Assembly (NCBI RefSeq): GCF_003390915.1
Contig: NZ_QMEM01000001.1
Coordinates: 434,001-498,000, forward strand
DNA: 64,000 nucleotides
Source of the DNA: Lewinella sp. IMCC34183
GTDB lineage: Bacteria > Bacteroidota > Bacteroidia > Chitinophagales > Saprospiraceae
Direction: 5' to 3'
Shown here: one piece after another, positions 1 through 64,000 of the stretch
How positions within the stretch are numbered: the stretch's first letter is position 1
Layout: each line of letters opens with the position of its first letter
Notes under the pieces: generated by a model
What the model saw: the letters and a program-made list of their open reading frames with translations, nothing else
Told to the model about the DNA's origin: nothing
Databases searched by the model: none
Program-made: the position numbers and the translations under genes

Positions 1-332
1 TCAAAGGTCTCCTGGCGCAACCACTCTTCCAGTGCCCGGTGGTAGGCCTCCTGGTGGAAGCGACTGATGTGGTAGCTGGTGCCCCGGACCAGGTTGGCGA
101 CCGCGTCAATGGGACTGATCAGGTTATCGATGGCTACGGTACGTACCTCCCGGTAGTGCGCCATCTCGGCCGGGCGGTCGGTGCCGGCGTAGAAATGCTT
201 GGTGGTATTCATCGCCAGCAGACTCACCTGACAACCCAACTCGCTCAGGCTCTTCGTCAGGCCATGTATCGCAAGGCTTTCCCCGTCCTTGAGCGGGAAG
301 GGGAATTTTTTGGTCAGGACGAGTAATTTCAT
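1..332 (-). CDS. Glycosyltransferase, family 4-like N-terminal part (partial)
   Basis: An open frame runs from an ATG at 332 leftward off the window edge, giving 110 codons with no stop. The N-terminus (KLLVLTKKFPFPLKDGESLA) is the usual opening of Bacteroidota GT4/GT1 glycosyltransferases: a first Rossmann strand, then a Pro/Lys loop that contacts the acceptor, followed by helix and strand (LGCQVSLLAM). Such enzymes transfer a sugar from a nucleotide-sugar to a glycan or lipid acceptor at the inner face of the membrane. The donor-binding C-terminal half lies outside the window, so the substrate cannot be judged. It is the downstream neighbour of the M1 peptidase gene on the same strand, 126 bp away, with hairpins between them. 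Confidence 0.72.
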   Translation of the reverse strand, partial: MKLLVLTKKFPFPLKDGESLAIHGLTKSLSELGCQVSLLAMNTTKHFYAGTDRPAEMAHYREVRTVAIDNLISPIDAVANLVRGTSYHISRFHQEAYHRALEEWLRQETF

Positions 333-363
333 ACCGGGTGGGGCTGTGGTGGGGCACGGATTA

Positions 364-443
364 CGGGGAGGATACTTCCTCCCCGCTATCCGTTGCCTGC
401 TAACACGAAACTTTCGGCGAAAGTGCCAAAAGTTGAGCACTTT
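364..443 (-). other. Intergenic hairpins after the peptidase gene
   Basis: Two inverted repeats lie between the two leftward genes. One is a perfect 9-bp repeat with a 4-nt loop (364-372/377-385); the other has 7-bp arms (420-426/437-443). Neither is followed by a clear T-run on the minus strand. They could be a Rho-independent-like terminator or an mRNA 3' stabiliser for the peptidase gene, or part of the leader of the glycosyltransferase. Confidence 0.3.
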
Positions 444-458
444 TTACCCAACAGCGAC

Positions 459-2282
459 CTACCGGCTCCAGCTGTTATTGTCAACGTCGTCCTCAAACAT
501 GCGGCCCCGGGCGTTAATTTCCACGCGTTCGATTTGCTTCTTGTCAATATCGAGCTCAAAAGAGTACTTCGGGTTGGTCCACCCCCAGTCGGGCAGTACG
601 GCCCAACTGGTGGCGTAATCCGGCTGGGGCTTCTCTCCGCGCAGGATTTGCGGAGCGATGTAGTAGTAGTTCTCGCTGCCGTCGTCCAGGGTCACGGTAA
701 TTTCCAGCGGCATGGGCATCCGTCCTACCCGTTCCAGGTCGACGCGTGTCTTGCCGGTGTCGTCGAGATCCTCCACGTCGGTTACGGCGTAGTCGGCGTA
801 GTCGGTCCCGTTGACCCAATACTCGCGGTACCAGTCGAGCTCCAGTCCTGAGCACTTTTCCGCGACGCGAATGAAGTCGTTGGGGTTCGGGTGCTTGAAG
901 CGCCAGTCGTGGTAGTAGCGGTGGAGGGTGCAGTCAAAAGCTTCCTCCCCGATGATGTAGCGCAGTTGCTCCAGAAAGACCGAGCCATTGACGTAGCTGG
1001 CCACGCTGTAGGCGGCGTTGGTGGCGAAGTGGTCAGCGTGGGTCGTCAGGGGTTCCTGCAGGCCCGACTGCCGGAAGCCCCGCAGGCTGGCGAAGGTGCG
1101 CGCGTGGGGGTTTTCGGCTACCTCGCCCGAGATGAGGCCTTCCGCACGCAGGTGGTTCATCACCTCGCTGCTGGCCCAGCTGGTGAAGCCTTCGTCCATC
1201 CAGGCGTAGAGCGACTCGTTGGTGCCCATCAGCATCTGGTACCAGGTGTGCATTAGTTCGTGGACGCTCACGCCCACCAGGCTGTTCAGGTTGCGCTCGC
1301 CCGTAATGAGCGTTGCCATGGGGTATTCCATGCCGCCGTCGCCGCCCTGGATGAAGCTATAGGCCTCGTAGGGGTACGGACCGTAATGGGCATTGATGTA
1401 GTCGAAGGCCGCGCTCATGATCGCGGGTAGGGCCTCCCAGTTTTCGGTGGTGGCCTCCCCGGGCTGGAAGTAAAAATTCAGTGCCAGCCCGTCGGGCCGG
1501 TCAAGGGTAATTTCCCGGTAGTCGGGGTCGGCGGCCCACACGAAGTCGTGCACCATCGGGGCTTCATAGTGGTGACGAAGCTTCCCGTTACCGGCGGCGG
1601 TGGGTGCTCCGCGTTCGTAGCCGGTGTGGCCTACCACGTAGTCTTCGTCGATGGTCAGGTTGACCGTATAATCGCCCCAGACGCCGTAGAACTCGCGGCC
1701 GATGTACGGATTGGCGTGCCAGCCCTGGTAATCGTACTCCGCCAGCTTGGGGTACCACTGCGCCATGCTGTAGCGAATACCCTCGGCGTTGTCGCGTCCG
1801 CTGCGGCGGATTTGTTCGGGTACCTGTCCGTCCCAGGCCATGCGGAATACGGCACTGTCGCCGGGCATGATGGGCTCGTCGAGGGCTACTTCCAGCACCG
1901 TCCCTACGGTTTCGTAGGTCAGCGAGCCCCCGTCGCGGGTCAGCTCGTTCACTTTCAGGTAGCCCTCACCGGCGGCGTCCAGTTTGCTGATGCGGTCGGC
2001 CACGCGGTCGTCGGCGTCGGGCAGGTTCAGGTTGCGGATGTCCATCTGGCTACCGGGCTGGAAGGCGTTGAAGTAGAGGTGATAGAAGACCTTATCCAGG
2101 GTATCCGGAGAGTTGTTGTAGTAGGTAAGCACCTGGGTACCGCTGTACTGATTGGTCTCCACGTCCATGTCGATGTCCATCTCGTAATTCACGCGCTGCT
2201 GCCAGCGATCGGGCTGGGCGAGAAGGAGGGCGGGAACGCAGGTGCAGAGGAACAGGGTAAGGCGGAGAAATCGGGTAAACAT
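459..2282 (-). CDS. M1-family zinc metallopeptidase, exported
   Basis: This is a 607-residue gluzincin aminopeptidase homologue. The zinc site is complete: HELMH at H341/H345 and, 18 residues on, the glutamate E364 in DEGFTSW. The exopeptidase motif is present as GGMEYP, a variant of the GxMEN loop that binds the substrate amino terminus. Residues 1-23 form a signal peptide (hydrophobic core, ending near LLLAQ), so the enzyme probably works in the periplasm or at the outer membrane, trimming peptides. A beta-sandwich N-terminal domain precedes the catalytic domain, and the C-terminal region is shorter than in classical PepN (about 870 residues). It lacks a recognisable T9SS tail. The start ATG is well placed for the signal peptide. 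Confidence 0.9.
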   Translation of the reverse strand: MFTRFLRLTLFLCTCVPALLLAQPDRWQQRVNYEMDIDMDVETNQYSGTQVLTYYNNSPDTLDKVFYHLYFNAFQPGSQMDIRNLNLPDADDRVADRISKLDAAGEGYLKVNELTRDGGSLTYETVGTVLEVALDEPIMPGDSAVFRMAWDGQVPEQIRRSGRDNAEGIRYSMAQWYPKLAEYDYQGWHANPYIGREFYGVWGDYTVNLTIDEDYVVGHTGYERGAPTAAGNGKLRHHYEAPMVHDFVWAADPDYREITLDRPDGLALNFYFQPGEATTENWEALPAIMSAAFDYINAHYGPYPYEAYSFIQGGDGGMEYPMATLITGERNLNSLVGVSVHELMHTWYQMLMGTNESLYAWMDEGFTSWASSEVMNHLRAEGLISGEVAENPHARTFASLRGFRQSGLQEPLTTHADHFATNAAYSVASYVNGSVFLEQLRYIIGEEAFDCTLHRYYHDWRFKHPNPNDFIRVAEKCSGLELDWYREYWVNGTDYADYAVTDVEDLDDTGKTRVDLERVGRMPMPLEITVTLDDGSENYYYIAPQILRGEKPQPDYATSWAVLPDWGWTNPKYSFELDIDKKQIERVEINARGRMFEDDVDNNSWSR

Positions 2283-2517
2283 TCGGTTGATTTTGGGGAG
2301 GTCGGAGACCTATATACTACCACGCAACGTGCAGGAGCGGCAATTTGCTGACGTAAAACGGAAAATTTCACGCGATAATAACACTATTTATCGCCCCGGT
2401 TTGACGCAAGACCCTTTTATATATATGTCAATATTTTTCACAAATCCGAACATGCACTGCCCTACTGCCTTACCCCTGTACATCACTTTTGCAACCCATT
2501 ATTTTCAATTCTTCCCC

Positions 2518-3537
2518 ATGTACAGCCAACCCGTCACCGCCCACAACGAAGATTACGCCGCTTTCCGCCGCATCAGCTGGGGCGCCGTCTTCGCCGGAGC
2601 GCTCCTCGCCGTAGCGGTGGCATTTGCCCTCAACCTGCTTGGACTGGGCATCGGCCTCTCCACGATCAATCCCGCCGCGGAGTCCGACCCACTGGCGGGG
2701 ATCGGCACGGGCGCCATCATTTGGTACGTCATTTCCATGCTGCTGGCCCTCTTCGCCGGAGGCTACGTCGCCGGGCGCCTGGCCGGTTTTCCCAAGGCAT
2801 CCACGGCGGGTCTGCACGGGCTCCTCGCGTGGGCCCTCTTTACCATCTTCAGCCTCTACCTCCTGAATTCCGCGGTTGGTGCTGCCTTTAACGTGGTCGG
2901 CTCCACCCTGTCTACCGTCACCAGTGCCGCAGGCAGCGCCGTAGGGGCCGTCGTACCCGACGACCTCGGCCAGCGCGTACGCAGCGAGCTGCAGGAAGTG
3001 GACATCAGCCTCGACGACATCCGCAACGAGGCCATGCAGATCCTGGAAGACACCGGTAAGCCCGCCCTGGATCCCACTAACCTTGAGGACCGTGCCGGCT
3101 CGGCCGCGGAAACCGCGCGGCAAGGTGTCGAACGCGCCACCGAGAATCCACTGTCCGCCGCCCGGGAAATCAGTGCCGTTATCGATCGCATTGGCCAGAA
3201 GGGCGAAGCGGTGGTCGAGGCCGCCGACCGGCAGGCGCTGGTCAACGTGCTCACCGAGCGTACCGACATGACAGCGGCGGAGGCCGACGAAACCGTCGGC
3301 GAGTGGGTAGAGCAGTACGAAACCGCCGTTTCCACCGTCAATACCAAACTCGACCAACTGGGACAAACCGCCCAGCAAGTCGGGGGTGACGTGGCCGGTA
3401 CCGCCTCCACCGTCGCCATCATTGGGTTCTTTGCCCTGCTGGTCGGTGCCGCGGCCGGCTTCTTCGGCGGCACCATCGGACGACAAAAAGACCTCACGGG
3501 CACGGACGGAACCTCCCTGCGTACCCGCGAAGCCTAG
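2518..3537 (+). CDS. Multi-pass membrane protein, function unknown
   Basis: I chose the ATG at 2518 (339 aa). The open frame extends upstream to 2242, but that would overlap the divergent peptidase start and adds non-protein-like sequence. Hydrophobic segments occur at about residues 18-42, 62-84 and 95-118, and a fourth near the C-terminus (about 298-322, rich in Gly/Ala). Between them is a hydrophilic, acidic helical stretch of about 170 residues with many Ala/Glu/Asp/Arg. The layout suggests a small anchored protein with a large soluble helical loop. I cannot assign a family with confidence. Its stop codon directly abuts the stop of the convergent rtcB gene with no spacer. Confidence 0.7.
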   Translation: MYSQPVTAHNEDYAAFRRISWGAVFAGALLAVAVAFALNLLGLGIGLSTINPAAESDPLAGIGTGAIIWYVISMLLALFAGGYVAGRLAGFPKASTAGLHGLLAWALFTIFSLYLLNSAVGAAFNVVGSTLSTVTSAAGSAVGAVVPDDLGQRVRSELQEVDISLDDIRNEAMQILEDTGKPALDPTNLEDRAGSAAETARQGVERATENPLSAAREISAVIDRIGQKGEAVVEAADRQALVNVLTERTDMTAAEADETVGEWVEQYETAVSTVNTKLDQLGQTAQQVGGDVAGTASTVAIIGFFALLVGAAAGFFGGTIGRQKDLTGTDGTSLRTREA

Positions 3538-4905
3538 TCACTTCCTGCGCTTTTTGCGCCAGGGCGCGTCGCGCTTCCAGTTCCCGGCCATGATGCAGCC
3601 GTAGGGCAGTACCCGATCGACCACCTCACCCAGCCCGAACTCGGACATTTGCCGCTGCACGGTCGCGGCGTCCTTGTAGGCCGATGGCAATTCAGAAAGG
3701 TCAATGTGCCCGGAGAAGAACCGGACGTCGAGCCCGGCGGTCTCCCGGGCAAATACCTCCCGCTCGGGCATGCCGCGCTTGCTCCGGAGGTGTGCCGCGC
3801 GGCTGCGGTTGCGGCCGGCACCGTGGGGCGCAAAGCCAAGGTTGGTGGCCGTACGGCTGCCACGCACGATGAGGATGGGCTCGGCCATGTTGAGCGGCAC
3901 CAGGCGCAGGCCGTCGGTGCTGTCGGGCACGAAGCGGTCCTCTAGGGGCGTGGCCCCCTTGGCGTGGTAGAACAGCTTACCGTCCCGGAAGACGAAATTG
4001 TGCTCATTCCAGATGCGGTGCACTATGTCCTGCCCGGCGGCGGACGCGGTACGATCGTGAAGGACGCCGTGGTTCAGTTTCGTCCAGTCGCGAACGATCT
4101 GCAGGGCGTCCCAGTAGGTTTGTCCGTAGTCTTCGTCGGCCGGTATCCAGGCGTTCACCGCGGGCGTACGGGGTGAGCGTTCGGCCCGGAAGTTTTCCGC
4201 GATCCGCATACCCTGGGAGTAGAGGTAGGCCCCTAAGCCTCGGGAGCCGTGGTGGGTCACCAGGACGGTTTCGCCGGTGGATTCCAGTTGGCCTACGTAC
4301 AGGAAGTGATTGCCGTCGCCCTGGGTGCCCAGGTGCGCGCGGGCCAGCTGCCGGCTCTTCTCGTCGTTGAGCAGCGGGTTCTGTTTCATACGCTTACTTA
4401 TGCCATCCTCCAGCGGGAAGGTGTCCGTACGGCCGCCGCCCCCGAAGTGGGTGATTTGCTGGGCGTGGTCGAGGACCGTCCGCGGATCGGCGTAGCCCAG
4501 ATTGGTCATCATTACGGAGCAGCAGACGTCCGCGCTGTGCATACTGGGATGGATGGCGTTGCGGGTAGCTACTACCCCACCCACCGGGATCTGTCCGGGG
4601 GTGCCGGTAGGACACGCGTCCGGCATCACGGCACCCGCTACGGCGGTGGGGGTAGTCATCACTGCTTCCATCGTTTCGGAAACGGCCCGGACGTTTTCTT
4701 CCTCCAGTGGCGTTTCGGCCCGGATGTTGCAGTGGAACGGCAGCGCGCCCGGTGCGTGGGGTTCGACCACATGGGGTTGCGCATCCGCCAGGAACCGGTG
4801 CAGCGCATCGCCCTCCAGGCCGGCAGCGTTGATGTGCGCCAATGCACTTCCAAACCATTTTCCCGGGCGGTAGCCGAGGTCGATGAGGTCTTTTCCGGTT
4901 TTCAT
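3538..4905 (-). CDS. rtcB: RtcB-family RNA ligase, divergent subfamily
   Basis: The 455-residue product has the RtcB fold signatures in order: MPD at 94-96, an Asp/Cys metal pair (D126 and C129 in DVCCS), GDGNH (H200), HHGSRG (H218/H219), a WNEHNF segment (H302) and HGAGR at 361-365, whose His is the residue guanylylated in the E. coli enzyme. RtcB joins 2',3'-cyclic phosphate or 3'-phosphate RNA ends to 5'-OH ends using GTP and Mn2+. The loop normally reading D-I-x-C-G-M is D-V-C-C-S-V here, and the protein is about 45 residues longer than E. coli RtcB, so it belongs to a divergent branch. No rtcA, archease or prfH lies beside it. Substrate is unknown; tRNA or rRNA repair is inference. Confidence 0.88.
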   Translation of the reverse strand: MKTGKDLIDLGYRPGKWFGSALAHINAAGLEGDALHRFLADAQPHVVEPHAPGALPFHCNIRAETPLEEENVRAVSETMEAVMTTPTAVAGAVMPDACPTGTPGQIPVGGVVATRNAIHPSMHSADVCCSVMMTNLGYADPRTVLDHAQQITHFGGGGRTDTFPLEDGISKRMKQNPLLNDEKSRQLARAHLGTQGDGNHFLYVGQLESTGETVLVTHHGSRGLGAYLYSQGMRIAENFRAERSPRTPAVNAWIPADEDYGQTYWDALQIVRDWTKLNHGVLHDRTASAAGQDIVHRIWNEHNFVFRDGKLFYHAKGATPLEDRFVPDSTDGLRLVPLNMAEPILIVRGSRTATNLGFAPHGAGRNRSRAAHLRSKRGMPEREVFARETAGLDVRFFSGHIDLSELPSAYKDAATVQRQMSEFGLGEVVDRVLPYGCIMAGNWKRDAPWRKKRRK

Positions 4906-4990
4906 GGGTGGGTAACGCTAGCTGCGCTCGTAAAAGTTCCAACTGCGAACGGAGGCCGTCTGGCGCGGGTTACACCAATAAAATACCGTT

Positions 4991-5923
4991 ATGGAGGAGA
5001 AGGCACCCATCATCGTACTGGCCGGAGCAACCGGCGACCTAGGGGGGCGGATCGCCCGGGAGATCACCCAGCTCGGCGGCCAGGTACGCGCACTGGTCCG
5101 GCCGGGCACCGCGGAAGATCGCCTGTGGTCGCTCCGGGAGCTCGGAGCCGAAATCCGGGAAGTCAAACTCACCGACGCCGCCGGGCTGGCCGACGCCTGC
5201 GGCGGGGCCGCCTGCGTGGTCTCCGCGCTATCGGGCCTGGCCGCCACGGTGATCGACGGCCAGACGCAGTTGCTCGAAGCTGCGGAAGCGGCGGGGGTAC
5301 CGCGTTTTATGCCTTCGGATTTTTCGCTGGACTTTACGGGGCTTCCCCGGGGCACGAACCGCAACCTGGATATGCGGAACGTTTTTCGCGCGCGCGCCGA
5401 TGCATCTTCCCTGCGCATCACCTCCGTGCTGAACGGCATGTTTGCCGACCTGCTCAACGGGCTGGCGCCCTTCGTAATCGACCGCATCCACCGCGTGCTG
5501 TACTACGGGGATGCCAGTCAGCCCATGGATTTCACCACCATGGACGACACCGCCCGCTTCACGGCCCACGCTGCCCTGGATCCCGACACCCCGCGCTACC
5601 TGCGTATCGCGGGCGACGTGCTCGACGCCCACGGACTGGCGGAGGCGGCCACCCGGGCTCGGGGCGAACCTTATCGGACCCTGCGCATCGGCGGGGTACG
5701 CTTGTTGAGTACGCTAATCGACGTCACGCGCCTGGTAGCTCCCCAACGCGACGAGGTATATCCGCCCTGGCAGGGGATGCAGTACATGCGCAACATGTTC
5801 AGCGGCCGGGGGAAGCTTAACCCGCTCGACAACGATCGCTATGCGGATATGGAGTGGACGTCCGTGGAAAGCGTACTGCGTGCGGGCGCGCAGCAACCGG
5901 CTAAGGTAGACGGTAAGTCCTAA
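4991..5923 (+). CDS. NmrA-like NAD(P)-binding oxidoreductase
   Basis: The 310-residue product starts with a Rossmann dinucleotide-binding motif, GATGDLGGRIA at about residues 11-21, followed by an acidic/basic second strand (VRALVRPGT) typical of NmrA/isoflavone-reductase-like atypical short-chain dehydrogenases. A conserved RFMPSDFSLDF segment around residues 103-113 matches the P(S)DFG region of this family. These proteins either reduce small substrates with NADPH or act as redox-sensing regulators without catalysis, and sequence alone does not separate the two. No signal peptide is present, so it is cytoplasmic. It is divergent from rtcB with about 85 bp between starts. Confidence 0.82.
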   Translation: MEEKAPIIVLAGATGDLGGRIAREITQLGGQVRALVRPGTAEDRLWSLRELGAEIREVKLTDAAGLADACGGAACVVSALSGLAATVIDGQTQLLEAAEAAGVPRFMPSDFSLDFTGLPRGTNRNLDMRNVFRARADASSLRITSVLNGMFADLLNGLAPFVIDRIHRVLYYGDASQPMDFTTMDDTARFTAHAALDPDTPRYLRIAGDVLDAHGLAEAATRARGEPYRTLRIGGVRLLSTLIDVTRLVAPQRDEVYPPWQGMQYMRNMFSGRGKLNPLDNDRYADMEWTSVESVLRAGAQQPAKVDGKS

Positions 5924-6015
5924 GGTAGGGTTAAACCCAGCACCGCGGTATGAAGGAGTGAACGCGCAGCGTATCATAGCAGCAGCCGGGTGTCCGGCAG
6001 ACTAGAGCCCAAATC

Positions 6016-6561
6016 ATGCGTTCAGTTTCACTATTCCTTCTTTTCCTGGCAGTAGTGCTTACTACCAGCAATACGGTAAGTGCGCAGACGGCGATGGTGC
6101 GCGAGGTCGGCATACGCCTGACCGGGCTGGAGAACTTCGGCTTCATCTACAAGCGGGGGATTGGCGAGGACGTGTACCGGCGGTACCGACTGTTCAGTTC
6201 TTCCGTCACGTACTTAAATACGAACGCGGGTTCCCAGGGAAACCTGGGCGTTGGTGCCGCCATCGGCAAGGAGCGTCGTAGTCCGCTAACAGATCGCCTG
6301 CAATTTGCCCGGGGCCCGGAATTTAGCCTGTCGCTGAGCGCCCTTTTCGCTGCTTCCCAGACGGTGGTGAATATCACTCCGGGTTTCGGGTATGTACTGG
6401 GTCTGGTCTACACCATCAATCCACAATTTCACGTTTCGGCGGAGGTGATTCCCAGTGTGTCGGTCCTCATCACGACCGGCAATCTTGACGTGGTGGGCTT
6501 CAGCGCCGGGTTGAACAGTAATTCGGTCGCCTTGACGGCTGCCTACCGTTTCTTTAAGTAA
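6016..6561 (+). CDS. Small outer-membrane beta-barrel protein, unknown
   Basis: This is a 181-residue protein with a clear signal peptide (residues 1-24, ending VSAQ). The mature part alternates polar and hydrophobic residues in short strands (for example FHVSAEVIPSVSVLI and NSVALTAAYRFFK) and ends in an aromatic-containing strand, as in eight-stranded outer-membrane barrels of the Bacteroidota. No enzymatic motif is visible. It stands alone between the NmrA-like gene and a very strong hairpin at 6620-6665 that may define the 3' end of its mRNA. The barrel assignment is from pattern only. Confidence 0.72.
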   Translation: MRSVSLFLLFLAVVLTTSNTVSAQTAMVREVGIRLTGLENFGFIYKRGIGEDVYRRYRLFSSSVTYLNTNAGSQGNLGVGAAIGKERRSPLTDRLQFARGPEFSLSLSALFAASQTVVNITPGFGYVLGLVYTINPQFHVSAEVIPSVSVLITTGNLDVVGFSAGLNSNSVALTAAYRFFK

Positions 6562-6611
6562 CTAATTGAGTTGGCCTATCGGTAGGCGGGACAGCGTAGC
6601 GGCCGTTCGAC

Positions 6612-6665
6612 TAGTGGCTGGTCCGGTAGTGGCCGGTCGATAAATCGACCGGCCACTACCGGACC
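6612..6665 (+). repeat. Perfect 21-bp inverted repeat built on a 15-nt tandem repeat
   Basis: The arms 6620-6640 and 6645-6665 are exactly complementary, with a 4-nt TAAA loop. The left side also contains two direct copies of TAGTGGCYGGTC (6612-6623 and 6627-6638, period 15), so the right arm carries the same unit inverted. It lies 51 bp after the stop of the beta-barrel gene. No T-run follows on the plus strand, so it is not a standard intrinsic terminator; mRNA 3'-end protection or a REP-like element are alternatives. Confidence 0.85.
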
Positions 6666-6871
6666 GGCGAGTTTCCGTACGTACCAGTTTCGAAAACTTA
6701 ACCCACAGTTAACATAAAGCCTGGTCGTTCAGGCGGGCGGTATACTTCCACAAGGACCAAGCTGATCCGATCCGGTTTGCCGCCAGGACATAAACACTAC
6801 CAACTGCGTAAGCCAGTAATCTTGACTATACCTCATCTTGCTCTAGCGCCTCCCCGGAACCTTTTGCACAG

Positions 6872-6908
6872 AAAAAATTGCCGTAGCCTGGCCACTCATC
6901 AGGCTACG
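6872..6908 (-). terminator. Rho-independent terminator of the 6974-8380 gene
   Basis: Read on the minus strand, a 9-bp stem (CGTAGCCTG paired with CAGGCTACG, 9-nt loop) is followed by GCAATTTTTTC. It is 65 bp downstream of the stop of the leftward membrane protein gene. Confidence 0.8.
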
Positions 6909-6973
6909 CCCCAGCGCTGATTAGGCAACCGTATTGCCGTGTCACGTTGCGCATTTTCCCTGACGATGGTTCC

Positions 6974-8380
6974 CTATCGGTTACGCCAATCAGCGTAATT
7001 CCAACTCCGCCAGTCGTAGCGCGGTATTTTCATCCTGGAGGTCTTCACGTTGCGCTGAAACTGGGCAGGAATCCGATCATATGAAGCTTGCAACAAAAAG
7101 GCGTTGCGGTCGTCCAGTCCATGCACGAGGTACTGCCAGTCGATGCGCTCAGGAGCACTTTGCAGATTCACCCGGGTGATCACCCCGCTCCAGTTTACCG
7201 CGCCGTAGGCGATCAGAAAGAGCCACGCGGCAAGTCCGTTCACCTGGAGAAGGTAAGTCAGCGACCGGCGGTACCGCACCTTGCGGTAAAGCGTGTACAG
7301 TCCCACCAGCATCAACACGAGTACGAACCCTACCTGTACCCGCCCCGTGGCCAGGCCGTACTCCCGGACATAGTGGTAGTTGCGGAGCGCGACCGAAAAG
7401 GCCAGAAACGCGTTCTGGCCGAGCCAGAGGTACGTCATTCTCCGCAGCGGTGTGGCCGGCCCGTAGAAGTTCAGGTTCCCCCGGAAGTAGTACAGCACCA
7501 TGACCATAGCCAGGCAGATGCTCAGGATAAGGCTGTAGGTCCCCTCGTGGAGGTAGCTGCTCAGCGCGGCAGCACTCAGCCCGGCCGGCGACCACCACCC
7601 GAACCGCAGATCGGTCAGGTTGACGGCAAAAAGGATACAGTTGAGCAGGCCAAAGGTCACCAGGCCGCGGCGGTACGCCCGCGGAAGAGCCAGCGGAGAA
7701 ATCAGCGACAAGCGTTTCTTTCGCTGCCGGAGGAGTTCATCGCTGAGGGCGGCATCATAGCCAAGCAACCCGCCCTCGTCGCCGGTAAGGAAGAATGGCA
7801 CCGTTAATGCTAATCCCAGCACCATCATACCTACGAATTCGAGTGCCGTAACGTGGAATATGAAGGGCAGGTAACGCCCGAAGACTTCCTGCAGCGTCTC
7901 TCCCCACGCAGCATTGCCCGCCCCGTAGAGCACCAGGAACGGCACACTCACCCCTGCCGCCACCGCCGCGGGGCCTATCCATCGCCCGGAGGTACGCACG
8001 ACGGGCAGAAACTGCGTGGACCGGCCAATGCGCCGCAAGAACCGCATCGGTCCGCAGGCCAGTGATAGTAGCCCGAGCAGAGCGGCGTACCCGACGAACC
8101 GCAACTCCCGCCGCTGGGCATAGCCGAGAAGCAAAAGCAGCGATATATGGTGCGCCAGGATAGAGGCGCGTCCATGTACGATCACCACGCTGACGGCGGA
8201 GGCCAGCAGTCCGGCTACCGTACACACGAAGAGTGCCCGCCGACCGAGGGTGGGCCGCTGCCGCAGGAGAAACACTATCAGCAGGGCATCGAAAGCAAAC
8301 ACGTTCGCCCCGAGTTCCATGGGAAAAAAGAAGTACGCGAACGCCACGCTAAGCAGGAAGAGATGATAGGATTTTATCAT
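6974..8380 (-). CDS. Polytopic membrane protein, DUF4153/DUF4173-like
   Basis: This 468-residue protein has about 12 hydrophobic segments spread over residues 5-400 and a soluble C-terminal tail of about 70 residues ending YDWRSWNYADWRNR. The central SSYLHEGTYSLI segment and the nearby FRGNLNFY segment resemble the conserved core of the DUF4153/DUF4173 membrane family, whose biochemical role is not established. The start ATG lies just downstream of an AT-rich stretch suited to a promoter. A clean terminator follows. It is transcribed alone, although the regulator gene upstream points the same way with 61 bp between. Family assignment is from memory of the motif, so moderately sure. Confidence 0.68.
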   Translation of the reverse strand: MIKSYHLFLLSVAFAYFFFPMELGANVFAFDALLIVFLLRQRPTLGRRALFVCTVAGLLASAVSVVIVHGRASILAHHISLLLLLGYAQRRELRFVGYAALLGLLSLACGPMRFLRRIGRSTQFLPVVRTSGRWIGPAAVAAGVSVPFLVLYGAGNAAWGETLQEVFGRYLPFIFHVTALEFVGMMVLGLALTVPFFLTGDEGGLLGYDAALSDELLRQRKKRLSLISPLALPRAYRRGLVTFGLLNCILFAVNLTDLRFGWWSPAGLSAAALSSYLHEGTYSLILSICLAMVMVLYYFRGNLNFYGPATPLRRMTYLWLGQNAFLAFSVALRNYHYVREYGLATGRVQVGFVLVLMLVGLYTLYRKVRYRRSLTYLLQVNGLAAWLFLIAYGAVNWSGVITRVNLQSAPERIDWQYLVHGLDDRNAFLLQASYDRIPAQFQRNVKTSRMKIPRYDWRSWNYADWRNR

Positions 8381-8441
8381 AAAGAACTTTTATTTTTAAA
8401 GTTTTAAGACATGACGATTTCGCCGGTGGGCCACCGGATGC

Positions 8442-8762
8442 CTAGTTATCCATTAGACGCAGGAAATCCTCGAGTTCGCCTAGGTGGTGTTCGAAGGCGG
8501 TGCGCCCGGCGGCGGTGGCGCGGTAGGAGGTTCGCGGTTTGCCGTCGACGAATTGCTTCTCCGTCTCGATCTGCCCTGCCTTGTCAAGGGCTTTAATATG
8601 CCCGGCAAGACTTCCGTCGGTCAGCTTCAGGGCATCGCGAAGGGTGACAAAGTCGACCCAGTCGTTCACCACCAAAATGCCCATCAGGCCGAGGCGCATG
8701 CGGTGGCTATAGAGCTTACTCAGCCCGGCTACGGTAGATTTTACGGCATCAACCTTGTTCAT
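8442..8762 (-). CDS. Winged-helix transcriptional regulator (HTH_34/MarR-like)
   Basis: I start this protein at the ATG at 8762 (106 aa); the frame stays open to 8912, but the ATG overlaps the upstream gene's end by 14 bp, which fits translational coupling. The fold is a compact winged helix: helices in residues 5-50 with LRDALKLTDGSLAGHIKALDKAG as recognition helix region, then a wing (VDGKPRTSYRATAAGRTAFEHHLGEL), matching the single-domain HTH_34 regulators related to ArsR/MarR/PadR. No ligand- or metal-binding cysteines are present. It is co-transcribed with the membrane protein 8749-9408, and a palindrome overlaps that operon's promoter, so it is probably an autorepressor. Confidence 0.82.
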   Translation of the reverse strand: MNKVDAVKSTVAGLSKLYSHRMRLGLMGILVVNDWVDFVTLRDALKLTDGSLAGHIKALDKAGQIETEKQFVDGKPRTSYRATAAGRTAFEHHLGELEDFLRLMDN

Positions 8763-9408
8763 TAGCGTCGTATTTACGGTACATCCAGGCTCCGTACCCG
8801 ATGTGAAGGAAGCCGAAGCCGGCAGCCCAGAAGTACAGGCCGTAGCCGGGCACGAAGAGGGCCAACAGCCCGAGCCCGATCTCCAGGTAAGCCAGTACGC
8901 GGAGGGCCTCACTGACGAAGTTACTGCCGTTCAGCAACGCCAGCCCATAGAACACCAACGTGGCCGGCCCGATCAAGCCGGGGGCGCCGTGGTACAGCAA
9001 CCCAAGGCAGAAGACGCCGCCGGCCATGAGGGGAACGGCCAGGTTGGCGATGAGTTTGTAGGTCTTGGGGTCGTCGATGGAGTGCCCCAGTCGCCGTACC
9101 CGCCGGTGGGTGAATACGTAGCTGCTGGCCAGGGCCAACAGGACCACCCCGGCGGCCGTCACCACCAGAAAGGGCAGCGGAGCCATACCCCACGGGTGGG
9201 CAGCATTGGCGTAAAGATCTTCGGAGATATAGGCGAGATCGTTACCCCCCGCCCACCGGTAAGCGACTACCGCTACGACGCCCAACAGCGCCGATATGCC
9301 CGCCCCGATACCGGAGAGACCGCTGAGCCCGATGAAGTAGCGCGACCGCTCCATCAGGCTGCGGATGCGGCTGAGATCAGAAATGGGGGTAGAGATGTTA
9401 CGCGACAT
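8749..9408 (-). CDS. Six-helix membrane protein, partner of the HTH_34 regulator
   Basis: This 219-residue protein has hydrophobic segments near residues 28-50, 77-98, 120-140, 146-160, 170-187 and 190-207. The N-terminal 24 residues are soluble (SDLSRIRSLMERS). No catalytic motif is visible. Its last 14 bp overlap the start of the winged-helix regulator, so the two are one operon. Membrane protein plus small HTH_34 regulator pairs occur repeatedly in Bacteroidota genomes; the regulator commonly controls its own operon. Function is unknown; a role in membrane or growth-phase response is inference only. Confidence 0.75.
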   Translation of the reverse strand: MSRNISTPISDLSRIRSLMERSRYFIGLSGLSGIGAGISALLGVVAVVAYRWAGGNDLAYISEDLYANAAHPWGMAPLPFLVVTAAGVVLLALASSYVFTHRRVRRLGHSIDDPKTYKLIANLAVPLMAGGVFCLGLLYHGAPGLIGPATLVFYGLALLNGSNFVSEALRVLAYLEIGLGLLALFVPGYGLYFWAAGFGFLHIGYGAWMYRKYDANEQG

Positions 9409-9413
9409 GAAGC

Positions 9414-9430
9414 ACTTTGTTTTACAAAGT
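9414..9430. promoter_or_regulatory. Candidate operator palindrome
   Basis: ACTTTGT-TTT-ACAAAGT is a perfect 7-bp inverted repeat with a 3-bp spacer. It overlaps the -7 element of the leftward operon and lies just before its ATG (9408). A dimeric winged-helix repressor bound here would block transcription; the regulator at 8442-8762 is the obvious candidate. Confidence 0.6.
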
Positions 9431-9455
9431 TACTGCCCCGAGGCCAGACTAAAAA
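9425..9455 (-). promoter_or_regulatory. Bacteroidota-type promoter of the 9408-8442 operon
   Basis: On the minus strand there is TTTT, 19 nt, then TAACTTTG (9432-9425), a perfect match to the TAnnTTTG -7 element and 3 of 4 matches to the -33 TTTG. The ATG follows 16 nt downstream. Confidence 0.62.
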
Positions 9456-9546
9456 GCCCGGGCCGACAATTTCCCTGCTAGCCCAAACAATTGCCCGGGC
9501 GTCCCCCTTTACCCTGCACCCGCGTTTCCGCCCCCTGATCTTACGT

Positions 9547-10758
9547 ATGCCCCTACCGGATTCCACTTTCCTGCCCACCGGCGCCGAAGCCCTCCTGATC
9601 GCCCTGGCTACCCCGTCGCCGCAGGGTCCGACCGGCATTCCCGTACTGCTGTGGGGACGCCCGGGGGTCGGCAAATCGAGCTTCATCGAGGGGCTCGCCT
9701 CGGATGACGTACGGGTGACGACGCTGATCGCCAGTATCCACGATCCGACGGACTTCAGCGGGCTGCCCTTCCTCGAGAACGGGCGGGTGCGCTACGCCGT
9801 GCCAGAATGGGTAGAAGCCTTCACCGCCGCCGCCGACGGCATTCTCTTCCTCGACGAACTCAGTACGGCCCCGCCGTCGGTGCAGGCGGCCCTGCTGCGG
9901 GTGGTATTCGAGCGGCGGGTAGGTTTCGCGCCACTTCCCACCGGCGTACGCATCGTGGCCGCCGCCAACCCGCCCGACCTGATGGTGGGAGGGTGGGAAC
10001 TGAGTCCGCCCCTGCGCAACCGCTTCGTGCACCTGCAGTGGGATATTCCCGAGGACCTTTATATCCGGTCCCTCACCGAGGGCTGGACGTCCGGTACCCT
10101 GCCAAAGATCGACCCGGCCGCTCACCGGGCCCAGCTGCCGGAATGGAAGATTCGCATCGGTGGTTTCCTGCGGCTGCGGCCCGCTGCCCTGCACGGTAAT
10201 CCGGAAGAGAACGCCTTCGGCTTCGCCAGTCCGCGTACCTGGGACTTCGTGGCCGCCCTGCTGTGCAGCTGCGAATTGCTGGGTTATACCCTGCAGGGCC
10301 CGGAGCCGGACGATCGCGGCGTCATCCTGGCCCTCGTGGCGGGCTGCCTGGGGGAGGCTACGGCCCTGCAATTGATCGAGCACCTGGCCAACCTCCGCCT
10401 GCCGGACCCACGCGAATTGCTCAGTGGTGAGACCCAAGTGGAGGTGCATGACCTCGACGACGCCGAGCTCTACGTGCTGTTTTACGGGCTCAACGCCCGC
10501 CTTCTGCCCGCCCTCGAATCGGATGACCTCCTACCCTATTCTCGTCGGTACCTGGAACTGGCGGAGGATGTATTCACGGACGGGCGCCGGGACGTGATCT
10601 TCGTCCACCTCAAGGAATTGGCCCGCGCCGGCTGGCTGGCCCGCATCGCGGCCCACGGTCCGCAAGAAAACCCCGACGCCTACGCTACGGTGATGGAAAG
10701 GGTGAGTACCGTCTTCAGCGACCCGGCCTTCAACGAGTTCGTACGTGTCCTCGGATGA
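9547..10758 (+). CDS. MoxR-type AAA+ ATPase (AAA_5)
   Basis: I start at the ATG at 9547 (403 aa); the open frame extends upstream only through the divergent gene. Walker A is GRPGVGKS (37-44), Walker B ILFLDE (D103/E104), sensor 1 is N141 in AAANPPD, and the arginine finger is probably in SPPLRNRF. This is the MoxR/AAA_5 class of ATPases, which act as chaperone-like remodelling motors on VWA-domain partners. The next gene, overlapping by 14 bp, encodes exactly such a VWA protein, and an alpha-solenoid gene follows, so the three probably form one complex. The C-terminal 150 residues are a helical lid. No membrane segment, so cytoplasmic. Confidence 0.88.
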   Translation: MPLPDSTFLPTGAEALLIALATPSPQGPTGIPVLLWGRPGVGKSSFIEGLASDDVRVTTLIASIHDPTDFSGLPFLENGRVRYAVPEWVEAFTAAADGILFLDELSTAPPSVQAALLRVVFERRVGFAPLPTGVRIVAAANPPDLMVGGWELSPPLRNRFVHLQWDIPEDLYIRSLTEGWTSGTLPKIDPAAHRAQLPEWKIRIGGFLRLRPAALHGNPEENAFGFASPRTWDFVAALLCSCELLGYTLQGPEPDDRGVILALVAGCLGEATALQLIEHLANLRLPDPRELLSGETQVEVHDLDDAELYVLFYGLNARLLPALESDDLLPYSRRYLELAEDVFTDGRRDVIFVHLKELARAGWLARIAAHGPQENPDAYATVMERVSTVFSDPAFNEFVRVLG

Positions 10759-11968
10759 GCGGCGGCGGCAGGCGGAACGCGTACGCTTCGGGCGCGCTTT
10801 CGCCGCGGAGCAGCTGCCCTGGTTCGCACCGGCCCTGTTTCGCTGCCGGATCCTCGTTTCGGAGGCGGTTCGGGTGGCCGCCATCGACCTACACTATAAC
10901 ATATACTGGAATCCGTCCGTCGTCGACCGTATCTATGAGCAGCACGACCATACCCGCGCACTGAGCGAACTGGCCTTCCTGTGGGTCCATGAGATCAGCC
11001 ACCGTTTGCGGCAGCACGGGGAACGGGCCGAAGCGCTCGGCGTACGTGGGGAGGCAGCCGCCCGCCGGTGGAACGTGGCGGCTGACCTGGAAATTAACGA
11101 CGGGCGGTGGCGGGGTCTCCACATGCCCCAAGCCTATCCCGGGCAGCGGGCGGCCGCCTACGGACTCGCCGACGGGGAACTCGCCGAAACCTACTACCGT
11201 CAGCTGCCCGCCGCGGCGGACGAAGTGCCCGACGAGGGAAGCGGCATTCACGGACAGCCCCGCCCCTGGGAGCGGGGCGACCGGCAGCGGCTCAGTCCGC
11301 TCGACGAGGAGATCCTCCGACGGGAAGTGGCCCGTCGTACCCGGGAGGCTGCCGACAGCGACGTCCCCGGAAGCTGGAAGGAGTGGGCCGCCGACGTCTT
11401 GGGCAGCCGCGTCAACTGGCGGCAGCGACTGAATCACCGCCTGAGCATCGCCCTGCAGCGGGGACGCGGGATGCGCACTGACTACGTTTCCGGCCGGCCG
11501 AACCGGCGACAGTCCGTGTACCATCCGGTCTTACCGCCGACCCTGGCCGGTGACCGGACCGCCAACGTAGCCATTGTCGTAGACACCTCGGCCTCGATGC
11601 AGGCGCCCGACCTGCAACGGGCCCTCGCGGAAGTGGCCGGCGTGGTCCGGCAGCTCGACGCGCCGGTGACGATCATTCCCTGCGACCTTCAGGCCTACGA
11701 ACCGATCCGGGTGGTGTCGCAGCAGGAGGCTTTCCGGATCAATTACCTCCCCGGCGGCAGCGGCACCGATATGCGCGCCGGACTGACCGCCGCACTCAAA
11801 CTGACGCCGCGCCCGGATGCGGTCCTCGTACTTACCGACGGGCTGACCGCCTACCCAGATCAACCCTACGCCCTCCCCCTGCTTTTCGGGCTCATCGGCG
11901 ACGGAGAGGGCCGTCAGCCGCCGCCCACGCCCCCGTTTCGTCCGGACCAGGTGCTCGTCATCCGTTAG
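10745..11968 (+). CDS. Metallopeptidase-like and VWA domain protein (DUF2201)
   Basis: The start is GTG at 10745, inside the end of the ATPase gene (14-bp overlap), giving 407 aa. The N-terminal half carries a zincin motif, HEISH (H82, E83, H86), followed by NVAADLEIND, a typical third-ligand region of the DUF2201 N-terminal domain. The C-terminal third is a von Willebrand A domain with an intact MIDAS: DTSAS (D280, S282, S284), GGSGTD around 338-343 and TDG (D365). DUF2201 proteins are normally coded beside a MoxR ATPase. The enzyme may be an ATPase-activated protease; no substrate is known. A Pro/Glu-rich linker (about 160-200) separates the halves. Confidence 0.87.
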   Translation: MSSDERRRQAERVRFGRAFAAEQLPWFAPALFRCRILVSEAVRVAAIDLHYNIYWNPSVVDRIYEQHDHTRALSELAFLWVHEISHRLRQHGERAEALGVRGEAAARRWNVAADLEINDGRWRGLHMPQAYPGQRAAAYGLADGELAETYYRQLPAAADEVPDEGSGIHGQPRPWERGDRQRLSPLDEEILRREVARRTREAADSDVPGSWKEWAADVLGSRVNWRQRLNHRLSIALQRGRGMRTDYVSGRPNRRQSVYHPVLPPTLAGDRTANVAIVVDTSASMQAPDLQRALAEVAGVVRQLDAPVTIIPCDLQAYEPIRVVSQQEAFRINYLPGGSGTDMRAGLTAALKLTPRPDAVLVLTDGLTAYPDQPYALPLLFGLIGDGEGRQPPPTPPFRPDQVLVIR

Positions 11969-11993
11969 GCACTTCACGCGTTTACAGCGATAC

Positions 11994-13541
11994 ATGGCCC
12001 CATTCGAATACCGATCTACCCTAGAAACCCGCTACGGTTCCGCTACGTATACTTTTCTGCTCGATGGCGGCGGCCGGGTGACGGTAGCGGCGCTTCCGTA
12101 CGCGGGTCTACCCGAAAGCGTCTGGAAACTCACCTACGGAAACGGCTGGGAAGCAGTGCGTACGTACTTCGCCGATCTGGGTGCCACCCTCCCCTACCGC
12201 GTAGCGGCCGTATTGGGGTCGACGGTGGTGCCCGAAGCCTTCCAAGGGGTGGTGGGAGCGTTCCGCCGGGAATCCGGTACGGGTGCCGTACCCGATGCCT
12301 ACGTGGCTTATTGGGCTAAGCACCCGGAATACATGGCCCTGTTTGACTTCGACGAGGGGGCGCGCAACGGCGTGTTGCGGCGGCTGGGGCAGTCCGCCGT
12401 CCACGCGAAGGAACCGGAACTGGCGCAATTTCTGCCGCCGTACCTGCACCGGCTGCTGGCCATCGAATCGCCGGAAGCTACCCGGCTGATCTACGGCGTA
12501 TTCGGGGCCCTGGGGAACGGGGAAGCCCGCGATTTCCTGCTGGAGTCGCTTGAAAGCGAGGGGCGGCACATCTACACCACCGCCATCCTGAAAAACCTTT
12601 CGGGATACGGCGATGCTGAGACCCTGGCCCGCCTTGCCGCCGTGTACCGGGGGGGCAAGTTCGGCGACGATGACCTGCCCGCCTACCTGCACCTGCTGGC
12701 TCATTACCGCACGCCCGAGTTGGTGCCCCACCTCGAGGAAATTCTCGCCGACCACCCCTACGAAGTGGACGGCATCGTACACGCGCTGGGCTCCAGCGGG
12801 CAGACCCGGGCCGAAGTGGCCCACCGGATACGCGCCCGCTTCGACGGGGAAGAAACCGACTATTACGTGCTGGACCGCCTGCTGCGGGCCGTCAACGGGC
12901 TCGAGGTAGCCGCCCAACGGATCGACCTCGAGGCCATGAACCGCAAGGCCGCCCGCCCGGCCTTCACCGACGTACCGCCCGTCAACTGGCCCCAGCAGCT
13001 CGAGCCCGGCTGGGCGGACCTGGTGCGGACCACCCCGGCCGACCACGCGGTTGCCGTGCTGGGCGAGTACCTGGCACGGCCAGAGCCCCGCCTGCAACGG
13101 AACGCCCTGCTGCAACTCAAGATCGTACTGGCCGAACACCCGCCGGCGGACCCCCTGCCGGCCCAGACGGAAGCGCGGCTCCGGGAGTTGGTCCGCTCGC
13201 GCTACGACAAGGTCTACGTGGAGGTGCTCAATGTACTCGGCCGCCGGTCACTGCCGCTGCGCGACCGGTCGGCGATGCTGGCGGCCGTTCTCGGGGTAAG
13301 CATCGGCTCCCGCTACCGCTTCGTGGTGCTTACGGCGCTGCGGCGGATCGGTACCACGCCGGCATTGCGGGCGCAGGCGCGGAGGTACCTGGAAGCGGAG
13401 ATCGCCGCTGCCGACACCCCCGCGCGGCGCGAACAGATCGGCGGGTGGCTGCCTTTCGTGGAAAAGTACCTCGGCAACATCGAAGCCCTGCGCGCCCAAT
13501 TGGCCGCGCGGGGAGCGGCCCCCAACTCCAGCACCCCATGA
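11994..13541 (+). CDS. Alpha-solenoid (HEAT-like) repeat protein, third gene of the MoxR cassette
   Basis: This 515-residue protein has an N-terminal beta-rich segment (residues 1-35) and then about 430 residues of paired helices with HEAT/ARM-like spacing, for example LPAYLHLLAHYRTPELVPHLEEIL and ALLQLKIVLAEH. No catalytic residues, signal peptide or membrane segment is visible. It starts 25 bp after the VWA gene and its stop overlaps the next gene's ATG in an ATGA junction, so four genes are probably co-transcribed. A solenoid partner would suit substrate or adaptor binding for the ATPase/VWA pair. I know no named family for it, and the repeat class is judged by eye. Confidence 0.75.
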   Translation: MAPFEYRSTLETRYGSATYTFLLDGGGRVTVAALPYAGLPESVWKLTYGNGWEAVRTYFADLGATLPYRVAAVLGSTVVPEAFQGVVGAFRRESGTGAVPDAYVAYWAKHPEYMALFDFDEGARNGVLRRLGQSAVHAKEPELAQFLPPYLHRLLAIESPEATRLIYGVFGALGNGEARDFLLESLESEGRHIYTTAILKNLSGYGDAETLARLAAVYRGGKFGDDDLPAYLHLLAHYRTPELVPHLEEILADHPYEVDGIVHALGSSGQTRAEVAHRIRARFDGEETDYYVLDRLLRAVNGLEVAAQRIDLEAMNRKAARPAFTDVPPVNWPQQLEPGWADLVRTTPADHAVAVLGEYLARPEPRLQRNALLQLKIVLAEHPPADPLPAQTEARLRELVRSRYDKVYVEVLNVLGRRSLPLRDRSAMLAAVLGVSIGSRYRFVVLTALRRIGTTPALRAQARRYLEAEIAAADTPARREQIGGWLPFVEKYLGNIEALRAQLAARGAAPNSSTP

Positions 13542-15100
13542 GTAAACGTGTAATCGTAATCGGCAGCGGCATCAACAGCCTCTGCGCCGCCGTCCTGCTG
13601 TCCCGCGGGGGCCACCAGGTCACGGTCTTTGAAAAAAACGAGTGGTTGGGGGGCAACATCCTGACCAAAGAGATGGACGTCCCGGGGTTCCGCCACGAGG
13701 TATTCAGCGGTTTTCACCCCCTGTTCACCTCCGGCCCCTTTTACCAGGAACTGAAGGAGGCGCTCGCCGAGCAGGGGCTCAACTACCTAAATACGGAGAA
13801 TACGGCCGGCGTGCTGCTGCCCGACGGACGCTCGCTGGTGCTGCACGATAGCCGCGAAAAAAATATCGCGGCCCTCAACGGCGCCCATTCCGGCGACGGC
13901 GACGCCTACGCTGCCGCGATGGAAGCGTTCGACCGGCACGCCGAGCTGGTCTTCGGCCTGCTTTCACGGGAACTGTGGTCGCTGTCCGGCGCCGGCCTGG
14001 CCGCCAAGGGCGTGTGGAACCTCGGACCGGACGGACTTATGGACTTTCTGGGCCAAGCCCTTCCCAACGCGCGAAAGTGGCTGGACAACACCTTTCAAAG
14101 CGAACTGGTCCACGCCGCCATCGCTCCCTGGACGCTGCACACGGGCCTCGGTCCCGACGATGCCGCCGGCAGCCTGATGCTACGGGTCATCCTGGCGTCT
14201 TTCGAACAGGTTGGAATGCCGGTTCCCGAAGGAGGAGGTTCCCGGCTGCCCGAAGCCCTGGTACGCATCATCGAGCAGCAGGGGGGCGTTTGTCATACCA
14301 ATTCTCTGGTCGAGAAGATCCACGTCACCGGCGGCAGCGTGACCGGCGTTAGCGTGGGGGGGACCGCCTACCCCGCCGAGATCGTCCTGGCCAACGTAAG
14401 CCCCACCGCCCTGTACACCCACCTGCTGCCGGAGGATGCGGTACCCGCCGAGACCCGGAACCAAGCCCGCAATTACCGCTACGGACGGGCGGACATGCAG
14501 ATCATGATTGCCCTGGACCACCCGCCGCGGTGGCCGGACCCCCTGCTGGGCCGCACCGGCATGGTTCACGTCACGCCGGGGCTCAACGGCGTGAGCCAGG
14601 CCGTCAACCAAGCGGTCTGCGGCCTGCTACCAACCGAGCCGACGATCGTAGTGGGGCAGCATACGGCCATCGATCCGAGCCGCGCCCCGGAGGGCAAATG
14701 GACGATCTGGATCCAGTTGCAGGAGCTTCCGGCCTATCCCACCGGAGACAGCAAGGGCGAGATCGAGTGCGCCGGCGCGTGGACCGAGGCCATCGCCGAA
14801 GCGTACGCCGACCGCGTAGTGGACATCCTCGACCGGCAACTGACCGGTTTCCGTGCCGACATCCTCGAGCGCCACGTCATCTCACCCGCCGATCTGGCCC
14901 GCATCAATCCCAACCTCGTGAACGGCGACCCCTACTGCGGTGCAGCCAGCCTCGACCAGTTCCTCTTCTGGCGGCCCCTTCCCGACCCCAAGGGGCACCA
15001 TACCCCCATCAAGAACCTGTACCACATCGGCGCGGCCACCCACCCCGGCCCCGGCCTGAACGGCACGTCGGGATACCTCGTGGGTAAGGAACTGACCTAG
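13538..15100 (+). CDS. FAD-dependent oxidoreductase, phytoene desaturase/PYROXD2-like
   Basis: I start at the ATG at 13538, overlapping the previous stop by 4 nt (ATGA), giving 520 aa. The N-terminus is a Rossmann FAD-binding motif, VIVIGSGINSLCAAVLLSRG, with Ser in place of the third glycine, then an acidic strand end (VFEKNEWLGGN). The C-terminus has the second FAD contact, HIGAATHPGPGLNG, as in CrtI-type desaturases and the PYROXD2 branch. These enzymes oxidise or isomerise lipid-like substrates. No carotenoid genes are nearby, so the substrate is unknown. Its TAG stop shares bases with the TAG stop of the convergent smc gene (CTAG). Confidence 0.83.
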   Translation: MSKRVIVIGSGINSLCAAVLLSRGGHQVTVFEKNEWLGGNILTKEMDVPGFRHEVFSGFHPLFTSGPFYQELKEALAEQGLNYLNTENTAGVLLPDGRSLVLHDSREKNIAALNGAHSGDGDAYAAAMEAFDRHAELVFGLLSRELWSLSGAGLAAKGVWNLGPDGLMDFLGQALPNARKWLDNTFQSELVHAAIAPWTLHTGLGPDDAAGSLMLRVILASFEQVGMPVPEGGGSRLPEALVRIIEQQGGVCHTNSLVEKIHVTGGSVTGVSVGGTAYPAEIVLANVSPTALYTHLLPEDAVPAETRNQARNYRYGRADMQIMIALDHPPRWPDPLLGRTGMVHVTPGLNGVSQAVNQAVCGLLPTEPTIVVGQHTAIDPSRAPEGKWTIWIQLQELPAYPTGDSKGEIECAGAWTEAIAEAYADRVVDILDRQLTGFRADILERHVISPADLARINPNLVNGDPYCGAASLDQFLFWRPLPDPKGHHTPIKNLYHIGAATHPGPGLNGTSGYLVGKELT

Positions 15101-18100
15101 CGGGCGGAAAAGGCCGTGCTGCCTTCCAGCTCGGTGAACTGCACGGGGACCACACCGGATCCGCCCTGCTCCGTGGTGTATACCCCGTAGATCGAATCCA
15201 CGGCCTCCATCGTGAGCTTGTTGTGGGTTACGATGATGAACTGGCTGTCCTTGCTGAATTTTTTGATGATCCGGTTAAACTTGGAGATGTTGGCATCGTC
15301 CAGCGGCGCGTCGACCTCGTCGAAAATGCAGAAGGGAGCGGGCTTGAGCAGGTAAAGGGCAAAGAGCAGTGCCGTGGCCGTCAGCGTCTTTTCCCCACCC
15401 GACAGCTGGCTGATGGTCTGGGGCCGCTTACCCTTTGGCTTGGCTACGATCTCGATACCGGACTCCAACGGGTCCTCGGGTTGCAGGAGGATGAGGTCGC
15501 AGTTGTCGTCCTCCGTGAAGAGGCTGCGGAACACGTCAATGAAGTACACCCGCACCCGCTCGAAGGCGTCTAAAAACTGGACCGTCGCCGTTTCCTCGAT
15601 CTCCTTGATGGTCTTCAGCAGGGTACCCTTTGCCGCGATGATGTCGTCGCGCTGGGCGGTGATGGTCTCGTGGCGTTCCTTCATCTCGTCGAAGGCCTCC
15701 ACCGCCATCGGGTTGATCTCGCCGTAGTTCCCGATGCGGCTGCGGAGGCGATCTACCTTCATTTCCAGTTCGGGTACCGTACCTGTCCATTCCTCGATCT
15801 CCACTTCGGCGAGCTGGGCCAGGTCGAGGTTAAATTCGATCTTCAGCCGTTCCTCGACGCCGTTGAGGCGGAAACGGACGTCCGTGAGCTTTTCGCGCAG
15901 CTGGTTGACCTTGACTTGCGCGTCCTGCCGTTGCCGGTTCTCCTTGCGCAGCTCGTCCTCCCGGGCGTTGATCTCGGAGCGGGCGGCGTAGTAGGCCTTC
16001 TCGGCAGCGCCGAGGGTTTCCTGGTATGCCTCCTTCTCCTGGCGCATCTGGGCGATGTTATTCGCGAGGGTGCCTTCCTGCTGCCCGATCTGGTCGCCCT
16101 CGCGCGTCAGGGCCGCCAGCTGCTCGCGGTTGCGTTCCTCCTGCCGGCCCAGTTCCGCCCGGCGGTTTTCGCGGAAGGCCAGCTCGCGCTCCAGGGTCTC
16201 CACCCGGTTCTGCTGCTGGATGTACTGGATATTTTCCTGGTTGAAGCGGGCGCTGGCGGCGGACAGGGCCTCGCTCAAGCGACGGTATTCCTCGTCGGTA
16301 CCGGATACGGCATCGCGTAATGCATCGATGCGCCCCCGCAGTTGGCGTAGTTCCGCGTCGATCTCGGCGTTGGTGGCGACCAGCTTTTCGGCGTCGGCCT
16401 CCAGGCGGGTGTTCTTGGCCTGGGTATCGGAAAAGAAGGACTGGAAGCCCTCCACCCGCGCCTGCATGCCGGCCGCTTTCTGCTGCAGCCGGCTCAGCGA
16501 GCGCTGCTGCTCGGGCAGCTGCCGGTCGAGCCGGTTCTGCCGCAGCTGGGCCAGGGCCGCCCGCTCGGCCTCGAGCTGCTTGCTGACGCCCCGCGCCTGT
16601 CCCTCCGCCTCGCGGATGTCCTTCTCGAGCAGCTCCAGGTTCTTCTTGCGCCCGATCTTTTTCCCTTCGAAAAGCCCCACCGAACCGCCGGAGACCGCGA
16701 AGGGGCGCCGGATGTACCGGCCCGCCCGCGAGAGCACCGTTGCCCCGTCGGCGGGAGGCGGGGGCAGCTCGTCGTCGCCGGTCACGAAAACGTTGTGGAG
16801 CAGCCGGTCGGTCAGTCGCCGGTAGGCGGCGTCTACGGTGACGACCGCCGTGGCCGGCCGCGCCCCCTCCGGAGCGGCGGCGGGACTCCCCGCAGGCTCC
16901 GCGGGGATGGCCTCGAGCAGGAAGAAGTTGGCCTTGCCCTTCTGCTTGTCCGCCAGCATTTTGATGGCCCGCTGGGCCTCGGCCGCCGTTTCCACGACGT
17001 AGTAGTTGAGGTAGGGCTCCAGGTAATTTTCGATGGCGGCGCGGTAGTCGGCGTCCACGAGGAGCAGGTCCGAGAGCAGCTGGGGGTCGTCGGTCCAGCC
17101 GCGGTTCTTGCTGAGGTAGCGGATCGACTCCGGGAAACCCTCCAGGCTGTCGATCATGCTTTTGGTCAGTTTGTACTCGTTGCGGCGGGCATCAAGACCG
17201 CGGTTGATGCGGCTGAGTTCCGCCTGCAGTCGCTCAGTTTCGGCTACGGTGACCTCGATGGCCTGCTGCCGGTCGGCCTCGCGGCGTTCCAGGTCCGCCA
17301 GGGCTTCGGCCAGGGCGGTTTCCTCCTTGCGCAGGGCCGCCAGTTCCTCTTCCACCGATTCGCGCTCCCCCCGGCGGGCTTCCAAGTCACCGAGGTTGCG
17401 TTCCACCTGGTAGCGAAAGTTGTCCATCTGGTTGCCGTTGATGGCCCGGCGCTTTTCCAGTTCAAAGATCTTGCGCTCGCCCTCCTGCTGCTCCCGCAGT
17501 CCGCTGTCGAGCTGCGACTTCAGCCCGGCGTGGCCCTCCCGCACCTGCTGCAGGGCGGTTTCGGCGGCGGTACGTTCGGTTTCCCGCGCCGTGAGAGTGG
17601 CGCGCTCCTCTTTGAGCTGGGCGGACATGCGGTCGCGCTGCTCGGCCAGGTCGGCCAGCTGCCCGTCGGCCGCGGCAATATCGGCGCGTAGTTTCTGCGT
17701 CTGCTGGGCTATGAAGGTCTTCCGTTGCTGCAGCAGGCGCTGGTCGTTCTCCAGACCGCGCAGTTCGCCGACCAGGGCGTTGAGCTTCCGCTGCCGTTCG
17801 CCGACCAGCTGTTCTTTGTCCACGTGCTGCTTCCGCTGCTGGTCGAGTTGCCGTTCCAGGGCTTCGATGCGTTCGTCGGCCTGCCGGTAGGCGGTCTCGG
17901 CCTGCTCCGTTTCGGCCTTCACGCGGGAAAAGTCGAGCCGCAGTTTCTCTACGCGGATCCCCGTGAGCAGCAGGCTCAGGTCGCGGTACTGCCCTTTCAG
18001 CTCGCGGTACTTGCGGGCCCGTTTGGCCTGTTTCTCCAGGCTCGTGAGGTTCTTGGCGATCTCGTGGAGGACGTCCTCGATGCGGTCCAGGTCATCCTCG

Positions 18101-18651
18101 GTATTCTTCAGCTTACGGAGCGATTCCTTCTTCCGGTTCTTGTACTTGCTGATGCCCGCGGCCTGCTCGAACATGCGGCGGCGGCTGTTGTCCTTGTCGG
18201 CCAGGATATCGTCCACCATCCCCAGTGCGATAATGGCGTAGGAATTGGAGCCGATGCCGGTGTCGAGAAAGAGATCCCGGATATCCTTGAGGCGGCACTG
18301 TACCCCGTTGAGGCGGTACTCCGAGTCGCCGCTCCGGTACAGCATGCGGGTCACCGTCACGGTGTTGTAGTCGGTGGGAAGCAGCGCCTTGTCGTTCTCG
18401 AAGGTCAGGCTGACCGAGGCCAGGTTGCCCGCCTTTTTTTTGCGGGTACCGTTGAAGATGACCGAGGCCATTTTATCGAGCCGCAGTTCCGAGCCTTTCT
18501 GCTCGCCCAGTACCCAGCGGATGGCATCTACGATATTGCTCTTGCCCGATCCGTTGGGGCCCACGATGCCGATCACGTCCGCGTCGAAGTTCACCACCGT
18601 CTGGCTGGCAAAGCTCTTGAATCCCTTTATGTCCAGTTGCTTGAGGCGCAT
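15097..18651 (-). CDS. smc: Chromosome segregation ATPase SMC
   Basis: At 1184 residues this is full length for bacterial SMC. The head has Walker A GPNGSGKS (31-38) at the N-terminus and, at the C-terminus, the ABC signature LSGGEK (about 1079-1084) and Walker B FCIFDEVDAPLDD. Two long coiled coils (about 165-500 and 670-1010) flank a hinge at about 515-640, here with a Pro/Ala-rich insertion. SMC dimers, with ScpA/ScpB kleisin partners (not in this window), load near the origin and compact and separate sister chromosomes. The gene is single, with 233 bp of gene-free DNA upstream of nothing but its own promoter region; the convergent oxidoreductase ends in its stop codon. Confidence 0.97.
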   Translation of the reverse strand: MRLKQLDIKGFKSFASQTVVNFDADVIGIVGPNGSGKSNIVDAIRWVLGEQKGSELRLDKMASVIFNGTRKKKAGNLASVSLTFENDKALLPTDYNTVTVTRMLYRSGDSEYRLNGVQCRLKDIRDLFLDTGIGSNSYAIIALGMVDDILADKDNSRRRMFEQAAGISKYKNRKKESLRKLKNTEDDLDRIEDVLHEIAKNLTSLEKQAKRARKYRELKGQYRDLSLLLTGIRVEKLRLDFSRVKAETEQAETAYRQADERIEALERQLDQQRKQHVDKEQLVGERQRKLNALVGELRGLENDQRLLQQRKTFIAQQTQKLRADIAAADGQLADLAEQRDRMSAQLKEERATLTARETERTAAETALQQVREGHAGLKSQLDSGLREQQEGERKIFELEKRRAINGNQMDNFRYQVERNLGDLEARRGERESVEEELAALRKEETALAEALADLERREADRQQAIEVTVAETERLQAELSRINRGLDARRNEYKLTKSMIDSLEGFPESIRYLSKNRGWTDDPQLLSDLLLVDADYRAAIENYLEPYLNYYVVETAAEAQRAIKMLADKQKGKANFFLLEAIPAEPAGSPAAAPEGARPATAVVTVDAAYRRLTDRLLHNVFVTGDDELPPPPADGATVLSRAGRYIRRPFAVSGGSVGLFEGKKIGRKKNLELLEKDIREAEGQARGVSKQLEAERAALAQLRQNRLDRQLPEQQRSLSRLQQKAAGMQARVEGFQSFFSDTQAKNTRLEADAEKLVATNAEIDAELRQLRGRIDALRDAVSGTDEEYRRLSEALSAASARFNQENIQYIQQQNRVETLERELAFRENRRAELGRQEERNREQLAALTREGDQIGQQEGTLANNIAQMRQEKEAYQETLGAAEKAYYAARSEINAREDELRKENRQRQDAQVKVNQLREKLTDVRFRLNGVEERLKIEFNLDLAQLAEVEIEEWTGTVPELEMKVDRLRSRIGNYGEINPMAVEAFDEMKERHETITAQRDDIIAAKGTLLKTIKEIEETATVQFLDAFERVRVYFIDVFRSLFTEDDNCDLILLQPEDPLESGIEIVAKPKGKRPQTISQLSGGEKTLTATALLFALYLLKPAPFCIFDEVDAPLDDANISKFNRIIKKFSKDSQFIIVTHNKLTMEAVDSIYGVYTTEQGGSGVVPVQFTELEGSTAFSAR

Positions 18652-18884
18652 CGGGCGGCGAAGGTAGTAAAGTAAGCAGTCTGATGGAGGCCGTCGGTTG
18701 TATGGATGTCGTCTTTTAACCTCACCACGGGTGATGGTTGCCTGGCGCGGCCGCGGGTGCCGAGGCTATTCCTGCAGCGGCCGATCGCAGGTATCGTGGT
18801 ACTCAGCCAATATCCCGGTCGATTGTCCTGGCCGGTGGCCGTTACCCCGGGAGGCGGTAACCCGTCCGGTACTCCTGCTGCTAA

Positions 18885-19751
18885 TTAAAGATGTCGGGTA
18901 CGCACGTAGAATTCCCGGTCCCGGACCCCGAAGGCCTTTACGAGTAGCGGACTCACGACCAGGATCACCCGGCTGTCGTAGACCTGTTCCGGGATACGGC
19001 CGACCACGCGGGCGTAAAGGGTCTTGCGGCTGCGGGGCTCCTCGATCTCCACGAGGCTGTTCAGGGGGGCGGTCCGGTGCAGGACCATCCACTTGGCCTG
19101 GTCGCCGTGGCCCGACCAGGCGGCTTTGCCGTTGGTATGCTGCAGGTTCCGCTGCAGCATTGTACTGTCCCACTGGGTGCGCAGGGGCATGTTGCGCAGG
19201 ACGTACGGATCGGATACTTCGACCTGCGAATCGGGGGCGATACCGTCGATGCGCAGGTAGCCGACCTTCAGCACCTGCCCGGGCGACAGGGTTTCCGGGG
19301 TAAGCCCCGGATTGAGTGCCCGCAGCAGGCTGTCGCTCGGCAACCCGAGCGTGCGGCGCGACAGGCCGAAGAGCGTCTCGCCGGGCGACATCCGGTAGCG
19401 GACCGGCACGAACCAGGCGATACTGTCGGCCGAGAAGGAGGGCCGGACCGCCTCCCGGGGAATCGCCACGGTGACGCGGGAGCCGGGGGTGTAGCCCTTA
19501 CGGAGCTCAGGATTGATACGGTAAACTTCCTCCAGGGAAAGGCCGTAGAACGTAGCGGCACCGTAAAGGGTCTGCCGCGGGGCGAGTACGTGATCGAAGA
19601 GGAGGTGGCCGGACAGGCGGTCGGACCGCAGAATCACGGTATCGGAGGGGAGCAGGAAGTACAGGCTGTCACCGGTGGCGAGGGCCTCCCGCGGTAGCAG
19701 GGCACAGGATAGGAACAGCGTGGCCGGGAGAAGGTAACGGTAGAAAGACAT
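18885..19751 (-). CDS. LysM-repeat secreted protein with RlpA-like C-terminus
   Basis: I prefer the ATG at 19751 (288 aa) because it directly begins a signal peptide (MSFYRYLLPATLFLSCALLP, cleaved near ALA-T); the open frame to 19958 adds a non-signal leader. Two LysM-like units follow: about 61-97 (YGAATFYGLSLEEVYRINP) and about 119-162 (ETLFGLSRRTLGLPSDSLL ... LSPGQVLKVGY). The last 90 residues resemble a double-psi beta-barrel (RlpA/Nlp type), with the TAPLNSLVEI and VVGRIPE segments. The protein should bind cell-wall peptidoglycan in the periplasm and may assist cell separation or outer-membrane anchoring. The catalytic Asp of lytic RlpA is not evident. Confidence 0.8.
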   Translation of the reverse strand: MSFYRYLLPATLFLSCALLPREALATGDSLYFLLPSDTVILRSDRLSGHLLFDHVLAPRQTLYGAATFYGLSLEEVYRINPELRKGYTPGSRVTVAIPREAVRPSFSADSIAWFVPVRYRMSPGETLFGLSRRTLGLPSDSLLRALNPGLTPETLSPGQVLKVGYLRIDGIAPDSQVEVSDPYVLRNMPLRTQWDSTMLQRNLQHTNGKAAWSGHGDQAKWMVLHRTAPLNSLVEIEEPRSRKTLYARVVGRIPEQVYDSRVILVVSPLLVKAFGVRDREFYVRTRHL

Positions 19752-20143
19752 GGCAGGTAGCAGTAGCACGCCGGGTGGCCCCGAAGCGTCCACGAAGGTA
19801 CGAAGTCGCAAGGCGGGGGCCGGGCCGCCCGTGGGCCTTAGGTATTCCTTAACCGACCGAAGGCTCGGTCCCGGCCGGAAAAGCAGTCCAGAAGCCCCAA
19901 CCAAGCCGGCAGGAAACCAACTATTGGGTCCCTGCTTTGTTTCCATACCGTAAGTCAACCGAAGGGCCGAATTTTGTTGGCCGACCGCGGCGAATTGTCA
20001 GGATATTTTGTCAGCCCCATACGCGTGGCACGGTTCTTTCAGTTACGTCTTAACTTACGGGCAGGCGTTCGCTTCTACCAATCCCCCCCCGCACCTGCGA
20101 CCCCGCCCGATCTATTTATTGAAACCCCTCCAAAGTCTATTGA
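19752..20143. other. Gene-free stretch between divergent LysM and clpC genes
   Basis: This 392-bp stretch should hold both promoters. A TACCTTCG box (minus strand, 19800-19793) is one mismatch from the -7 consensus for the LysM gene, without a good -33. I see no clear promoter for clpC and no repeat or CIRCE/CtsR-like operator. A run of eight C occurs near 20085-20092. Confidence 0.4.
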
Positions 20144-22708
20144 ATGAATCCTCCACAACGGGAATTTAACCCCGAAATAAAGCAGGCCATGGCTCGCGGT
20201 AAGCAGGAGGCCGAGAAAATGGGGCACTCCTACGTGGGCCCCGAACACCTGCTGCTTGGCGTCCTCAGCATGGGCAACAGCCTGGCTACCCGCGTCCTGC
20301 GCAACCTCGCCGTGGACATCAGTGCCCTCACCGACACCCTGCGCGAAAACATCCAGCGCAACGGCGGACAAGCCAGCGGCAACTCCCTTTCCAAGCTTCC
20401 CCTGAACGACAAGGCCGACCGCGTCCTGAAAGTCACGTTCCTGGAAGCCAAAGCCCTGAAGACCTCCCAGGTCAGCCCCGAACACCTAATCCTTTCTATT
20501 CTGCGCAACAAAGAGCTGCCCGCGACCAAGATCCTGCGACAGTTCGAGGTGGAATACGAAATTTACAAAGCTGAACTTGACTACGTGAAAGACGAAAAAG
20601 ATTTTACCGAAGACCTCTCCCTGCCCCTCAACCAGGCACCGGGCAGCGGCGAAGAGAATTTCGAGGACGACGAATCCGGCCGCGGCGGTCAGGGTCGTAG
20701 CGGACGCGGACAGGGTAACTCCAAGTCACGCACCCCCGTGCTCGATAATTTCGGTCGGGACATCACCGCCCTGGCCGAGGAAGACCGCCTCGACCCCATC
20801 ATCGGCCGCGAAACCGAGATCGAACGCGTTTCCCAGATTCTCAGCCGGCGCAAGAAGAATAACCCGATCCTGATCGGCGAACCCGGCGTGGGTAAGACCG
20901 CCATCGTGGAAGGTCTGGCGCTGCGCATCCGCGACCGCAAGGTGAGCCGGACACTCTTTGATAAGCGCATCGTGATGCTTGACCTGGCCGCCCTAGTAGC
21001 CGGTACCAAGTACCGTGGCCAGTTTGAGGAGCGAATGAAGGCCATCATGACCGAGCTCGAGAAGAGCCGCGACGTGATCCTCTTCATCGACGAGATCCAT
21101 ACCATCGTGGGAGCGGGTGGCGCTACCGGTTCGCTGGACGCCAGCAACATCTTCAAGCCCGCCCTCGCCCGCGGCGAACTGCAGTGCATCGGTGCCTCTA
21201 CCCTGGACGAGTACCGGCAGCACATCGAGAAAGACGGCGCCCTGGATCGTCGCTTCCAGAAGGTCCTGGTCAACCCGCCCAGCGCCGAGGAGGCCGTACA
21301 CATCCTCAACAACATCAAGCCGAAGTACGAGGACTTCCATAACGTCAATTACTCCGACGAAGCCATCGAGGCCTGTGTAAAGCTGAGTGACCGCTACATC
21401 ACCGACCGCTTCCTGCCGGACAAGGCCATCGACGTACTCGACGAAGTAGGTGCCCGCACCCACCTCAAGAATATCACCGTCCCCGAGCACATCGAGGAGG
21501 TCGAGAAGAAGATCGAGGAGGTCAAAGAGCAGAAGAACGCTGCGGTTAAGAACCAGCAGTACGAGCGCGCCGCCGACCTCCGCGACCAGGAGAGCAAACT
21601 CCAGCGCAACCTGGAGGACGCCAAGAAGCAGTGGGAGGAGGAAGCCAAGACCAAGCGCTACCCCGTCAACGAAGAAGACATTGCCGAGGTGGTCAGCATG
21701 ATGACCGGCATTCCCGTCCGTCGCGTGGCCCAGAACGAGAGCAAGAAACTCGTCGGTATGGAGAGCGACCTGCAGTCCGTCATCATCGGACAGGACAACG
21801 CCATCACCAAAGTGACCAAGGCCATCCAGCGTAACCGCGTGGGCCTGAAGGATCCCAGCAAGCCCATCGGTACTTTCATCTTCCTCGGCCCCACGGGTGT
21901 CGGTAAGACGGAGCTCGCCAAGGCCCTGGCCAAGTACATCTTCGACAGCGAGGAAAGCCTGATCCGGATCGACATGTCGGAGTACATGGAGAAATTCAGC
22001 GTCAGCCGCCTCATCGGTGCGCCTCCGGGCTACGTCGGCTACGAAGAAGGCGGCCAGCTTACCGAGAAGGTCCGCCGCAAGCCCTACAGCGTCATCCTGC
22101 TCGACGAGATCGAGAAGGCCCACCCCGACGTCTACAACATCCTGCTACAGGTGCTCGACGACGGACAGCTGACCGACGGTATGGGGCGCAAGGTCGACTT
22201 CAAGAATACCATGATCATCATGACGTCCAACATCGGTGTCCGCCAGCTGAAGGACTTCGGTCAGGGCGTAGGTTTCGCGACCAAGGCCCGTACCGAGAAT
22301 GCCGAGGCGAACAGCAAGTCGGTGATCAACAGCGCCCTGAAGCGCACTTTCTCGCCGGAGTTCCTGAACCGGATCGACGACGTGGTGATCTTCAACAGCC
22401 TGGGACAGGACGAGATCTTCCGCATCATCGACATTGCCCTGTCGGACCTGTACAAGCGGCTGCAGACCATGGAGTTCCAGCTGGAGCTCGCCGAGGATGC
22501 CAAGAAGTTCGTGGCCGAGAAAGGCTTCGATCCTCAGTTTGGCGCCCGGCCCCTGCACCGCGCTATCCAGAAGTACATCGAGGATCCGCTGGCCGAGTAC
22601 ATCCTGAACAACAACCCCGAGGGTGGCACCGCCCTCGTGGCGAAGCTGAACGAAAGTGGCGACGGCCTGACGATCATTCAGCAGGAAGCGGTAACTTCGG
22701 AAGAGTAA
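20144..22708 (+). CDS. clpC: ATP-dependent Clp protease ATPase ClpC
   Basis: This 854-residue class I Clp/Hsp100 unfoldase has the N-terminal repeat domain (1-150), a Gly/Arg/Ser-rich linker (about 168-192), AAA module 1 with Walker A GEPGVGKT (about 245), a UVR-type middle coiled coil ([20 protein letters not shown], about 445-490) and AAA module 2 with GPTGVGKT (about 583). The short UVR middle domain rather than ClpB's long M-domain marks it as ClpC. It unfolds damaged or regulatory proteins and feeds them to ClpP; ClpP is not in the window. It has the ATG start next to a gene-free upstream region and a hairpin downstream. Confidence 0.95.
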
Positions 22709-22721
22709 CCAACGACCCTAT

Positions 22722-22786
22722 CCGCCGCCCCGGAGGACCCAAAATGCCCGCTCACGCGGATTTTTTCGGGATATCCGGGGCGGCGG
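22722..22786 (+). terminator. Long hairpin between clpC and infC
   Basis: A 12-bp perfect stem (22722-22733 with 22775-22786, GC only) encloses a 41-nt loop. The loop itself contains CCGCTCACGCGG followed by ATTTTTT, a small intrinsic-terminator shape. It may end clpC transcription, or be a structured leader for infC with two exclusive foldings. Confidence 0.45.
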
Positions 22787-22851
22787 CGGTAGTGGGTTGA
22801 ACAATCCCCCCTTACGTACTTTTACATTTTATAACATAACCCAACAATCTA

Positions 22852-23493
22852 TTGGCTAAGAGAAGAGGCGGCGGCCGCAATCGTTATACGCGCAGAGAGG
22901 AAACCACCCCCCAATTTCGGATCAATGACATGATCCGCGTACCCGAGGTGCGCCTGGTAGGCGATAACCTGGAAGAGATTTCAGGAGAGATCGGTAAGCA
23001 GCTGGAAAGCGGCACCGTATTCGATACCCGGCAGGTAAAAGGTTGGGGACGTGACCTCGGACTCGACCTGGTGGAAATTAGCCCCAACGCAAGTCCGCCC
23101 GTCGTCCGGCTTACGGACTATAAAAAGTTCCTGTACGAAAAGAAGCGTAAGGAAAAGGAGATCCGCAACAAAGCGGTTAAGACCGTCATCAAGGAGGTCC
23201 GTTTCGGCCCCAATACCGACGACCACGACTTCGACTTCAAGACCCGCCACGCCCGTGGCTTCTTGGAGGATGGCGCCAAGGTTAAGGCTTACGTCCACTT
23301 CCGTGGCCGCTCCATCGTCTTTAAGGACCGTGGCGAGCTGCTGCTGCTCCGCTTCATGAAGGAGCTGGAGGATCTCGGTGCCGCCGAGGCGATGCCGAAG
23401 ATGGAGGGACGTAGGATGAACGTAATCATCAGCCCCAAGAAGGTGTCCAAGAAATCCTCCAAGTCGGATTCCAACAGCGACTCCAACAATTAG
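22852..23493 (+). CDS. infC: Translation initiation factor IF-3
   Basis: The start is TTG at 22852 (213 aa, AKRRGGGRNRYTRREETTPQ...). No in-frame ATG exists before residue 24, and the N-terminus aligns well with IF-3 from here. Conserved IF-3 segments are VRLVGDN, GLDLVEISPNASPPV and YKKFLYEKKRKEKE (linker helix), then the C-terminal domain with IKEVRFGPNTDDHDF, FLEDGAKVKAYVHFRGR. The tail is a Ser/Asp/Asn extension of about 15 residues. IF-3 binds the 30S subunit, checks the start codon and blocks premature 50S joining. A rare start codon is a hallmark of infC, since IF-3 rejects it and so limits its own synthesis. Unusually, rpmI and rplT do not follow. Confidence 0.96.
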   Translation: MAKRRGGGRNRYTRREETTPQFRINDMIRVPEVRLVGDNLEEISGEIGKQLESGTVFDTRQVKGWGRDLGLDLVEISPNASPPVVRLTDYKKFLYEKKRKEKEIRNKAVKTVIKEVRFGPNTDDHDFDFKTRHARGFLEDGAKVKAYVHFRGRSIVFKDRGELLLLRFMKELEDLGAAEAMPKMEGRRMNVIISPKKVSKKSSKSDSNSDSNN

Positions 23494-23512
23494 GCTTCAG
23501 CCTACGATCTAT

Positions 23513-23549
23513 CGGGCGCCCGCTTCACGTAAGCGGGCGCCCGTTTTTT
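23513..23549 (+). terminator. Strong intrinsic terminator after infC
   Basis: A 13-bp perfect stem (23513-23525 with 23531-23543), 5-nt loop CACGT, then six T (23544-23549). It lies 20 bp after the infC stop and only 22 bp before the engB start codon. Confidence 0.92.
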
Positions 23550-23571
23550 ATCTACCCCCAAGAGTTTCCCC

Positions 23572-24198
23572 GTGGCCCAGATCAAGACCTCCCGTTTCGC
23601 CTCCTCCCACGCCCGCGTCGTGCAGGCTCCCCAGGACGGAAAGCCGGAATTCGCCTTCATCGGGCGCAGTAACGTAGGCAAGAGCAGCCTGATCAACATG
23701 CTCGCCCAGCGCAAGGAGCTGGCGCATACCAGCGGCAAACCCGGAAAGACCCAGTTGCTCAATTACTTCCTGATCAACGACAGCTGGTACCTGACCGACC
23801 TGCCCGGCTACGGATACGCGAAGCAGAGCAAGAAGACCCGCGGAAAGTGGGAGAGCCGCACGGAAAAGTATTTCCTGAACCGGCAGTCCCTCGTCAGTGC
23901 CTTCGTGCTGATCGACAGCAATATCCCTCCCCAAACTATCGACCTGGAATTCGTCAACTGGCTGGGTGAACACGGGGTCCCCTTCGTGCTGGCTTTCACC
24001 AAGACCGACCGTAAAAAGGCGCGCGACGGGGCACGCGTGGAGGAGTTCCGTACCGAGCTCCTCAAGTCTTGGGAAGAACTGCCACCGGTTTTCCTCACCA
24101 GCGCCACCAGCGAGGCCGGGCGCGACGAAATACTCGAATACATGGAAAGCGCCCTGGAAGCGGTAAATTGGCCCTTCTACGGAACCACGGGCGCATAA
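23572..24198 (+). CDS. engB: Ribosome biogenesis GTPase EngB (YsxC/YihA)
   Basis: The start is GTG at 23572 (208 aa). GTPase motifs are complete: G1 GRSNVGKSS (31-39), G2 threonines in HTSGKPGKTQ, G3 DLPGYGYAK, G4 TKTD and G5 TSA. EngB/YsxC assists late assembly of the 50S subunit and is usually essential. The strong terminator 22 bp upstream separates it from infC, so it must have a promoter inside the infC tail or the terminator itself, or depend on read-through. The acyltransferase gene follows 27 bp downstream on the same strand and may be co-transcribed. Confidence 0.95.
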   Translation: MAQIKTSRFASSHARVVQAPQDGKPEFAFIGRSNVGKSSLINMLAQRKELAHTSGKPGKTQLLNYFLINDSWYLTDLPGYGYAKQSKKTRGKWESRTEKYFLNRQSLVSAFVLIDSNIPPQTIDLEFVNWLGEHGVPFVLAFTKTDRKKARDGARVEEFRTELLKSWEELPPVFLTSATSEAGRDEILEYMESALEAVNWPFYGTTGA

Positions 24199-24225
24199 GG
24201 CGTCCCGACGGTCAAAGCTGAGCAG

Positions 24226-25986
24226 ATGTACCCCACACCGGACCCTACCCTTCCCCACCCCGCCCCGCCCTTCGAACGGGAGGGCAGCGCGTACGCGCAC
24301 ACCGAATCGGACATCGAGAAGTGGGAGATCTACAAGCTGAGCGAGGACCGGGCGAATTTCGTACGCCGGCTCGAAGCGGCCAGCGTGGACCGGATCAACC
24401 AGGAGCACGGGGACAACCTGACCGACGTGCTGAGCAAGACCATCTTCAGCGAGCAGGTACGTACCAAAACCGAACCCTGGAAGGTGGACCCGCCCCAGGA
24501 GCGCAGCTACTGGAAGCGTCTGGCCAAGTTGCTGGCCACCCACTCCATCGACGAGGACGAACCCGCCTCCGCCGAGGAAGCCGCCCAGTCGCTGCTGCAG
24601 CGTATCGTGCACCGGTACGCCGAGGAGATTGTGGGCACGTTCAAAATACCCACCTTCCGCTTCGCGCGGCGCTTCCTTACCTTCTTTTTCGGCCGCCTGC
24701 TTAATGCGGCCGGCGGGCGCACGTTCACCAGCCTCTTTTCCAAGAAGGTGCTGCTGCAGGAAAAGCTGCAGGTACGCGGCTACGTCGACCAGGTGCGGCA
24801 ACTCAGCCGCAAGGGTACCGTGGTGTTGGTCCCCACCCACTTCAGTAACCTCGACAGCATCCTGATCGGCTACGCCCTGGACCAAGTGGCCGGACTCGAG
24901 GCGATGGCCTTCGGTGCGGGACTCAACCTGTACAACACCGGCTACACGGCCTACTTCATGAACCGCCTGGGTGCCTACCGCGTCGACCGGCGAAAGCGCA
25001 ACCCGATCTACATGACCACCCTGAAGCTGATGAGTAAATTGCTCATCCAGCGGGGGGTGCCCTCACTCTTCTTCCCCGGGGGGACGCGTTCGCGATCCGG
25101 CGCGTTGGAAACCCACCTGAAGCTCGGTCTGCTGGGTACGGCCGTCGAGGCACAGCGGGCGCGCTACCAGCAGGGCCGCGACGAAAAGGTATTCATCGTG
25201 CCGGTCATCCTGAGCTACCCCTTCGTATTGGAGGCACAGTTCCTCATCGAGCAACACCTGCGCCGCGAGGGGCAGGACCGCTACATCAAGGCGAAGGACA
25301 GCTTCCATTCGCTGCGCAGTATCCTCAAATTCGTCTGGGGCGTCTTCAGCAAGGGCAACGAGATCACGATCAGCCTCGGCCAGCCCCTGGACGTGGTCGG
25401 CAACCGCGTAGAGGCCAACGGCAAGAGCTACGCACTAAGCGGACGCCACGTATCGACCCGGGAGTACTTCCGCGACCAGCACGGGGTTATCAACGAAGAC
25501 CTGCAGCGGGAAAGCGAGTATACGCGGCTACTGGCCAACCGCATCGTCGAGCGCTACCATGCGGACGGTATCGTGCTTCCCAGCCACCTGATCAGCTACG
25601 CGGCCTTCGCCATGCTCGAGCGCAGCTTCCCGAAGGACGACCTGTATGCCCTCCTGCGGCTCCCCGCGGAAGACTTTTACTTCCGGAAGGATGCCCTCAT
25701 CAAGGTAGTCGAGCAATTGCGGGACCAGCTGCTCAAATTGGAAAGCGAAGACCGCGCCAAGGTGAGTAACGAGCTTCGCGTGCCGGGAGCCGAGATCATC
25801 CGCCAGGGGATCGCCAGCATCGGTAATTACCATATCGACAAACCCCTGCGGTATGATGGCGACGGTCGGATCGTCAGCGACAATTTCTCCATGCTCCACT
25901 ACTACCATAACCGGCTGTCTACCTACCGCCTGAAGCATAAGGTGACCTATCCCCCGCTGATGCTAGGCGACGAGCGGAAGGAGTGA
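24226..25986 (+). CDS. Glycerol-3-phosphate/lysophosphatidate acyltransferase-like protein
   Basis: The 586-residue product contains the PlsC/GPAT acyltransferase motifs: block I HFSNLD (H205, D210; the HX4D charge relay), block II GAYRVDRR, block III FFPGGTRSRSGALE and a block-IV-like VIPVIL segment (here VIVPVILSYPF). Before this lies an N-terminal helical region of about 170 residues and after it a C-terminal helical domain of about 230, so it is larger than PlsC and closer in layout to PlsB-type enzymes. It likely acylates glycerol-3-phosphate or a lysophospholipid at the inner membrane; RFARRFLTFFFGRLL (about 145-160) may be membrane-embedded. Its 3' end overlaps the convergent nucleoside kinase gene by 40 bp. 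Confidence 0.85.
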   Translation: MYPTPDPTLPHPAPPFEREGSAYAHTESDIEKWEIYKLSEDRANFVRRLEAASVDRINQEHGDNLTDVLSKTIFSEQVRTKTEPWKVDPPQERSYWKRLAKLLATHSIDEDEPASAEEAAQSLLQRIVHRYAEEIVGTFKIPTFRFARRFLTFFFGRLLNAAGGRTFTSLFSKKVLLQEKLQVRGYVDQVRQLSRKGTVVLVPTHFSNLDSILIGYALDQVAGLEAMAFGAGLNLYNTGYTAYFMNRLGAYRVDRRKRNPIYMTTLKLMSKLLIQRGVPSLFFPGGTRSRSGALETHLKLGLLGTAVEAQRARYQQGRDEKVFIVPVILSYPFVLEAQFLIEQHLRREGQDRYIKAKDSFHSLRSILKFVWGVFSKGNEITISLGQPLDVVGNRVEANGKSYALSGRHVSTREYFRDQHGVINEDLQRESEYTRLLANRIVERYHADGIVLPSHLISYAAFAMLERSFPKDDLYALLRLPAEDFYFRKDALIKVVEQLRDQLLKLESEDRAKVSNELRVPGAEIIRQGIASIGNYHIDKPLRYDGDGRIVSDNFSMLHYYHNRLSTYRLKHKVTYPPLMLGDERKE

Positions 25987-26618
25987 AAATCGACGCGGTG
26001 CAGCCCCGGGCCGCGTGGTTCTGCAACGGCTTCCACCATACGGGCATACAGCCCTTCGTCCGTCGTGAAATCCAATTCGTCCAGTTCGAGCAGGACCACC
26101 GGAACGTCCCGCAAGGTGCGGAAGTAATCGAAGTACGTCGTCTGAACGCTGGTCAGGTATTCGTCGGTGATGCCGGTCTCGAAATCGCGTCCCCGCTTGG
26201 CGATGTTGGCCTGCAGGGCGGTCACGGGGCGATGGAGGTAGACGATCACGTCCGGCCGGGGAAAACCGCCGTCCATGACCCGGTAGATGCGGTTAAAGAG
26301 CCGGAATTCCGCTTCGTTCAGGCTATTCCGCGCGAAGAGCAGGGTCTTGATGAACAGGTAATCGGCTACGGTACCGCCGGTAAAGAGCTCCCGGCTGGAG
26401 AGCTCGCCGTGCAGTTGCTTGTGGCGCTCGGCCATGAAGAAAAGCTCGACGGGGAAGGCGTAGCGTTCCGGCTCCCGGTAAAACAGGGGAAGGAAGGGAT
26501 TGTCGCTGAATTCTTCCAGGATCAGCCGGTGATTGAAGTCCCGGGCCAGCCGACGGGCCAGCGTGGTCTTGCCGGCGCCGATATTGCCTTCCACTACTAC
26601 GAAGGGGGGTAACGTCAT
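25947..26618 (-). CDS. Deoxynucleoside kinase family protein
   Basis: The 223-residue product is a P-loop kinase with VEGNIGAGKTT at residues 9-19, an EEFSDNPFL segment for nucleoside binding, AERHKQLHGEL, and VIVYLHRP (conserved strand before the lid), followed by an Arg-rich lid region ANIAKRGRDFE. It phosphorylates deoxynucleosides in the salvage pathway. The start codon is 15 bp from that of folK, divergently oriented, an arrangement frequent in Bacteroidota. The last 13 codons overlap the acyltransferase gene on the other strand. Substrate preference (dA/dG versus dC/dT) cannot be read from the sequence. Confidence 0.9.
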   Translation of the reverse strand: MTLPPFVVVEGNIGAGKTTLARRLARDFNHRLILEEFSDNPFLPLFYREPERYAFPVELFFMAERHKQLHGELSSRELFTGGTVADYLFIKTLLFARNSLNEAEFRLFNRIYRVMDGGFPRPDVIVYLHRPVTALQANIAKRGRDFETGITDEYLTSVQTTYFDYFRTLRDVPVVLLELDELDFTTDEGLYARMVEAVAEPRGPGLHRVDFHSFRSSPSISGG

Positions 26619-26633
26619 AACTACCTTTAGGGG

Positions 26634-27080
26634 GTGGCAAAACTAACTCTATCCACCGGATCTAACCGGGGCGACCGCGCAACCCTACTGAATCGCGCCG
26701 CCAACCTGCTGGAATCCCGTATCGGTCCCATCGTGTACCGTAGCCCCGTACGCGAAACCGCGGCGTGGGGCCTGCCAGACCAGGCGGACTTTCTCAACCA
26801 GATCCTCGTGATCGATACCCGCCGGCCCTGCCGGGGAAGCGAGCTTGTCCCCGAACTGCACCGCCTGCTCGACGTGACCCAGGCCATCGAGCTGGAATTG
26901 GGCCGGACCCGGGAAGTCCACTGGGGACCCCGGACCGTAGACATCGACCTGATCTTCGTCGACGACCTGCGCTACGAGGACGCTCGCCTCAGTCTCCCCC
27001 ACCCCTGGTGGCGTCACCGCCTTTTCGTTACTGAATTACTGCCGGAGGATCCGCGATTTTTACCTCCGTATTCTCGATGA
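26634..27080 (+). CDS. folK: 7,8-dihydro-6-hydroxymethylpterin pyrophosphokinase (HPPK)
   Basis: The start is GTG at 26634 (148 aa). HPPK motifs are present: STGSNRGDR at the N-terminus (strand 1 and Gly loop), SPVRETAAWG for pterin binding, FLNQ, and the ATP/Mg signature WGPRTVDIDLIF with the paired aspartates. The enzyme transfers pyrophosphate from ATP to hydroxymethyl-dihydropterin in folate synthesis. The C-terminus (LPHPWWRHRLFVTELLPED) matches the family end. A TACCTTTA box at 26622-26629 lies 4 bp before the start codon, so the mRNA may have almost no leader. The 3' end overlaps the convergent lipoprotein gene by 53 bp. Confidence 0.94.
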   Translation: MAKLTLSTGSNRGDRATLLNRAANLLESRIGPIVYRSPVRETAAWGLPDQADFLNQILVIDTRRPCRGSELVPELHRLLDVTQAIELELGRTREVHWGPRTVDIDLIFVDDLRYEDARLSLPHPWWRHRLFVTELLPEDPRFLPPYSR

Positions 27081-27858
27081 GGGAAAGCTCGGGCAGTTCA
27101 CCGGCGGCGAAGCGGGCCGCGATCCGGTCGATGTCGCGGTCCGCTCCGTCAAGCCCGTAATTGACGTAGTCCTGCACCAGCACGCCGTCCACCCGGCGCT
27201 TGTTGATCGCTTTGCGGAACCGGATCCCGCCACCGTCGACCTCGAAGGTGTAGGCCAGGTAGTCCAGTTCGCCGGAATCCCGGTCGAAGAAGTAGTGGTA
27301 GACGTCGTCGTGATCGCGGCCTCCCCCCTCGGCGTCGAAGGTCACACGGATGCGGTCGTAGGTCTTCCCTTCCAATGCTACGGTATCCAGCACTTCGGTG
27401 TTGACGGCCGGGTCGTACAGCCCGTACGGCAGCATAAAGAAGTAGCGTACCGAATTGACCGACGAGGCGTAGGCAGCGCTGTCCTGGGCCGTAAGGGCCG
27501 GCGTCTCTCCCTCACGCATGCGGGTCAGCCCCTGGTTGGTCAGCAGGTCGGTCACCTCCCCGCCCAGGCTATCGACAAACCTGCGGCGGTAGGCAAACCG
27601 GCCGTTATCGTTCAGGACCTGGTAGTGACGGTCGCGAAAGGCGAAATCGATGGCTACGCTATCGAAGCGCTCCATCCCGTGGGCCCGCACGGCGCGGTCG
27701 ATGATCGCCGCGGCCCCCGCGGGGGCGGGCGCTTCTGCCGGTTCGGCGGGCCCGCAGGTGCAGAGGAGAATCAGGAACAAGAGCCCCAGGAGGTTCCTGC
27801 TCCCCGGGCTACCGGGCGTCCGTTTACCTTTTGGGGTGTGCCGCGTTACTACGATCAT
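27028..27858 (-). CDS. DUF6503-like lipoprotein
   Basis: I take the ATG at 27858 (276 aa); two upstream ATGs exist (about 27876 and 27909) but would lie deeper in the opposite gene. The N-terminus has a basic region of about 22 residues, a hydrophobic stretch LLGLLFLILL and a lipobox LCTC (C35), so it is a lipoprotein. The mature part (AVRAHGMERFDSVAIDFAFR, then repeated beta-strands, ending near FAAGELPELSL) resembles the DUF6503/LolA-like half-barrel proteins of Bacteroidota. The function is unknown; a lipid-chaperone-like fold is inference. Its start codon overlaps that of the rightward lipoprotein gene, and its 3' end overlaps folK. Confidence 0.72.
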   Translation of the reverse strand: MIVVTRHTPKGKRTPGSPGSRNLLGLLFLILLCTCGPAEPAEAPAPAGAAAIIDRAVRAHGMERFDSVAIDFAFRDRHYQVLNDNGRFAYRRRFVDSLGGEVTDLLTNQGLTRMREGETPALTAQDSAAYASSVNSVRYFFMLPYGLYDPAVNTEVLDTVALEGKTYDRIRVTFDAEGGGRDHDDVYHYFFDRDSGELDYLAYTFEVDGGGIRFRKAINKRRVDGVLVQDYVNYGLDGADRDIDRIAARFAAGELPELSLIENTEVKIADPPAVIQ

Positions 27859-28312
27859 GAGATACCTGTTTGTCATGCTCGCGGGATTTTGCCTTTGCAC
27901 CTGCGGCACCGCCGAAGATACGCCACCTCCGGGGGACGCTCAGGACCGGGTGAGCGAGCGCGAACGCATCTTCAACGGCGCCTACGAAAACCTGGACGCC
28001 GCCGTCCTCGAGCGTTTGCTGGCGGCGGATTATGTCGTCGACTACCGTGGACGCGAGGCTAGCCGGAGTCGCGAGCAGTTCGTCGGTGAGCTCGGGCAAC
28101 TGCGACTCGTCTTCCCGGGGCTCCACATCGAGATAGACAGCAGCCGCTTCACGGTGTATCGGGAACAGTACATCGTCCAGGGCATCCGCACCTTTCACTG
28201 GCGAGCCAACGATACCCCGGGCAGTTACCGCGAGCGCTTTACCAACCGCTGGACCTTCCGCGACGGACAATGGCTGCTGGCAAATACCATTCTGCAACCC
28301 CTCGACCAGTGA
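27857..28312 (+). CDS. SnoaL/NTF2-like lipoprotein (DUF4440-type)
   Basis: The ATG at 27857 gives 151 aa with a short lipoprotein signal (MRYLFVMLAGFCLCTCG; lipoyl Cys C16). The mature domain has the cone-shaped NTF2-like pattern: helix ERIFNGAYENLDAAVLERLLAADYVVDYRG, then paired strands ending WTFRDGQWLLANTILQPLDQ, as in DUF4440 proteins. These fold as small-molecule-binding or non-catalytic scaffolds. Its ATG shares two bases with the ATG of the leftward lipoprotein gene. The stop overlaps the next gene's GTG in a GTGA junction, so it is translationally coupled to the acetyltransferase. Confidence 0.75.
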   Translation: MRYLFVMLAGFCLCTCGTAEDTPPPGDAQDRVSERERIFNGAYENLDAAVLERLLAADYVVDYRGREASRSREQFVGELGQLRLVFPGLHIEIDSSRFTVYREQYIVQGIRTFHWRANDTPGSYRERFTNRWTFRDGQWLLANTILQPLDQ

Positions 28313-28797
28313 CCGTCCGACTACTCCAGCCGCTACACCGCGAGTGGGCGGACGTCATCCGCCACCAGCGCTACCGGGGCTACCCGGCGGAGGAAGGTGC
28401 ACTGCCCGAACGCGTGCTGATCAAGCAGTACCTGCTGGGGGCGGGCGACGATCCCCTGAGTTACCGCTATGGGGTGCCCTTCCTTGTCCTGGTGGAAGAA
28501 CACGGCAAGATTGTCGGCAACGTCGGTGGCAAGGGGTGGCTACCGGACGAGGAAGAGGTTGAGGTCGGGTACCAGACCGCGCGGGACTACCGCGGCCGGG
28601 GAATCATGACGGCCGCCCTGAAAATTTTCCGCCGGAAGGCCGAGGCGGATGAAATTAGCCTCATCGCGCACATCGAGCAAACCAACGGTCCTAGCCGCCG
28701 CGTTCTGCAGAAGAGCGGTTTTTCCTATGATGCGATGGTACGCTTGCCGGACAGCCTGCTGCTGGAACGGTGGGGGTGGTCACCGGATCAGGACTAG
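28309..28797 (+). CDS. GNAT-family N-acetyltransferase
   Basis: I start at GTG 28309 (162 aa), which overlaps the preceding stop by 4 nt (GTGA); the ATG at 28270 would overlap by 43 bp and adds unrelated residues. GNAT features are a YGVPFLVLVEEHGKIVGNVGGKG beta-pair, then VEVGYQTARDYRGRGIMTAAL, which is the acetyl-CoA pyrophosphate loop (R/Q-x-x-G-x-G/A form), and a terminal IAHIEQTNGPSRRVLQKSGF segment. It resembles the RimJ/RimL-like branch that acetylates amino groups of proteins or small molecules. The acceptor is unknown. The end overlaps the convergent PKD gene by 18 bp. Confidence 0.88.
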   Translation: MTVRLLQPLHREWADVIRHQRYRGYPAEEGALPERVLIKQYLLGAGDDPLSYRYGVPFLVLVEEHGKIVGNVGGKGWLPDEEEVEVGYQTARDYRGRGIMTAALKIFRRKAEADEISLIAHIEQTNGPSRRVLQKSGFSYDAMVRLPDSLLLERWGWSPDQD

Positions 28798-31131
28798 CCC
28801 CCCCTTGAAGGCCTCGGGCTCGCCTTCGGCATTGGTGAAGGTTACGTCCCAGAGGTATCCCCCCGCCGGACTGTTGCTTCCCTGGTAGGTGCCGTCCCAG
28901 CCGGCAGTGAAATCGGTGGTTTCGAAAATCCGTTCCCCCCACCGGTTCCAGATCCGGAGAACGTAGTCCGTCGCGCCCGCCCAGACGCCCTTGGGTCGCC
29001 AGTCGTCATTGAGGCCGTCCCCGTTGGGAGTGAAGGCATTGGGGGCGTTAAAGGTATTCTTCAGGTAGAGGCGGATATCCTTCGTGATGGTATCCTGGCA
29101 CCCGCTGGCGTGGGTCACGTATTGGGTGACGGAGAGCAGGGTGGTATCCCGCAGGCGGTAAGTAAAGTCGGGGCCGGGCGCGCTGAAGATGCCCTCTCCG
29201 GTATTGTCGGAAATGACGTACCGCTGGGACTGTGAGCCGATACTGCGGTCGAGGATATCGACGTCCGGAAAGAGGTTGGAGGGCTCCTCCGGAAAGAATT
29301 CGAAGTTGGCGACCGGAGCGTCGCGGACGTCGACGAGCCGCCGGAAGGTGCTGTCGACGAAGCATCCGAGCGGGGAGGTGATCGACAGGTATACGTCGTA
29401 CAGGCCGGTATTCTCGTAAACGTGAGTAGGGTCACGATCCGCGGAGCTGCCGCCGTCGCCGAACCGCCACTCGAACTCGTAGGTATCGTCGATCGGGTTG
29501 GACAGGTTAACGAAGGTGTTCTCGAACGGCTGGCAGCCGAAGGCGTCGGTGGGCTCCAGAATGATGGTGCGCGGCGCCGGGTAGTATTCCACCTCCCGGA
29601 CGGCCTCGTTCACGCAGCCGTTCTCGTCGGTGATCGTAAGACGTGCGTCGAAGGTGCCTGGGATCAGGTACTGATGGGTCGGGTTTCGCTGTCCGTTGCG
29701 GGGGGTGACGTCGCCGAAATCCCAGTCGTAGGAATCGATGCGTTGTCCCCCGTCGGTGGTTGACAGGTTGGAAAATACGATCGGTTCGGGGTCGCAGACC
29801 ACCTTCGTAGTTTCGAATTCGGCGTCCAGATCGGGGAAAACCCCCAGCAAGAAGACGGCCGTGTCCTTGCAGTTGTTGGCGAAGGATTCCCGGTTCAGCA
29901 GCATCACGCCCTCGTATACCCCGATTTCGTTGATGTTGGTATTGAAGTCGCGGGAGTTGCCGGTGAGAAGTTCTCCGCCGGGTCCGATGAGCTCCCAGTC
30001 GTAGCTGGTGATCGAGCTGATGCGGGTACTCTCGTTGAAGATGGTATTGGGGCCGGGGCCGCACTGCCGGATGAAAAAACGGCCCTGCTCGTCCAGCTCG
30101 GTCTCCAGCAGGTCGGCTTCCACGGTGTTACCGCAGCGGCTCACGTTGAGCTGGAATTCACGTTTCGTTTCGCTGAGAAAAACGGGGTTGGGGCCGCGCG
30201 TCCACTCTTCCACGCAGACGCCGAGCACGTGGGTTCCCGGATAGATAGGTACGCCGGACAACTCCCCGGTCAGGGGGTCGATCGCCAGGGTACTGCCGAT
30301 ACCCAGCTGATCGTCTACGGAATAGGTGGGGCGCACCCAGGGCACGGAGGTATACGGATAGGGGCTTTCCTGCAACGGAACGATGTCGTCGAAGTAGGAA
30401 GCCGTCTGCTGCCGTTCGCCGGTTCCCGGGTCGGTGCCGCCGCCGAGTTTGGGGTCGCAGAACTTGTAGACCAGGCTGTCGCCCTCCGCGTCCGTAGCCC
30501 CGAGGTCGATACGAAATTGCTCGTTGATGCAGATGGCGATCGGGGGGTCAATGTTGAATTCCGGGCTGCTGTTGCAGCGTCCCTGCGCCTCGGGGGTAAG
30601 CTGGATAAAGTACGTCGCGCCGATCTGCCGCGGGTTGATCAGGTTACGGATGGACTCGTTGCGGCAGCAACGCTGGTATACGAAAGTGTACGTCTCGTCG
30701 GAAACGGGCAGTTCCTCGATGAAGGTGTAGATGCCGATCTCCTGGCAGATGGGCTCGTTGACCACCAGGCAGGGATTACCGAGGTTGATGGGTACGGGAG
30801 AGAAGTTCGACAGGGATATGATGCGCGTAGGATTGTAGTACCGGTCGCCGACGTATATACTGATGTGGCCCTCCGCGCTGGGCTCGTTGGGGGTTTGCCG
30901 CGGGTCGTTGCCGTCAAAGAGGGCACCTTCCCCGATGCAGTCGCGGTACATGTTGATGGTGATCCGGTAGCGAAGCACGCCCGTGGAGGGGTCGTTATTG
31001 CGGTACCCCAGGCATTCGTAGCGGAACTCCCCCCCCACGATATGGTCTGCCCGCAAGCCGGCCGGAAGCAGGCACAGCGCCAGCAAACAGGCGAAGAAGC
31101 GGCAGAGCGGGTGAAGGTGTGGCAAGGGCAT
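28780..31131 (-). CDS. PKD-repeat surface protein with T9SS gliding-type C-terminal domain
   Basis: The 783-residue product has a signal peptide (residues 1-29, ending GLRA-D), a long N-terminal region of unknown type with many Cys (GEFRYECLG, YQRCCRNE), then at least two PKD domains (SYDWDFGD about 470; FEWRFGDGGSS about 570) and a C-terminal sorting domain: FNAPNAFTPNGDGLNDDW, IWNRWGERIFET, GWDGTYQGSNSPAGGYLW. That tail is the CHU_C/gliding-motility type (type B) recognised by the type IX secretion system. It should be exported across the outer membrane and kept on the surface, possibly as an adhesin. It overlaps the acetyltransferase gene end by 18 bp. Confidence 0.92.
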   Translation of the reverse strand: MPLPHLHPLCRFFACLLALCLLPAGLRADHIVGGEFRYECLGYRNNDPSTGVLRYRITINMYRDCIGEGALFDGNDPRQTPNEPSAEGHISIYVGDRYYNPTRIISLSNFSPVPINLGNPCLVVNEPICQEIGIYTFIEELPVSDETYTFVYQRCCRNESIRNLINPRQIGATYFIQLTPEAQGRCNSSPEFNIDPPIAICINEQFRIDLGATDAEGDSLVYKFCDPKLGGGTDPGTGERQQTASYFDDIVPLQESPYPYTSVPWVRPTYSVDDQLGIGSTLAIDPLTGELSGVPIYPGTHVLGVCVEEWTRGPNPVFLSETKREFQLNVSRCGNTVEADLLETELDEQGRFFIRQCGPGPNTIFNESTRISSITSYDWELIGPGGELLTGNSRDFNTNINEIGVYEGVMLLNRESFANNCKDTAVFLLGVFPDLDAEFETTKVVCDPEPIVFSNLSTTDGGQRIDSYDWDFGDVTPRNGQRNPTHQYLIPGTFDARLTITDENGCVNEAVREVEYYPAPRTIILEPTDAFGCQPFENTFVNLSNPIDDTYEFEWRFGDGGSSADRDPTHVYENTGLYDVYLSITSPLGCFVDSTFRRLVDVRDAPVANFEFFPEEPSNLFPDVDILDRSIGSQSQRYVISDNTGEGIFSAPGPDFTYRLRDTTLLSVTQYVTHASGCQDTITKDIRLYLKNTFNAPNAFTPNGDGLNDDWRPKGVWAGATDYVLRIWNRWGERIFETTDFTAGWDGTYQGSNSPAGGYLWDVTFTNAEGEPEAFKGGLVLIR

Positions 31132-31347
31132 TTATTTAACTGGCATACAATCTTAGGGACAAAATACAGTTTCCTTATCGGAACGTTTCTCCGCCATCGC
31201 CGCGGCGCATGTCGGGCAAACGTCGCCACGTGTTATTACTTGCCTCAGCCTTATGGTTGCGGCAAGATTGGTCCCAGAAACAGGTCATCGCTCATCGATA
31301 ATTCACGCCTTTCGCTTCTTTTGGAGCAAAGGATTCACCAAGTTTAA

Positions 31348-31947
31348 ATGAATCTGCGGACAACTTCTACCCCTACCCTATCCCATACCAGGCCAATGCG
31401 CGGCACCGCCGCGCTGGCCGCGCTCCGGGCCGGTGGCCTGCTGCTGCTTCCCACGGCCAACCTCTGGCAACTGACGGCCGACGCCACCCAGCATTCCGCC
31501 GTGGACGCCATGCTGCAAACCTGCCCGCCCACGCGGATCAACCGCCCGGAACTCATCTTCCCCGACCGCGCTACCCTCATGGCGTGGTTCCCCGACCTTC
31601 ACCCCAAGCTCGATACCTTGCTCCTCTACCACGGCCGGGCGCTCACCGTGAGTCTTCCCGCCAGCCGGCGCGTCCCGCTCGGCCTGGTCGATGCACGTGA
31701 CGAGGTGAATATTCGCCTGGCCATGGACAGCTTCTGCGTACAACTCACCGAGGACCTGGAGGGCCCGCTGGCTGCCTGCTTCGCGATGGGCCACGGACAG
31801 AAGATGCTGCCGACGCGCTTCGGACAGATTAATTCCGACGTTCTCTACCGGGCCGACCATACCGTTACCCGCCGGCAAAAAGACACCCTCGGCAGCCGCC
31901 CCGCCGTGCGCGTGCGCATGGACGGCGACGAACTGCAGTTCCTCTAG
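31348..31947 (+). CDS. Degenerate Sua5/YciO/YrdC-family protein
   Basis: The 199-residue product follows the Sua5/YrdC fold pattern: [20 protein letters not shown] (family: ALxxGGxxxxPTxTxWGLG), [11 protein letters not shown], then ALTVSLPA and [21 protein letters not shown]. In true TsaC/Sua5 enzymes the threonine and ATP sites include a K-x-R, S-x-T and the SANxSG loop; here the first motif lost its Thr/Gly and the SAN loop region reads CFAMGHG. It may therefore have lost threonylcarbamoyl-AMP synthase activity. It is directly upstream of prfA (44 bp), which echoes the prfA-prmC-sua5 neighbourhood of other bacteria. Role probably in translation or RNA binding; inference. Confidence 0.72.
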
Positions 31948-31991
31948 GCCCGCTGCCGTATCTTGGCCCGCCCCAGTTAACGGCGCGCCCT

Positions 31992-33056
31992 ATGATCGAC
32001 CAGCTCGAAGCTATTTATCACCGCTTTAAGGATCTCGAGGTCCAGCTATCCGACCCCGAAATTATCTCTGACCAGGAGCGTTTCACCCGCGTCAATAAGG
32101 AGTACGGCAAGCTGCGACCGCTGGCCGATACCTACCTGACGTACAAGGACCTGAGCGACAACCTCGCCAGTGCCGAGGCGATGCGCAAGGACCCCGACCC
32201 CGAGATGCGGGAGATGGCCCAGCTCGAGTACGAAGAACTGCGCGAGCGCAAGGAAGAACTGGACGAGCGCGTGAAGATCATGCTGATCCCCAAGGATCCG
32301 GAGGACGAGCGCGACATCATCATGGAGATCCGCAGCGGTACGGGCGGCGACGAGGCCGCGCTCTTTGCCGGTGACCTCTTCGACATGTACAAGCGCTACG
32401 TCGATACCATGGGCTGGAAGGTCGAGGTGATCGACGAGAACGAGGGGACGGCCGGCGGCTATTCCAAGGTCGTCTTTGAAGTTCACGGCGACGACGTTTA
32501 CAGCAGCCTCAAGTTTGAGTCCGGCGTACACCGCGTGCAGCGGGTACCCAAAACGGAAAGCCAGGGACGCGTGCATACTTCCGCCGCCACCGTCGCCGTG
32601 CTGGCCAAGGTGGAGGAGTCGGACATCAACATCAACAAGGCCGACCTCAAGATCGATACTTTCCGCGCCTCCGGCGCCGGTGGTCAGCACGTCAATAAAA
32701 CCGAATCGGCCATCCGCATCACCCACCTCCCCACGGGAATCGTGAGCGAGAGCCAGGACGGCCGCAGCCAGCACAAGAACAAGGAGATCGCCATGGCCCA
32801 GCTGTACCGCCGCATCAAGGATGCCCAGGATACGGCCGCGGCCAACGAACTGGCCAGCGCCCGCAAGTCGCTGGTCGGCAGCGGCGACCGCAGCGAAAAG
32901 ATCCGTACCTACAACTACCCCCAGAACCGGGTGACGGACCACCGCATCAACCTCACCCTCCACAGCCTGGATAAGGTGATGGGCGGCAACCTCGAGCCCA
33001 TCGTCGAAGGACTGCAGGTAGCCGAGAACTCCGAGAAAATGAAAGAAGGAATCTGA
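31992..33056 (+). CDS. prfA: Peptide chain release factor 1
   Basis: The 354-residue product is a complete class I release factor. It has the [11 protein letters not shown] segment, the stop-codon reading motif as PKT (about 186-188; PxT marks RF1, reading UAA/UAG), and the catalytic GGQ in GAGGQHVNK (about 230-232), then SQHKNK. The central Ala/Glu-rich loop around residue 200 reads VAVLAKVEE. It triggers peptidyl-tRNA hydrolysis at stop codons UAA and UAG. The start ATG is 44 bp after the Sua5-like gene. The next gene begins 2 bp after its stop, so these are likely co-transcribed. Confidence 0.97.
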
Positions 33057-33058
33057 TC

Positions 33059-33583
33059 ATGCTGCGTGCCCTCCCCCTCCTGTTACTACTGACCCTGTTC
33101 TCTTCCGCCTGTAATTCCGCGGAAGGGAACACCCTAAACACCCCCGCCCGCGAAGGGGTAACGACCATCTACCTGGTCCGCCACGCGGAAAAGGGCGACG
33201 GTGAGGATCCGGACCTTACTTCCGAAGGCAGTGCCCGCGCCGCGCGCCTGGCCCAGCGGCTCTCCGGGACCGACCTGGCTGCCGTGTACACCACCGACAC
33301 CAAACGCACCCACCAGACGGCCGACCCGACCGCGACCGCCCAAGGCCTTGAAACGTTCACCTACTCGCCCGATCGACTGGGAGAACTGGCCGATAACCTG
33401 CTCCGCGACCACGCCGGGGAAACGATCCTGGTGGTAGGCCACAGCAATACGACCCCCGCCTTGGCCAATCAACTGGCCGGCCAGGACACACAGAACGCCT
33501 TCGACGATTCCGACTACGGAAACATCCTGGTGGTTACGGTGCCCACGGAGGGCACGGCCCGTATCGAGAACCTCCGCTACTAG
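33059..33583 (+). CDS. SixA-like histidine phosphatase lipoprotein
   Basis: The 174-residue product begins with a lipoprotein signal (residues 1-17, lipobox SSAC, C18). The mature part is a branch-2/SixA-like phosphoglycerate-mutase-superfamily phosphatase: catalytic LVRHAEK (R41, H42), TTDTKRTHQTA (the second Arg region) and VVGHSNTTPAL (second His). Such enzymes hydrolyse phosphate esters or phospho-His via a phosphohistidine intermediate. Known SixA is cytoplasmic; this one would sit in the periplasm, on the membrane. It begins 2 bp after prfA and is followed 2 bp later by a DUF819 gene. The substrate is unknown. Confidence 0.88.
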   Translation: MLRALPLLLLLTLFSSACNSAEGNTLNTPAREGVTTIYLVRHAEKGDGEDPDLTSEGSARAARLAQRLSGTDLAAVYTTDTKRTHQTADPTATAQGLETFTYSPDRLGELADNLLRDHAGETILVVGHSNTTPALANQLAGQDTQNAFDDSDYGNILVVTVPTEGTARIENLRY

Positions 33584-33585
33584 CG

Positions 33586-34731
33586 GTGGCCCTCGGCGAC
33601 TGGCTCAGTCTGCTGCTGGCCTGCGGCTTCCCCCTGCTTGCCGTGACGGCCGACCGGCGGCGCTGGCTGCCCGCATGGAGCAGCAGTATCATCACTTGCT
33701 ACGGGATTGGGATTCTGGTAAGCAACCTGCGGCTCTGGCCGGTAGATGGCGAGTTGATGGAGAGCGTTGCCGGCGGGAGCATGCTCGTCGGGCTACCCCT
33801 GCTGCTGTTTGCCGTACGCCTGCGCGACAGTTTCCGGCACGCCGGCAGCATGCTGCTTTCCTTCGGGCTTTGCTGCATCGCGGGGATTCTCTGCACCTGC
33901 GGCACCGCCCTTTACTTCGCCGATGCACTTCCCGATGGGTGGCAGGTCGCCGCCATGCTTACGGGACTCTACACCGGCGGTACGCCTAACGTGCAGGCTA
34001 TCGGGGTCGCGCTGGAAGCCCCCGCCGACTACCTCGTCCTCATTCAGGCGGCCGACGTGCTGCTGGGCGGGACTTACTTGCTGGGGCTCGTTACGTTCCT
34101 GCCGGCGCTGTACGCCCGGATCTTCCCTCCCACGCCCTTCCCCCCGGGCGCGGACACGGGTGCGGCGGACGTGCCGGAACGCTCGGGCGCGGGCCGGCGT
34201 ACGGTGCAGTTGCTGGCATCGCTGGCGGTTCTCGGGGGAAGTGTCCTGCTCTGCTGGCTGTTCACGGGCCGGTGGCTCGATCCGACGGTGGTCATCCTGC
34301 TACTGACGACCATCAGTTTGTTACTTACGCTTACGCCAATCGTTCCTCCGCTGGGGAACACCTATCCGCTGGGGGAGTATTTCGTGCTGATTTTCTGCGT
34401 GGCCCTGGGGCTGCTCGCAGACTTTCGGGAGTTGGCCTCCCACGGAATCGAACTGCTGTACTTTTCCGCCCTGGCACTTACCGGTACTACCCTGCTTCAC
34501 CTGGTGCTGGCACGGCTGTTCCGCATCGACCGGGATACCGTGATCCTGAGTTCGGTCGCGGCCTTTTACGGCCCCGTCTTCGTCGTACAGGTAGCCGGCG
34601 CTCTCCGCAACCGCCACCTGCTCGCGGCGGGCATCGCCGTCAGTTTGCTAGGTTTCGGGATCGGCAACTACCTGGGTATCGGAGTGGCTTTTGCGCTTCG
34701 ATGGCTTGGAGGTGGTGCGGCGGCGGGTTAG
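33586..34731 (+). CDS. DUF819-family membrane protein
   Basis: The start is GTG at 33586 (381 aa). About ten transmembrane segments are visible. The GGTPNVQAIGVALEAP segment (around residue 130-145) is the conserved core of DUF819, whose members look like small-ion or organic-acid carriers of unknown substrate (two inverted repeats of five helices). The C-terminal half shows LGNTYPLGEYFVLIFCVALGL (G-x-x-A/E-F region) and ASAFYGPVF-like repeats. It follows the phosphatase gene by 2 bp. The 3' end overlaps the convergent AI-2E transporter gene by 84 bp. Confidence 0.87.
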   Translation: MALGDWLSLLLACGFPLLAVTADRRRWLPAWSSSIITCYGIGILVSNLRLWPVDGELMESVAGGSMLVGLPLLLFAVRLRDSFRHAGSMLLSFGLCCIAGILCTCGTALYFADALPDGWQVAAMLTGLYTGGTPNVQAIGVALEAPADYLVLIQAADVLLGGTYLLGLVTFLPALYARIFPPTPFPPGADTGAADVPERSGAGRRTVQLLASLAVLGGSVLLCWLFTGRWLDPTVVILLLTTISLLLTLTPIVPPLGNTYPLGEYFVLIFCVALGLLADFRELASHGIELLYFSALALTGTTLLHLVLARLFRIDRDTVILSSVAAFYGPVFVVQVAGALRNRHLLAAGIAVSLLGFGIGNYLGIGVAFALRWLGGGAAAG

Positions 34732-35898
34732 CAGGCTCAGGCTGCTCTTGCCGGAAAAGATATTCGACAGCCGGTAGCGTGGCTCATTGAAGTCGTCCAG
34801 AAATTTGCCCGATTCCTCGTACAGATCGTCGCTCAGGAGCAAGGCTACGGGACGCAGCGGCTCGATATGGGTCAGCACGATACGCACCATTGCAAGCAGG
34901 GGAATAGCCAGGATGACCCCAGCGATGCCCCAGAACACGCTGCCCAGCAGCACGACCATGATCGCGGCGAGCGCGTTGATCTTTACGCTGTTACCGAGCA
35001 CTTTGGGCGTAATGAAGTTGCCCTCGATGAACTGGACGGTGATGTAAAGGAGGACGACCGCAACGGGCTGCCAGAAGGTTTCGGTGGTGGCGATGGCGAA
35101 GACGAATGGCAGCAGCCCCCCGATGACGGTCCCGATGTACGGGATCACCGCGAGGATCGCGGCGAGGAACCCCCACACCAGGTAGTAATCTATACCGATG
35201 GCGAACAGCCCCAGGCTGTTCAGGACACCCAGAATGAGCATAACGAGCCCCATTCCGCCCAGGTAGCTTTTCGCCACCTGCTGCACCTCGGTGAGGGTCT
35301 GCAGGCCCTCGGTCTGGTCGTCGCGCTGCAACTGTCCGAGGAGGAAGTTCTTGATGGGCGTACGGTAAAGCAGGAAAAAGAAGGTGTAGATCATCACCAG
35401 TCCGAAATTAGCCAAGAGGACACCGCTGGTCGAGAGTCCCGAGGACAGGATCCCGAAGGGCTGGTCGCTGACGCTGGTGATGGCCTGGTCGATGTATTCT
35501 TCCACGTCGGAGCCCGATAGCCCGAAGCGGCCACCGCCGTATTCGGCCCATTCGAATATGGTCTCCTGAAGACCGGAAAAGATATCGTCCGCTTCGGTCA
35601 GGATCTCCCGAACCTGGTTGATAAAGAAGACGAGCACCCCCAGCACCAGGAAGCCGGCGGAAAAGAGCGTCAGAATGACGGACAGGATGCGACTGGGCAG
35701 GTTGCATTCGAACCGGTGGCAGACCGGTTTCAGCATCAGGGAAAAGAAGAGCCCGTAGGTGATGGGTATAAAAAAAGAACTGCCTGCGTAGAGCGCGTAG
35801 AGCACAATACACAGACAGATCAGAAAGTGAGCCAGCCGCTCAAAACTCACCTGGGACGATGAGGAGGGCGGGCGGATCTTTTTGGTAGGTTTTGCCAT
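34648..35898 (-). CDS. AI-2E family (PerM/TqsA-like) transporter
   Basis: The 416-residue product has the AI-2E transporter layout: two N-terminal helices (about 25-55), a third (about 72-95), a long soluble loop with QVREILTEADDIFSGLQ, then five C-terminal helices starting near residue 205. Conserved family segments are GILNSLG-like (LGVLNSLGLFAIGIDY), WGFLAAILAVIPYIGTVIGG and the EGNFITPKVLGNSVKINALA motif. Family members are linked to autoinducer-2 export (TqsA) or Na+/H+ and osmolyte exchange; the substrate here is unknown. Its start codon overlaps the DUF4199 stop by 1 nt (TAATG), so they are co-translated. C-terminal 30 residues are basic and cytoplasmic. Confidence 0.9.
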   Translation of the reverse strand: MAKPTKKIRPPSSSSQVSFERLAHFLICLCIVLYALYAGSSFFIPITYGLFFSLMLKPVCHRFECNLPSRILSVILTLFSAGFLVLGVLVFFINQVREILTEADDIFSGLQETIFEWAEYGGGRFGLSGSDVEEYIDQAITSVSDQPFGILSSGLSTSGVLLANFGLVMIYTFFFLLYRTPIKNFLLGQLQRDDQTEGLQTLTEVQQVAKSYLGGMGLVMLILGVLNSLGLFAIGIDYYLVWGFLAAILAVIPYIGTVIGGLLPFVFAIATTETFWQPVAVVLLYITVQFIEGNFITPKVLGNSVKINALAAIMVVLLGSVFWGIAGVILAIPLLAMVRIVLTHIEPLRPVALLLSDDLYEESGKFLDDFNEPRYRLSNIFSGKSSLSLLTRRRTTSKPSKRKSHSDTQVVADPET

Positions 35899-36407
35899 TA
35901 ATCTTCGGGTGCGCTGCCGCGCTTGTAGTACTGCATAAAGACGAAACCGATGATGATCACAAACACCAGCGTCTCCATAGCAACGAAGAAGCTATTCATC
36001 ATAGCATCGCCGAAGGAGGTATTATCGTTCAAAAATTGCTCGAAGCCGAGGGTGGGCGAAATGGCGGAGAGCATGATGTTAAGCACCGCGATGAGGCCGG
36101 TGGCCCACATGCCGATACGGAACAACAGGCCGATCTCGGCCTTGAAAATTTCACCACCGCGGTAGATGGCTTCGGCGTACTGCTTGGTAGCGTACCAAAC
36201 GACGGGAATGATAAGCAGATGCTTCGCGAACCGAATACTCATCGGCAGATCTCCGTATATCTGGTTGACGATCAGCAGGTATGCGCTGACGGCGGCGCCC
36301 AGGATCAGGCCGTACTTGCGGCCTTCCTTGTCAACGTCGAAGTTGAACGCGGCGGGCTTATCAAGGTGCGGTGGGTTCTCCTGCGTGGCGGGGCTGGTCT
36401 GAGCCAT
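35898..36407 (-). CDS. DUF4199-like membrane protein
   Basis: The 169-residue product has an N-terminal soluble stretch (MAQTSPATQENPPHLDKPAA), then transmembrane segments about 30-48, 60-78, 92-115 and 133-158. The order and a polar loop after helix 3 resemble DUF4199 proteins of Bacteroidota, of unknown function. Its TAA stop shares one base with the ATG of the AI-2E transporter, so it is probably a small partner or is at least translated together with it. No catalytic motif is visible. Confidence 0.75.
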   Translation of the reverse strand: MAQTSPATQENPPHLDKPAAFNFDVDKEGRKYGLILGAAVSAYLLIVNQIYGDLPMSIRFAKHLLIIPVVWYATKQYAEAIYRGGEIFKAEIGLLFRIGMWATGLIAVLNIMLSAISPTLGFEQFLNDNTSFGDAMMNSFFVAMETLVFVIIIGFVFMQYYKRGSAPED

Positions 36408-36472
36408 GGAAAGGTCAATGTTTGTGAGGTGCTAAGGTAAAGGAAATACGCTATTGAAGGGGTGCCCGGGCA

Positions 36473-37000
36473 CTAGCCTTTCTCTTCGGTGTCGTAGTGC
36501 TCGTTGAATTCCTGGGGCACAGTCTTGTACCGGTCGGCGCGGTTCACCCACACCAATACCTTTTCGTGCTGCTTCTCGAGGAGGTCACGGGCGAAGTCGA
36601 TTAGTTTGTCGTTGCCCAGGGCTTTTTCGTAGGCTACGCTGATCTCCTGCTCGTTTTCGTGCGACAGTTCGGCCAGGCTGACGATGTTCTGCGTCTGCAG
36701 GGCCTGATTCAGGTCCTTCTCCTTCTTCTTGAGGTGGGTTTCGCTGCTGCGCGAGGGCGTGTGGACGCCGCCGGCCATGTCGGAGAGAATCTCGTTCACC
36801 TGCTGCATCAGCTCGGTGTGGTATTCGGCCAGGGAGTTGAAGTACCCGCTGGCGACTTCGTCTTCTTCCTTTACCCCGGAAGAGATGTCCCGGTAGTAGC
36901 CGGCCGATTGCCGGTGCAGCATCGCGATCTCGTTGAGGGTCGCATCGGTACCCTCCGGACGAATCTCGTAGGGGGTTTTCATATCAGAATTGTTATCCAT
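36473..37000 (-). CDS. PA2169/DUF2383-like four-helix protein
   Basis: I use the ATG at 37000 (175 aa), 5 bp after the DUF2945 stop; the frame is open to 37189 only through that gene. The protein is helical with ATLNEIAMLHRQSAGYYRDI, NSLAEYHTELMQQVNEIL, SLAELSHENEQEISVAYEKAL and IDFARDLLEKQHEKVLVWV, which follows the order of the PA2169/DUF2383 four-helix bundle (a ferritin-like fold). No conserved Glu/His iron cluster (ExxH pairs) is clear. Relatives are often stress-induced. Together with the Tudor-like DUF2945 gene this looks like a stress operon. Soluble and cytoplasmic. Confidence 0.72.
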   Translation of the reverse strand: MDNNSDMKTPYEIRPEGTDATLNEIAMLHRQSAGYYRDISSGVKEEDEVASGYFNSLAEYHTELMQQVNEILSDMAGGVHTPSRSSETHLKKKEKDLNQALQTQNIVSLAELSHENEQEISVAYEKALGNDKLIDFARDLLEKQHEKVLVWVNRADRYKTVPQEFNEHYDTEEKG

Positions 37001-37005
37001 AAGTA

Positions 37006-37215
37006 TTAGGCTTTTTCTACTTCCGACTCCAGTTTCAGGACCTTGTCCCCGTCGTCCTGCTGAATGAGCAGGGCTTTGTTGCCGGATTCGCCCTTGCGGG
37101 TAATCTTTTCTCCTTTGATGGTCTTGGTCACTTCTTCGGAGTAAGTCTCTTCCACCTTGCCGGTGGCCGTGCCGTTCCCCCATTTCCATTTGACGTTGCT
37201 TCCTTTGCGGATCAT
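37006..37215 (-). CDS. DUF2945 (HVA1 Tudor-like) small protein
   Basis: This 69-residue protein (VKWKWGNGTATGKVEETY, then EKITRKGESGNKALLIQQDD and GDKVLKLESEVEKA) matches the whole length of the DUF2945/HVA1 Tudor-like family. It folds as a small SH3-like barrel and is widely found next to stress genes; the ligand is unknown. A terminator stem ends 24 bp upstream of its ATG, so the promoter must overlap the terminator or lie inside the upstream lipoprotein gene. It is followed after 5 bp by the DUF2383-like gene. Confidence 0.88.
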   Translation of the reverse strand: MIRKGSNVKWKWGNGTATGKVEETYSEEVTKTIKGEKITRKGESGNKALLIQQDDGDKVLKLESEVEKA

Positions 37216-37238
37216 GCTATTGCTTTGGTTGGTGCTAT

Positions 37239-37279
37239 AAAAAAGCCCGGTGGAGCGGTATAACCTGACTCCACCGGGC
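37239..37279 (-). terminator. Intrinsic terminator of the coiled-coil lipoprotein gene
   Basis: On the minus strand, an 11-bp stem (37279-37269 with 37255-37245) with a 13-nt loop is followed by TTTTTT at 37244-37239. It lies 32 bp after the lipoprotein stop and only 23 bp before the DUF2945 start codon. Confidence 0.9.
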
Positions 37280-37311
37280 CGGTGTTGTTGCTTACGAACG
37301 GGCGTACCGGA

Positions 37312-37776
37312 CTAGTCCAGATCGCCTTCGGGATCAAACGAACGCTCGATATTGTTCAGCAGGTCGTCGGACTCCCGGCGGAAGTCGCTCCAGCCCTGGT
37401 TCACGTCACCTTTGAAGTCACGCCATCCGGCTTCCCAGTTGTCACCAACGCGGTCCATGCGCTCGTCGATGTCGTTGCGGTAGCCTTCCAGTTCGTCCCA
37501 TTCCTGCTGCATTTCGGCGCGGGCTTCGTCGCTTGCGCCTTCCATGTCACGTTCGAGTTCCGTCATGCGGGCATCGATGTTGGAGCGGGCGTCGCGGAAT
37601 TCGCGGTCGAGTTCGTTGCTTTCTTCGCGCACTTCGGAGCCAACATTGGAGAGGGCGTTCTCGGTTTCGTTGCCAATCTCATCAGCTGCGTTGTCGGCGG
37701 GGCTGTTCTCAGCACAGCTATAAAACAGACCGCTGAAGGTCAACAGAAGAGCGAGGGATAAAATGCGAATTTTCAT
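37312..37776 (-). CDS. Coiled-coil lipoprotein, unknown
   Basis: I start at the ATG 37776 (154 aa), which begins the signal sequence MKIRILSLALLLTFSGLFYS with lipobox FYSC (C21); the frame upstream to 37845 has no signal character. The mature part is acidic (many Glu, Asp) with long heptad-like helices, TENALSNVGSEVREESNELD and AEMQQEWDELEGYRNDIDER, and tandem Trp motifs near the end (NWEAGWRDFKGDVNQGWSDF). Such helical lipoproteins often tether or sense the cell wall or outer membrane. No family name is known to me. It is in an envelope/stress gene block with the MscS channel. Confidence 0.75.
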   Translation of the reverse strand: MKIRILSLALLLTFSGLFYSCAENSPADNAADEIGNETENALSNVGSEVREESNELDREFRDARSNIDARMTELERDMEGASDEARAEMQQEWDELEGYRNDIDERMDRVGDNWEAGWRDFKGDVNQGWSDFRRESDDLLNNIERSFDPEGDLD

Positions 37777-37860
37777 AATAAGAAACAGTTTAGTTATGCC
37801 AGGGAGCGTAGTGGCGGGTGTAGTGGTTTGTATTAACACTCCCATAACTAAAACAGCAGG

Positions 37861-38817
37861 TTACCCCGCATGTTCGTTCGCGTTCTCGCCGCTTTCCAGC
37901 CGGCCGCTGGCGCGGTCGGCCAGCATGGCGGACAGTTTCTCGCCGCCCTTGATGCCGAAGTCCAGCGTACGGATGGGGAACGGAATCATGATGTCGTTGT
38001 CGTCGTAGACCCGCTTGATGGCCATGATCGCCTCGCTTTGGGCGGACAGGTAGTCCGCCTGCCCCGTACCACTCTGGTCGAGCCAGAAGCGCAGGGTGTA
38101 GTTGATCGAGCTGTTGCCAAATTCGTTGAAGAACAGCTGCACGTCCTTGCTCGTATCGTAGGCTACGTTGTCCTTTATGGCCTGAATGGTGAGATCACGT
38201 ACCTTGCTCAGGTCGTCGCCGTAACTCACCCCACACGACAGATCGACGCGGCGCATCTGGAGCTTGCTGTAGTTCTTGATGGGTTCCTGGACCACCGTCT
38301 TGTTAGGGATGATCACGTCCTGCCCCTGCAGGGTATGCAGGTGGGTATACCGCAGGTTCACGGCGGTGACCTTACCGAGGAAACCCGAAATTTCGACCAG
38401 GTCTCCCTCCCGGAAGATGGACTTGACGGAGAGCATGATCCCGCTGAAGAGGTTCAGTATTGGGTCCTGGAAGGCCAGGCCGATGGCCAGACCAACGACG
38501 CCGGCACCGGCAAGCAGACTGGTCACTACCCCCGTCAGCTGGAGTACGGAGAGGGTCAGGAACAGAAAGGCCATGACGAGCACGACCGTGAGGAAGGAAC
38601 TGATCAGTCCGGCTACGGTGGAGTCCGGCACCATCCGGTAGCTCAGCTTGTTGAAGTACTTCTTGGCAAAGCGCGTAACGATCGCTCCGATGAAGATGAC
38701 GATAATGGCGAGCAGGATGTTGGGCAGGTTCCGCAGGAGGGCCGCCCACCAGCTCTTTAGTTCTTCAAACAGGGGCTGAAAGTCGAGTTCGAGGCCAAAG
38801 ATTTCAAATAGATACAT
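37861..38817 (-). CDS. MscS-family mechanosensitive ion channel
   Basis: The 318-residue product has the MscS layout. Transmembrane helices lie at about 25-50, 65-88 and 92-115; the pore helix is the Ala/Gly-rich GAGVVGLAIGLAFQDPILNLFSG. The MscS beta domain follows with FREGDLVEISGFLGKV and HTLQGQDVIIPNKTV, then the alpha/beta C-terminal cage domain. It opens under membrane tension to release osmolytes during hypo-osmotic shock. Length is near E. coli MscS (286). The TIPFPIRTLDF-like end (IMIPFPIRTLDF) matches the family. Confidence 0.94.
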   Translation of the reverse strand: MYLFEIFGLELDFQPLFEELKSWWAALLRNLPNILLAIIVIFIGAIVTRFAKKYFNKLSYRMVPDSTVAGLISSFLTVVLVMAFLFLTLSVLQLTGVVTSLLAGAGVVGLAIGLAFQDPILNLFSGIMLSVKSIFREGDLVEISGFLGKVTAVNLRYTHLHTLQGQDVIIPNKTVVQEPIKNYSKLQMRRVDLSCGVSYGDDLSKVRDLTIQAIKDNVAYDTSKDVQLFFNEFGNSSINYTLRFWLDQSGTGQADYLSAQSEAIMAIKRVYDDNDIMIPFPIRTLDFGIKGGEKLSAMLADRASGRLESGENANEHAG

Positions 38818-38875
38818 ATAGGAGAGGGGTATGCAATGCGTAATTGCCGGTATAACTCCGTGCGCTAAAACGTGT

Positions 38876-39841
38876 TCAGGCTCCGGCGGCCCAGGATGCC
38901 CGCAATTCTTCCACGTTTACGCTGACCACGCCGGGCAGCGCGATCACCTGGGCACCGGCCAGGTTGGCCAGGCGGGCCGACTCCGTCAGCGTGGCGCCGG
39001 CAACCAGGGCACAGGCAGCTACGCTGATCACCGTATCTCCGGCACCGCTCACGTCCGCGATCTTGCGGGCGGGCGTAGGATGAATGGCCGACGAGCGGCC
39101 GTCGTGGGTATACACGCCGTGCTCGGAGAGGGTGATCATCACCCGCCGGCATTCGAGCTGCGAAAAGATCAGGTCCGCGGCACGGTCAAGGTCCTCAAGT
39201 ACGGGGCGTACCGTGAAGTCGCACTGCGCCTGGATCTCCCGCAGGTTGGGCTTGAACAGGCTGACTTGCCGGTACGACCAGAAGCCCCGTTCCTTGGGGT
39301 CGACGGCGGTCAGGATATCATTACGGTGGGCCGCGGCGAGGACATCCCCGACGACCTCCGGGGTCAGGACACCCTTGTTGTAATCCTGCAGGATAACCAG
39401 GTCGTAGGCCCCGGCATCGAGTTGCTCCGCAATACGGGCGGCCAGGTCCTTTCCGGCGGCGGGGCGCAGGTCTGCGGTGCTCTCGCGATCAACCCGCAGC
39501 AACTGCTGGTTTTGGGAGATGACACGGGTCTTGACCGTGGTCTGCCGCTCGGCATCGGGCCGGAGCAGGCGGGTATCGACGCCCCGGTCGCCCAAAAGCC
39601 GCGACAGTACGCCGGCTCCTTCGTCGCTTCCCACCGCACCCGCGACCGCGCAGTCGGCCCCCAGCGCGGCAACGTTGAGGGCCACGTTCGCTGCTCCGCC
39701 CGGGCGATCCTCCTGGCTGCGGTACCGCACGACGGGTACCGGCGCCTCGGGGCTGATACGGTCGACCGAGCCGTACAGGTAGCGGTCGATCATCACGTCA
39801 CCGACCACCAGGACGCGCAGGGAGGAGAAGTCCGGGAACAT
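38876..39841 (-). CDS. PfkB-family carbohydrate kinase, RfaE1/HldE kinase-domain type
   Basis: I start at the ATG 39841 (321 aa), 10 bp after ndk ends, rather than the longer frame to 40003. Family features are VVGDVMIDRYLYG at the N-terminus, GGAANVALN (48-56) that contacts sugar and the DVSGAGDT motif (263-270) with catalytic D269. The DRISPEAPVPVV and FKPNLREIQ segments are typical of the heptose 7-phosphate kinase (RfaE1/HldE N-domain). It makes heptose 1,7-bisphosphate for the ADP-heptose of lipopolysaccharide. The C-terminal nucleotidyltransferase domain of bifunctional HldE is missing, so it is a single-function kinase. Confidence 0.88.
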   Translation of the reverse strand: MFPDFSSLRVLVVGDVMIDRYLYGSVDRISPEAPVPVVRYRSQEDRPGGAANVALNVAALGADCAVAGAVGSDEGAGVLSRLLGDRGVDTRLLRPDAERQTTVKTRVISQNQQLLRVDRESTADLRPAAGKDLAARIAEQLDAGAYDLVILQDYNKGVLTPEVVGDVLAAAHRNDILTAVDPKERGFWSYRQVSLFKPNLREIQAQCDFTVRPVLEDLDRAADLIFSQLECRRVMITLSEHGVYTHDGRSSAIHPTPARKIADVSGAGDTVISVAACALVAGATLTESARLANLAGAQVIALPGVVSVNVEELRASWAAGA

Positions 39842-39851
39842 GGTCGGCCGA

Positions 39852-40274
39852 CTAGGCGAAGACCTCGGTGCCCGCGAAGTGGAAGCTGCCTTCGATGGCG
39901 GCGTTCTCGTCGCTGTCGCTGCCGTGTACGGCGTTCTCGCCGATGCTGCTGGCGTACTTGGCGCGGATGGTTCCGGCCTCGGCCTCGGCGGGGTTGGTAG
40001 CACCGATCAGCTTGCGGAAGTCAGCCACGGCGTTGTCTTTCTCCAGGATGGCCGCGACAATGGGTCCGCTGCTCATGAAGGTGACGAGCTCGTCGTAGAA
40101 GGGGCGTCCCTCGTGTACGGCGTAGAATTCCCCGGCCTTGGCGGCGCTGAGGCGGGTGTACTTCATGGCCACGATGCGAAAGCCGGCGGCGTTGATCTGT
40201 TCGAGGATCGCTCCGATGTGCCCGTTTTTGACGGCATCGGGCTTGATCATGGTGAAGGTACGGTTGGTAGCCAT
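39852..40274 (-). CDS. ndk: Nucleoside diphosphate kinase
   Basis: I start at ATG 40274 (140 aa), which gives the canonical N-terminus [19 protein letters not shown]. The catalytic histidine is H117 in NAVHGSDS, the one phosphorylated during the ping-pong transfer. The family length (about 140) and the terminal segment [10 protein letters not shown] fit well. The longer open frame extends over the nrnA region and is not real. It balances NTP pools. The PfkB kinase gene follows 10 bp downstream on the same strand, so both are probably on one mRNA. Confidence 0.97.
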
Positions 40275-40313
40275 GGAGATATTTGTTGGGTGAGGGCGGC
40301 AAAAGTAGGAAGT

Positions 40314-40345
40314 TTTGGCCAGCCCACCATTTTTTCGGAACTTTG
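40314..40345 (+). promoter_or_regulatory. Bacteroidota-type promoter of nrnA
   Basis: TTTG (40314-40317), 20 nt, then GAACTTTG (40338-40345), one mismatch from TAnnTTTG. The nrnA ATG follows at 40365. It lies in the 90-bp gap between divergent ndk and nrnA. Confidence 0.6.
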
Positions 40346-40364
40346 CGCGTCCTTTCCCACCCGT

Positions 40365-41396
40365 ATGGACGAGCACCTCGACAATGCCCGACGCTTGCTG
40401 GCCGACCGCCAGGAGATCGTCATCTTCAGCCACCGCAACCCGGACGGCGACGCCGTTGGCTCCAGCCTGGGCCTGCAGCACTACCTGAAGGGACAGGGAC
40501 ACGGGTGTACCGTCGTCCTGCCCTCGGGCTATCCGGAGTTTCTGGCCTTTCTGCCGGAGGTGCAGTCGATCGTTATCTACGACGACACGCCCGAACGCGC
40601 CCGCGAGATCATCGACGGGGCAAGTCTCTTCTTCCTGCTGGACTTCAACTCCTTCGACCGCATCGACAAACTGGCCGAAGGCTTGACCGACGACCCGCGG
40701 CCCCGGATCATGATCGACCACCACCTGTACCCGGAAGACATCGCCAATCCGGCCTTCTGTGACCCCACGGCCAGCTCCACCTGCGAACTGGTCTACCGCT
40801 TTATCAGGGACCTCGGACACGAAGACCGGGTTACCAAAGCCTGTTCGGACAGCCTCTATACGGGCATCCTGACCGACACCGGCGGTTTTCGCTACAGCAC
40901 CTCCCCGGCCCTGTTCCGCACCACCGCCGCTCTGCTGGACGCCGGTACCGACGCCTACAAGATCGCGGACCACGTCTGGAACAACCAGTCGGAGAAGCAG
41001 CTGCGGCTGCTGGGTCACTGCCTCGCGAATCGGATGGAACTGATTCCCGACTTCCGTACCGGCCTGATCTACCTGAACAAACAGGACTACGAGGACTTCG
41101 ATATACAGCGTGGTGACACGGAAGGCATCGTCAACTACATCCTCCGGATGCCCCAGCTGATGATCGCCGCCTTCATTCACGAACAACCCACCATCGTCAA
41201 ACTGAGCCTGCGCTCCAAGGGAACCATGGACGTACAGTCCCTGGCCAAGGAACATTTCCGGGGCGGCGGGCACCGCAACGCGGCCGGGGGGGCAAGCTTT
41301 GCCCCACTCGGCACCACGATCAACCGCTTCAAACGCCAGCTGCCGAAGTACGCAGCGGAAATTGAGGCGGCTTACTTAGAATTTAACAACCAATAA
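40365..41396 (+). CDS. nrnA: DHH-family phosphoesterase, NrnA-type
   Basis: I take the ATG at 40365 (343 aa), since the frame before it is the ndk antisense. The DHH domain shows [12 protein letters not shown] (23-34; two metal-ligand Asp), [11 protein letters not shown], then the DHH triad in MIDHHLYP. The DHHA1 domain ends with [12 protein letters not shown], which binds the substrate. This is the NrnA/RecJ-like clade that degrades oligoribonucleotides of 2-5 nt and 3'-phosphoadenosine 5'-phosphate (pAp). It is followed after 3 bp by the FKBP lipoprotein gene. Confidence 0.92.
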
Positions 41397-41399
41397 TTT

Positions 41400-42317
41400 A
41401 TGCTAACCAGAATGTTGCTCCTCTTCGTGGGCCTAACCCTGTTCGCCGCCTGTGAAGATTCGGACAAGGAGGGGATGCTTACTACCGACCTCGGTACCCG
41501 CTACAGCTACGTCACTACCAACGACGACGGGCAACTCGCCAACCCCGGCGAGTACATCTACTTCCAGGCCCAGGTAAAGAATGAGGCCGACAGCGTATTC
41601 ATTGATACCCGCGACAATCCCGGCGACCAGCCTGTACTGCAGGCCCTGTCCGACAGCCTCATCAACGAAGAAACCTCCCCGGTACAGGACGTGCTCAGCA
41701 AGCTCCGCGTGGGCGAGCGGGCCGTGATCCGCGCCGACATCAGCCAGTTCCCTCCCCAGGCCAAGCCTCCCGGGATGCAGCAGGATTCGGTCATGCTTTA
41801 CGACATCGAAGTTACCGAAATCGTCAGCCAGGACGAGTTCACCGCCCGCCAGGACGCCATGCGTGCCGAGGCCGAGGCAGCCGCGGAAACCGTCCGTGCC
41901 CGTGAGCCCGAAGTTCGGGCTATGACCGACCAAATCTACGAGGATTACAAGGCCGGCCGGCTGGACGATCAACTGCAATCCACCGAGAGTGGCATCCGGT
42001 ACATCATCCACGAAGAAGGAGACGGTCCCCAGGCCGAAGCCGGTCGCGGTGTGGTGGTGCAGTACCTCGGTCGCCTCACGTCAAACGGCGAGATCTTCGA
42101 CCAGAGCTTCGAGCGCGGACAGGGTATTCCTTTCCAGCTCGGCACCGGTCGCGTGATTCCGGGTTGGGACGAGGGCATCGCCCAGCTGCAGCAGGGCGAT
42201 CACGCCACGCTGATCATTCCCTCCGAGCTTGGCTACGGTGCCCAGGGTGCCGGCAATGGCAGCATTCCGCCCGATAGCGAGCTTATGTTCTACGTAGAAC
42301 TGGAAGAGGTCCAGTAA
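41400..42317 (+). CDS. FKBP-type peptidyl-prolyl isomerase lipoprotein
   Basis: The 305-residue product has a lipoprotein signal with lipobox FAAC (C18). Residues 45-140 are a degenerate FKBP-like domain (PGEYIYFQAQVKN ... VIRADISQFPPQ), then a long Ala/Glu helix (about 147-190), and a canonical FKBP domain (about 200-305) with VVVQYLGRLTSNGEIFDQSF, RVIPGWDEGI and IPSELGYGAQG. It should speed proline isomerisation in the periplasm, most likely of outer-membrane proteins, as FkpA-type chaperones do. Start ATG is 3 bp after nrnA stop. A bidirectional terminator follows. Confidence 0.93.
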   Translation: MLTRMLLLFVGLTLFAACEDSDKEGMLTTDLGTRYSYVTTNDDGQLANPGEYIYFQAQVKNEADSVFIDTRDNPGDQPVLQALSDSLINEETSPVQDVLSKLRVGERAVIRADISQFPPQAKPPGMQQDSVMLYDIEVTEIVSQDEFTARQDAMRAEAEAAAETVRAREPEVRAMTDQIYEDYKAGRLDDQLQSTESGIRYIIHEEGDGPQAEAGRGVVVQYLGRLTSNGEIFDQSFERGQGIPFQLGTGRVIPGWDEGIAQLQQGDHATLIIPSELGYGAQGAGNGSIPPDSELMFYVELEEVQ

Positions 42318-42336
42318 ACCGGTACCCCCCAATTCA

Positions 42337-42380
42337 AACGGCGGCGTTTCTCACATGAGGGACGCCGCCGTTCTCATTTT
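42337..42380. terminator. Bidirectional terminator between FKBP and enoyl-CoA hydratase genes
   Basis: An 11-bp perfect stem (42337-42347 with 42362-42372) and 14-nt loop. On the plus strand it is followed by CTCATTTTATT. It separates two convergent genes; the minus-strand side has only a weak T-stretch (TTTGAATT). Confidence 0.82.
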
Positions 42381-43161
42381 ATTCTCCCTTGAAGTTGGGG
42401 ATCCGCTTCTCGACGAAGGCACTCGCCCCCTCTTCGAAGTCGGACGTACGCGTGGTAGCCCCGAAGGCCTCCGCCTCCGTTCCGTAGCCCGCGGGATTGG
42501 AATAGTAGGCATTGATGGCGCGGATCGACTGCTGTACGGCTACCGGCCCCTTCGTGCCGATGAGGGTAAGAAGATCGATCGCCTTCTGCGCCGCCTCTTT
42601 CCGGGGCAGCACGTAGTTGACCAGCCCCAGTCGGTGGGCCTCCTCCGCGTCGATGCGGTTGCCCGTCAGGATCAGCTCGGTGGCCTTGCCCTTACCGATA
42701 TACTGGTTGAGGCGCTGGGTACCGCCGTAGCCGGGAATGATTCCCAGGTTGACCTCCGGCTGGCCGAAGCTGGCGTTTTCCGTCGCAATGCGCAGGTGGC
42801 AGGCCATGGCAAGCTCGCAGCCGCCACCGAGGGCAAAACCGTTGACGAGGGCTACGACCGGACGGTGAAAGTTTTCGATGCGGGCAAAGACCTCCTGCCC
42901 CCGGTGGGCCATCGCCTGTCCGTTGCCGTCGCGGGCCACCTCCATGAATTCCTTGATGTCGGCTCCGGCCACGAAAGCGCGGTCACCGGATCCGGTAAGG
43001 ATCACGCCGTGGATGTTGGTACGGTCGCGGTAGTCCGTCCCGAAAAACTGATTAAGTTCGTGGAGGGTCTGGGCGTTTAGGGCGTTTAGGGCCTTGGGTC
43101 GGTCGATGGTGAGGTGCACGATGCGGTCGTGCTCTTCGACGCGTAGGTTTTGGTAGCTCAT
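42379..43161 (-). CDS. Enoyl-CoA hydratase/isomerase
   Basis: The 260-residue crotonase-fold enzyme carries the oxyanion segment RAFVAGADIKEF, the catalytic glutamates in GGGCELAMAC and PEVNLGIIPGYGG, and a terminal FVEKRIPNFKGE typical of short-chain enoyl-CoA hydratases. It adds water to trans-2-enoyl-CoA in fatty acid or branched-chain amino acid degradation. It is the last gene after ilvD-ilvB-ilvN, 21 bp from ilvN, which is unexpected because those genes make branched-chain amino acids. A shared transcript is plausible. Start ATG is clear. Confidence 0.92.
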   Translation of the reverse strand: MSYQNLRVEEHDRIVHLTIDRPKALNALNAQTLHELNQFFGTDYRDRTNIHGVILTGSGDRAFVAGADIKEFMEVARDGNGQAMAHRGQEVFARIENFHRPVVALVNGFALGGGCELAMACHLRIATENASFGQPEVNLGIIPGYGGTQRLNQYIGKGKATELILTGNRIDAEEAHRLGLVNYVLPRKEAAQKAIDLLTLIGTKGPVAVQQSIRAINAYYSNPAGYGTEAEAFGATTRTSDFEEGASAFVEKRIPNFKGE

Positions 43162-43182
43162 GGGGTCAATATAGCGCCCCGG

Positions 43183-43716
43183 TCAGTTTTTCACCGTGGC
43201 GTTGATTTCCTGCAGGTAGCTGTTGAGCCGTTCCATGGGCTTGACGACCGCCACCCGACCCGAGCGGACGAATTCGTACAGCCCGACCTGCCGCAGCTCG
43301 GTGAGCAGCGCTTCGGTTTCGTACTCGTGACCGGTCTTCTCGATGACCACGTACTCGCGCTCGATCAGCAGTACCCGGGCGTTGTGGCGGCGGATCAGCA
43401 TCTCCACCTGGTTGCCGTCGTTGAAAACGTGGATGGGCACCTTATAGAGGGCGATCTCCTGGTAGACGATGTCCTTATCTTCGTAGTAGAAAGCTTTAAG
43501 GACGTCCACCTGTTTGTCTAGCTGCGCCACCAGTTTGATGACCATCTCCTCGGTGACCTCCACCACGATGGTAAAGCGGTGAATCGACTCGTCGCTGCTG
43601 GCGCTGGTGGTGAGGCTGCTGATGTTGAGGTTGCGGCGGTTGAAGATGCCCACGACCCGCGAGAGCAGGCCGGTCTGGTCCTCGGTGAACACCGTGATGG
43701 TGAAGGAGCGCTTCAT
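43183..43716 (-). CDS. ilvN: Acetolactate synthase small (regulatory) subunit
   Basis: I choose ATG 43716 (177 aa) because KRSFTITVFTEDQTGLLSRV is the canonical IlvN/IlvH beginning. A GTG at 43743, overlapping the ilvB stop (TAGTG), would add nine residues and is a real alternative. The protein has an N-terminal ACT domain (1-75; valine site) and a C-terminal ACT-like domain (VEMLIRRHNARVLLIEREYVVIEKTGHE). It binds the large subunit, stimulates it and gives feedback inhibition by valine. Length is close to E. coli IlvH (163). Confidence 0.94.
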   Translation of the reverse strand: MKRSFTITVFTEDQTGLLSRVVGIFNRRNLNISSLTTSASSDESIHRFTIVVEVTEEMVIKLVAQLDKQVDVLKAFYYEDKDIVYQEIALYKVPIHVFNDGNQVEMLIRRHNARVLLIEREYVVIEKTGHEYETEALLTELRQVGLYEFVRSGRVAVVKPMERLNSYLQEINATVKN

Positions 43717-43742
43717 GGAGGTGGATTTGGGAGACAGGGACA

Positions 43743-45515
43743 CTAGGCGTTGGGGATGAGGTCTTCGGGGCCAAGAATGACTTCGCTTACCGACTTGCCG
43801 CTGGGGACCATCGGGAACACGTTATCTTCCTTCACGGTGTGCAGGTGCAGGAGGTAGGGGCCATCGTGGGCGAGCATTTCGGACACGGCTTCGACCACCT
43901 GCTCGGGGTCACGTACCGACCGGCCGGCTACCCCGAATCCGCGGGCGATGGTGACGAAGTCCGGGTTGACCAGTTCCACCGAGCTGTAGCGCCGCTTGTG
44001 GAACAGTTCCTGCCACTGCCGGACCATGCCGAGGTAGTTGTTGTCCAGCAGCACGATCTTGACGCCGACGTTCCACTGGGCGCAGAGCCCGAGTTCCTGC
44101 AGCGTCATCTGGAAACCACCGTCGCCGATGAAGGCGACCACCTGTCGCGAGGGGTCGGCGTACTTGGCCCCGAAGGCGGCGGGCAGCCCGTAGCCCATGG
44201 TGCCGGCACCGCCGGAGCTTACCCACTGGTCGTGACCCTTGTATTCGTAGTAGCGGGCGGCCATCATCTGGTGCTGCCCCACGTCGGTGGCAACGATGGC
44301 GCGGCCGTCGGTCTGCCGGCTCACTTCCCGGATCACCTGCCCCATGCGGATCTGCCCGTCCTCGGTGGGCGTGATGGCCACGTCGATTACCCGCTCCTGC
44401 TCGATGCGGGCACATTCTTCGAAGCGACCCACCCATTCCGAGTACGTATTAGCCTCCACCAGCGGGAGTAGTTCCTCGAGCACTTCGCGGGCGTCGCCGA
44501 GGATGGGGGCCGCCGCGCGGACATTCTTGTTCAGCTCGGCGGGATCGACCTCGATGTGGACCACGCGGGCGTCGGGCAGGTACTTGTCCAGGCGGCCCGT
44601 GACGCGGTCGTCGAAGCGCATACCGATGGCGACGATCACGTCGGCCTCGTTTTGCAGCAGGTTGGGGCCGTAGTTGCCGTGCATCCCCAGCATGCCCGTA
44701 AATAGGGGGTGGTCGTTGGGGATCGTCGACAGGCCGTGACACGTCACCCCGACGGGGATCCCCGTATGCTCGACGAAGCGGCGGAAGATGTCCTGGGCGT
44801 GGGCGATGTGTATGCCGTGACCGGCGAGGATCATCGGGCGCTCGGCGGCATTGATCAGGTCGGCGGCGGCCTGTAACTGCCGTTTTTTCGGGACGTTGTG
44901 GGGTACGTAGCTGCGGATCAGCAGTTGCTCGGGGTAGGCGAAGTCGACCATGGCCAGCTGCGCATCCTTGGTAATATCGACCACCACGGGCCCGGGCCGA
45001 CCGCTGTTGGCGATGAAGAATGCTTTCTTGAGAACCCACCCGATCTCTTCCGGACGGGTGATCTGGTAGTTCCACTTCGTGACGGGAATCGTGCTGTTCA
45101 CCACGTCCACTTCCTGGAAGGCGTCGCTCCCGAGCAGGGAGCTCGGCACCTGACCGGTGATGGCCACAATGGGGAGGCTATCGAGCTGCGCGTCGCAGAG
45201 CCCGGTGATGAGGTTAGTCGCTCCGGGGCCGGAGGTAGCCATGCACACGCCGGTCCGGCGCTTGATGCGGGCGTAGCCTTCGGCGGCGTGGATGGCACCC
45301 TGTTCGTGGCGGGGCAGGATATGGGTAATCTGCCCTTCGTAGTCGATCAGGGCGTCGTACACCGGCATGATGGCCCCGCCGGGATAGCCGAAGATGGTAT
45401 CGACGCCCTCGTTCACCAGGCACTGCAGCAGGGCGTGGGCCCCGCTCATGCGGGTGGTAGCGGTAGTGCCGTTGGACGGGGCGGGGGAAGTGAGGGAGGT
45501 GGCCATTCGGGACAT
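43743..45515 (-). CDS. ilvB: Acetolactate synthase large (catalytic) subunit
   Basis: The 590-residue ThDP enzyme carries the N-terminal [11 protein letters not shown] and the catalytic glutamate region [18 protein letters not shown], a FAD-binding middle domain ([11 protein letters not shown]), and the ThDP motif [12 protein letters not shown] ... DNNYLGMV in the C-terminal domain. It condenses two pyruvate, or pyruvate and 2-oxobutyrate, to acetohydroxy acids, the first step of valine, leucine and isoleucine synthesis. The N-terminal 25 residues (Ser/Thr/Pro) are extra. It lies 20 bp after ilvD and abuts ilvN. Confidence 0.96.
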
Positions 45516-45535
45516 GGGGAACTAAGTTTACGTGG

Positions 45536-47218
45536 CTAGCGGTCGGTGACGCAGCCTTCTGATGCACTACTGACCAGGGCGATGTACTTCCTGAGTACAC
45601 CCGAGGTCGCTTTTTCGGGGGGCGCCTGCCAGGTTGCCCGCCGCTGGCGGAGGATTTCTTCGTCGACCTCCAGGTTGAGGACGTTATTATCGGCGTCAAT
45701 GTTGATGATGTCGCCATCTTCGACAAGGGCAAGCAGGCCGCCGACCTGGGCTTCCGGGCTGATGTGGCCCACGACGAAGCCGTGTGTACCGCCGCTGAAG
45801 CGGCCGTCGGTGATCAGGGCTACCTTCTTGCCCAGCCCCTGGCCCATGATCTCGCTGGTGGGTTTTAGCATCTCGGGCATTCCCGGTCCGCCCTTGGGGC
45901 CGCAGTAGCGGATCACCACCACGTCTCCTTCCTTGATCTCGCGGTTGCGGATCGCCGTGTTAGCCTCGGCTTCCGAATCGAAGACGCGGGCCGGGCCCAT
46001 GAAGTGGGTGCCCTCCTTACCGGTGATCTTGGCCACGCTGCCCTCGGCCGCGAGGTTACCGTACAGGATCTGCAGGTGGCCGGTAGGCTTGACGGGTGCA
46101 TCAAAGGGCTGAATGATTTGCTGGCCTTCGGTGAGGCTTTCCACCTCGATGAGGTTTTCGGCCAAGGTCTTGCCGGTCACGGTGAGGCAGTCGCCGTGGA
46201 GCATATCGCGCAGCAGCAACTCCTTCATCACGGCCGGTACGCCGCCGGCGTAGTACAGATCTTCCATCACGTACTTGCCGCTGGGTTTCAGGTCGGCGAG
46301 CAACGGGGTACGATCGCTGATCCGCTGGAAATCGTCAATGGTGATGTCCACGCTGGCGCTGCGGGCCATGGCGACCAGGTGCAGCACGGCGTTGGTGCTT
46401 CCGCCCAGGACGGTGAGGGTGACGATGGCATTCTCGAAAGCCTTGCGCGTCAGGATGTCGAGCGGCTTGATGTCGTGGCGCAGCAGGTGCAGCATGTGCT
46501 GCCCTACCCGCGCGGTGTCGGCCCGCTTGTCGGGGTGGTTGGCGGGGATGCTGCTGTTGTACGGCAGGGCCATACCCATGGCCTCGATGGCCGTCGCCAT
46601 GGTGTTGGCAGTGTACATGCCCCCGCAGGCGCCGGAGCCGGGGCAGGCGTGGCGGATAACGCCGGCGTACTGTTCCTGGTCCACTTCGCCCGTACGGTAC
46701 TTGCCAAGCACTTCGAAGGCGGACACTACGTCAAGCTTCTCCTCCTTGTAACAGCCGGGGCTGATCGTGCCTCCGTAGACCAGGATGGCCGGCCGGTTGA
46801 GACGGGCCAGGGCAATCATGGCGCCGGGCATGTTCTTGTCGCAGCCCACTACGGTTACGAGACCGTCGTACCACTGGGCACCGGCCACCGTTTCGATGCT
46901 GTCGGCGATCACGTCGCGGCTCGGGAGGCTGTAGCGCATGCCCGCCGTACCCATGCTCATCCCGTCGCTCACTCCGATGGTGTGGTAGATCAGGCCGAGC
47001 AGTTCGGATTCCTCGTTGACCCCCGCCTTGACCTCGCGGGCCAGGTCGTTGAGGTGCATGTTACAGGGATTACCTTCCCAGCCGGTGCTGACGATGCCCA
47101 CCTGGGCCTTGTCCATATCGGCGTCGGTCAAGCCGATGCCGTACAGCATGGCGCGGGCGGCGGGCTGCTCGGGGTTATTGGTAACGTTACGGCTGTACTG
47201 GTTCAGTGGTTGGATCAT
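45536..47218 (-). CDS. ilvD: Dihydroxy-acid dehydratase
   Basis: The 560-residue product has the IlvD iron-sulfur and active-site segments: [23 protein letters not shown] and [16 protein letters not shown], whose cysteines hold the cluster; then the C-terminal [12 protein letters not shown] region. It dehydrates dihydroxy-isovalerate and dihydroxy-methylvalerate, the third step of branched-chain amino acid synthesis. It heads the run ilvD-ilvB-ilvN. The ilvC and leu genes are not in this window. Upstream there is about 116 bp to the next gene, where its promoter must lie; no leader peptide with leucine codons is visible. Confidence 0.97.
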
Positions 47219-47334
47219 ATCTGGGCGTGTCGTTAGGCCGCCGCCCGGCTGTGCGGGCGACGCGCCGTAAGGTACACTAGGCGGTAGCGGTCACGAAAAC
47301 CGCAGATTAGGGAATCTACGACGTCCGGCCGGGA

Positions 47335-48009
47335 CTAGTAGCGGCGCTTGTCGAAGCGGAAGGTAGCCTGGAGCCCTACCTGATAAGTGGTGAGGCGGGT
47401 CTCGATTGAGCCGGGCGAAACGCCGTTATCGTCGGTAAAGGTGACGTCACCGTTGAAGTCGCCGAAGTGGTGGCGGAGGGAAAGCAGGGGGGTCAGGGTG
47501 ACAAGATTGCTCAAACCGAAATCTATTCCTACACCGGCACCGAGGCTGAAGGTGGTGGACGGAGACGATTCCACCTGGAGAGACAGGCCAGGCAGCGAAT
47601 GCCGGGCCACGCCCGGAGCGAGCTGGATAAAGAACCCTTTATCGAGGCGGGGCCCCTGCTTGCCGAAGGTCGGGCAGTCGCAGTCGGTGGCCAGGTCGAA
47701 TACGTAAACGTTGGTCTTGAACTGAAAGCCGTACTCCCGCCAGCGGGGCCCGTCGGCGGTCGTCTGGGCGTAGTAGACCGTAGGCAGGAATTCCACCCGG
47801 TTCTTCGGCAGGCGAAACCAGTAGTTCAGGGCCACTTCCGCGCCGCTGCCGTAGGGTATCGGATATTCCTCCCGGGCACCGTTATCCAGCGAGACCGTGG
47901 CATCGTTGGAATTGTAGAAGGTGGAAATCCCCACCTGGGCACCCAGGGACGGAGCCAGGAACAGGGCCGGCAGGAAGATCAGCAGGGTACGACGGAAGGA
48001 CGTTATCAT
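47335..48009 (-). CDS. Outer-membrane beta-barrel protein, unknown
   Basis: This 224-residue protein has a signal peptide (MITSFRRTLLIFLPALFLAP, cut near LGA-Q). The mature chain shows alternating strands (VALNYWFRLPKNRVEFLPTVYYA; LVTLTPLLSLRHHFGD) and ends TTYQVGLQATFRFDKRRY, an amphipathic last strand typical of outer-membrane barrels. A DCDCPTF pair of Cys in a periplasmic loop (about 109-115) is notable. No homologous family is recognised. It lies between ilvD and the divergent phosphoesterase gene. Confidence 0.72.
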   Translation of the reverse strand: MITSFRRTLLIFLPALFLAPSLGAQVGISTFYNSNDATVSLDNGAREEYPIPYGSGAEVALNYWFRLPKNRVEFLPTVYYAQTTADGPRWREYGFQFKTNVYVFDLATDCDCPTFGKQGPRLDKGFFIQLAPGVARHSLPGLSLQVESSPSTTFSLGAGVGIDFGLSNLVTLTPLLSLRHHFGDFNGDVTFTDDNGVSPGSIETRLTTYQVGLQATFRFDKRRY

Positions 48010-48133
48010 TCCATGCCAACGCGCGGAGGGCCATAAGGATTGCCCGGCCTCAAGAATAGTCGCCGCACCCGCGCTGCGGCGTCTTAGGCTGCCGTTAACG
48101 TCCTGCTGACAACCGGCGTGACGCCTTTCTGGT

Positions 48134-48141
48134 TAACTTTG
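48134..48141 (+). promoter_or_regulatory. -7 promoter element of the phosphoesterase operon
   Basis: TAACTTTG is a perfect match to the Bacteroidota -7 consensus, 20 bp before the TTG start at 48162. No clear -33 TTTG is seen 19-21 bp upstream. Confidence 0.5.
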
Positions 48142-48161
48142 ACGTAACACAACCCTTACGT

Positions 48162-49241
48162 TTGCTTACCCTCCTGTTTTCCACCCTGCTGACCATCGGC
48201 AGCGATACCCTCCCGCCGGACGGCCCCTACCTCTTTTACGGGGCCGGTGATACGGTGGTAGCCCGCTGGGCGGATACCGGAGCCGGAACGGCCGGCTCCG
48301 TGGTCTTCCAGGGTGCAGAAACCACCGGCCTTCCCGTCTTTGCCACCTTCGAGCCGGGGCGTGTAGACCCGCAACGGTCTTTCGATCGCCGAACCATGCG
48401 GACCTACGAGAACGTATCGCATATCGCGGCGCTGAGCGACGTACACGGACAGTTCGAGACCACGCGCAAGCTGCTGGAAACCAATGGCATTATCGATGCC
48501 GATATGCAGTGGACATTCGGCACCGGGCACCTCGTCATCGTCGGCGACGTATTCGACCGTGGCGACCAGGTCACGGAAATATTGTGGCTGATCCACAATC
48601 TGGAAGCCGAGGCCGAAGCCGCCGGCGGACGGGTGCATTTCTTGCTGGGCAACCACGAAACCATGGTGCTCGAGGGTGACGAGCGCTACCTCAACCCGCG
48701 TTACCGCACCACCAGCGGCCTCCTCGGCGAGTTTTACGGCGATCTGTACGGGCCCGATACCTACCTCGGTCGATGGCTGCGCAGCCTGCCGCTGGCGGTC
48801 AACATCGACGGTGTGGTGTTCGTCCACGGCGGCATCAGCCGGGCCATGGCCCGCGAGGTCGGTAGCCTCGACCGCATGAACGAGCTCTACCACGATTACC
48901 TGATCGACGCGGACGACATTCGCGACGTCAAGCGGGACCACTCCCGCCTCAGCATGCTGCACGGCTCCGGCGGCCCGCTCTGGTACCGCGGCTACTTTAG
49001 CAAGGCCAATTTCGACGCCCACGACCTCAACTACGTGTTGCGCAAACTTGACGCCGAGCGCATCGTCGTGGGTCACACCTCCTTTACCGCCGTACAGGGG
49101 TTTTACGATAACCGACTGATCGCCGTGGATTCCAGCATAAAGTTCGGCAGTGTCGGCGAACTCCTGCTCATCGAAAACGGTGCGTACTTTAGGGGCACCA
49201 TCGACGGCCGTCGCCTGCCGCTCGTGGCGACCAAAAAGTGA
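48162..49241 (+). CDS. Exported metallophosphoesterase (Shewanella-like phosphatase type)
   Basis: The start is TTG at 48162 (359 aa); no ATG is available before the conserved part, and LTLLFSTLLTIGSDTLPPDG forms a short signal sequence. The calcineurin-like metal motifs are all present: ALSDVHGQFE (D-x-H), VIVGDVFDRGD (GDxxDRG), LLGNHETM (GNHE) and VVGHTSF (GH). The DRG form places it with PPP-like Shewanella phosphatases, which remove phosphate from proteins or small molecules. The following gene starts 1 bp after its stop, so the two form an operon. Confidence 0.9.
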   Translation: MLTLLFSTLLTIGSDTLPPDGPYLFYGAGDTVVARWADTGAGTAGSVVFQGAETTGLPVFATFEPGRVDPQRSFDRRTMRTYENVSHIAALSDVHGQFETTRKLLETNGIIDADMQWTFGTGHLVIVGDVFDRGDQVTEILWLIHNLEAEAEAAGGRVHFLLGNHETMVLEGDERYLNPRYRTTSGLLGEFYGDLYGPDTYLGRWLRSLPLAVNIDGVVFVHGGISRAMAREVGSLDRMNELYHDYLIDADDIRDVKRDHSRLSMLHGSGGPLWYRGYFSKANFDAHDLNYVLRKLDAERIVVGHTSFTAVQGFYDNRLIAVDSSIKFGSVGELLLIENGAYFRGTIDGRRLPLVATKK

Positions 49242-49242
49242 C

Positions 49243-50205
49243 ATGAAACTCCTCCCGCTGCTGTTGCTGCTCGCTGCCGTGGCCCACGGCCAGCCCTCCC
49301 TGTTTGACGCGCTGCACGCCCGGAAGGATACCGCCGTCCTCTCGCTGGAGACCGAATGGGACCAGCTCCTGCATACCAAATCCGCCAAGGAATACCAGCC
49401 ACTCACGCTGAGCCACGGTGGGCAGCGGCTTGCGGGCCGAATCCGCACCCGCGGCCACGCTCGCCTTCGCGCCTGTCGCTATCCCTCGCTAAAAGTCAAG
49501 CTTGAGAAGGATGCTCTTGCCTCTATGGGGTACAGTGTTCTCAACGACCTGAAATTCGTCGTTGCCTGCAATTCCGGCACCGCGGCGCGTGGGTACCTGC
49601 GGCGCGAGCGGCTGATGTACGAGCTGCACGCCCTGGTCAGTTCGTACCACCACCGCACCGTCCCGGTACGCCTCGCCTTACCGGGCGGGGATACCTTGCC
49701 CGCCTTCCTGATCGAGGCGGAAGAGCAGCTTGAAAGTCGGTACGGCGCCAGCCGGATAGCGGTCGAGCGTATCAGTACCCGCGCATTCGAGCGGCAGGCG
49801 TACGCCAATCTCGCCCTCTTCAATTACCTCATTCTGAATACCGACTGGCAACTCCGCACGCTGCACAACGTGGAAGCACTACGGCGGGGGGAGGAGTCGG
49901 GATATATTCCGATTCCTTACGACTTCGATTATGCCGGCCTGGTCGACACCGACTACGCCCTGCCGCGGGAGTCGCTGGGGCAGGTATCGGTCCAGGAACC
50001 GCACTTTCTGGGACGCGGGCTCCGCTTTGCCGAACTCCGTACTGCCGCCGACGGCTTTTTGGCGCAGCGGGAAAGCCTGGAGAACGCGGTCCGCGACCAT
50101 CCTACGCTGCAGGAGCGCCACCGCCGGATCATTCTGCGGAGGTTAAAAACGTTCTTTGCCCAGATCGCGAACGACCGTGAGCTGGAGCGATTGGCGAGCA
50201 GGTAG
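49243..50205 (+). CDS. Exported protein, possibly CotH-related
   Basis: I start at the ATG 49243 (320 aa), 1 bp after the phosphoesterase stop. It has a signal peptide (MKLLPLLLLLAAVAHG-Q). The chain shows GRIRTRGHARLRACRYPSLK, then ERLMYELHALVSSYHHRTVPVRLAL, AYANLALFNYLILNTDWQ and IPIPYDFDYAGLVDTDYALP. The RxRG start, the helix before N-T-D-W and the YDFDYAG motif recall CotH/spore-coat kinase-like proteins (R-x-R-G ... N-x-D ... D-x-D), but I cannot be sure. If right, its partner phosphatase would reverse its reaction. Function not established. Confidence 0.6.
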   Translation: MKLLPLLLLLAAVAHGQPSLFDALHARKDTAVLSLETEWDQLLHTKSAKEYQPLTLSHGGQRLAGRIRTRGHARLRACRYPSLKVKLEKDALASMGYSVLNDLKFVVACNSGTAARGYLRRERLMYELHALVSSYHHRTVPVRLALPGGDTLPAFLIEAEEQLESRYGASRIAVERISTRAFERQAYANLALFNYLILNTDWQLRTLHNVEALRRGEESGYIPIPYDFDYAGLVDTDYALPRESLGQVSVQEPHFLGRGLRFAELRTAADGFLAQRESLENAVRDHPTLQERHRRIILRRLKTFFAQIANDRELERLASR

Positions 50206-50213
50206 GCTCGCTG

Positions 50214-50873
50214 CTACTGACGAAAGGCAAACTCCACGACGTTGGCCCCCATCTGCAGGGCGGCCGCCCGGATTTCGGCGGGATCGTTGTGCACCGACTC
50301 GTCTTCCCACCCGTCGCCGAGGTCACTGGAAAACGTATAGAAGCACACCAGCCGGTCCTCGTGAAAGAGCCCAAACCCGCGGGGCGGCTCCCCGTCGTGC
50401 TCGTGGATTTTAGGTAGCCCGCCGGGAAAATTATACGTCTGATGGTAGATCGGGTGATCGAAGGGCAGCTCGACGAAGGAGGATTCCGGGAACACCTGCT
50501 CCATCGCCACGCGGATGTAGGGGTCCATTCCGTAGTTGTCGTCGATGTGCAGAAAGCCCCCGCCCAGCAGGTAATTGCGCAGATTCTCGGCCTCGGCGGC
50601 GGAGAACACGACGTTTCCGTGTCCGGTCATGTGTACCCAGGGATAATTGTACAGTTCTGCACTACCGACGTCTACGGTCCCGTAGTCGAGGGCAAAGTTG
50701 GTACCGAGGGTCTGGTTACAGAAGGCGGCCAGGTTGGGCAGGGCCGTGGGGTTGGCGTACCAGTCCCCTCCCCCGTTGTACTTGAGGAGGGCCAGCTGCA
50801 GTTGGGCGGCGGGCGCGGGTGCGGCGGAGATGGAGAACAAAGCGAGGCCGGTCAGGATCAGGAGATAGCGCAT
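50214..50873 (-). CDS. DUF4159 domain exported protein
   Basis: The 219-residue product has a signal peptide (MRYLLILTGLALFSISAAPA-PAA). The body is a DUF4159 domain: ALLKYNGGGDWYANPTAL, YNYPWVHMTGHGNVVFS, LLGGGFLHIDDNYGMDP, LPFDHPIYHQTYNF. The order resembles a class I glutamine amidotransferase-like fold, but a catalytic Cys is not evident. DUF4159 genes commonly sit next to rsmE in Bacteroidota, as here (5 bp downstream of rsmE, same strand). Function unknown; the protein is periplasmic. Confidence 0.85.
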   Translation of the reverse strand: MRYLLILTGLALFSISAAPAPAAQLQLALLKYNGGGDWYANPTALPNLAAFCNQTLGTNFALDYGTVDVGSAELYNYPWVHMTGHGNVVFSAAEAENLRNYLLGGGFLHIDDNYGMDPYIRVAMEQVFPESSFVELPFDHPIYHQTYNFPGGLPKIHEHDGEPPRGFGLFHEDRLVCFYTFSSDLGDGWEDESVHNDPAEIRAAALQMGANVVEFAFRQ

Positions 50874-50878
50874 ACCGC

Positions 50879-51610
50879 TTAAACGTCGCGAGCGGCTCCG
50901 GGGATTAGCGGCCAGGCGGCCGATTCTATCGTATGGACGGCAGTTAGCGCGGCCGTTTCGGTGCGAAGGCGGTGCGGTCCCAGGCTCACGGGGCGGAAGC
51001 CGGCGGCGGCGGCTTGCTCGGCCTCTGCGGGACTGAATCCCCCCTCGGGACCGATGGCGATCACCGTATCGTTACCCGGCCGGATCGCCGTGGACAGCAG
51101 GGCGGCACCTTCTTCCCCCAGGTACCCCAGAAAACGGTCGCCGGGGAGGTCGGCCGACAGTACGTCGGACCAGTCGGAGAGCTCGCCCAGTTCGGGAAGC
51201 CAGGCGCGAAGGCTCTGCTTCATGGCGGATTGCAGCACACGCTCGAGGCGATCGGCCCGCAGGCGCTGCCGTTCGCTGTGCTCGGTCAGGATGGGGACGA
51301 TGCGATCGATCCCGATCTCGGTGGCCTTCTCCAGGATCCACTCGAAGCGGTCGATGCTCTTGGTGGGGGCGACCAGCAGGGTGAGCCGGTGACCCGCGCG
51401 GCGGGCTTCGCGGCGCACCAGGCGTACGTCGAGCAGGCACTCCCGCTTACCGGCTTCTAGGATGGTGGCAGAGAACCAGCCGCCGCTGCCGTCGACCAGG
51501 TCCAGCTCGTCGCCGGGCCGCTTGCGCAGTACCCGGACCACGTGGCGGGCTTCCTCCTCCGCCAGGCTATGGGTACCGGCCTGCAGGTCGGGATCGTAAA
51601 ACAGTTGCAC
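50879..51610 (-). CDS. rsmE: 16S rRNA (uracil1498-N3)-methyltransferase
   Basis: The 243-residue product is a SPOUT methyltransferase with an N-terminal PUA-like domain (1-70; RHVVRVLRKRPGDELDLVDG) and a C-terminal knotted SAM-binding domain with VAPTKSIDRFEWILEKATEIG, IGPEGGFSPAE and LGPHRLRTETA. It methylates N3 of U1498 in 16S rRNA of the 30S subunit. It lies 11 bp after the Nfu gene and 5 bp before the DUF4159 gene, giving a small operon. Confidence 0.95.
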   Translation of the reverse strand: MQLFYDPDLQAGTHSLAEEEARHVVRVLRKRPGDELDLVDGSGGWFSATILEAGKRECLLDVRLVRREARRAGHRLTLLVAPTKSIDRFEWILEKATEIGIDRIVPILTEHSERQRLRADRLERVLQSAMKQSLRAWLPELGELSDWSDVLSADLPGDRFLGYLGEEGAALLSTAIRPGNDTVIAIGPEGGFSPAEAEQAAAAGFRPVSLGPHRLRTETAALTAVHTIESAAWPLIPGAARDV

Positions 51611-51621
51611 GCGCTAGGGGA

Positions 51622-51870
51622 TCAGTTTACGGCCACTACCCCGTTGATCTGCGGCAGCCGGCTTTTGATGGCCTGCTCGACGCCGGCCTTCATGGTCATG
51701 GCCGTCATGGAGCAGCCGTGGCAGGCGCCCAGCCACTTAATCTCGACGATCTGATTGTCGCTTACCGTGACCACCTCGATGTCACCGCCGTCGATGGCCA
51801 GGTGGGGCCTGACCGCTTCGAGGGCCGCATCAACGCGGGTGATCAAGCTGTTTCTTTCCTCCTGGGTCAT
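51622..51870 (-). CDS. NifU C-terminal (Nfu) iron-sulfur scaffold protein
   Basis: I start at ATG 51870 (82 aa) because the upstream frame (to 51924) runs into the response regulator. The whole length is the NifU-like domain: a helix NSLITRVDAALEAVRPHLA, GGDIEVVTV, and the CxxC in LGACHGCSMTAMTMK, ending INGVVAVN. The two Cys bind a bridging [4Fe-4S] cluster that is passed to target enzymes. It is the first gene of the Nfu-rsmE-DUF4159 run. Confidence 0.92.
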   Translation of the reverse strand: MTQEERNSLITRVDAALEAVRPHLAIDGGDIEVVTVSDNQIVEIKWLGACHGCSMTAMTMKAGVEQAIKSRLPQINGVVAVN

Positions 51871-51913
51871 TAATGGTGGTTTGCTAGCAAATGTAAACAA
51901 CCCGAGCCAACGA

Positions 51914-52621
51914 TTAGGTTGCATCGTCGTGCAGAAGCATGCGGTAGCCCACGCCGCGTAGCGTCAGGATGCGGACGTCTGGCTCCCCCTCGAGGTGCTT
52001 GCGGAGTTTGCGAACGTACACGTCAAGGTTGCGGCTGTGAAAGAAGCCGTCGTCGCCCCAGAGGTCCCGCAGTATGTTAGGGCGGGGAATTACCTCCTGC
52101 GCGCTGCGCAGGATCAGGTAGCGCAGCAATTCCGCTTCCCGGTGACTTAGGTCGATACGGCGCCCCCGGTCGTCGACCAGGGTGAGGGAGCGGTAGGCGA
52201 AGGTGGTGCCCCCTAGCTGGTAAACTTCCTCCGTGTCCGCGGAGCCGTCCCCGCTGCCCGCACGCAGGCGTACCAAGTTCTCCATTCGTACGAGCAATTC
52301 CTCCATACTAAAGGGCTTCCGGAGGTAGTCATCGCCCCCGGATCGAAAGCCGGTCACCGCGTCGGCGGCGTCGACCCGGGCCGTTAAAAACAAGATGGGC
52401 AGATCCGGAGCCGCGAGGCGCAGCTGCCGCCCGATGCTGAACCCGTCGCGACCGGGCAATTGTACATCCAGCACCGCGATATCAAAGGTGTCGGGATGGG
52501 CCAGGGCCGTTGCCGCCCTATCCGCGGAAGTGTACCACTCCATCCGGCAACCACGGCTTTCGAGACTTTGCTTCACGATCCGCCCCAGAACGGGTTCGTC
52601 TTCTACGTACAGTACGTTCAT
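51914..52621 (-). CDS. OmpR/PhoB-type response regulator
   Basis: The 235-residue regulator has a receiver domain with acidic pocket E7/D8, phosphoacceptor D52 (AVLDVQLPG), T80 and K102 (RKPF), then a linker and a C-terminal winged helix (LSHREAELLRYLILRSAQEVI, RNLDVYVRKLRKHLEG, ILTLRGVGYRML). Its ATG overlaps the end of the kinase gene by 4 nt (ATGA), so kinase and regulator are translated as a pair. OmpR-type winged helices bind direct repeats spaced by a helical turn; such repeats lie upstream of the divergent GLPGLI operon. Confidence 0.95.
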   Translation of the reverse strand: MNVLYVEDEPVLGRIVKQSLESRGCRMEWYTSADRAATALAHPDTFDIAVLDVQLPGRDGFSIGRQLRLAAPDLPILFLTARVDAADAVTGFRSGGDDYLRKPFSMEELLVRMENLVRLRAGSGDGSADTEEVYQLGGTTFAYRSLTLVDDRGRRIDLSHREAELLRYLILRSAQEVIPRPNILRDLWGDDGFFHSRNLDVYVRKLRKHLEGEPDVRILTLRGVGYRMLLHDDAT

Positions 52622-53952
52622 GCCCCGGTAAATTGCAGGGTGACGGTGGTACCGGAAGGCCCCGATGCCGCTACCCTGGCCGTACCGCCGTGCACTTCAG
52701 CCACCTGGCGGACCAGGGTCAGCCCCAGGCCGTTGCCCTTTACCGTATGTCCCCGCTGCCCCGGCGGCACCCGGTAAAAGCGGTCGAAGATGCGGTCCTG
52801 GTCCTGCTCCCCCACCCCGGCGCCGTTATCGGTGACGGAATAGCGTACTGCGCCGTCGGGGCCGGACGCTATGTCCACCCGGATCAAGGGTGGCTCCCCA
52901 CCGTACTTCACGGCGTTGTCGAGCAGATTGGATATCGCAAGGCCGAGGTAGTGGGGGTCGCCGGTGACCGTTGTCCGTCCACTGGCCGAGAGCTGGAGGG
53001 TGCCGGGCTCGAGCCCGTACCGCAGGGCGACGGGCCGCCACGCCGCTGCGGTCGCCTCCGCCAGATCAACCGGTACGTGAAGCAGCTTTTCCGGTGCGGC
53101 GGCCATCCGCAGACTACCGATGGCCTGGTCGGCAAGGCGGTCCAGCCGCGTCAGCTCCTGCCGGCTCAGCTCGAGGTAATCACGGCGGAGGGCAGGATCG
53201 TCGTCCGCGCCGAAGCGGTCCAGCGCTTCCAGGGCGGCCGTGACGGCGGCGATCGGGGTCTTCAGTTCGTGGGAGATATTGGCCAGCAGGGCCTCGCGGT
53301 CCTGTACCTGCCGGCGGTGCTCCTTCAGGCTGCGGTAGGCGGTGAAGAGAGCCAGACAGATAGCCGCCACCATGACCAACGAGAACAGCAGTTCACCTCC
53401 CATCTCCATGATCACCCGCAGGCGGTAATCGCTCAGGCCCAGCACCTTCGTGGATTTAGAAGAGAGGGCTCCGGCGCCGGTAAGTTGAAAGGGCCAGGCC
53501 CCCGCGGCCCGGGCCGAATCAGCGGAAGCATACCGGTGCAGGCGCACGCCATACCTGGTGGCCACGGAGTCCAGATCCGACGGCTCTGTCGTGACGTTGA
53601 GTACTACGGCAGCGCTGTCTACGGTGCCTACGCTACCGGGGACGGCGGGGCGTAGCGTATCGTCGGCCGATCGCGCCGGTGCTACCGTGTACGTCACCTG
53701 ATCGCTGGGACCATCGTCGATCCGGATATGGCCGAAGTGAAAGGTAGTATCCTTACCCACTACGTCCATGCGCACTTTCCCCTGGTCCATGATACTTGCG
53801 AGCATGCGCTCCGTCCGTAACCGACCCAGCTCGGTATTGATGCGCTCAATGAACAGACTGCGCTGCTCCACGTAGCTCGCGTGCAGGAAGTATCCCAGGA
53901 GGGAGAACGTGAACAACAGTGCTACGGTCAGGGAGAGGGCAACCCGTTTCAT
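52618..53952 (-). CDS. Sensor histidine kinase
   Basis: The 444-residue kinase has transmembrane segments at about 5-25 and 186-206 and a periplasmic sensor region of about 160 residues between them. HisKA holds H228 in NISHELKTPIAA; the HATPase domain has N-box NLLDNAVKYG, G1 DNGAGVG, F-box FDRFYR and G2 GNGLGL. It phosphorylates the regulator that follows. The periplasmic part is of no recognised type. The gene is divergent from the GLPGLI operon. No HAMP domain is evident, as the catalytic core follows the second segment closely. Confidence 0.94.
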   Translation of the reverse strand: MKRVALSLTVALLFTFSLLGYFLHASYVEQRSLFIERINTELGRLRTERMLASIMDQGKVRMDVVGKDTTFHFGHIRIDDGPSDQVTYTVAPARSADDTLRPAVPGSVGTVDSAAVVLNVTTEPSDLDSVATRYGVRLHRYASADSARAAGAWPFQLTGAGALSSKSTKVLGLSDYRLRVIMEMGGELLFSLVMVAAICLALFTAYRSLKEHRRQVQDREALLANISHELKTPIAAVTAALEALDRFGADDDPALRRDYLELSRQELTRLDRLADQAIGSLRMAAAPEKLLHVPVDLAEATAAAWRPVALRYGLEPGTLQLSASGRTTVTGDPHYLGLAISNLLDNAVKYGGEPPLIRVDIASGPDGAVRYSVTDNGAGVGEQDQDRIFDRFYRVPPGQRGHTVKGNGLGLTLVRQVAEVHGGTARVAASGPSGTTVTLQFTGA

Positions 53953-53992
53953 AGCCCCAAGGTACGGGCGTACGTCAGGTGCCCGGGGCCGG

Positions 53993-54058
53993 ATTAACCT
54001 TTATTAACCTTAGTTGAGGTGGATTAACCGGTCCGTCGGGGACCTCGGCTCACCTTTG
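53993..54058 (+). promoter_or_regulatory. ATTAACC direct repeats and -7 element between kinase and GLPGLI operons
   Basis: Exact ATTAACC copies begin at 53993, 54003 and 54023, in 10-bp phase, with a degenerate unit in the slot at 54013. A CACCTTTG element (54051-54058; one mismatch to TAnnTTTG) lies where a -7 should be, and the repeats end at about the -33 position, which has no TTTG. This is the layout of a class II activator site for an OmpR-type regulator. Confidence 0.62.
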
Positions 54059-54111
54059 TACTGTCCCCAAGCACCAGCAACGGCAGTACGCCACGCATAA
54101 CAACCACAACG

Positions 54112-54885
54112 ATGCGCATCCTCCCCCTCTTCCTCCTTTCCGGCTTCCTGCTCCTGACGTCATCCGCCGCGGCGCAGGCCACGTACGGCGAACTGATCTA
54201 CACCCGGACCGACGCACTCCCGACGAAGGGAATCGGCGACGGCGCGCTGAACGGGAAGATGCAGGAGTTACTAGGGCAACTTCACGCCAGTGGAGGTACG
54301 ACCCGTCGGTACCACCTGCGGTTTTCCCCGGGCGCCTTTGAATTCCGGGAACTGCACCAGCCCCCCCGAGAGATCGAATCGGGGGGAATACGCATCATGG
54401 TCAATAACGGACCCACCCCACCCGACCGTTTCTATACCGACACCCATACCCACGAAATACACAACAGCGAAGCCATCGCCGATCGCATGTTTCAGTACGG
54501 GGGCCCCGCGCCCACCGTGGCGTGGACGCTAACCGGTGAATCCGTACCCGCGAGTGCCGCCACGCTGGGCTTTCCCTTGCTGGTCGCCCGGGCCGTTACT
54601 ATCACCGGCGACACCCTGCTTGCCCGGTACGCCCCGGCCCTGCCGGTTTCCTTCGGGCCGCTCAACTACTACGACCTGCCGGGTGCCATTCTCCAGCTGG
54701 AGATCACCGGACCGGGCTATCACCGGTCGTATCGGGCCGAAACCCTGGAACTGTCCGCCGAGCCACTAGACATTGCACCCGCCACGGAGGGCAAAGAAGT
54801 ATCGATCGACGAGTTTAATCGCCAGCGGAACAAGTTCCGTGCGCGTAAACCCAACGCCGTACGCACGGTCGTGCGCAGCCAGTAA
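54112..54885 (+). CDS. GLPGLI-family secreted protein 1
   Basis: The 257-residue product has a signal peptide (MRILPLFLLSGFLLLTSSAA, ending AQA) and then the GLPGLI architecture: YGELIYTRTDAL at the start and the signature FGPLNYYDLPGAILQLEI at about residues 181-198 (consensus G-P-x-x-x-x-x-L-P-G-x-I). The family is of unknown function, exported and found beside TonB receptors. It is the first gene of a run of three and is divergent from a two-component system, so likely under its control. Confidence 0.88.
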   Translation: MRILPLFLLSGFLLLTSSAAAQATYGELIYTRTDALPTKGIGDGALNGKMQELLGQLHASGGTTRRYHLRFSPGAFEFRELHQPPREIESGGIRIMVNNGPTPPDRFYTDTHTHEIHNSEAIADRMFQYGGPAPTVAWTLTGESVPASAATLGFPLLVARAVTITGDTLLARYAPALPVSFGPLNYYDLPGAILQLEITGPGYHRSYRAETLELSAEPLDIAPATEGKEVSIDEFNRQRNKFRARKPNAVRTVVRSQ

Positions 54886-55055
54886 AGCCAAGTATTGCGC
54901 CAATAAAACGATCGCGACCACCAGAACCATCGGTAGGGATCATCAGATGGTCGAGCGTATTGTGCCGACTATCTAATAGAAAGGTTAAGGCGGCCAGATA
55001 GACGTGTATTGTGGGAGGTGAACCGTAATTTACTCCAAAAGCCCCACCAAATAGT

Positions 55056-55793
55056 ATGAAGTATTTATCGTTGATCCTGTTCCTTCTCTTGGTAGGCCCG
55101 CTCGGCGCCCAGATCACGCACGGAACCATCGACTACGTTGAGCACAAGGAATTCCCGGTTTACGAGGGTATGTCCATTGACCAGAAGAAGCGTATGGAGG
55201 AGATGAAGGCCGAAGGCGCCTTCGACCGTACCGGCCGGTTGACCTTCGACCAGAACGCCTTTAAGTACCAGCAACTCCAGCAGGAGCAGGAGCCCGACGG
55301 CCGGCGGGGCTGGTGGGGCAACGACGAGACCGAAAACAAGAACATCTACTACACCGACATCTCCGACAGCCTGGTCACCGACCAGCGGCAGATCATGGAC
55401 CGTATGTTCATCATGGAGGACAAGTGGCTGCAGCCGGAATGGGAAGTACCCGCCAACCAGCGGGCCAATATGGCCTACACCCTGCCCAGCAAGGTGGCCT
55501 TCGCGACCTCCCCGGAGGGAGACACGCTGACCGCCTACTTCACCGAAACCATACCCATCGGTATCGGGCCCGCCGGTTTCGGCGGCCTGCCGGGGGCCAT
55601 CGTGTACCTGAAGGTGCAGAACGAAGGGATGTACACGGAGTACACCATGAAAACGATGCAGCCCAACCCGGCGGAGCTCAGCCTGGTCAAGCCCACGGAG
55701 GGCGACATTATTACCCGTGAAAAATTCAACAAGGTTGCCGAGAAACGCCGCGAGGTGATGGAGCGCCGCCGCCGCGGCTGGGACCGCAACTAA
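55056..55793 (+). CDS. GLPGLI-family secreted protein 2
   Basis: The 245-residue product has a signal peptide (KYLSLILFLLLVGPLGA-Q). It shares with its neighbour the opening THGTIDYVEHKEFPV and the signature IGPAGFGGLPGAIVYLKV at about 169-186, here with a true GLPGAI. The C-terminal 30 residues are basic (EKRREVMERRRRGWDRN). It follows the first GLPGLI gene after 170 bp and precedes the barrel gene by 25 bp. The pair is probably a duplication; sequence outside the signature differs strongly. Confidence 0.92.
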   Translation: MKYLSLILFLLLVGPLGAQITHGTIDYVEHKEFPVYEGMSIDQKKRMEEMKAEGAFDRTGRLTFDQNAFKYQQLQQEQEPDGRRGWWGNDETENKNIYYTDISDSLVTDQRQIMDRMFIMEDKWLQPEWEVPANQRANMAYTLPSKVAFATSPEGDTLTAYFTETIPIGIGPAGFGGLPGAIVYLKVQNEGMYTEYTMKTMQPNPAELSLVKPTEGDIITREKFNKVAEKRREVMERRRRGWDRN

Positions 55794-55818
55794 TACTACC
55801 GCACAACCATACCCCACA

Positions 55819-58521
55819 ATGAGACACCTGCTTACCCTGTTCCTCGTCCTCGCGGGCCTGATGCTCCACGCCCAGTCGGAGATCAGCGCTACTGTCGTCG
55901 ATACGACCGGCACCACGCTGCCGGGCGCCAACGCCGTGCTGCTGCGTACCTCGGACACCCTGCTCACCAGCTTCGGCACTACCGACGACAAGGGAGAATT
56001 CCTGATGCAGAAGGTGCCGCCCGGAGAGTACATCCTCCGCGTCACCTTCCTCGGCTTCGAACGCCCGGACCAGGAGATCACCGTCACCGCCTCCGACCAG
56101 TACCTGGGTCTCGGAGAACTGCGGATGTACCCCGCCGGCTTCCAGCTGAGCGGCGTGGAGGTCACCGCCGACCGTATCCCCATCCGCATGAAGGGCGATA
56201 CGATGCTTTACGACGCCGCGGCCTTCGCCATCGGGGAGAACGCCAAGGTAGAAGACCTGCTGCGCCGCCTGCCCGGCATGAGCGTGGACGCCAACGGCCA
56301 GCTTACCTGGCGGGGAAAACCCATCAACGAGGTCATGATCAACGGCAAGCCCTTCTTTGCCGGTAATTCCACCCTGATTACCCAGAACCTCGACGCCAAA
56401 GCCATCAAAAACGTGGAGGTGTTTGACCAGAAAACCGACGATGAAGAGATATCCGGGGTCGACGACGGCCAGGAAAACACGACCGTTAACCTCGAAATGA
56501 ACGAGGAATTCAAGGCCAAGATCTTCGGCGAGTTGTACGCCGGAGGCGGACAGGCGGCCGGGGGAGACGACCCACGCTACGACGGCGGCGGAAAACTCTT
56601 CCGCATCAGCGACGCCACGCAAATCGGCATCCTGGGGACCATCAACAACGTCAACCGCGTCGGCTTCACCGGCGACGAGCTGTCGAGCTTCAACCAAAGC
56701 TCCGGCCGCGGGGGTTACATCCGCTTCGGCGACGGCTCCCTGCCCTACTACGACGGCGGACAGGCCCCGGGCCAGAACCGCAGTATTGCTACCGGCATCA
56801 ACTTCGGCCGGACGGTCGGACAGCACGGTCAGCTTACGATGGACTACACGCTGTTCGAGCGCCGGCAGACACAGACGGTCACCGAGCGACAGGCCTTTAC
56901 CCGGGCGAACAACGAGCGTACCATCTTTTCCCAGCAGACGGACGCCACCAAGAACTACAGCCACGGCCTCAACGTGGAGTACGAACAGGAGATCGACAGT
57001 ACCTCGCGGCTGCGCTTCTACGGCAACGGCTTCCTGAGCGGCAACGACGGACGTTCGGTGGCCGCCACCCGCGTCACCAGCGACAACGACCCCGAAAATT
57101 CCTACCGCGTGGAAGAGATGTCCGACGGCTACAATCCCGGTGGATCCGCCTCCCTGCGCTACAACCGGCGCCTCAGCGGGCGGCGCGGCCGCACCTTTGG
57201 GGCCTCCACCTCGGTCAACTACCGCAAGGACCAGACCGACCTCGACGTCCTGGTCGCCGGCCTCCAGGAGGACAATTCCGGCAACCTCCCCATCGCCGGT
57301 AGCCTCCAGAACGGCCTCCAGGTACAGGATCGCCTGACCAACTCGCTGAGCTATAACGGTGAGGTACGCTACGATCAACCGATCACCGAAAAGCTGGTGC
57401 TGGAAACCGAGCTGGGATACAATTACGATGAGGACGAGGGCGATTACCGCTTCCGGCTCGAGGAGGCCGACCCTATCACGAACCTGCTGAACCGCAGCTG
57501 GACCACCTACCGCGGAGAGGCTGACCTTTCCTACCGTTTCGGTGAGGGCAACAACTTCCAGGTCGGGGCGGTACTGCAACGCAACCAACTCGGCGTCAGC
57601 GGAGACACCTCTCGCACCTCCGACTTCACCTACCTCCTTCCGGACATCGGATTCCGCCTTCGTAAGGGCAAGACCTTCTTCCGGCTCAATTACCGCGCAG
57701 ACGTGCAGGCACCCAGCGTCAGCCAGCTGCAGACCATCGCCCGCCCCTCGGTGACCGGCCGCGTAAACGTAGGCAACCCCAACCTCGACCCCGCTACCCA
57801 GCACGAGGTAAGCGGCAATGTGTGGTTCAACGATCAGTTCCGGGCCATCAGCCTTAACGGATACGTCAGCGCGGGCTACACCGACAACGCCTTCGGCAAC
57901 AGCCTCACCTTCACCCCGAGCCAGCAGATCTACCAGACCGTCAACGTCAGCCACGCCTGGCGGACCATGGTATACGCCGGCTCCACGATCGGTATGGCAT
58001 TCATGAAGGGCGAACTACGGACCAACGTTAACAGCAGCCAAAGCATCGGCCAGGGCTTCGTGGACGGCGTAGCCCGGACCAACACGTCCTCCAACTTCAG
58101 CGGCACCGTCGACCTGACCACGGAATTCAACCAAAAGTCATTCCTCAAGGCCGGCTACACCTACTCCCGCAACGTGAACAGCTTCGACGACGAGGAGACC
58201 GATGACATCGTCACTGTCACCCACGACATTGTAACCCAGTTCCAGCTCGAGGTGACCGATACCTGGCGCTTTGAAACGCAATTCACCTACCGCATCTTCG
58301 AAGCGGCCTCCTTTGCCAATGCCACCAACATTCCGGACCTCCAGGCAAGCATCGAGATCCGTCCCTTCAAGAAGGCCGGCCACTACTTCGTGATCGGCGG
58401 CCGCGACCTGCTGAACCAGAACACGATCATCAATCGCTACGCCCAGGCGTTCGTCACGACGGAACGCACGAGCAACGGCCTAGGGCGCTACGTACTGGCC
58501 ACCTTCCACTACCAGTTGTAG
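55819..58521 (+). CDS. Outer-membrane beta-barrel, TonB-receptor-like, with CarboxypepD_reg domain
   Basis: The 900-residue product has a signal peptide (1-20, ending LHAQ), a carboxypeptidase-regulatory-like domain (about 21-105; SATVVDTTGTTLPGANAVLL), a plug-like region (about 110-230; GMSVDANGQLTWRGKPINEV) and a long barrel (about 240-900) with repeated amphipathic strands, ending LGRYVLATFHYQL. It has the OMP_b-brl_3 form: the TonB box is not evident. It likely imports or exports a ligand through the outer membrane. Transcribed with two GLPGLI genes, possibly under the adjacent two-component system. Confidence 0.9.
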   Translation: MRHLLTLFLVLAGLMLHAQSEISATVVDTTGTTLPGANAVLLRTSDTLLTSFGTTDDKGEFLMQKVPPGEYILRVTFLGFERPDQEITVTASDQYLGLGELRMYPAGFQLSGVEVTADRIPIRMKGDTMLYDAAAFAIGENAKVEDLLRRLPGMSVDANGQLTWRGKPINEVMINGKPFFAGNSTLITQNLDAKAIKNVEVFDQKTDDEEISGVDDGQENTTVNLEMNEEFKAKIFGELYAGGGQAAGGDDPRYDGGGKLFRISDATQIGILGTINNVNRVGFTGDELSSFNQSSGRGGYIRFGDGSLPYYDGGQAPGQNRSIATGINFGRTVGQHGQLTMDYTLFERRQTQTVTERQAFTRANNERTIFSQQTDATKNYSHGLNVEYEQEIDSTSRLRFYGNGFLSGNDGRSVAATRVTSDNDPENSYRVEEMSDGYNPGGSASLRYNRRLSGRRGRTFGASTSVNYRKDQTDLDVLVAGLQEDNSGNLPIAGSLQNGLQVQDRLTNSLSYNGEVRYDQPITEKLVLETELGYNYDEDEGDYRFRLEEADPITNLLNRSWTTYRGEADLSYRFGEGNNFQVGAVLQRNQLGVSGDTSRTSDFTYLLPDIGFRLRKGKTFFRLNYRADVQAPSVSQLQTIARPSVTGRVNVGNPNLDPATQHEVSGNVWFNDQFRAISLNGYVSAGYTDNAFGNSLTFTPSQQIYQTVNVSHAWRTMVYAGSTIGMAFMKGELRTNVNSSQSIGQGFVDGVARTNTSSNFSGTVDLTTEFNQKSFLKAGYTYSRNVNSFDDEETDDIVTVTHDIVTQFQLEVTDTWRFETQFTYRIFEAASFANATNIPDLQASIEIRPFKKAGHYFVIGGRDLLNQNTIINRYAQAFVTTERTSNGLGRYVLATFHYQL

Positions 58522-58554
58522 GGGCAAAAAGAATGATTAGCAACTTTTTTGCCC
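58522..58554 (+). terminator. Hairpin directly after the outer-membrane barrel gene
   Basis: GGGCAAAAAG (58522-58531) pairs with CTTTTTTGCCC (58544-58554, one T extra) over a 12-nt loop. The T-run lies inside the stem, so it may work only partly as a terminator. It begins at the first base after the stop. Confidence 0.5.
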
Positions 58555-58559
58555 GATGA

Positions 58560-58592
58560 CTTGGATAGTCCTGACGGGTGTCCCTATATTTG
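58560..58592 (+). promoter_or_regulatory. Promoter of tRNA-Gly
   Basis: CTTG (58560-58563), 21 nt, then TATATTTG (58585-58592), a perfect -7 element. The tRNA starts 42 bp downstream. Confidence 0.68.
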
Positions 58593-58633
58593 CAGCGCTT
58601 TAGAAATAAAGCATGGCTGAGCAGCCAGCAGAC

Positions 58634-58706
58634 GCGGATGTAGCTCAGTTGGTAGAGCGCAACCTTGCCAAGGTTGAGGTCGCCGGTTCGAACCTGGTCA
58701 TCCGCT
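58634..58706 (+). tRNA. tRNA-Gly (anticodon GCC)
   Basis: The cloverleaf is complete: acceptor GCGGATG/CATCCGC, D-stem GCTC/GAGC, anticodon stem CAACC/GGTTG with anticodon GCC at 58667-58669, and T-arm with loop TTCGAAC. The discriminator is T (58706) and CCA (58707-58709) is encoded. It decodes GGC and GGT. It is a lone tRNA gene with its own promoter and terminator. Confidence 0.97.
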
Positions 58707-58719
58707 CCAAACTCGCGAC

Positions 58720-58749
58720 AAAGCCGCTTCTCTTCGGAGGAGCGGCTTT
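58720..58749 (+). terminator. Terminator of tRNA-Gly
   Basis: A 13-bp stem (58720-58732 with 58737-58749, one G-T pair) closed by a TTCG tetraloop. The stem ends in TTT and is followed by CGTCGTTTAG; the T-run is short. Confidence 0.78.
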
Positions 58750-58932
58750 CGTCGTTTAGGGAACTTTCGTGGCGAGTACCTCCACAGATATGGCCGGTTA
58801 GGGTAGGCCGCTTCCCTCGCCCGGTGGCCGCCGGAAACAACAGACCGTTAGACCGATTCGCAACACAGGGTTGCGGCGGCGCGCGGGTGCGGTGACCCTT
58901 TCAAACTTGTAAGGTAAGTAGGTAGCTAACGC

Positions 58933-59316
58933 CTAGATGTCGCGCACGGAATTACGATCCGTGACAACCTCGACCAGTTCGCGGAGGAACTGTACCTGCC
59001 CGGGGCTGAGGTGGTTCTTCAGGGCATCCTTAATGGTCAGGAAGGTACCGGATTCCAGTTCGCGGAGGCGCTCCTTAATCTCGCCGGCATCCTCGTAGAG
59101 CATCTGCTTGAGGCTGGGGATCTCGTGCCAGTCGCCCTCTACGGCAACGGCTTCCTCGCGGTCTTCGGCGGGCTCGAGGCTGATCAGGTCGGGGTTATCT
59201 ACCTTAAGGTCTCCTTCCGGAAGTCCCCACTGCTCGGATTGCTGCGTGAGAAACACTTCCAGGCCGCGTTCGCGGAAGCGATAGATAATGAGCCGGGCTT
59301 TTTTACGTAGTCCCAT
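58933..59316 (-). CDS. NUDIX-fold-like protein without the catalytic box
   Basis: The 127-residue product opens like a NUDIX hydrolase (KKARLIIYRFRERGLEVFLTQQ ... QWGLPEGDLKV), but the catalytic box G-x5-E-x7-REUxEExGU does not follow; instead there is an acidic, helical region (DREEAVAVEGDWHEIPSL, EIKERLRELESGTF). It ends LSPGQVQFLRELVEVVTDRN. It may be a NUDIX-derived binding protein, or the resemblance may be chance. No signal peptide. Alone, with no clear operon. Confidence 0.62.
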   Translation of the reverse strand: MGLRKKARLIIYRFRERGLEVFLTQQSEQWGLPEGDLKVDNPDLISLEPAEDREEAVAVEGDWHEIPSLKQMLYEDAGEIKERLRELESGTFLTIKDALKNHLSPGQVQFLRELVEVVTDRNSVRDI

Positions 59317-59452
59317 ATGATGTGCTAACGGAGGCCGAAAGGTATAGTTACGGAGATGCTACTTTTTAATAGCGTCCGGCTAACTATTTGTTTACCGACG
59401 AAGGTACAACGATCCGGGGGCCTCTCCCGTTCTTGACGGACAAACCGACACC

Positions 59453-60166
59453 ATGAAACAACTTTTCATTCTACTATGGCTGAGCCCGTTGCTGTTGCCG
59501 GCCCAGGACACCGGCGCCGCCCTGCGCGGCGCCTGGCAGTCCAGCTTCACCGGCGCCGACGGGGAGGAGCATGAACTTTCGATGCTTATCCAGGACGGCT
59601 ATTTCTCCATGACAGCCTACGACGTGGACGATAAAAGCTTCCTGGCGACGCTCGGAGGCAGCTACGAAATTACCGGCGACACCCTCCTGGTGACCTACGA
59701 GTGGGACTCTTCGGTGCCGCAGAACGTGGGCAGCACCCGCGCCATGCCCTTTGGTGTGAACGGCAGCCTGCTGGTTTTCAACGGCGACAAAGCCTGGCAA
59801 CGGGCCGGTGAAGGAGACGGAGAACTGGCCGGCGCCTGGCAGATTACCGGCCGCAAGCAAGACGGGGAGATGCGCCGTCGTACCCCGACCGGGCCGCGCC
59901 GGACCATGAAAATTTTGACCGGCGGACGCTTCCAGTGGATAGCCTACAACACCGAATCCCGCGAGATGCTGGGCACCGGCGGAGGCACCTATACCGCAGA
60001 AGAGCCCCGTTACAGTGAGAAGATCGAATTCTTCAGCCGCGATCCCGAACGGGTGGGCGATCAGCTGAGCTTTGATTACAAGATCCGCAACAGCGAGTGG
60101 CACCACATGGGCTTCAGCAGCAAGGGTGACCCCCTTTACGAAACCTGGGGTCACCGTCCGCGCTAG
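59453..60166 (+). CDS. Secreted tandem lipocalin-like protein, unknown
   Basis: The 237-residue product has a signal peptide (MKQLFILLWLSPLLLPA-QD). Two similar halves follow: LRGAWQSSFTG ... MSMTAYDVDDKSFLATLGGSYEI (about 23-95) and LAGAWQITGRK ... FQWIAYNTESREMLGTGGGTYTAE (about 123-185). Both start with G-A-W-Q and carry a F-x-x-x-A-Y segment and a G-G-x-Y turn, so it is an internal duplication of a small beta domain. No function is known. A terminator follows. Confidence 0.72.
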   Translation: MKQLFILLWLSPLLLPAQDTGAALRGAWQSSFTGADGEEHELSMLIQDGYFSMTAYDVDDKSFLATLGGSYEITGDTLLVTYEWDSSVPQNVGSTRAMPFGVNGSLLVFNGDKAWQRAGEGDGELAGAWQITGRKQDGEMRRRTPTGPRRTMKILTGGRFQWIAYNTESREMLGTGGGTYTAEEPRYSEKIEFFSRDPERVGDQLSFDYKIRNSEWHHMGFSSKGDPLYETWGHRPR

Positions 60167-60184
60167 CTGCTGGGGGGCTTATGA

Positions 60185-60220
60185 GAAAGGCCCGGCACCT
60201 TCTCAGGTACCGGGCCTTTC
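60185..60220. terminator. Terminator between convergent 59453 and 60244 genes
   Basis: An 11-bp stem (GAAAGGCCCGG, 60185-60195, with 60210-60220) continues with ACCT/AGGT around a TCTC loop. It ends in CCTTTCC on the plus strand and CCTTTCTC on the minus strand, so may serve both genes. Confidence 0.82.
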
Positions 60221-60243
60221 CAATTCGCGAAGGAGCCGGTTGG

Positions 60244-61212
60244 CTAGTGGCGAATCACGAGTCGCTGGGTGGTGCCGGCCACGTTGGCTCCCTGGGTGCG
60301 GATGAAGTACATGCCTTCCGGCACCGTTGAAACGTCGATTCCGCCCCGGGCGATATCGGCGTTGTAGGTCTGCAACAGTCGGCCGGCCGCATCGATAAGG
60401 TCGACGGAACCAATGCCCTCGGGTACGGTCATACGGACCTTGTTCGTTGCGGGGTTGGGGAAGACCATGACTTCCTCGGACGTCCGCTCCTCGCCCGGTA
60501 CGAACACGATATTGCTGTAGTCGGCGGTACCGTCGAAGTCAAGCTGCCGGACGCGATAGTAGGTAGCCGCTTGCGGCCAGTTGGTGCGCACCGAGTAGCC
60601 GGTTTCCAGGCTTCCGTTGTCTCGGTAGGCAATTTTTTCCACGGTTTTGAAGCCGTCGCCGTCGAAGGCCTGCAGCTCGTAACCGGCCACGTCCACCTGA
60701 TCGGAGACGGACCAGTCGAATTCGAGGCGCTCGCCGGCGGGCCGGTACGCCAGTTCCCGCACCCAATTGACGGGCAATGCGGCCTCCACCAGGAAGACGA
60801 TGTTCTTCGGATTGTTATTCTGGTTTCGCAGGTTGTTGTCGTAGGTGATTCTGAAGCTACCAATTGCCCCGTAGGTGACCTCAAGGCTGTATTCTCCGGG
60901 GATTGGGATGATGCTCTGGAAGGTGTTTGCGTCGATGTCTACGGTTACCGGGGGGGCATCGGGGAGGGCGGCCGCATAGACGTCCAGGGTGGCGAGGGCA
61001 CCTTCTCCCTCAATGCCGGTTATGGTGAAGCCTTCCTGGGGGCCGTTGGCATTGATTCGAACACAAAACGTTTCCTCAGCACCGACCGTCCTAGTTTCGG
61101 TAGTGCTTAGGGAATTGATGGCGCCGCTCAGGTTGCGGTAGGTATCACAGGGTTGGGCAAAAATCAATACGGGCAGCAGGAGTATGCTACCTATTGGTAG
61201 AAGTCTTAACAT
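60244..61212 (-). CDS. T9SS type A sorted secreted protein, unknown
   Basis: I start at ATG 61212 (322 aa), which begins the signal peptide MLRLLPIGSILLLPVLIFA-Q; the frame to 61275 adds 21 residues without signal character. After an N-terminal beta region (about 30-140) there is a fibronectin-like part (about 155-240, ending VRQLDFDGTADYSNIVFV) and a C-terminal type A sorting domain (VMVFPNPATNKVRM ... GMYFIRTQ ... TQRLVIRH). The VFPNP and terminal R-x-V-I-x-H motifs are typical of cargo of type IX secretion. The function of the passenger is unknown. Confidence 0.88.
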   Translation of the reverse strand: MLRLLPIGSILLLPVLIFAQPCDTYRNLSGAINSLSTTETRTVGAEETFCVRINANGPQEGFTITGIEGEGALATLDVYAAALPDAPPVTVDIDANTFQSIIPIPGEYSLEVTYGAIGSFRITYDNNLRNQNNNPKNIVFLVEAALPVNWVRELAYRPAGERLEFDWSVSDQVDVAGYELQAFDGDGFKTVEKIAYRDNGSLETGYSVRTNWPQAATYYRVRQLDFDGTADYSNIVFVPGEERTSEEVMVFPNPATNKVRMTVPEGIGSVDLIDAAGRLLQTYNADIARGGIDVSTVPEGMYFIRTQGANVAGTTQRLVIRH

Positions 61213-61240
61213 GAGTATGGTAGTTGTTGTCAGAAAGCTT

Positions 61241-61273
61241 GTGCCGTAACGTGTTAAAGTGACGTCACGGCAC
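61241..61273. repeat. Inverted repeat upstream of the T9SS cargo gene
   Basis: GTGCCGT (61241-61247) and ACGGCAC (61267-61273) form a perfect 7-bp repeat, extended with mismatch to about 12 bp each side, and an inner TGACGTCA palindrome. It lies 29 bp before the start of the gene 61212-60244 and could be an operator. Confidence 0.4.
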
Positions 61274-61333
61274 AATATATCTAAAAAAACAGGTCAACAT
61301 ACCCTATGTTCGGATGGCAATCGCCCAAAGTAG

Positions 61334-61405
61334 TAGCCCCAGCAAGACTCGAACTTGCATTTTCGGTTTAGGAAACCAACGTTCTATCCCTTGAACTATG
61401 GGGCT
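61334..61405 (-). tRNA. tRNA-Arg (anticodon CCU)
   Basis: On the minus strand the cloverleaf is acceptor AGCCCCA/TGGGGCT, D-stem GTTC/GAAC, anticodon stem TTGGT/ACCGA with loop TTCCTAA (anticodon CCT, plus-strand 61370-61372), and T-arm GCAAG-TTCGAGT-CTTGC. The discriminator is A and CCA is not encoded. It reads AGG, a rare arginine codon in GC-rich genomes. Confidence 0.95.
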
Positions 61406-61435
61406 TGGTACCGGCCGCACCCGCGGCCCGGCCGG

Positions 61436-61468
61436 CAAATATACCTAGAGATCGTCTTCCGGCACGAA
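61436..61468 (-). promoter_or_regulatory. Promoter of tRNA-Arg
   Basis: On the minus strand TTCG (61468-61465), 21 nt, then TATATTTG (61443-61436), a perfect -7 element identical to that of tRNA-Gly. The -33 box overlaps the end of msrB. Confidence 0.65.
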
Positions 61469-61990
61469 GTTCAGCGCCGCCCCGTTGATGCAGTAGCGCA
61501 GCCCGGTGGGTTGGGGTCCGTCGGGGAAGACGTGGCCCTGGTGCCCGCCGCACCGTGCGCAGCTGACTTCCACCCGCTCCATGCCGTAGCTGCGGTCGAC
61601 GTCTTCCTGTACGTAGTCGGCCTCGATCGGCTCATAAAAGCTTGGCCAACCCGTGCCCGATTCAAATTTGGTGCTACTGCTGAACAGGGGCATACCACAG
61701 GCGCGACAGGCAAACACACCGGCCGCCTTCACCTCGTTGAGTGGGCTGGAGAAGCTGCGTTCGGTACCTTCCTCGCGCAGAACATAGTATTCTTCATCGG
61801 TAAGGATCGACTTCCAGTAGGCGTCGGTGGTATCGATCTTGTTGATCGTTCCGTCGGTAGGCGGGTCGTAACGGTAGTCGGGCATACTCGGGGAAACGCC
61901 CGCAGCCACGTCGGAAGTGGTGGCCGTAGTCTGAGAAGTGGAATTGCACGCCAGCGTGAGCAGCAGGGCAAGGGAGAAGAAAATGCGCAT
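61445..61990 (-). CDS. msrB: Peptide-methionine (R)-S-oxide reductase, lipoprotein
   Basis: The 181-residue product has a lipoprotein signal with lipobox TLAC (C15) and a linker of about 35 residues rich in Ser/Thr. The MsrB domain then has zinc Cys C95/C98 (CRAC) and C144/C147 (CARC), [10 protein letters not shown] and the catalytic C167 in RYCINGAAL. It reduces methionine-R-sulfoxide in proteins. Most MsrB proteins are cytoplasmic; this one would protect the periplasm or outer membrane. No MsrA lies nearby. Start ATG fits the lipoprotein signal. Confidence 0.94.
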
Positions 61991-62035
61991 GGATAAGTTC
62001 TTTGCGCTTATAACACCGGGGCTACGGGGGCGGGT

Positions 62036-63166
62036 TCAACCTTGCCGGTCCGCCCCCTTACCGGAGACGGGCCGGTTGCGCAGGTAGAGATAGATCATCT
62101 GCTCCAGCCAGTAAGCCGCCCGCCCCATCCGCTCCTCGGGAGGCGCCGCGGTATTTCGGTCGAGGGATAGCAGCGCCTCGGCCCCCAGCTGCCCCGCGCC
62201 GATTTCCGCGGTTCCGCAGGTGACGATGGTGGGTTGACGGTACCCCAGCACGCCGGCGACGACTTTGCCGTACAGGGTTTGCTCGTCGACCTTTCCCTCA
62301 CCGGTGATGATCAAGTCCGCCGCCGCGGCCAGCTCCGCAAAGCCCACCGCTTCGAATAATCCCTCCGTCCCCCGGCGCAGCCGCGCGCCCAGGAATGCGA
62401 CACAGCCCGCACCAAGCCCGCCCGCCGCTCCCCCACCCCGCAGTTCCCTGACCTCGCATCCCAGGTCTCGTTCCAGGAGGCGCGCGAAGTGCTGCTGGTT
62501 GCGTTCCAGTTGTTCGAGGTCTTCGGGCGGCGCACCCTTCTGCTGCGCGTAGGTGTAGGTTGCACCGGAGGGTCCGAGCAACGGGTTAGTCACGTCGCAG
62601 AGCGCGGTGATCCGCGCGCCCGCCAGGCCGGGGTGGCGGTGGCTGCCGTCGATCCGGTGGACCGCCTGCAGACTGTCCGCCATCGGTACGAAGGAGTATC
62701 CCTCACGGCTCAGAAAGCGATATCCGAGAGCGGCCGCCATACCGGCCCCGCAGTCGCTGGTGGCACTGCCCCCCAGCATAAGGGTTACGCGGGTTGCTCC
62801 GCGGGCCAGTGCGTCGTCGAGCAGGGTGCCCACGCCAATGGTCGTCGTATTCTTCGGGTGACGGCGCGGCGGGGGTACGAGGTGTAAGCCGCAGGCGGCC
62901 GCGGTTTCAATGACCGCCCGGTCGCCGCCGAGCAGGTAGCCGGCGTCCACGGGGCGGCGGAGCGGACCCGGTACCGCCAGGCGATGGCGCTTCAGTCCCG
63001 GCTGACGGGCCAGTAAATCGAGGCTGCCCTCCCCGCCGTCGGCGAGCGGTTGCAGTACGACCTGCGCCTGCGGCAGCGCGGAACGCACGCCGCGCGCAAT
63101 GGCGGCGGCGGCGGCCTCGGCGCTGAGGCTTCCCTTAAACTTGTCGGGACAGATTAGTACGTTCAA
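62036..63166 (-). CDS. glxK: Glycerate kinase (GlxK/GarK type)
   Basis: The start is TTG at 63166 (376 aa); no in-frame ATG precedes or closely follows, and NVLICPDKFKGSLSAEAAA is the canonical N-terminus. Typical segments are PLADGGEGSLD, GVGTLLDDALARGATRVTLMLGGSATSDCGAG, GARITALCDVTNPLLG and LIITGEGKVDEQTLYGK. The enzyme phosphorylates D-glycerate, usually at C2. It begins 12 bp after the DUF1080 gene on the same strand. The nearby sugar-degradation DUF1080 protein may supply substrate, but this is inference. Confidence 0.94.
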   Translation of the reverse strand: MNVLICPDKFKGSLSAEAAAAAIARGVRSALPQAQVVLQPLADGGEGSLDLLARQPGLKRHRLAVPGPLRRPVDAGYLLGGDRAVIETAAACGLHLVPPPRRHPKNTTTIGVGTLLDDALARGATRVTLMLGGSATSDCGAGMAAALGYRFLSREGYSFVPMADSLQAVHRIDGSHRHPGLAGARITALCDVTNPLLGPSGATYTYAQQKGAPPEDLEQLERNQQHFARLLERDLGCEVRELRGGGAAGGLGAGCVAFLGARLRRGTEGLFEAVGFAELAAAADLIITGEGKVDEQTLYGKVVAGVLGYRQPTIVTCGTAEIGAGQLGAEALLSLDRNTAAPPEERMGRAAYWLEQMIYLYLRNRPVSGKGADRQG

Positions 63167-63178
63167 GGTGGCGCGGCC

Positions 63179-63913
63179 CTAGAGCTCGCGAACCCAGATG
63201 TTGCGGTAGGCCACCTTGTTGCTGTGGTCCTGCAGCTGGATCACGTCGTCGCCGTGGGCCACGTAGTGGGGCAGGCCGATGTACTCGGTCGGACCTTTGA
63301 TCTCGAAGTTGTTCTGCACCACTACCCCGTTCATCAGTACGGTCACGTAGGCGGGGCGAATCAGCATCCCGTCGTCGTTGAAGCGGGGGGCGGTGTAGAT
63401 GACGTCGTAGGTCTGCCATTCGCCCTGCGGCTTGAGTGCATTGACAAGCGGCGGGGTCTGCTTGTAGATGGAGCCCGCCTGGCCATTGGTGTAGGTATCA
63501 CTGCCCTCGCTTTCAAGCACCTGGAGTTCGTAGCGGCCCTGGAGGAAGATGCCGCTGTTGCCGCGCTGCTGTCCCTGCTTGTCGGGTTCGTTGGGGCTTT
63601 TCCACTCCACGTGCAACTGCATATCCCCGAACTTGCGGCGGGTGGCGATATCGCCGGTACCGGGGTTGACGACCAGGGCATCGCCCTCCTTCGTCCACTC
63701 GGCCGCACCGCCACCATTGGCCTTCACCCACTCGCTGGCGTCGGCGCCGGGGCCCAGCAGCACGATCGCGTCGGCGGGCGCTTCTCCCAGCATGGCGCCG
63801 GGCTTCACCTTCGGCGGGACGGGTTCGTAGAATTCTGTGGCCTTGGGATCGGTAATCTGACCGAAACAGCTGAAGGCGAAACAGCAAAACAAGGGAAGCA
63901 GGTAGTTGCGCAT
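63179..63913 (-). CDS. DUF1080 (3-keto-disaccharide hydrolase-like) exported protein
   Basis: I start at ATG 63913 (244 aa), which begins a signal peptide (MRNYLLPLFCCFAFSCFG-Q); the frame goes on upstream to about 63955 with TTG/ATG alternatives. The DUF1080 beta-sandwich is shown by LHVEWKSPNEPDKQGQQRGN, SGIFLQGRYELQVLES and the C-terminal GDDVIQLQDHSNKVAYRNIW. DUF1080 proteins are found as glycoside-hydrolase-like domains that cut 3-keto-glucosides. The catalytic residues cannot be named here. It precedes glxK by 12 bp. Confidence 0.9.
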   Translation of the reverse strand: MRNYLLPLFCCFAFSCFGQITDPKATEFYEPVPPKVKPGAMLGEAPADAIVLLGPGADASEWVKANGGGAAEWTKEGDALVVNPGTGDIATRRKFGDMQLHVEWKSPNEPDKQGQQRGNSGIFLQGRYELQVLESEGSDTYTNGQAGSIYKQTPPLVNALKPQGEWQTYDVIYTAPRFNDDGMLIRPAYVTVLMNGVVVQNNFEIKGPTEYIGLPHYVAHGDDVIQLQDHSNKVAYRNIWVREL

Positions 63914-64000
63914 AATGGACTTTGTTAGGCCGGCCAAGTTAGCATTTACCATCAACTTTCCCCATCAGGGGCACCGCGTCCGGCAAACGGAACGACGAAG

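Follow-up and report, generated by a model that had tools for sequence, protein, structure and literature searches.

A conserved ATTAACC repeat array between divergent kinase and GLPGLI genes in Lewinella, a putative tandem operator of the neighbouring OmpR-type regulator

Introduction

Promoters of Bacteroidota are described as carrying TAnnTTTG at -7 and TTTG near -33 (PMC7366714). Among the two-component regulators of this phylum, PhoP of Riemerella anatipestifer (PhoPR) binds a stretch of 35 nt that precedes its own operon, and the most conserved nucleotides of its site are TTTAACA. The published account gives 583 DAP-seq peaks and 50 direct targets; five of the latter are GLPGLI genes, of which three are lower and two higher in the deletion strain (PMC9603813). 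In Porphyromonas gingivalis, HaeR was described to bind its own promoter (PMC3764172), and deletion of PG0720 was reported to lower the GLPGLI genes PG1492 and PG1908 (PMC8757827); we infer that HaeR and PG0720 are one regulator. More generally, regulators of the OmpR family are described to bind direct repeats as tandem dimers (PMC4832192, PMC4415409). The Pho box of Escherichia coli PhoB consists of tandem 7-bp direct repeats bound head to tail, with a reported contact between regulator and sigma (PMC4415409), and Mycobacterium tuberculosis PhoP, a solved relative, binds direct repeats as a tandem dimer (PMC4832192). In Helicobacter pylori, HP1043 recognizes two TTTAAG hexamers 5 bp apart, which span -42 to -26 of the target promoter (PMC8345958).

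Here we analyze a 64-kb stretch of DNA from Lewinella sp. IMCC34183 (the window), in which an earlier reading made from the letters alone, the sequence-only reading, had noticed ATTAACC repeats between a two-component system and a GLPGLI operon. The array is most likely a docking site through which the neighbouring regulator would control the genes on both sides. Compared by description only, Riemerella PhoP is similar in being a Bacteroidota two-component regulator with a TTTAACA site, binding to its own promoter and GLPGLI targets, but its described regulon is broad, whereas this genome has one strict site. HaeR/PG0720, again compared by description, shares the phylum, the type of regulator, the own promoter and the GLPGLI genes; it differs in its link to haemin and capsule, and no binding motif was found in the descriptions consulted. 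PhoB and M. tuberculosis PhoP are described with another half-site and a period of 11 bp (7+4), in contrast to 10 bp (7+3) here, where the promoter is of the Bacteroidota -33/-7 type (PMC7366714). HP1043 is likewise an OmpR-family activator with paired hexamers over the upstream promoter region, but it is described as an orphan that acts independently of phosphorylation on one two-hexamer site, modelled head to head (PMC8345958). Two apparent precedents were rejected: the TAACTGA repeats described in Beggiatoaceae have a different sequence, and the TTAACC that appears in an RprY paper is part of a primer. The ATTAACC array at GLPGLI operons was not found in the open-access literature searched, subscription papers being outside this coverage. 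The type of switch is thus well known while the particular array, which recurs in many Bacteroidota, is apparently undescribed; the described precedents of Riemerella PhoP and HaeR/PG0720 make it a well-conserved addition to a known kind of operator.

The repeat array

The array lies inside a 159-bp gap between the kinase start at 53952 (minus strand) and the first GLPGLI start at 54112 (plus strand). Its elements and those of the two promoters are:

53957..53964, minus strand: -7-like element of the kinase promoter, TACCTTGG, 5 of 6 letters; place fixed in relatives
53993..53999, plus strand: half-site 1, ATTAACC, exact; core TTAAC in 61 of 61 anchored loci, themselves chosen on this core
54003..54009, plus strand: half-site 2, ATTAACC, exact; core conservation to be read with the same selection caveat
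54013..54019, plus strand: degenerate half-site GTTGAGG, 3 of 7 letters, in array phase
54023..54029, plus strand: half-site 3, ATTAACC, at the place of the -33 box; not used to pick the anchored loci
54051..54058, plus strand: -7 element of the GLPGLI promoter, CACCTTTG, 5 of 6 letters of TAnnTTTG; spacing to half-site 3 fixed

The three copies that had been read at 53993, 54003 and 54023 are confirmed as exact and on the plus strand (starts at +0, +10 and +30), and ATTAACC occurs nowhere else on either strand of the window. One possible option is that the copies cluster by chance, or that they form a structural or promoter element to which no protein binds. The total count agrees with this option, three copies being ordinary against a shuffle mean of 3.3. 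The clustering contradicts it, since three copies within 40 bp on one strand appeared in 0 of 300 windows simulated with an order-1 Markov model (two copies in 1 of 300), and so do the conservation, context and spacing presented below, which leaves this option a practically negligible probability. On the plus strand of the window, only one other 7-mer made up of three or more different letters, TCGGCCT at 17876, also has three copies in 40 bp.

In the whole 5.1-Mb genome, ATTAACC-N3-ATTAACC occurs once, as does its reversed control. With up to three mismatches, ATTAACCTTWATTAACC was found at four places of the genome, this locus with 0 mismatches and the others with three (none with one or two), and the reversed ATTAACCTTWATTAACC at seven.

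CACCTTTG begins 21 bp past the third copy. TTTG or TTG was looked for at the -33 place of the GLPGLI promoter in the window and was absent, which agrees with the earlier description of 54051-54058 as a -7 element lacking its -33 TTTG. The locus thus has at least two direct half-sites 10-11 bp apart upstream of a promoter, the arrangement of an OmpR-type direct-repeat operator. It also has the geometry of class II (Pho-box-like) sites, in which the operator replaces the upstream promoter box at a fixed, helix-phased spacing.

The kinase and its regulator

The two-component system is encoded leftward of the array:

52618..53952, minus strand: sensor histidine kinase with HisKA and HATPase_c; two membrane helices judged by eye
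51914..52621, minus strand: OmpR-family response regulator, proposed to bind the array (domain matches, tree)

The regulator, which had been called OmpR-type, proved canonical: the PF00072 receiver (81.4 bits) and the PF00486 winged-helix Trans_reg_C domain (66.7 bits) both score over their cut-offs, as in the OmpR/PhoB family. Read from the sequence, it retains the phosphoacceptor Asp (LDVQLPG), and the kinase retains the His box (SHELKTP). Neither of two named identities was accepted: RprY (NF051850), although the best-scoring named regulator model, reached 173.2 bits, far below its cut-off of 370, and Bacteroidota PhoB (NF053854) reached 130.2 bits, short of its cut-off of 270. An RprY-like paralogue in the same genome (L222) scores 274 bits on NF051850, which is also under the cut-off, and falls on the other side of the regulator tree.

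This tree omits L223 (one of the genome's own five paralogues, not recovered at full length) and loci with the regulator cut off. In it, the regulators of the motif loci (44 rows, window included) lie on one side of a 91/90 branch, which is not among the best supported, and 14 paralogues on the other. The recognition helix reads S-R-x-[LM]-D-V-Y in 43 of the 44 motif-locus regulators (L134 differs) and [AG]-R-S-[ML]-D-V-F in 12 of the 14 paralogues. Beyond the regulator, within 50879-51924, the window encodes a protein starting MQLFYDPD, which we take to be RsmE-like, with a NifU-domain protein between the two; in the two nearest relatives, L008 and L009 (from 3862), the regulator is likewise followed by a protein with an LQLF[YF]DPD start.

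Conservation among relatives

A kinase search in 60 genomes gave many matches, of which 30 loci were listed: the window's own (L007) and L008-L036. Between the divergent kinase and GLPGLI genes, TTAAC-N5-TTAAC is present in 19 of 19 loci (the nearest 18, L008-L025, and L031), so that the loss of the repeats where the gene order is kept, which would speak against an operator, was not seen in any of these relatives. The other 10 listed kinase loci are paralogous and have no GLPGLI gene in the stretch examined, and none of them has an ATTAACC pair. In the window's genus, the kinase is carried at E <= 1e-40 by 13 of 21 genomes (own included). The motif was found at up to one mismatch in 11 of these 13 and in 0 of the 8 without the kinase, counts that come, like those above, from related loci and genomes and not from independent trials. 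The two exceptions, G006 and G014, hold the motif in the expected place with 2 and 3 mismatches (L013, L011), and two further genus matches at one mismatch were found in G015 and G005 (L260, L261).

These distributions bear on another hypothesis, that another regulator uses the array as its operator, be it an OmpR-family paralogue such as the RprY-like protein of contig C52 or a different factor. A looser TTAAC-N5-TTAAC pair is found in three of the 10 paralogous kinase loci (L029, L033 and L034), and the consensus resembles the TTTAACA described for Riemerella PhoP (PMC9603813). Yet the motif is missing from all eight genus genomes that lack the kinase, though five show an RprY-like pair (L026, L027, L028, L035 and L036), the motif-linked regulators are all on one side of a branch, and no exact TTAAC-N4-6-TTAAC was found in the flanks examined of the genome's five other OmpR-type regulator loci. 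We therefore regard another regulator as very unlikely, and the repeats as very probably the tandem operator of the adjacent regulator at 51914-52621, a reading built from sequence comparison. The looser pairs of the three paralogous loci lie near the kinase start and hint at related operators for related regulators.

In a phylum-wide sample, the exact core was found in only 2 of 395 genomes, one of them out of context (L219), so the strict form of the motif is patchy in the phylum and universality of the core was rejected. At L219 (1500-1550) two core copies face each other in a hairpin-like tract; this is another use of the letters, and the place was rejected as a second operator. In the genome studied the strict core is found at this locus alone. 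The expectation that the other GLPGLI genes of the genome share the site was not supported: the three others (L002-L004) are without a TTAAC pair in the flanks examined, and with the core unique in the genome they were dropped as targets. In some relatives a separate barrel-type gene has its own operator copy.

Motif-first scans and gene context

ATTAACCTTWATTAACC was also searched regardless of genes. In the family scan at up to one mismatch, 71 of 199 genomes match, versus 43 of 199 for the reversed pattern. As this excess of raw counts is only moderate, it is the gene context and not the count that discriminates. Among the 30 loci listed, 24 adjoin a kinase, GLPGLI or barrel-type gene and six adjoin none, 20 of the 30 having kinase and GLPGLI in the expected orientation; none of the 30 reversed-pattern loci listed adjoins such genes. 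A wider scan of genome contigs gave at least 119 motif stretches. The first 80 listed were taken as set 1 and the other 39 as set 2, which was scored with the same profiles and thresholds. The context profiles were built from the window and near relatives (18 kinase, 15 regulator, 10 GLPGLI and 1 barrel sequences); the kinase threshold of 20 bits is loose, and the kinase+GLPGLI counts need both genes correctly oriented. Set 1 has 51 of 80 loci in context, 35 of them kinase+GLPGLI, and set 2 has 21 of 39, 18 of them kinase+GLPGLI. Among the 119 matches listed, 72 are in context, all of them among the 97 Bacteroidota loci and none among the 22 others, and 47 are without these genes within the limits applied, 25 of these being Bacteroidota. 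In-context records of set 1 come from Saprospiraceae, Chitinophagaceae, Cyclobacteriaceae and Bacteroidales, among others.

In the family scan and set 1, half-site 3 came together with the -7 element at 54 of the 55 places with kinase and GLPGLI, at 5 of 6 with the kinase only, at 3 of 6 with GLPGLI only, at 8 of 10 with only a barrel-type gene and at none of the 37 that have no such gene. The kinase-side -7 element was found, in the same order, at 55 of 55, 4 of 6, 2 of 6, 0 of 10 and 2 of 37. Set 2 gave 16 of 18 kinase+GLPGLI places versus 1 of 19 without genes for half-site 3 plus -7, and 17 of 18 versus 1 of 19 for the kinase-side -7. These counts assign the forward half to the GLPGLI or barrel-type promoter and link the backward half to the kinase.

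Barrel-type genes with the array, half-site 3 and -7 but no adjoining kinase were seen at L054, L065, L079, L081, L082, L109, L118 and L144; at L082 a kinase lies ~4 kb off with its own array copy. Such lone-barrel sites suggest that the operator may also work away from the regulator genes and that the regulon can spread over sites. The neighbours of five context-free loci (L072, L086, L107, L121 and L219) were read, and no kinase or GLPGLI gene was found near them. At L086 (3224-3290) and L121 (2525-2590) the core comes with a perfect -7 at +58 and a poor half-site 3 (4/7), and both arrays stand before similar genes of 1112-1114 aa, which may be a further target. At L072 and L107 (Marinifilum, Ancylomarina) the core lies close to repeated genes that were judged by eye to be thioredoxin-like or lipoprotein-like; half-site 3 plus -7 was looked for there and was absent.

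Promoter geometry

The spacing was analyzed in 74 sequences (the window, L008-L025 and the 55 kinase+GLPGLI places of the motif scans) anchored on half-site 1, from which 13 near-copies (>70% identical) were removed to leave 61. Ties of equal score in placing the -7 elements and half-sites were settled toward the expected place, in real data and shuffles alike. Half-site 3, though not a selection criterion, is conserved at +30/+31, usually at +31 across relatives and mostly at +30 in the window's genus. It is degenerate (<=4/7 letters) in 8 of 61 loci, seven of these in the window's genus, and because so few letters match, its placing in those eight comes partly from the tie-breaking. The +20/+21 position holds a weak half-site, with weakly conserved WTCAAGG-like letters at +21 in relatives. 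From this weak half-site and half-site 3, the array is therefore described as 0/10/(20-21)/(30-31).

Measured from the start of half-site 3, the GLPGLI -7 element starts 28/27 bp downstream in 49 of 61 loci, 18/17 bp in 10 and elsewhere in two, so that 59 of 61 have either 27-28 bp or a spacing shorter by 10 bp, about one helical turn. A -7 with 5 or 6 letters is present at +58..60 in 48 of 61 loci, against a mean of 1.9 (maximum 6) in 200 flank shuffles, and at +48..49 in another 11. Compared with most loci, the window, L008 and several members of the genus have both half-site 3 and -7 one base nearer, so that the distance between the two is kept. The -7 lies 10 bp nearer the array in L015, L053, L059, L073, L082, L110, L114, L127, L139 and L142, five of which are Chitinophagaceae. 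On the other side, TAnnTTTG faces the kinase at -36/-35 in 58 of 61 anchored loci, and the kinase-side -7 is at its expected place in 51 of 61, against a mean of 1.1 (maximum 4) in shuffles. Within 53950-53964 of the window, the kinase -7-like element ends 4 bp upstream of the kinase ATG, a distance similarly short in some relatives such as L008 and L009, and the kinase mRNA is accordingly predicted to be leaderless or nearly so.

Given that the array is an operator, the regulator probably activates the GLPGLI side. The sequence-only reading had proposed such activation of the GLPGLI/barrel operon, and the fixed spacing from half-site 3 to -7 supports it as a prediction, the helix-phased spacing being the best argument for activation over repression. 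Its more guarded suggestion, that the regulator perhaps controls its own divergent operon, now seems well supported by the equally fixed spacing to the kinase -7. As the array lies upstream of this -7 and nothing else is conserved between the two, positive autoregulation is the simplest guess. The same operator could instead serve a repressor that shuts one or both divergent promoters, for example by negative autoregulation of the kinase operon. A single array is common to the two promoters, its half-sites point away from the kinase promoter, and Riemerella PhoP is reported both to activate (three) and to repress (two) GLPGLI genes, so the motif does not by itself give the sign (PMC9603813). 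Against a repressor, neither -7 element is covered by the array, which stands in place of the -33 box, and the GLPGLI -7 spacing varies by a helical turn, as polymerase contact would select. If the array is an operator, we consider repression unlikely.

Proposed mechanism

The mechanism that best fits an activating operator would start with two head-to-tail regulator dimers, one on half-sites 0/10 and one on 20-21/30-31, along one face of the helix. The promoter-proximal half-site would replace the missing -33 box, and the bound regulator would recruit RNA polymerase, an activation of the Pho-box-like kind. For the kinase-regulator promoter, upstream of which the array likewise keeps a fixed distance, it would provide autoregulation, most simply positive. 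Binding, dimer arrangement, polymerase contact and sign are all steps that we infer from the arrangement of the half-sites and promoters.

The GLPGLI operon and its products

The rightward cluster (54112-58521) holds two GLPGLI-type genes and a barrel-type gene:

54112..54885, plus strand: first GLPGLI-like protein, TIGR01200 49.6 bits (cut-off 50); modelled fold LolA/RseB-like
55056..55793, plus strand: second GLPGLI protein, TIGR01200 86.1 bits, over the cut-off of 50
55819..58521, plus strand: long protein with a CarboxypepD_reg domain (domain match)

The long protein gave no match to a barrel family and is called here a putative outer-membrane barrel. The model of the first GLPGLI protein, made from 29 sequences, has a pLDDT of 85.6 and a pTM of 0.80. 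Its structural matches in VIA-align, all at 16% identity or less, are best for the N-terminal part of two PNGases (range Z 15.9-17.0, with 7zgn at Z 17.0 and PNGF-II at Z 16.0); LolA reaches up to Z 11.6, ependymin-type proteins and VioE lie at Z 10-11 and RseB/MucB at Z 9.2-9.8. The Foldseek alignments to LolA are loose (TM to query 0.24-0.34). A fold shows no function, but a role of GLPGLI proteins as periplasmic carriers or stress sensors may be a reasonable first idea. In the open-access literature searched, only three papers mention GLPGLI proteins, and no paper was found that brings GLPGLI and LolA together.

Significance

A predicted regulator, an operator code and a promoter geometry together make the regulation of GLPGLI genes directly testable, and the code lets the regulon be predicted from genome sequences. 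The array would also offer a natural example of helix-phased activation at a Bacteroidota -33/-7 promoter, and the LolA/RseB-like model gives a first testable idea on the role of the regulated proteins. A wider reading, which we put forward tentatively and hold to be unlikely, is of a self-amplifying envelope switch with few other targets, in which one helix-phased operator would drive both divergent promoters. The kinase would sense the state of the envelope, and the induced GLPGLI proteins, as LolA/RseB-like carriers in the periplasm, would serve the dedicated outer-membrane protein, perhaps with feedback to the kinase. If this is true, the locus would give the Bacteroidota a counterpart to envelope-quality-control systems, its defined operator code being half-sites at 0/10/21/31 and a -7 element at +59 or one turn nearer.
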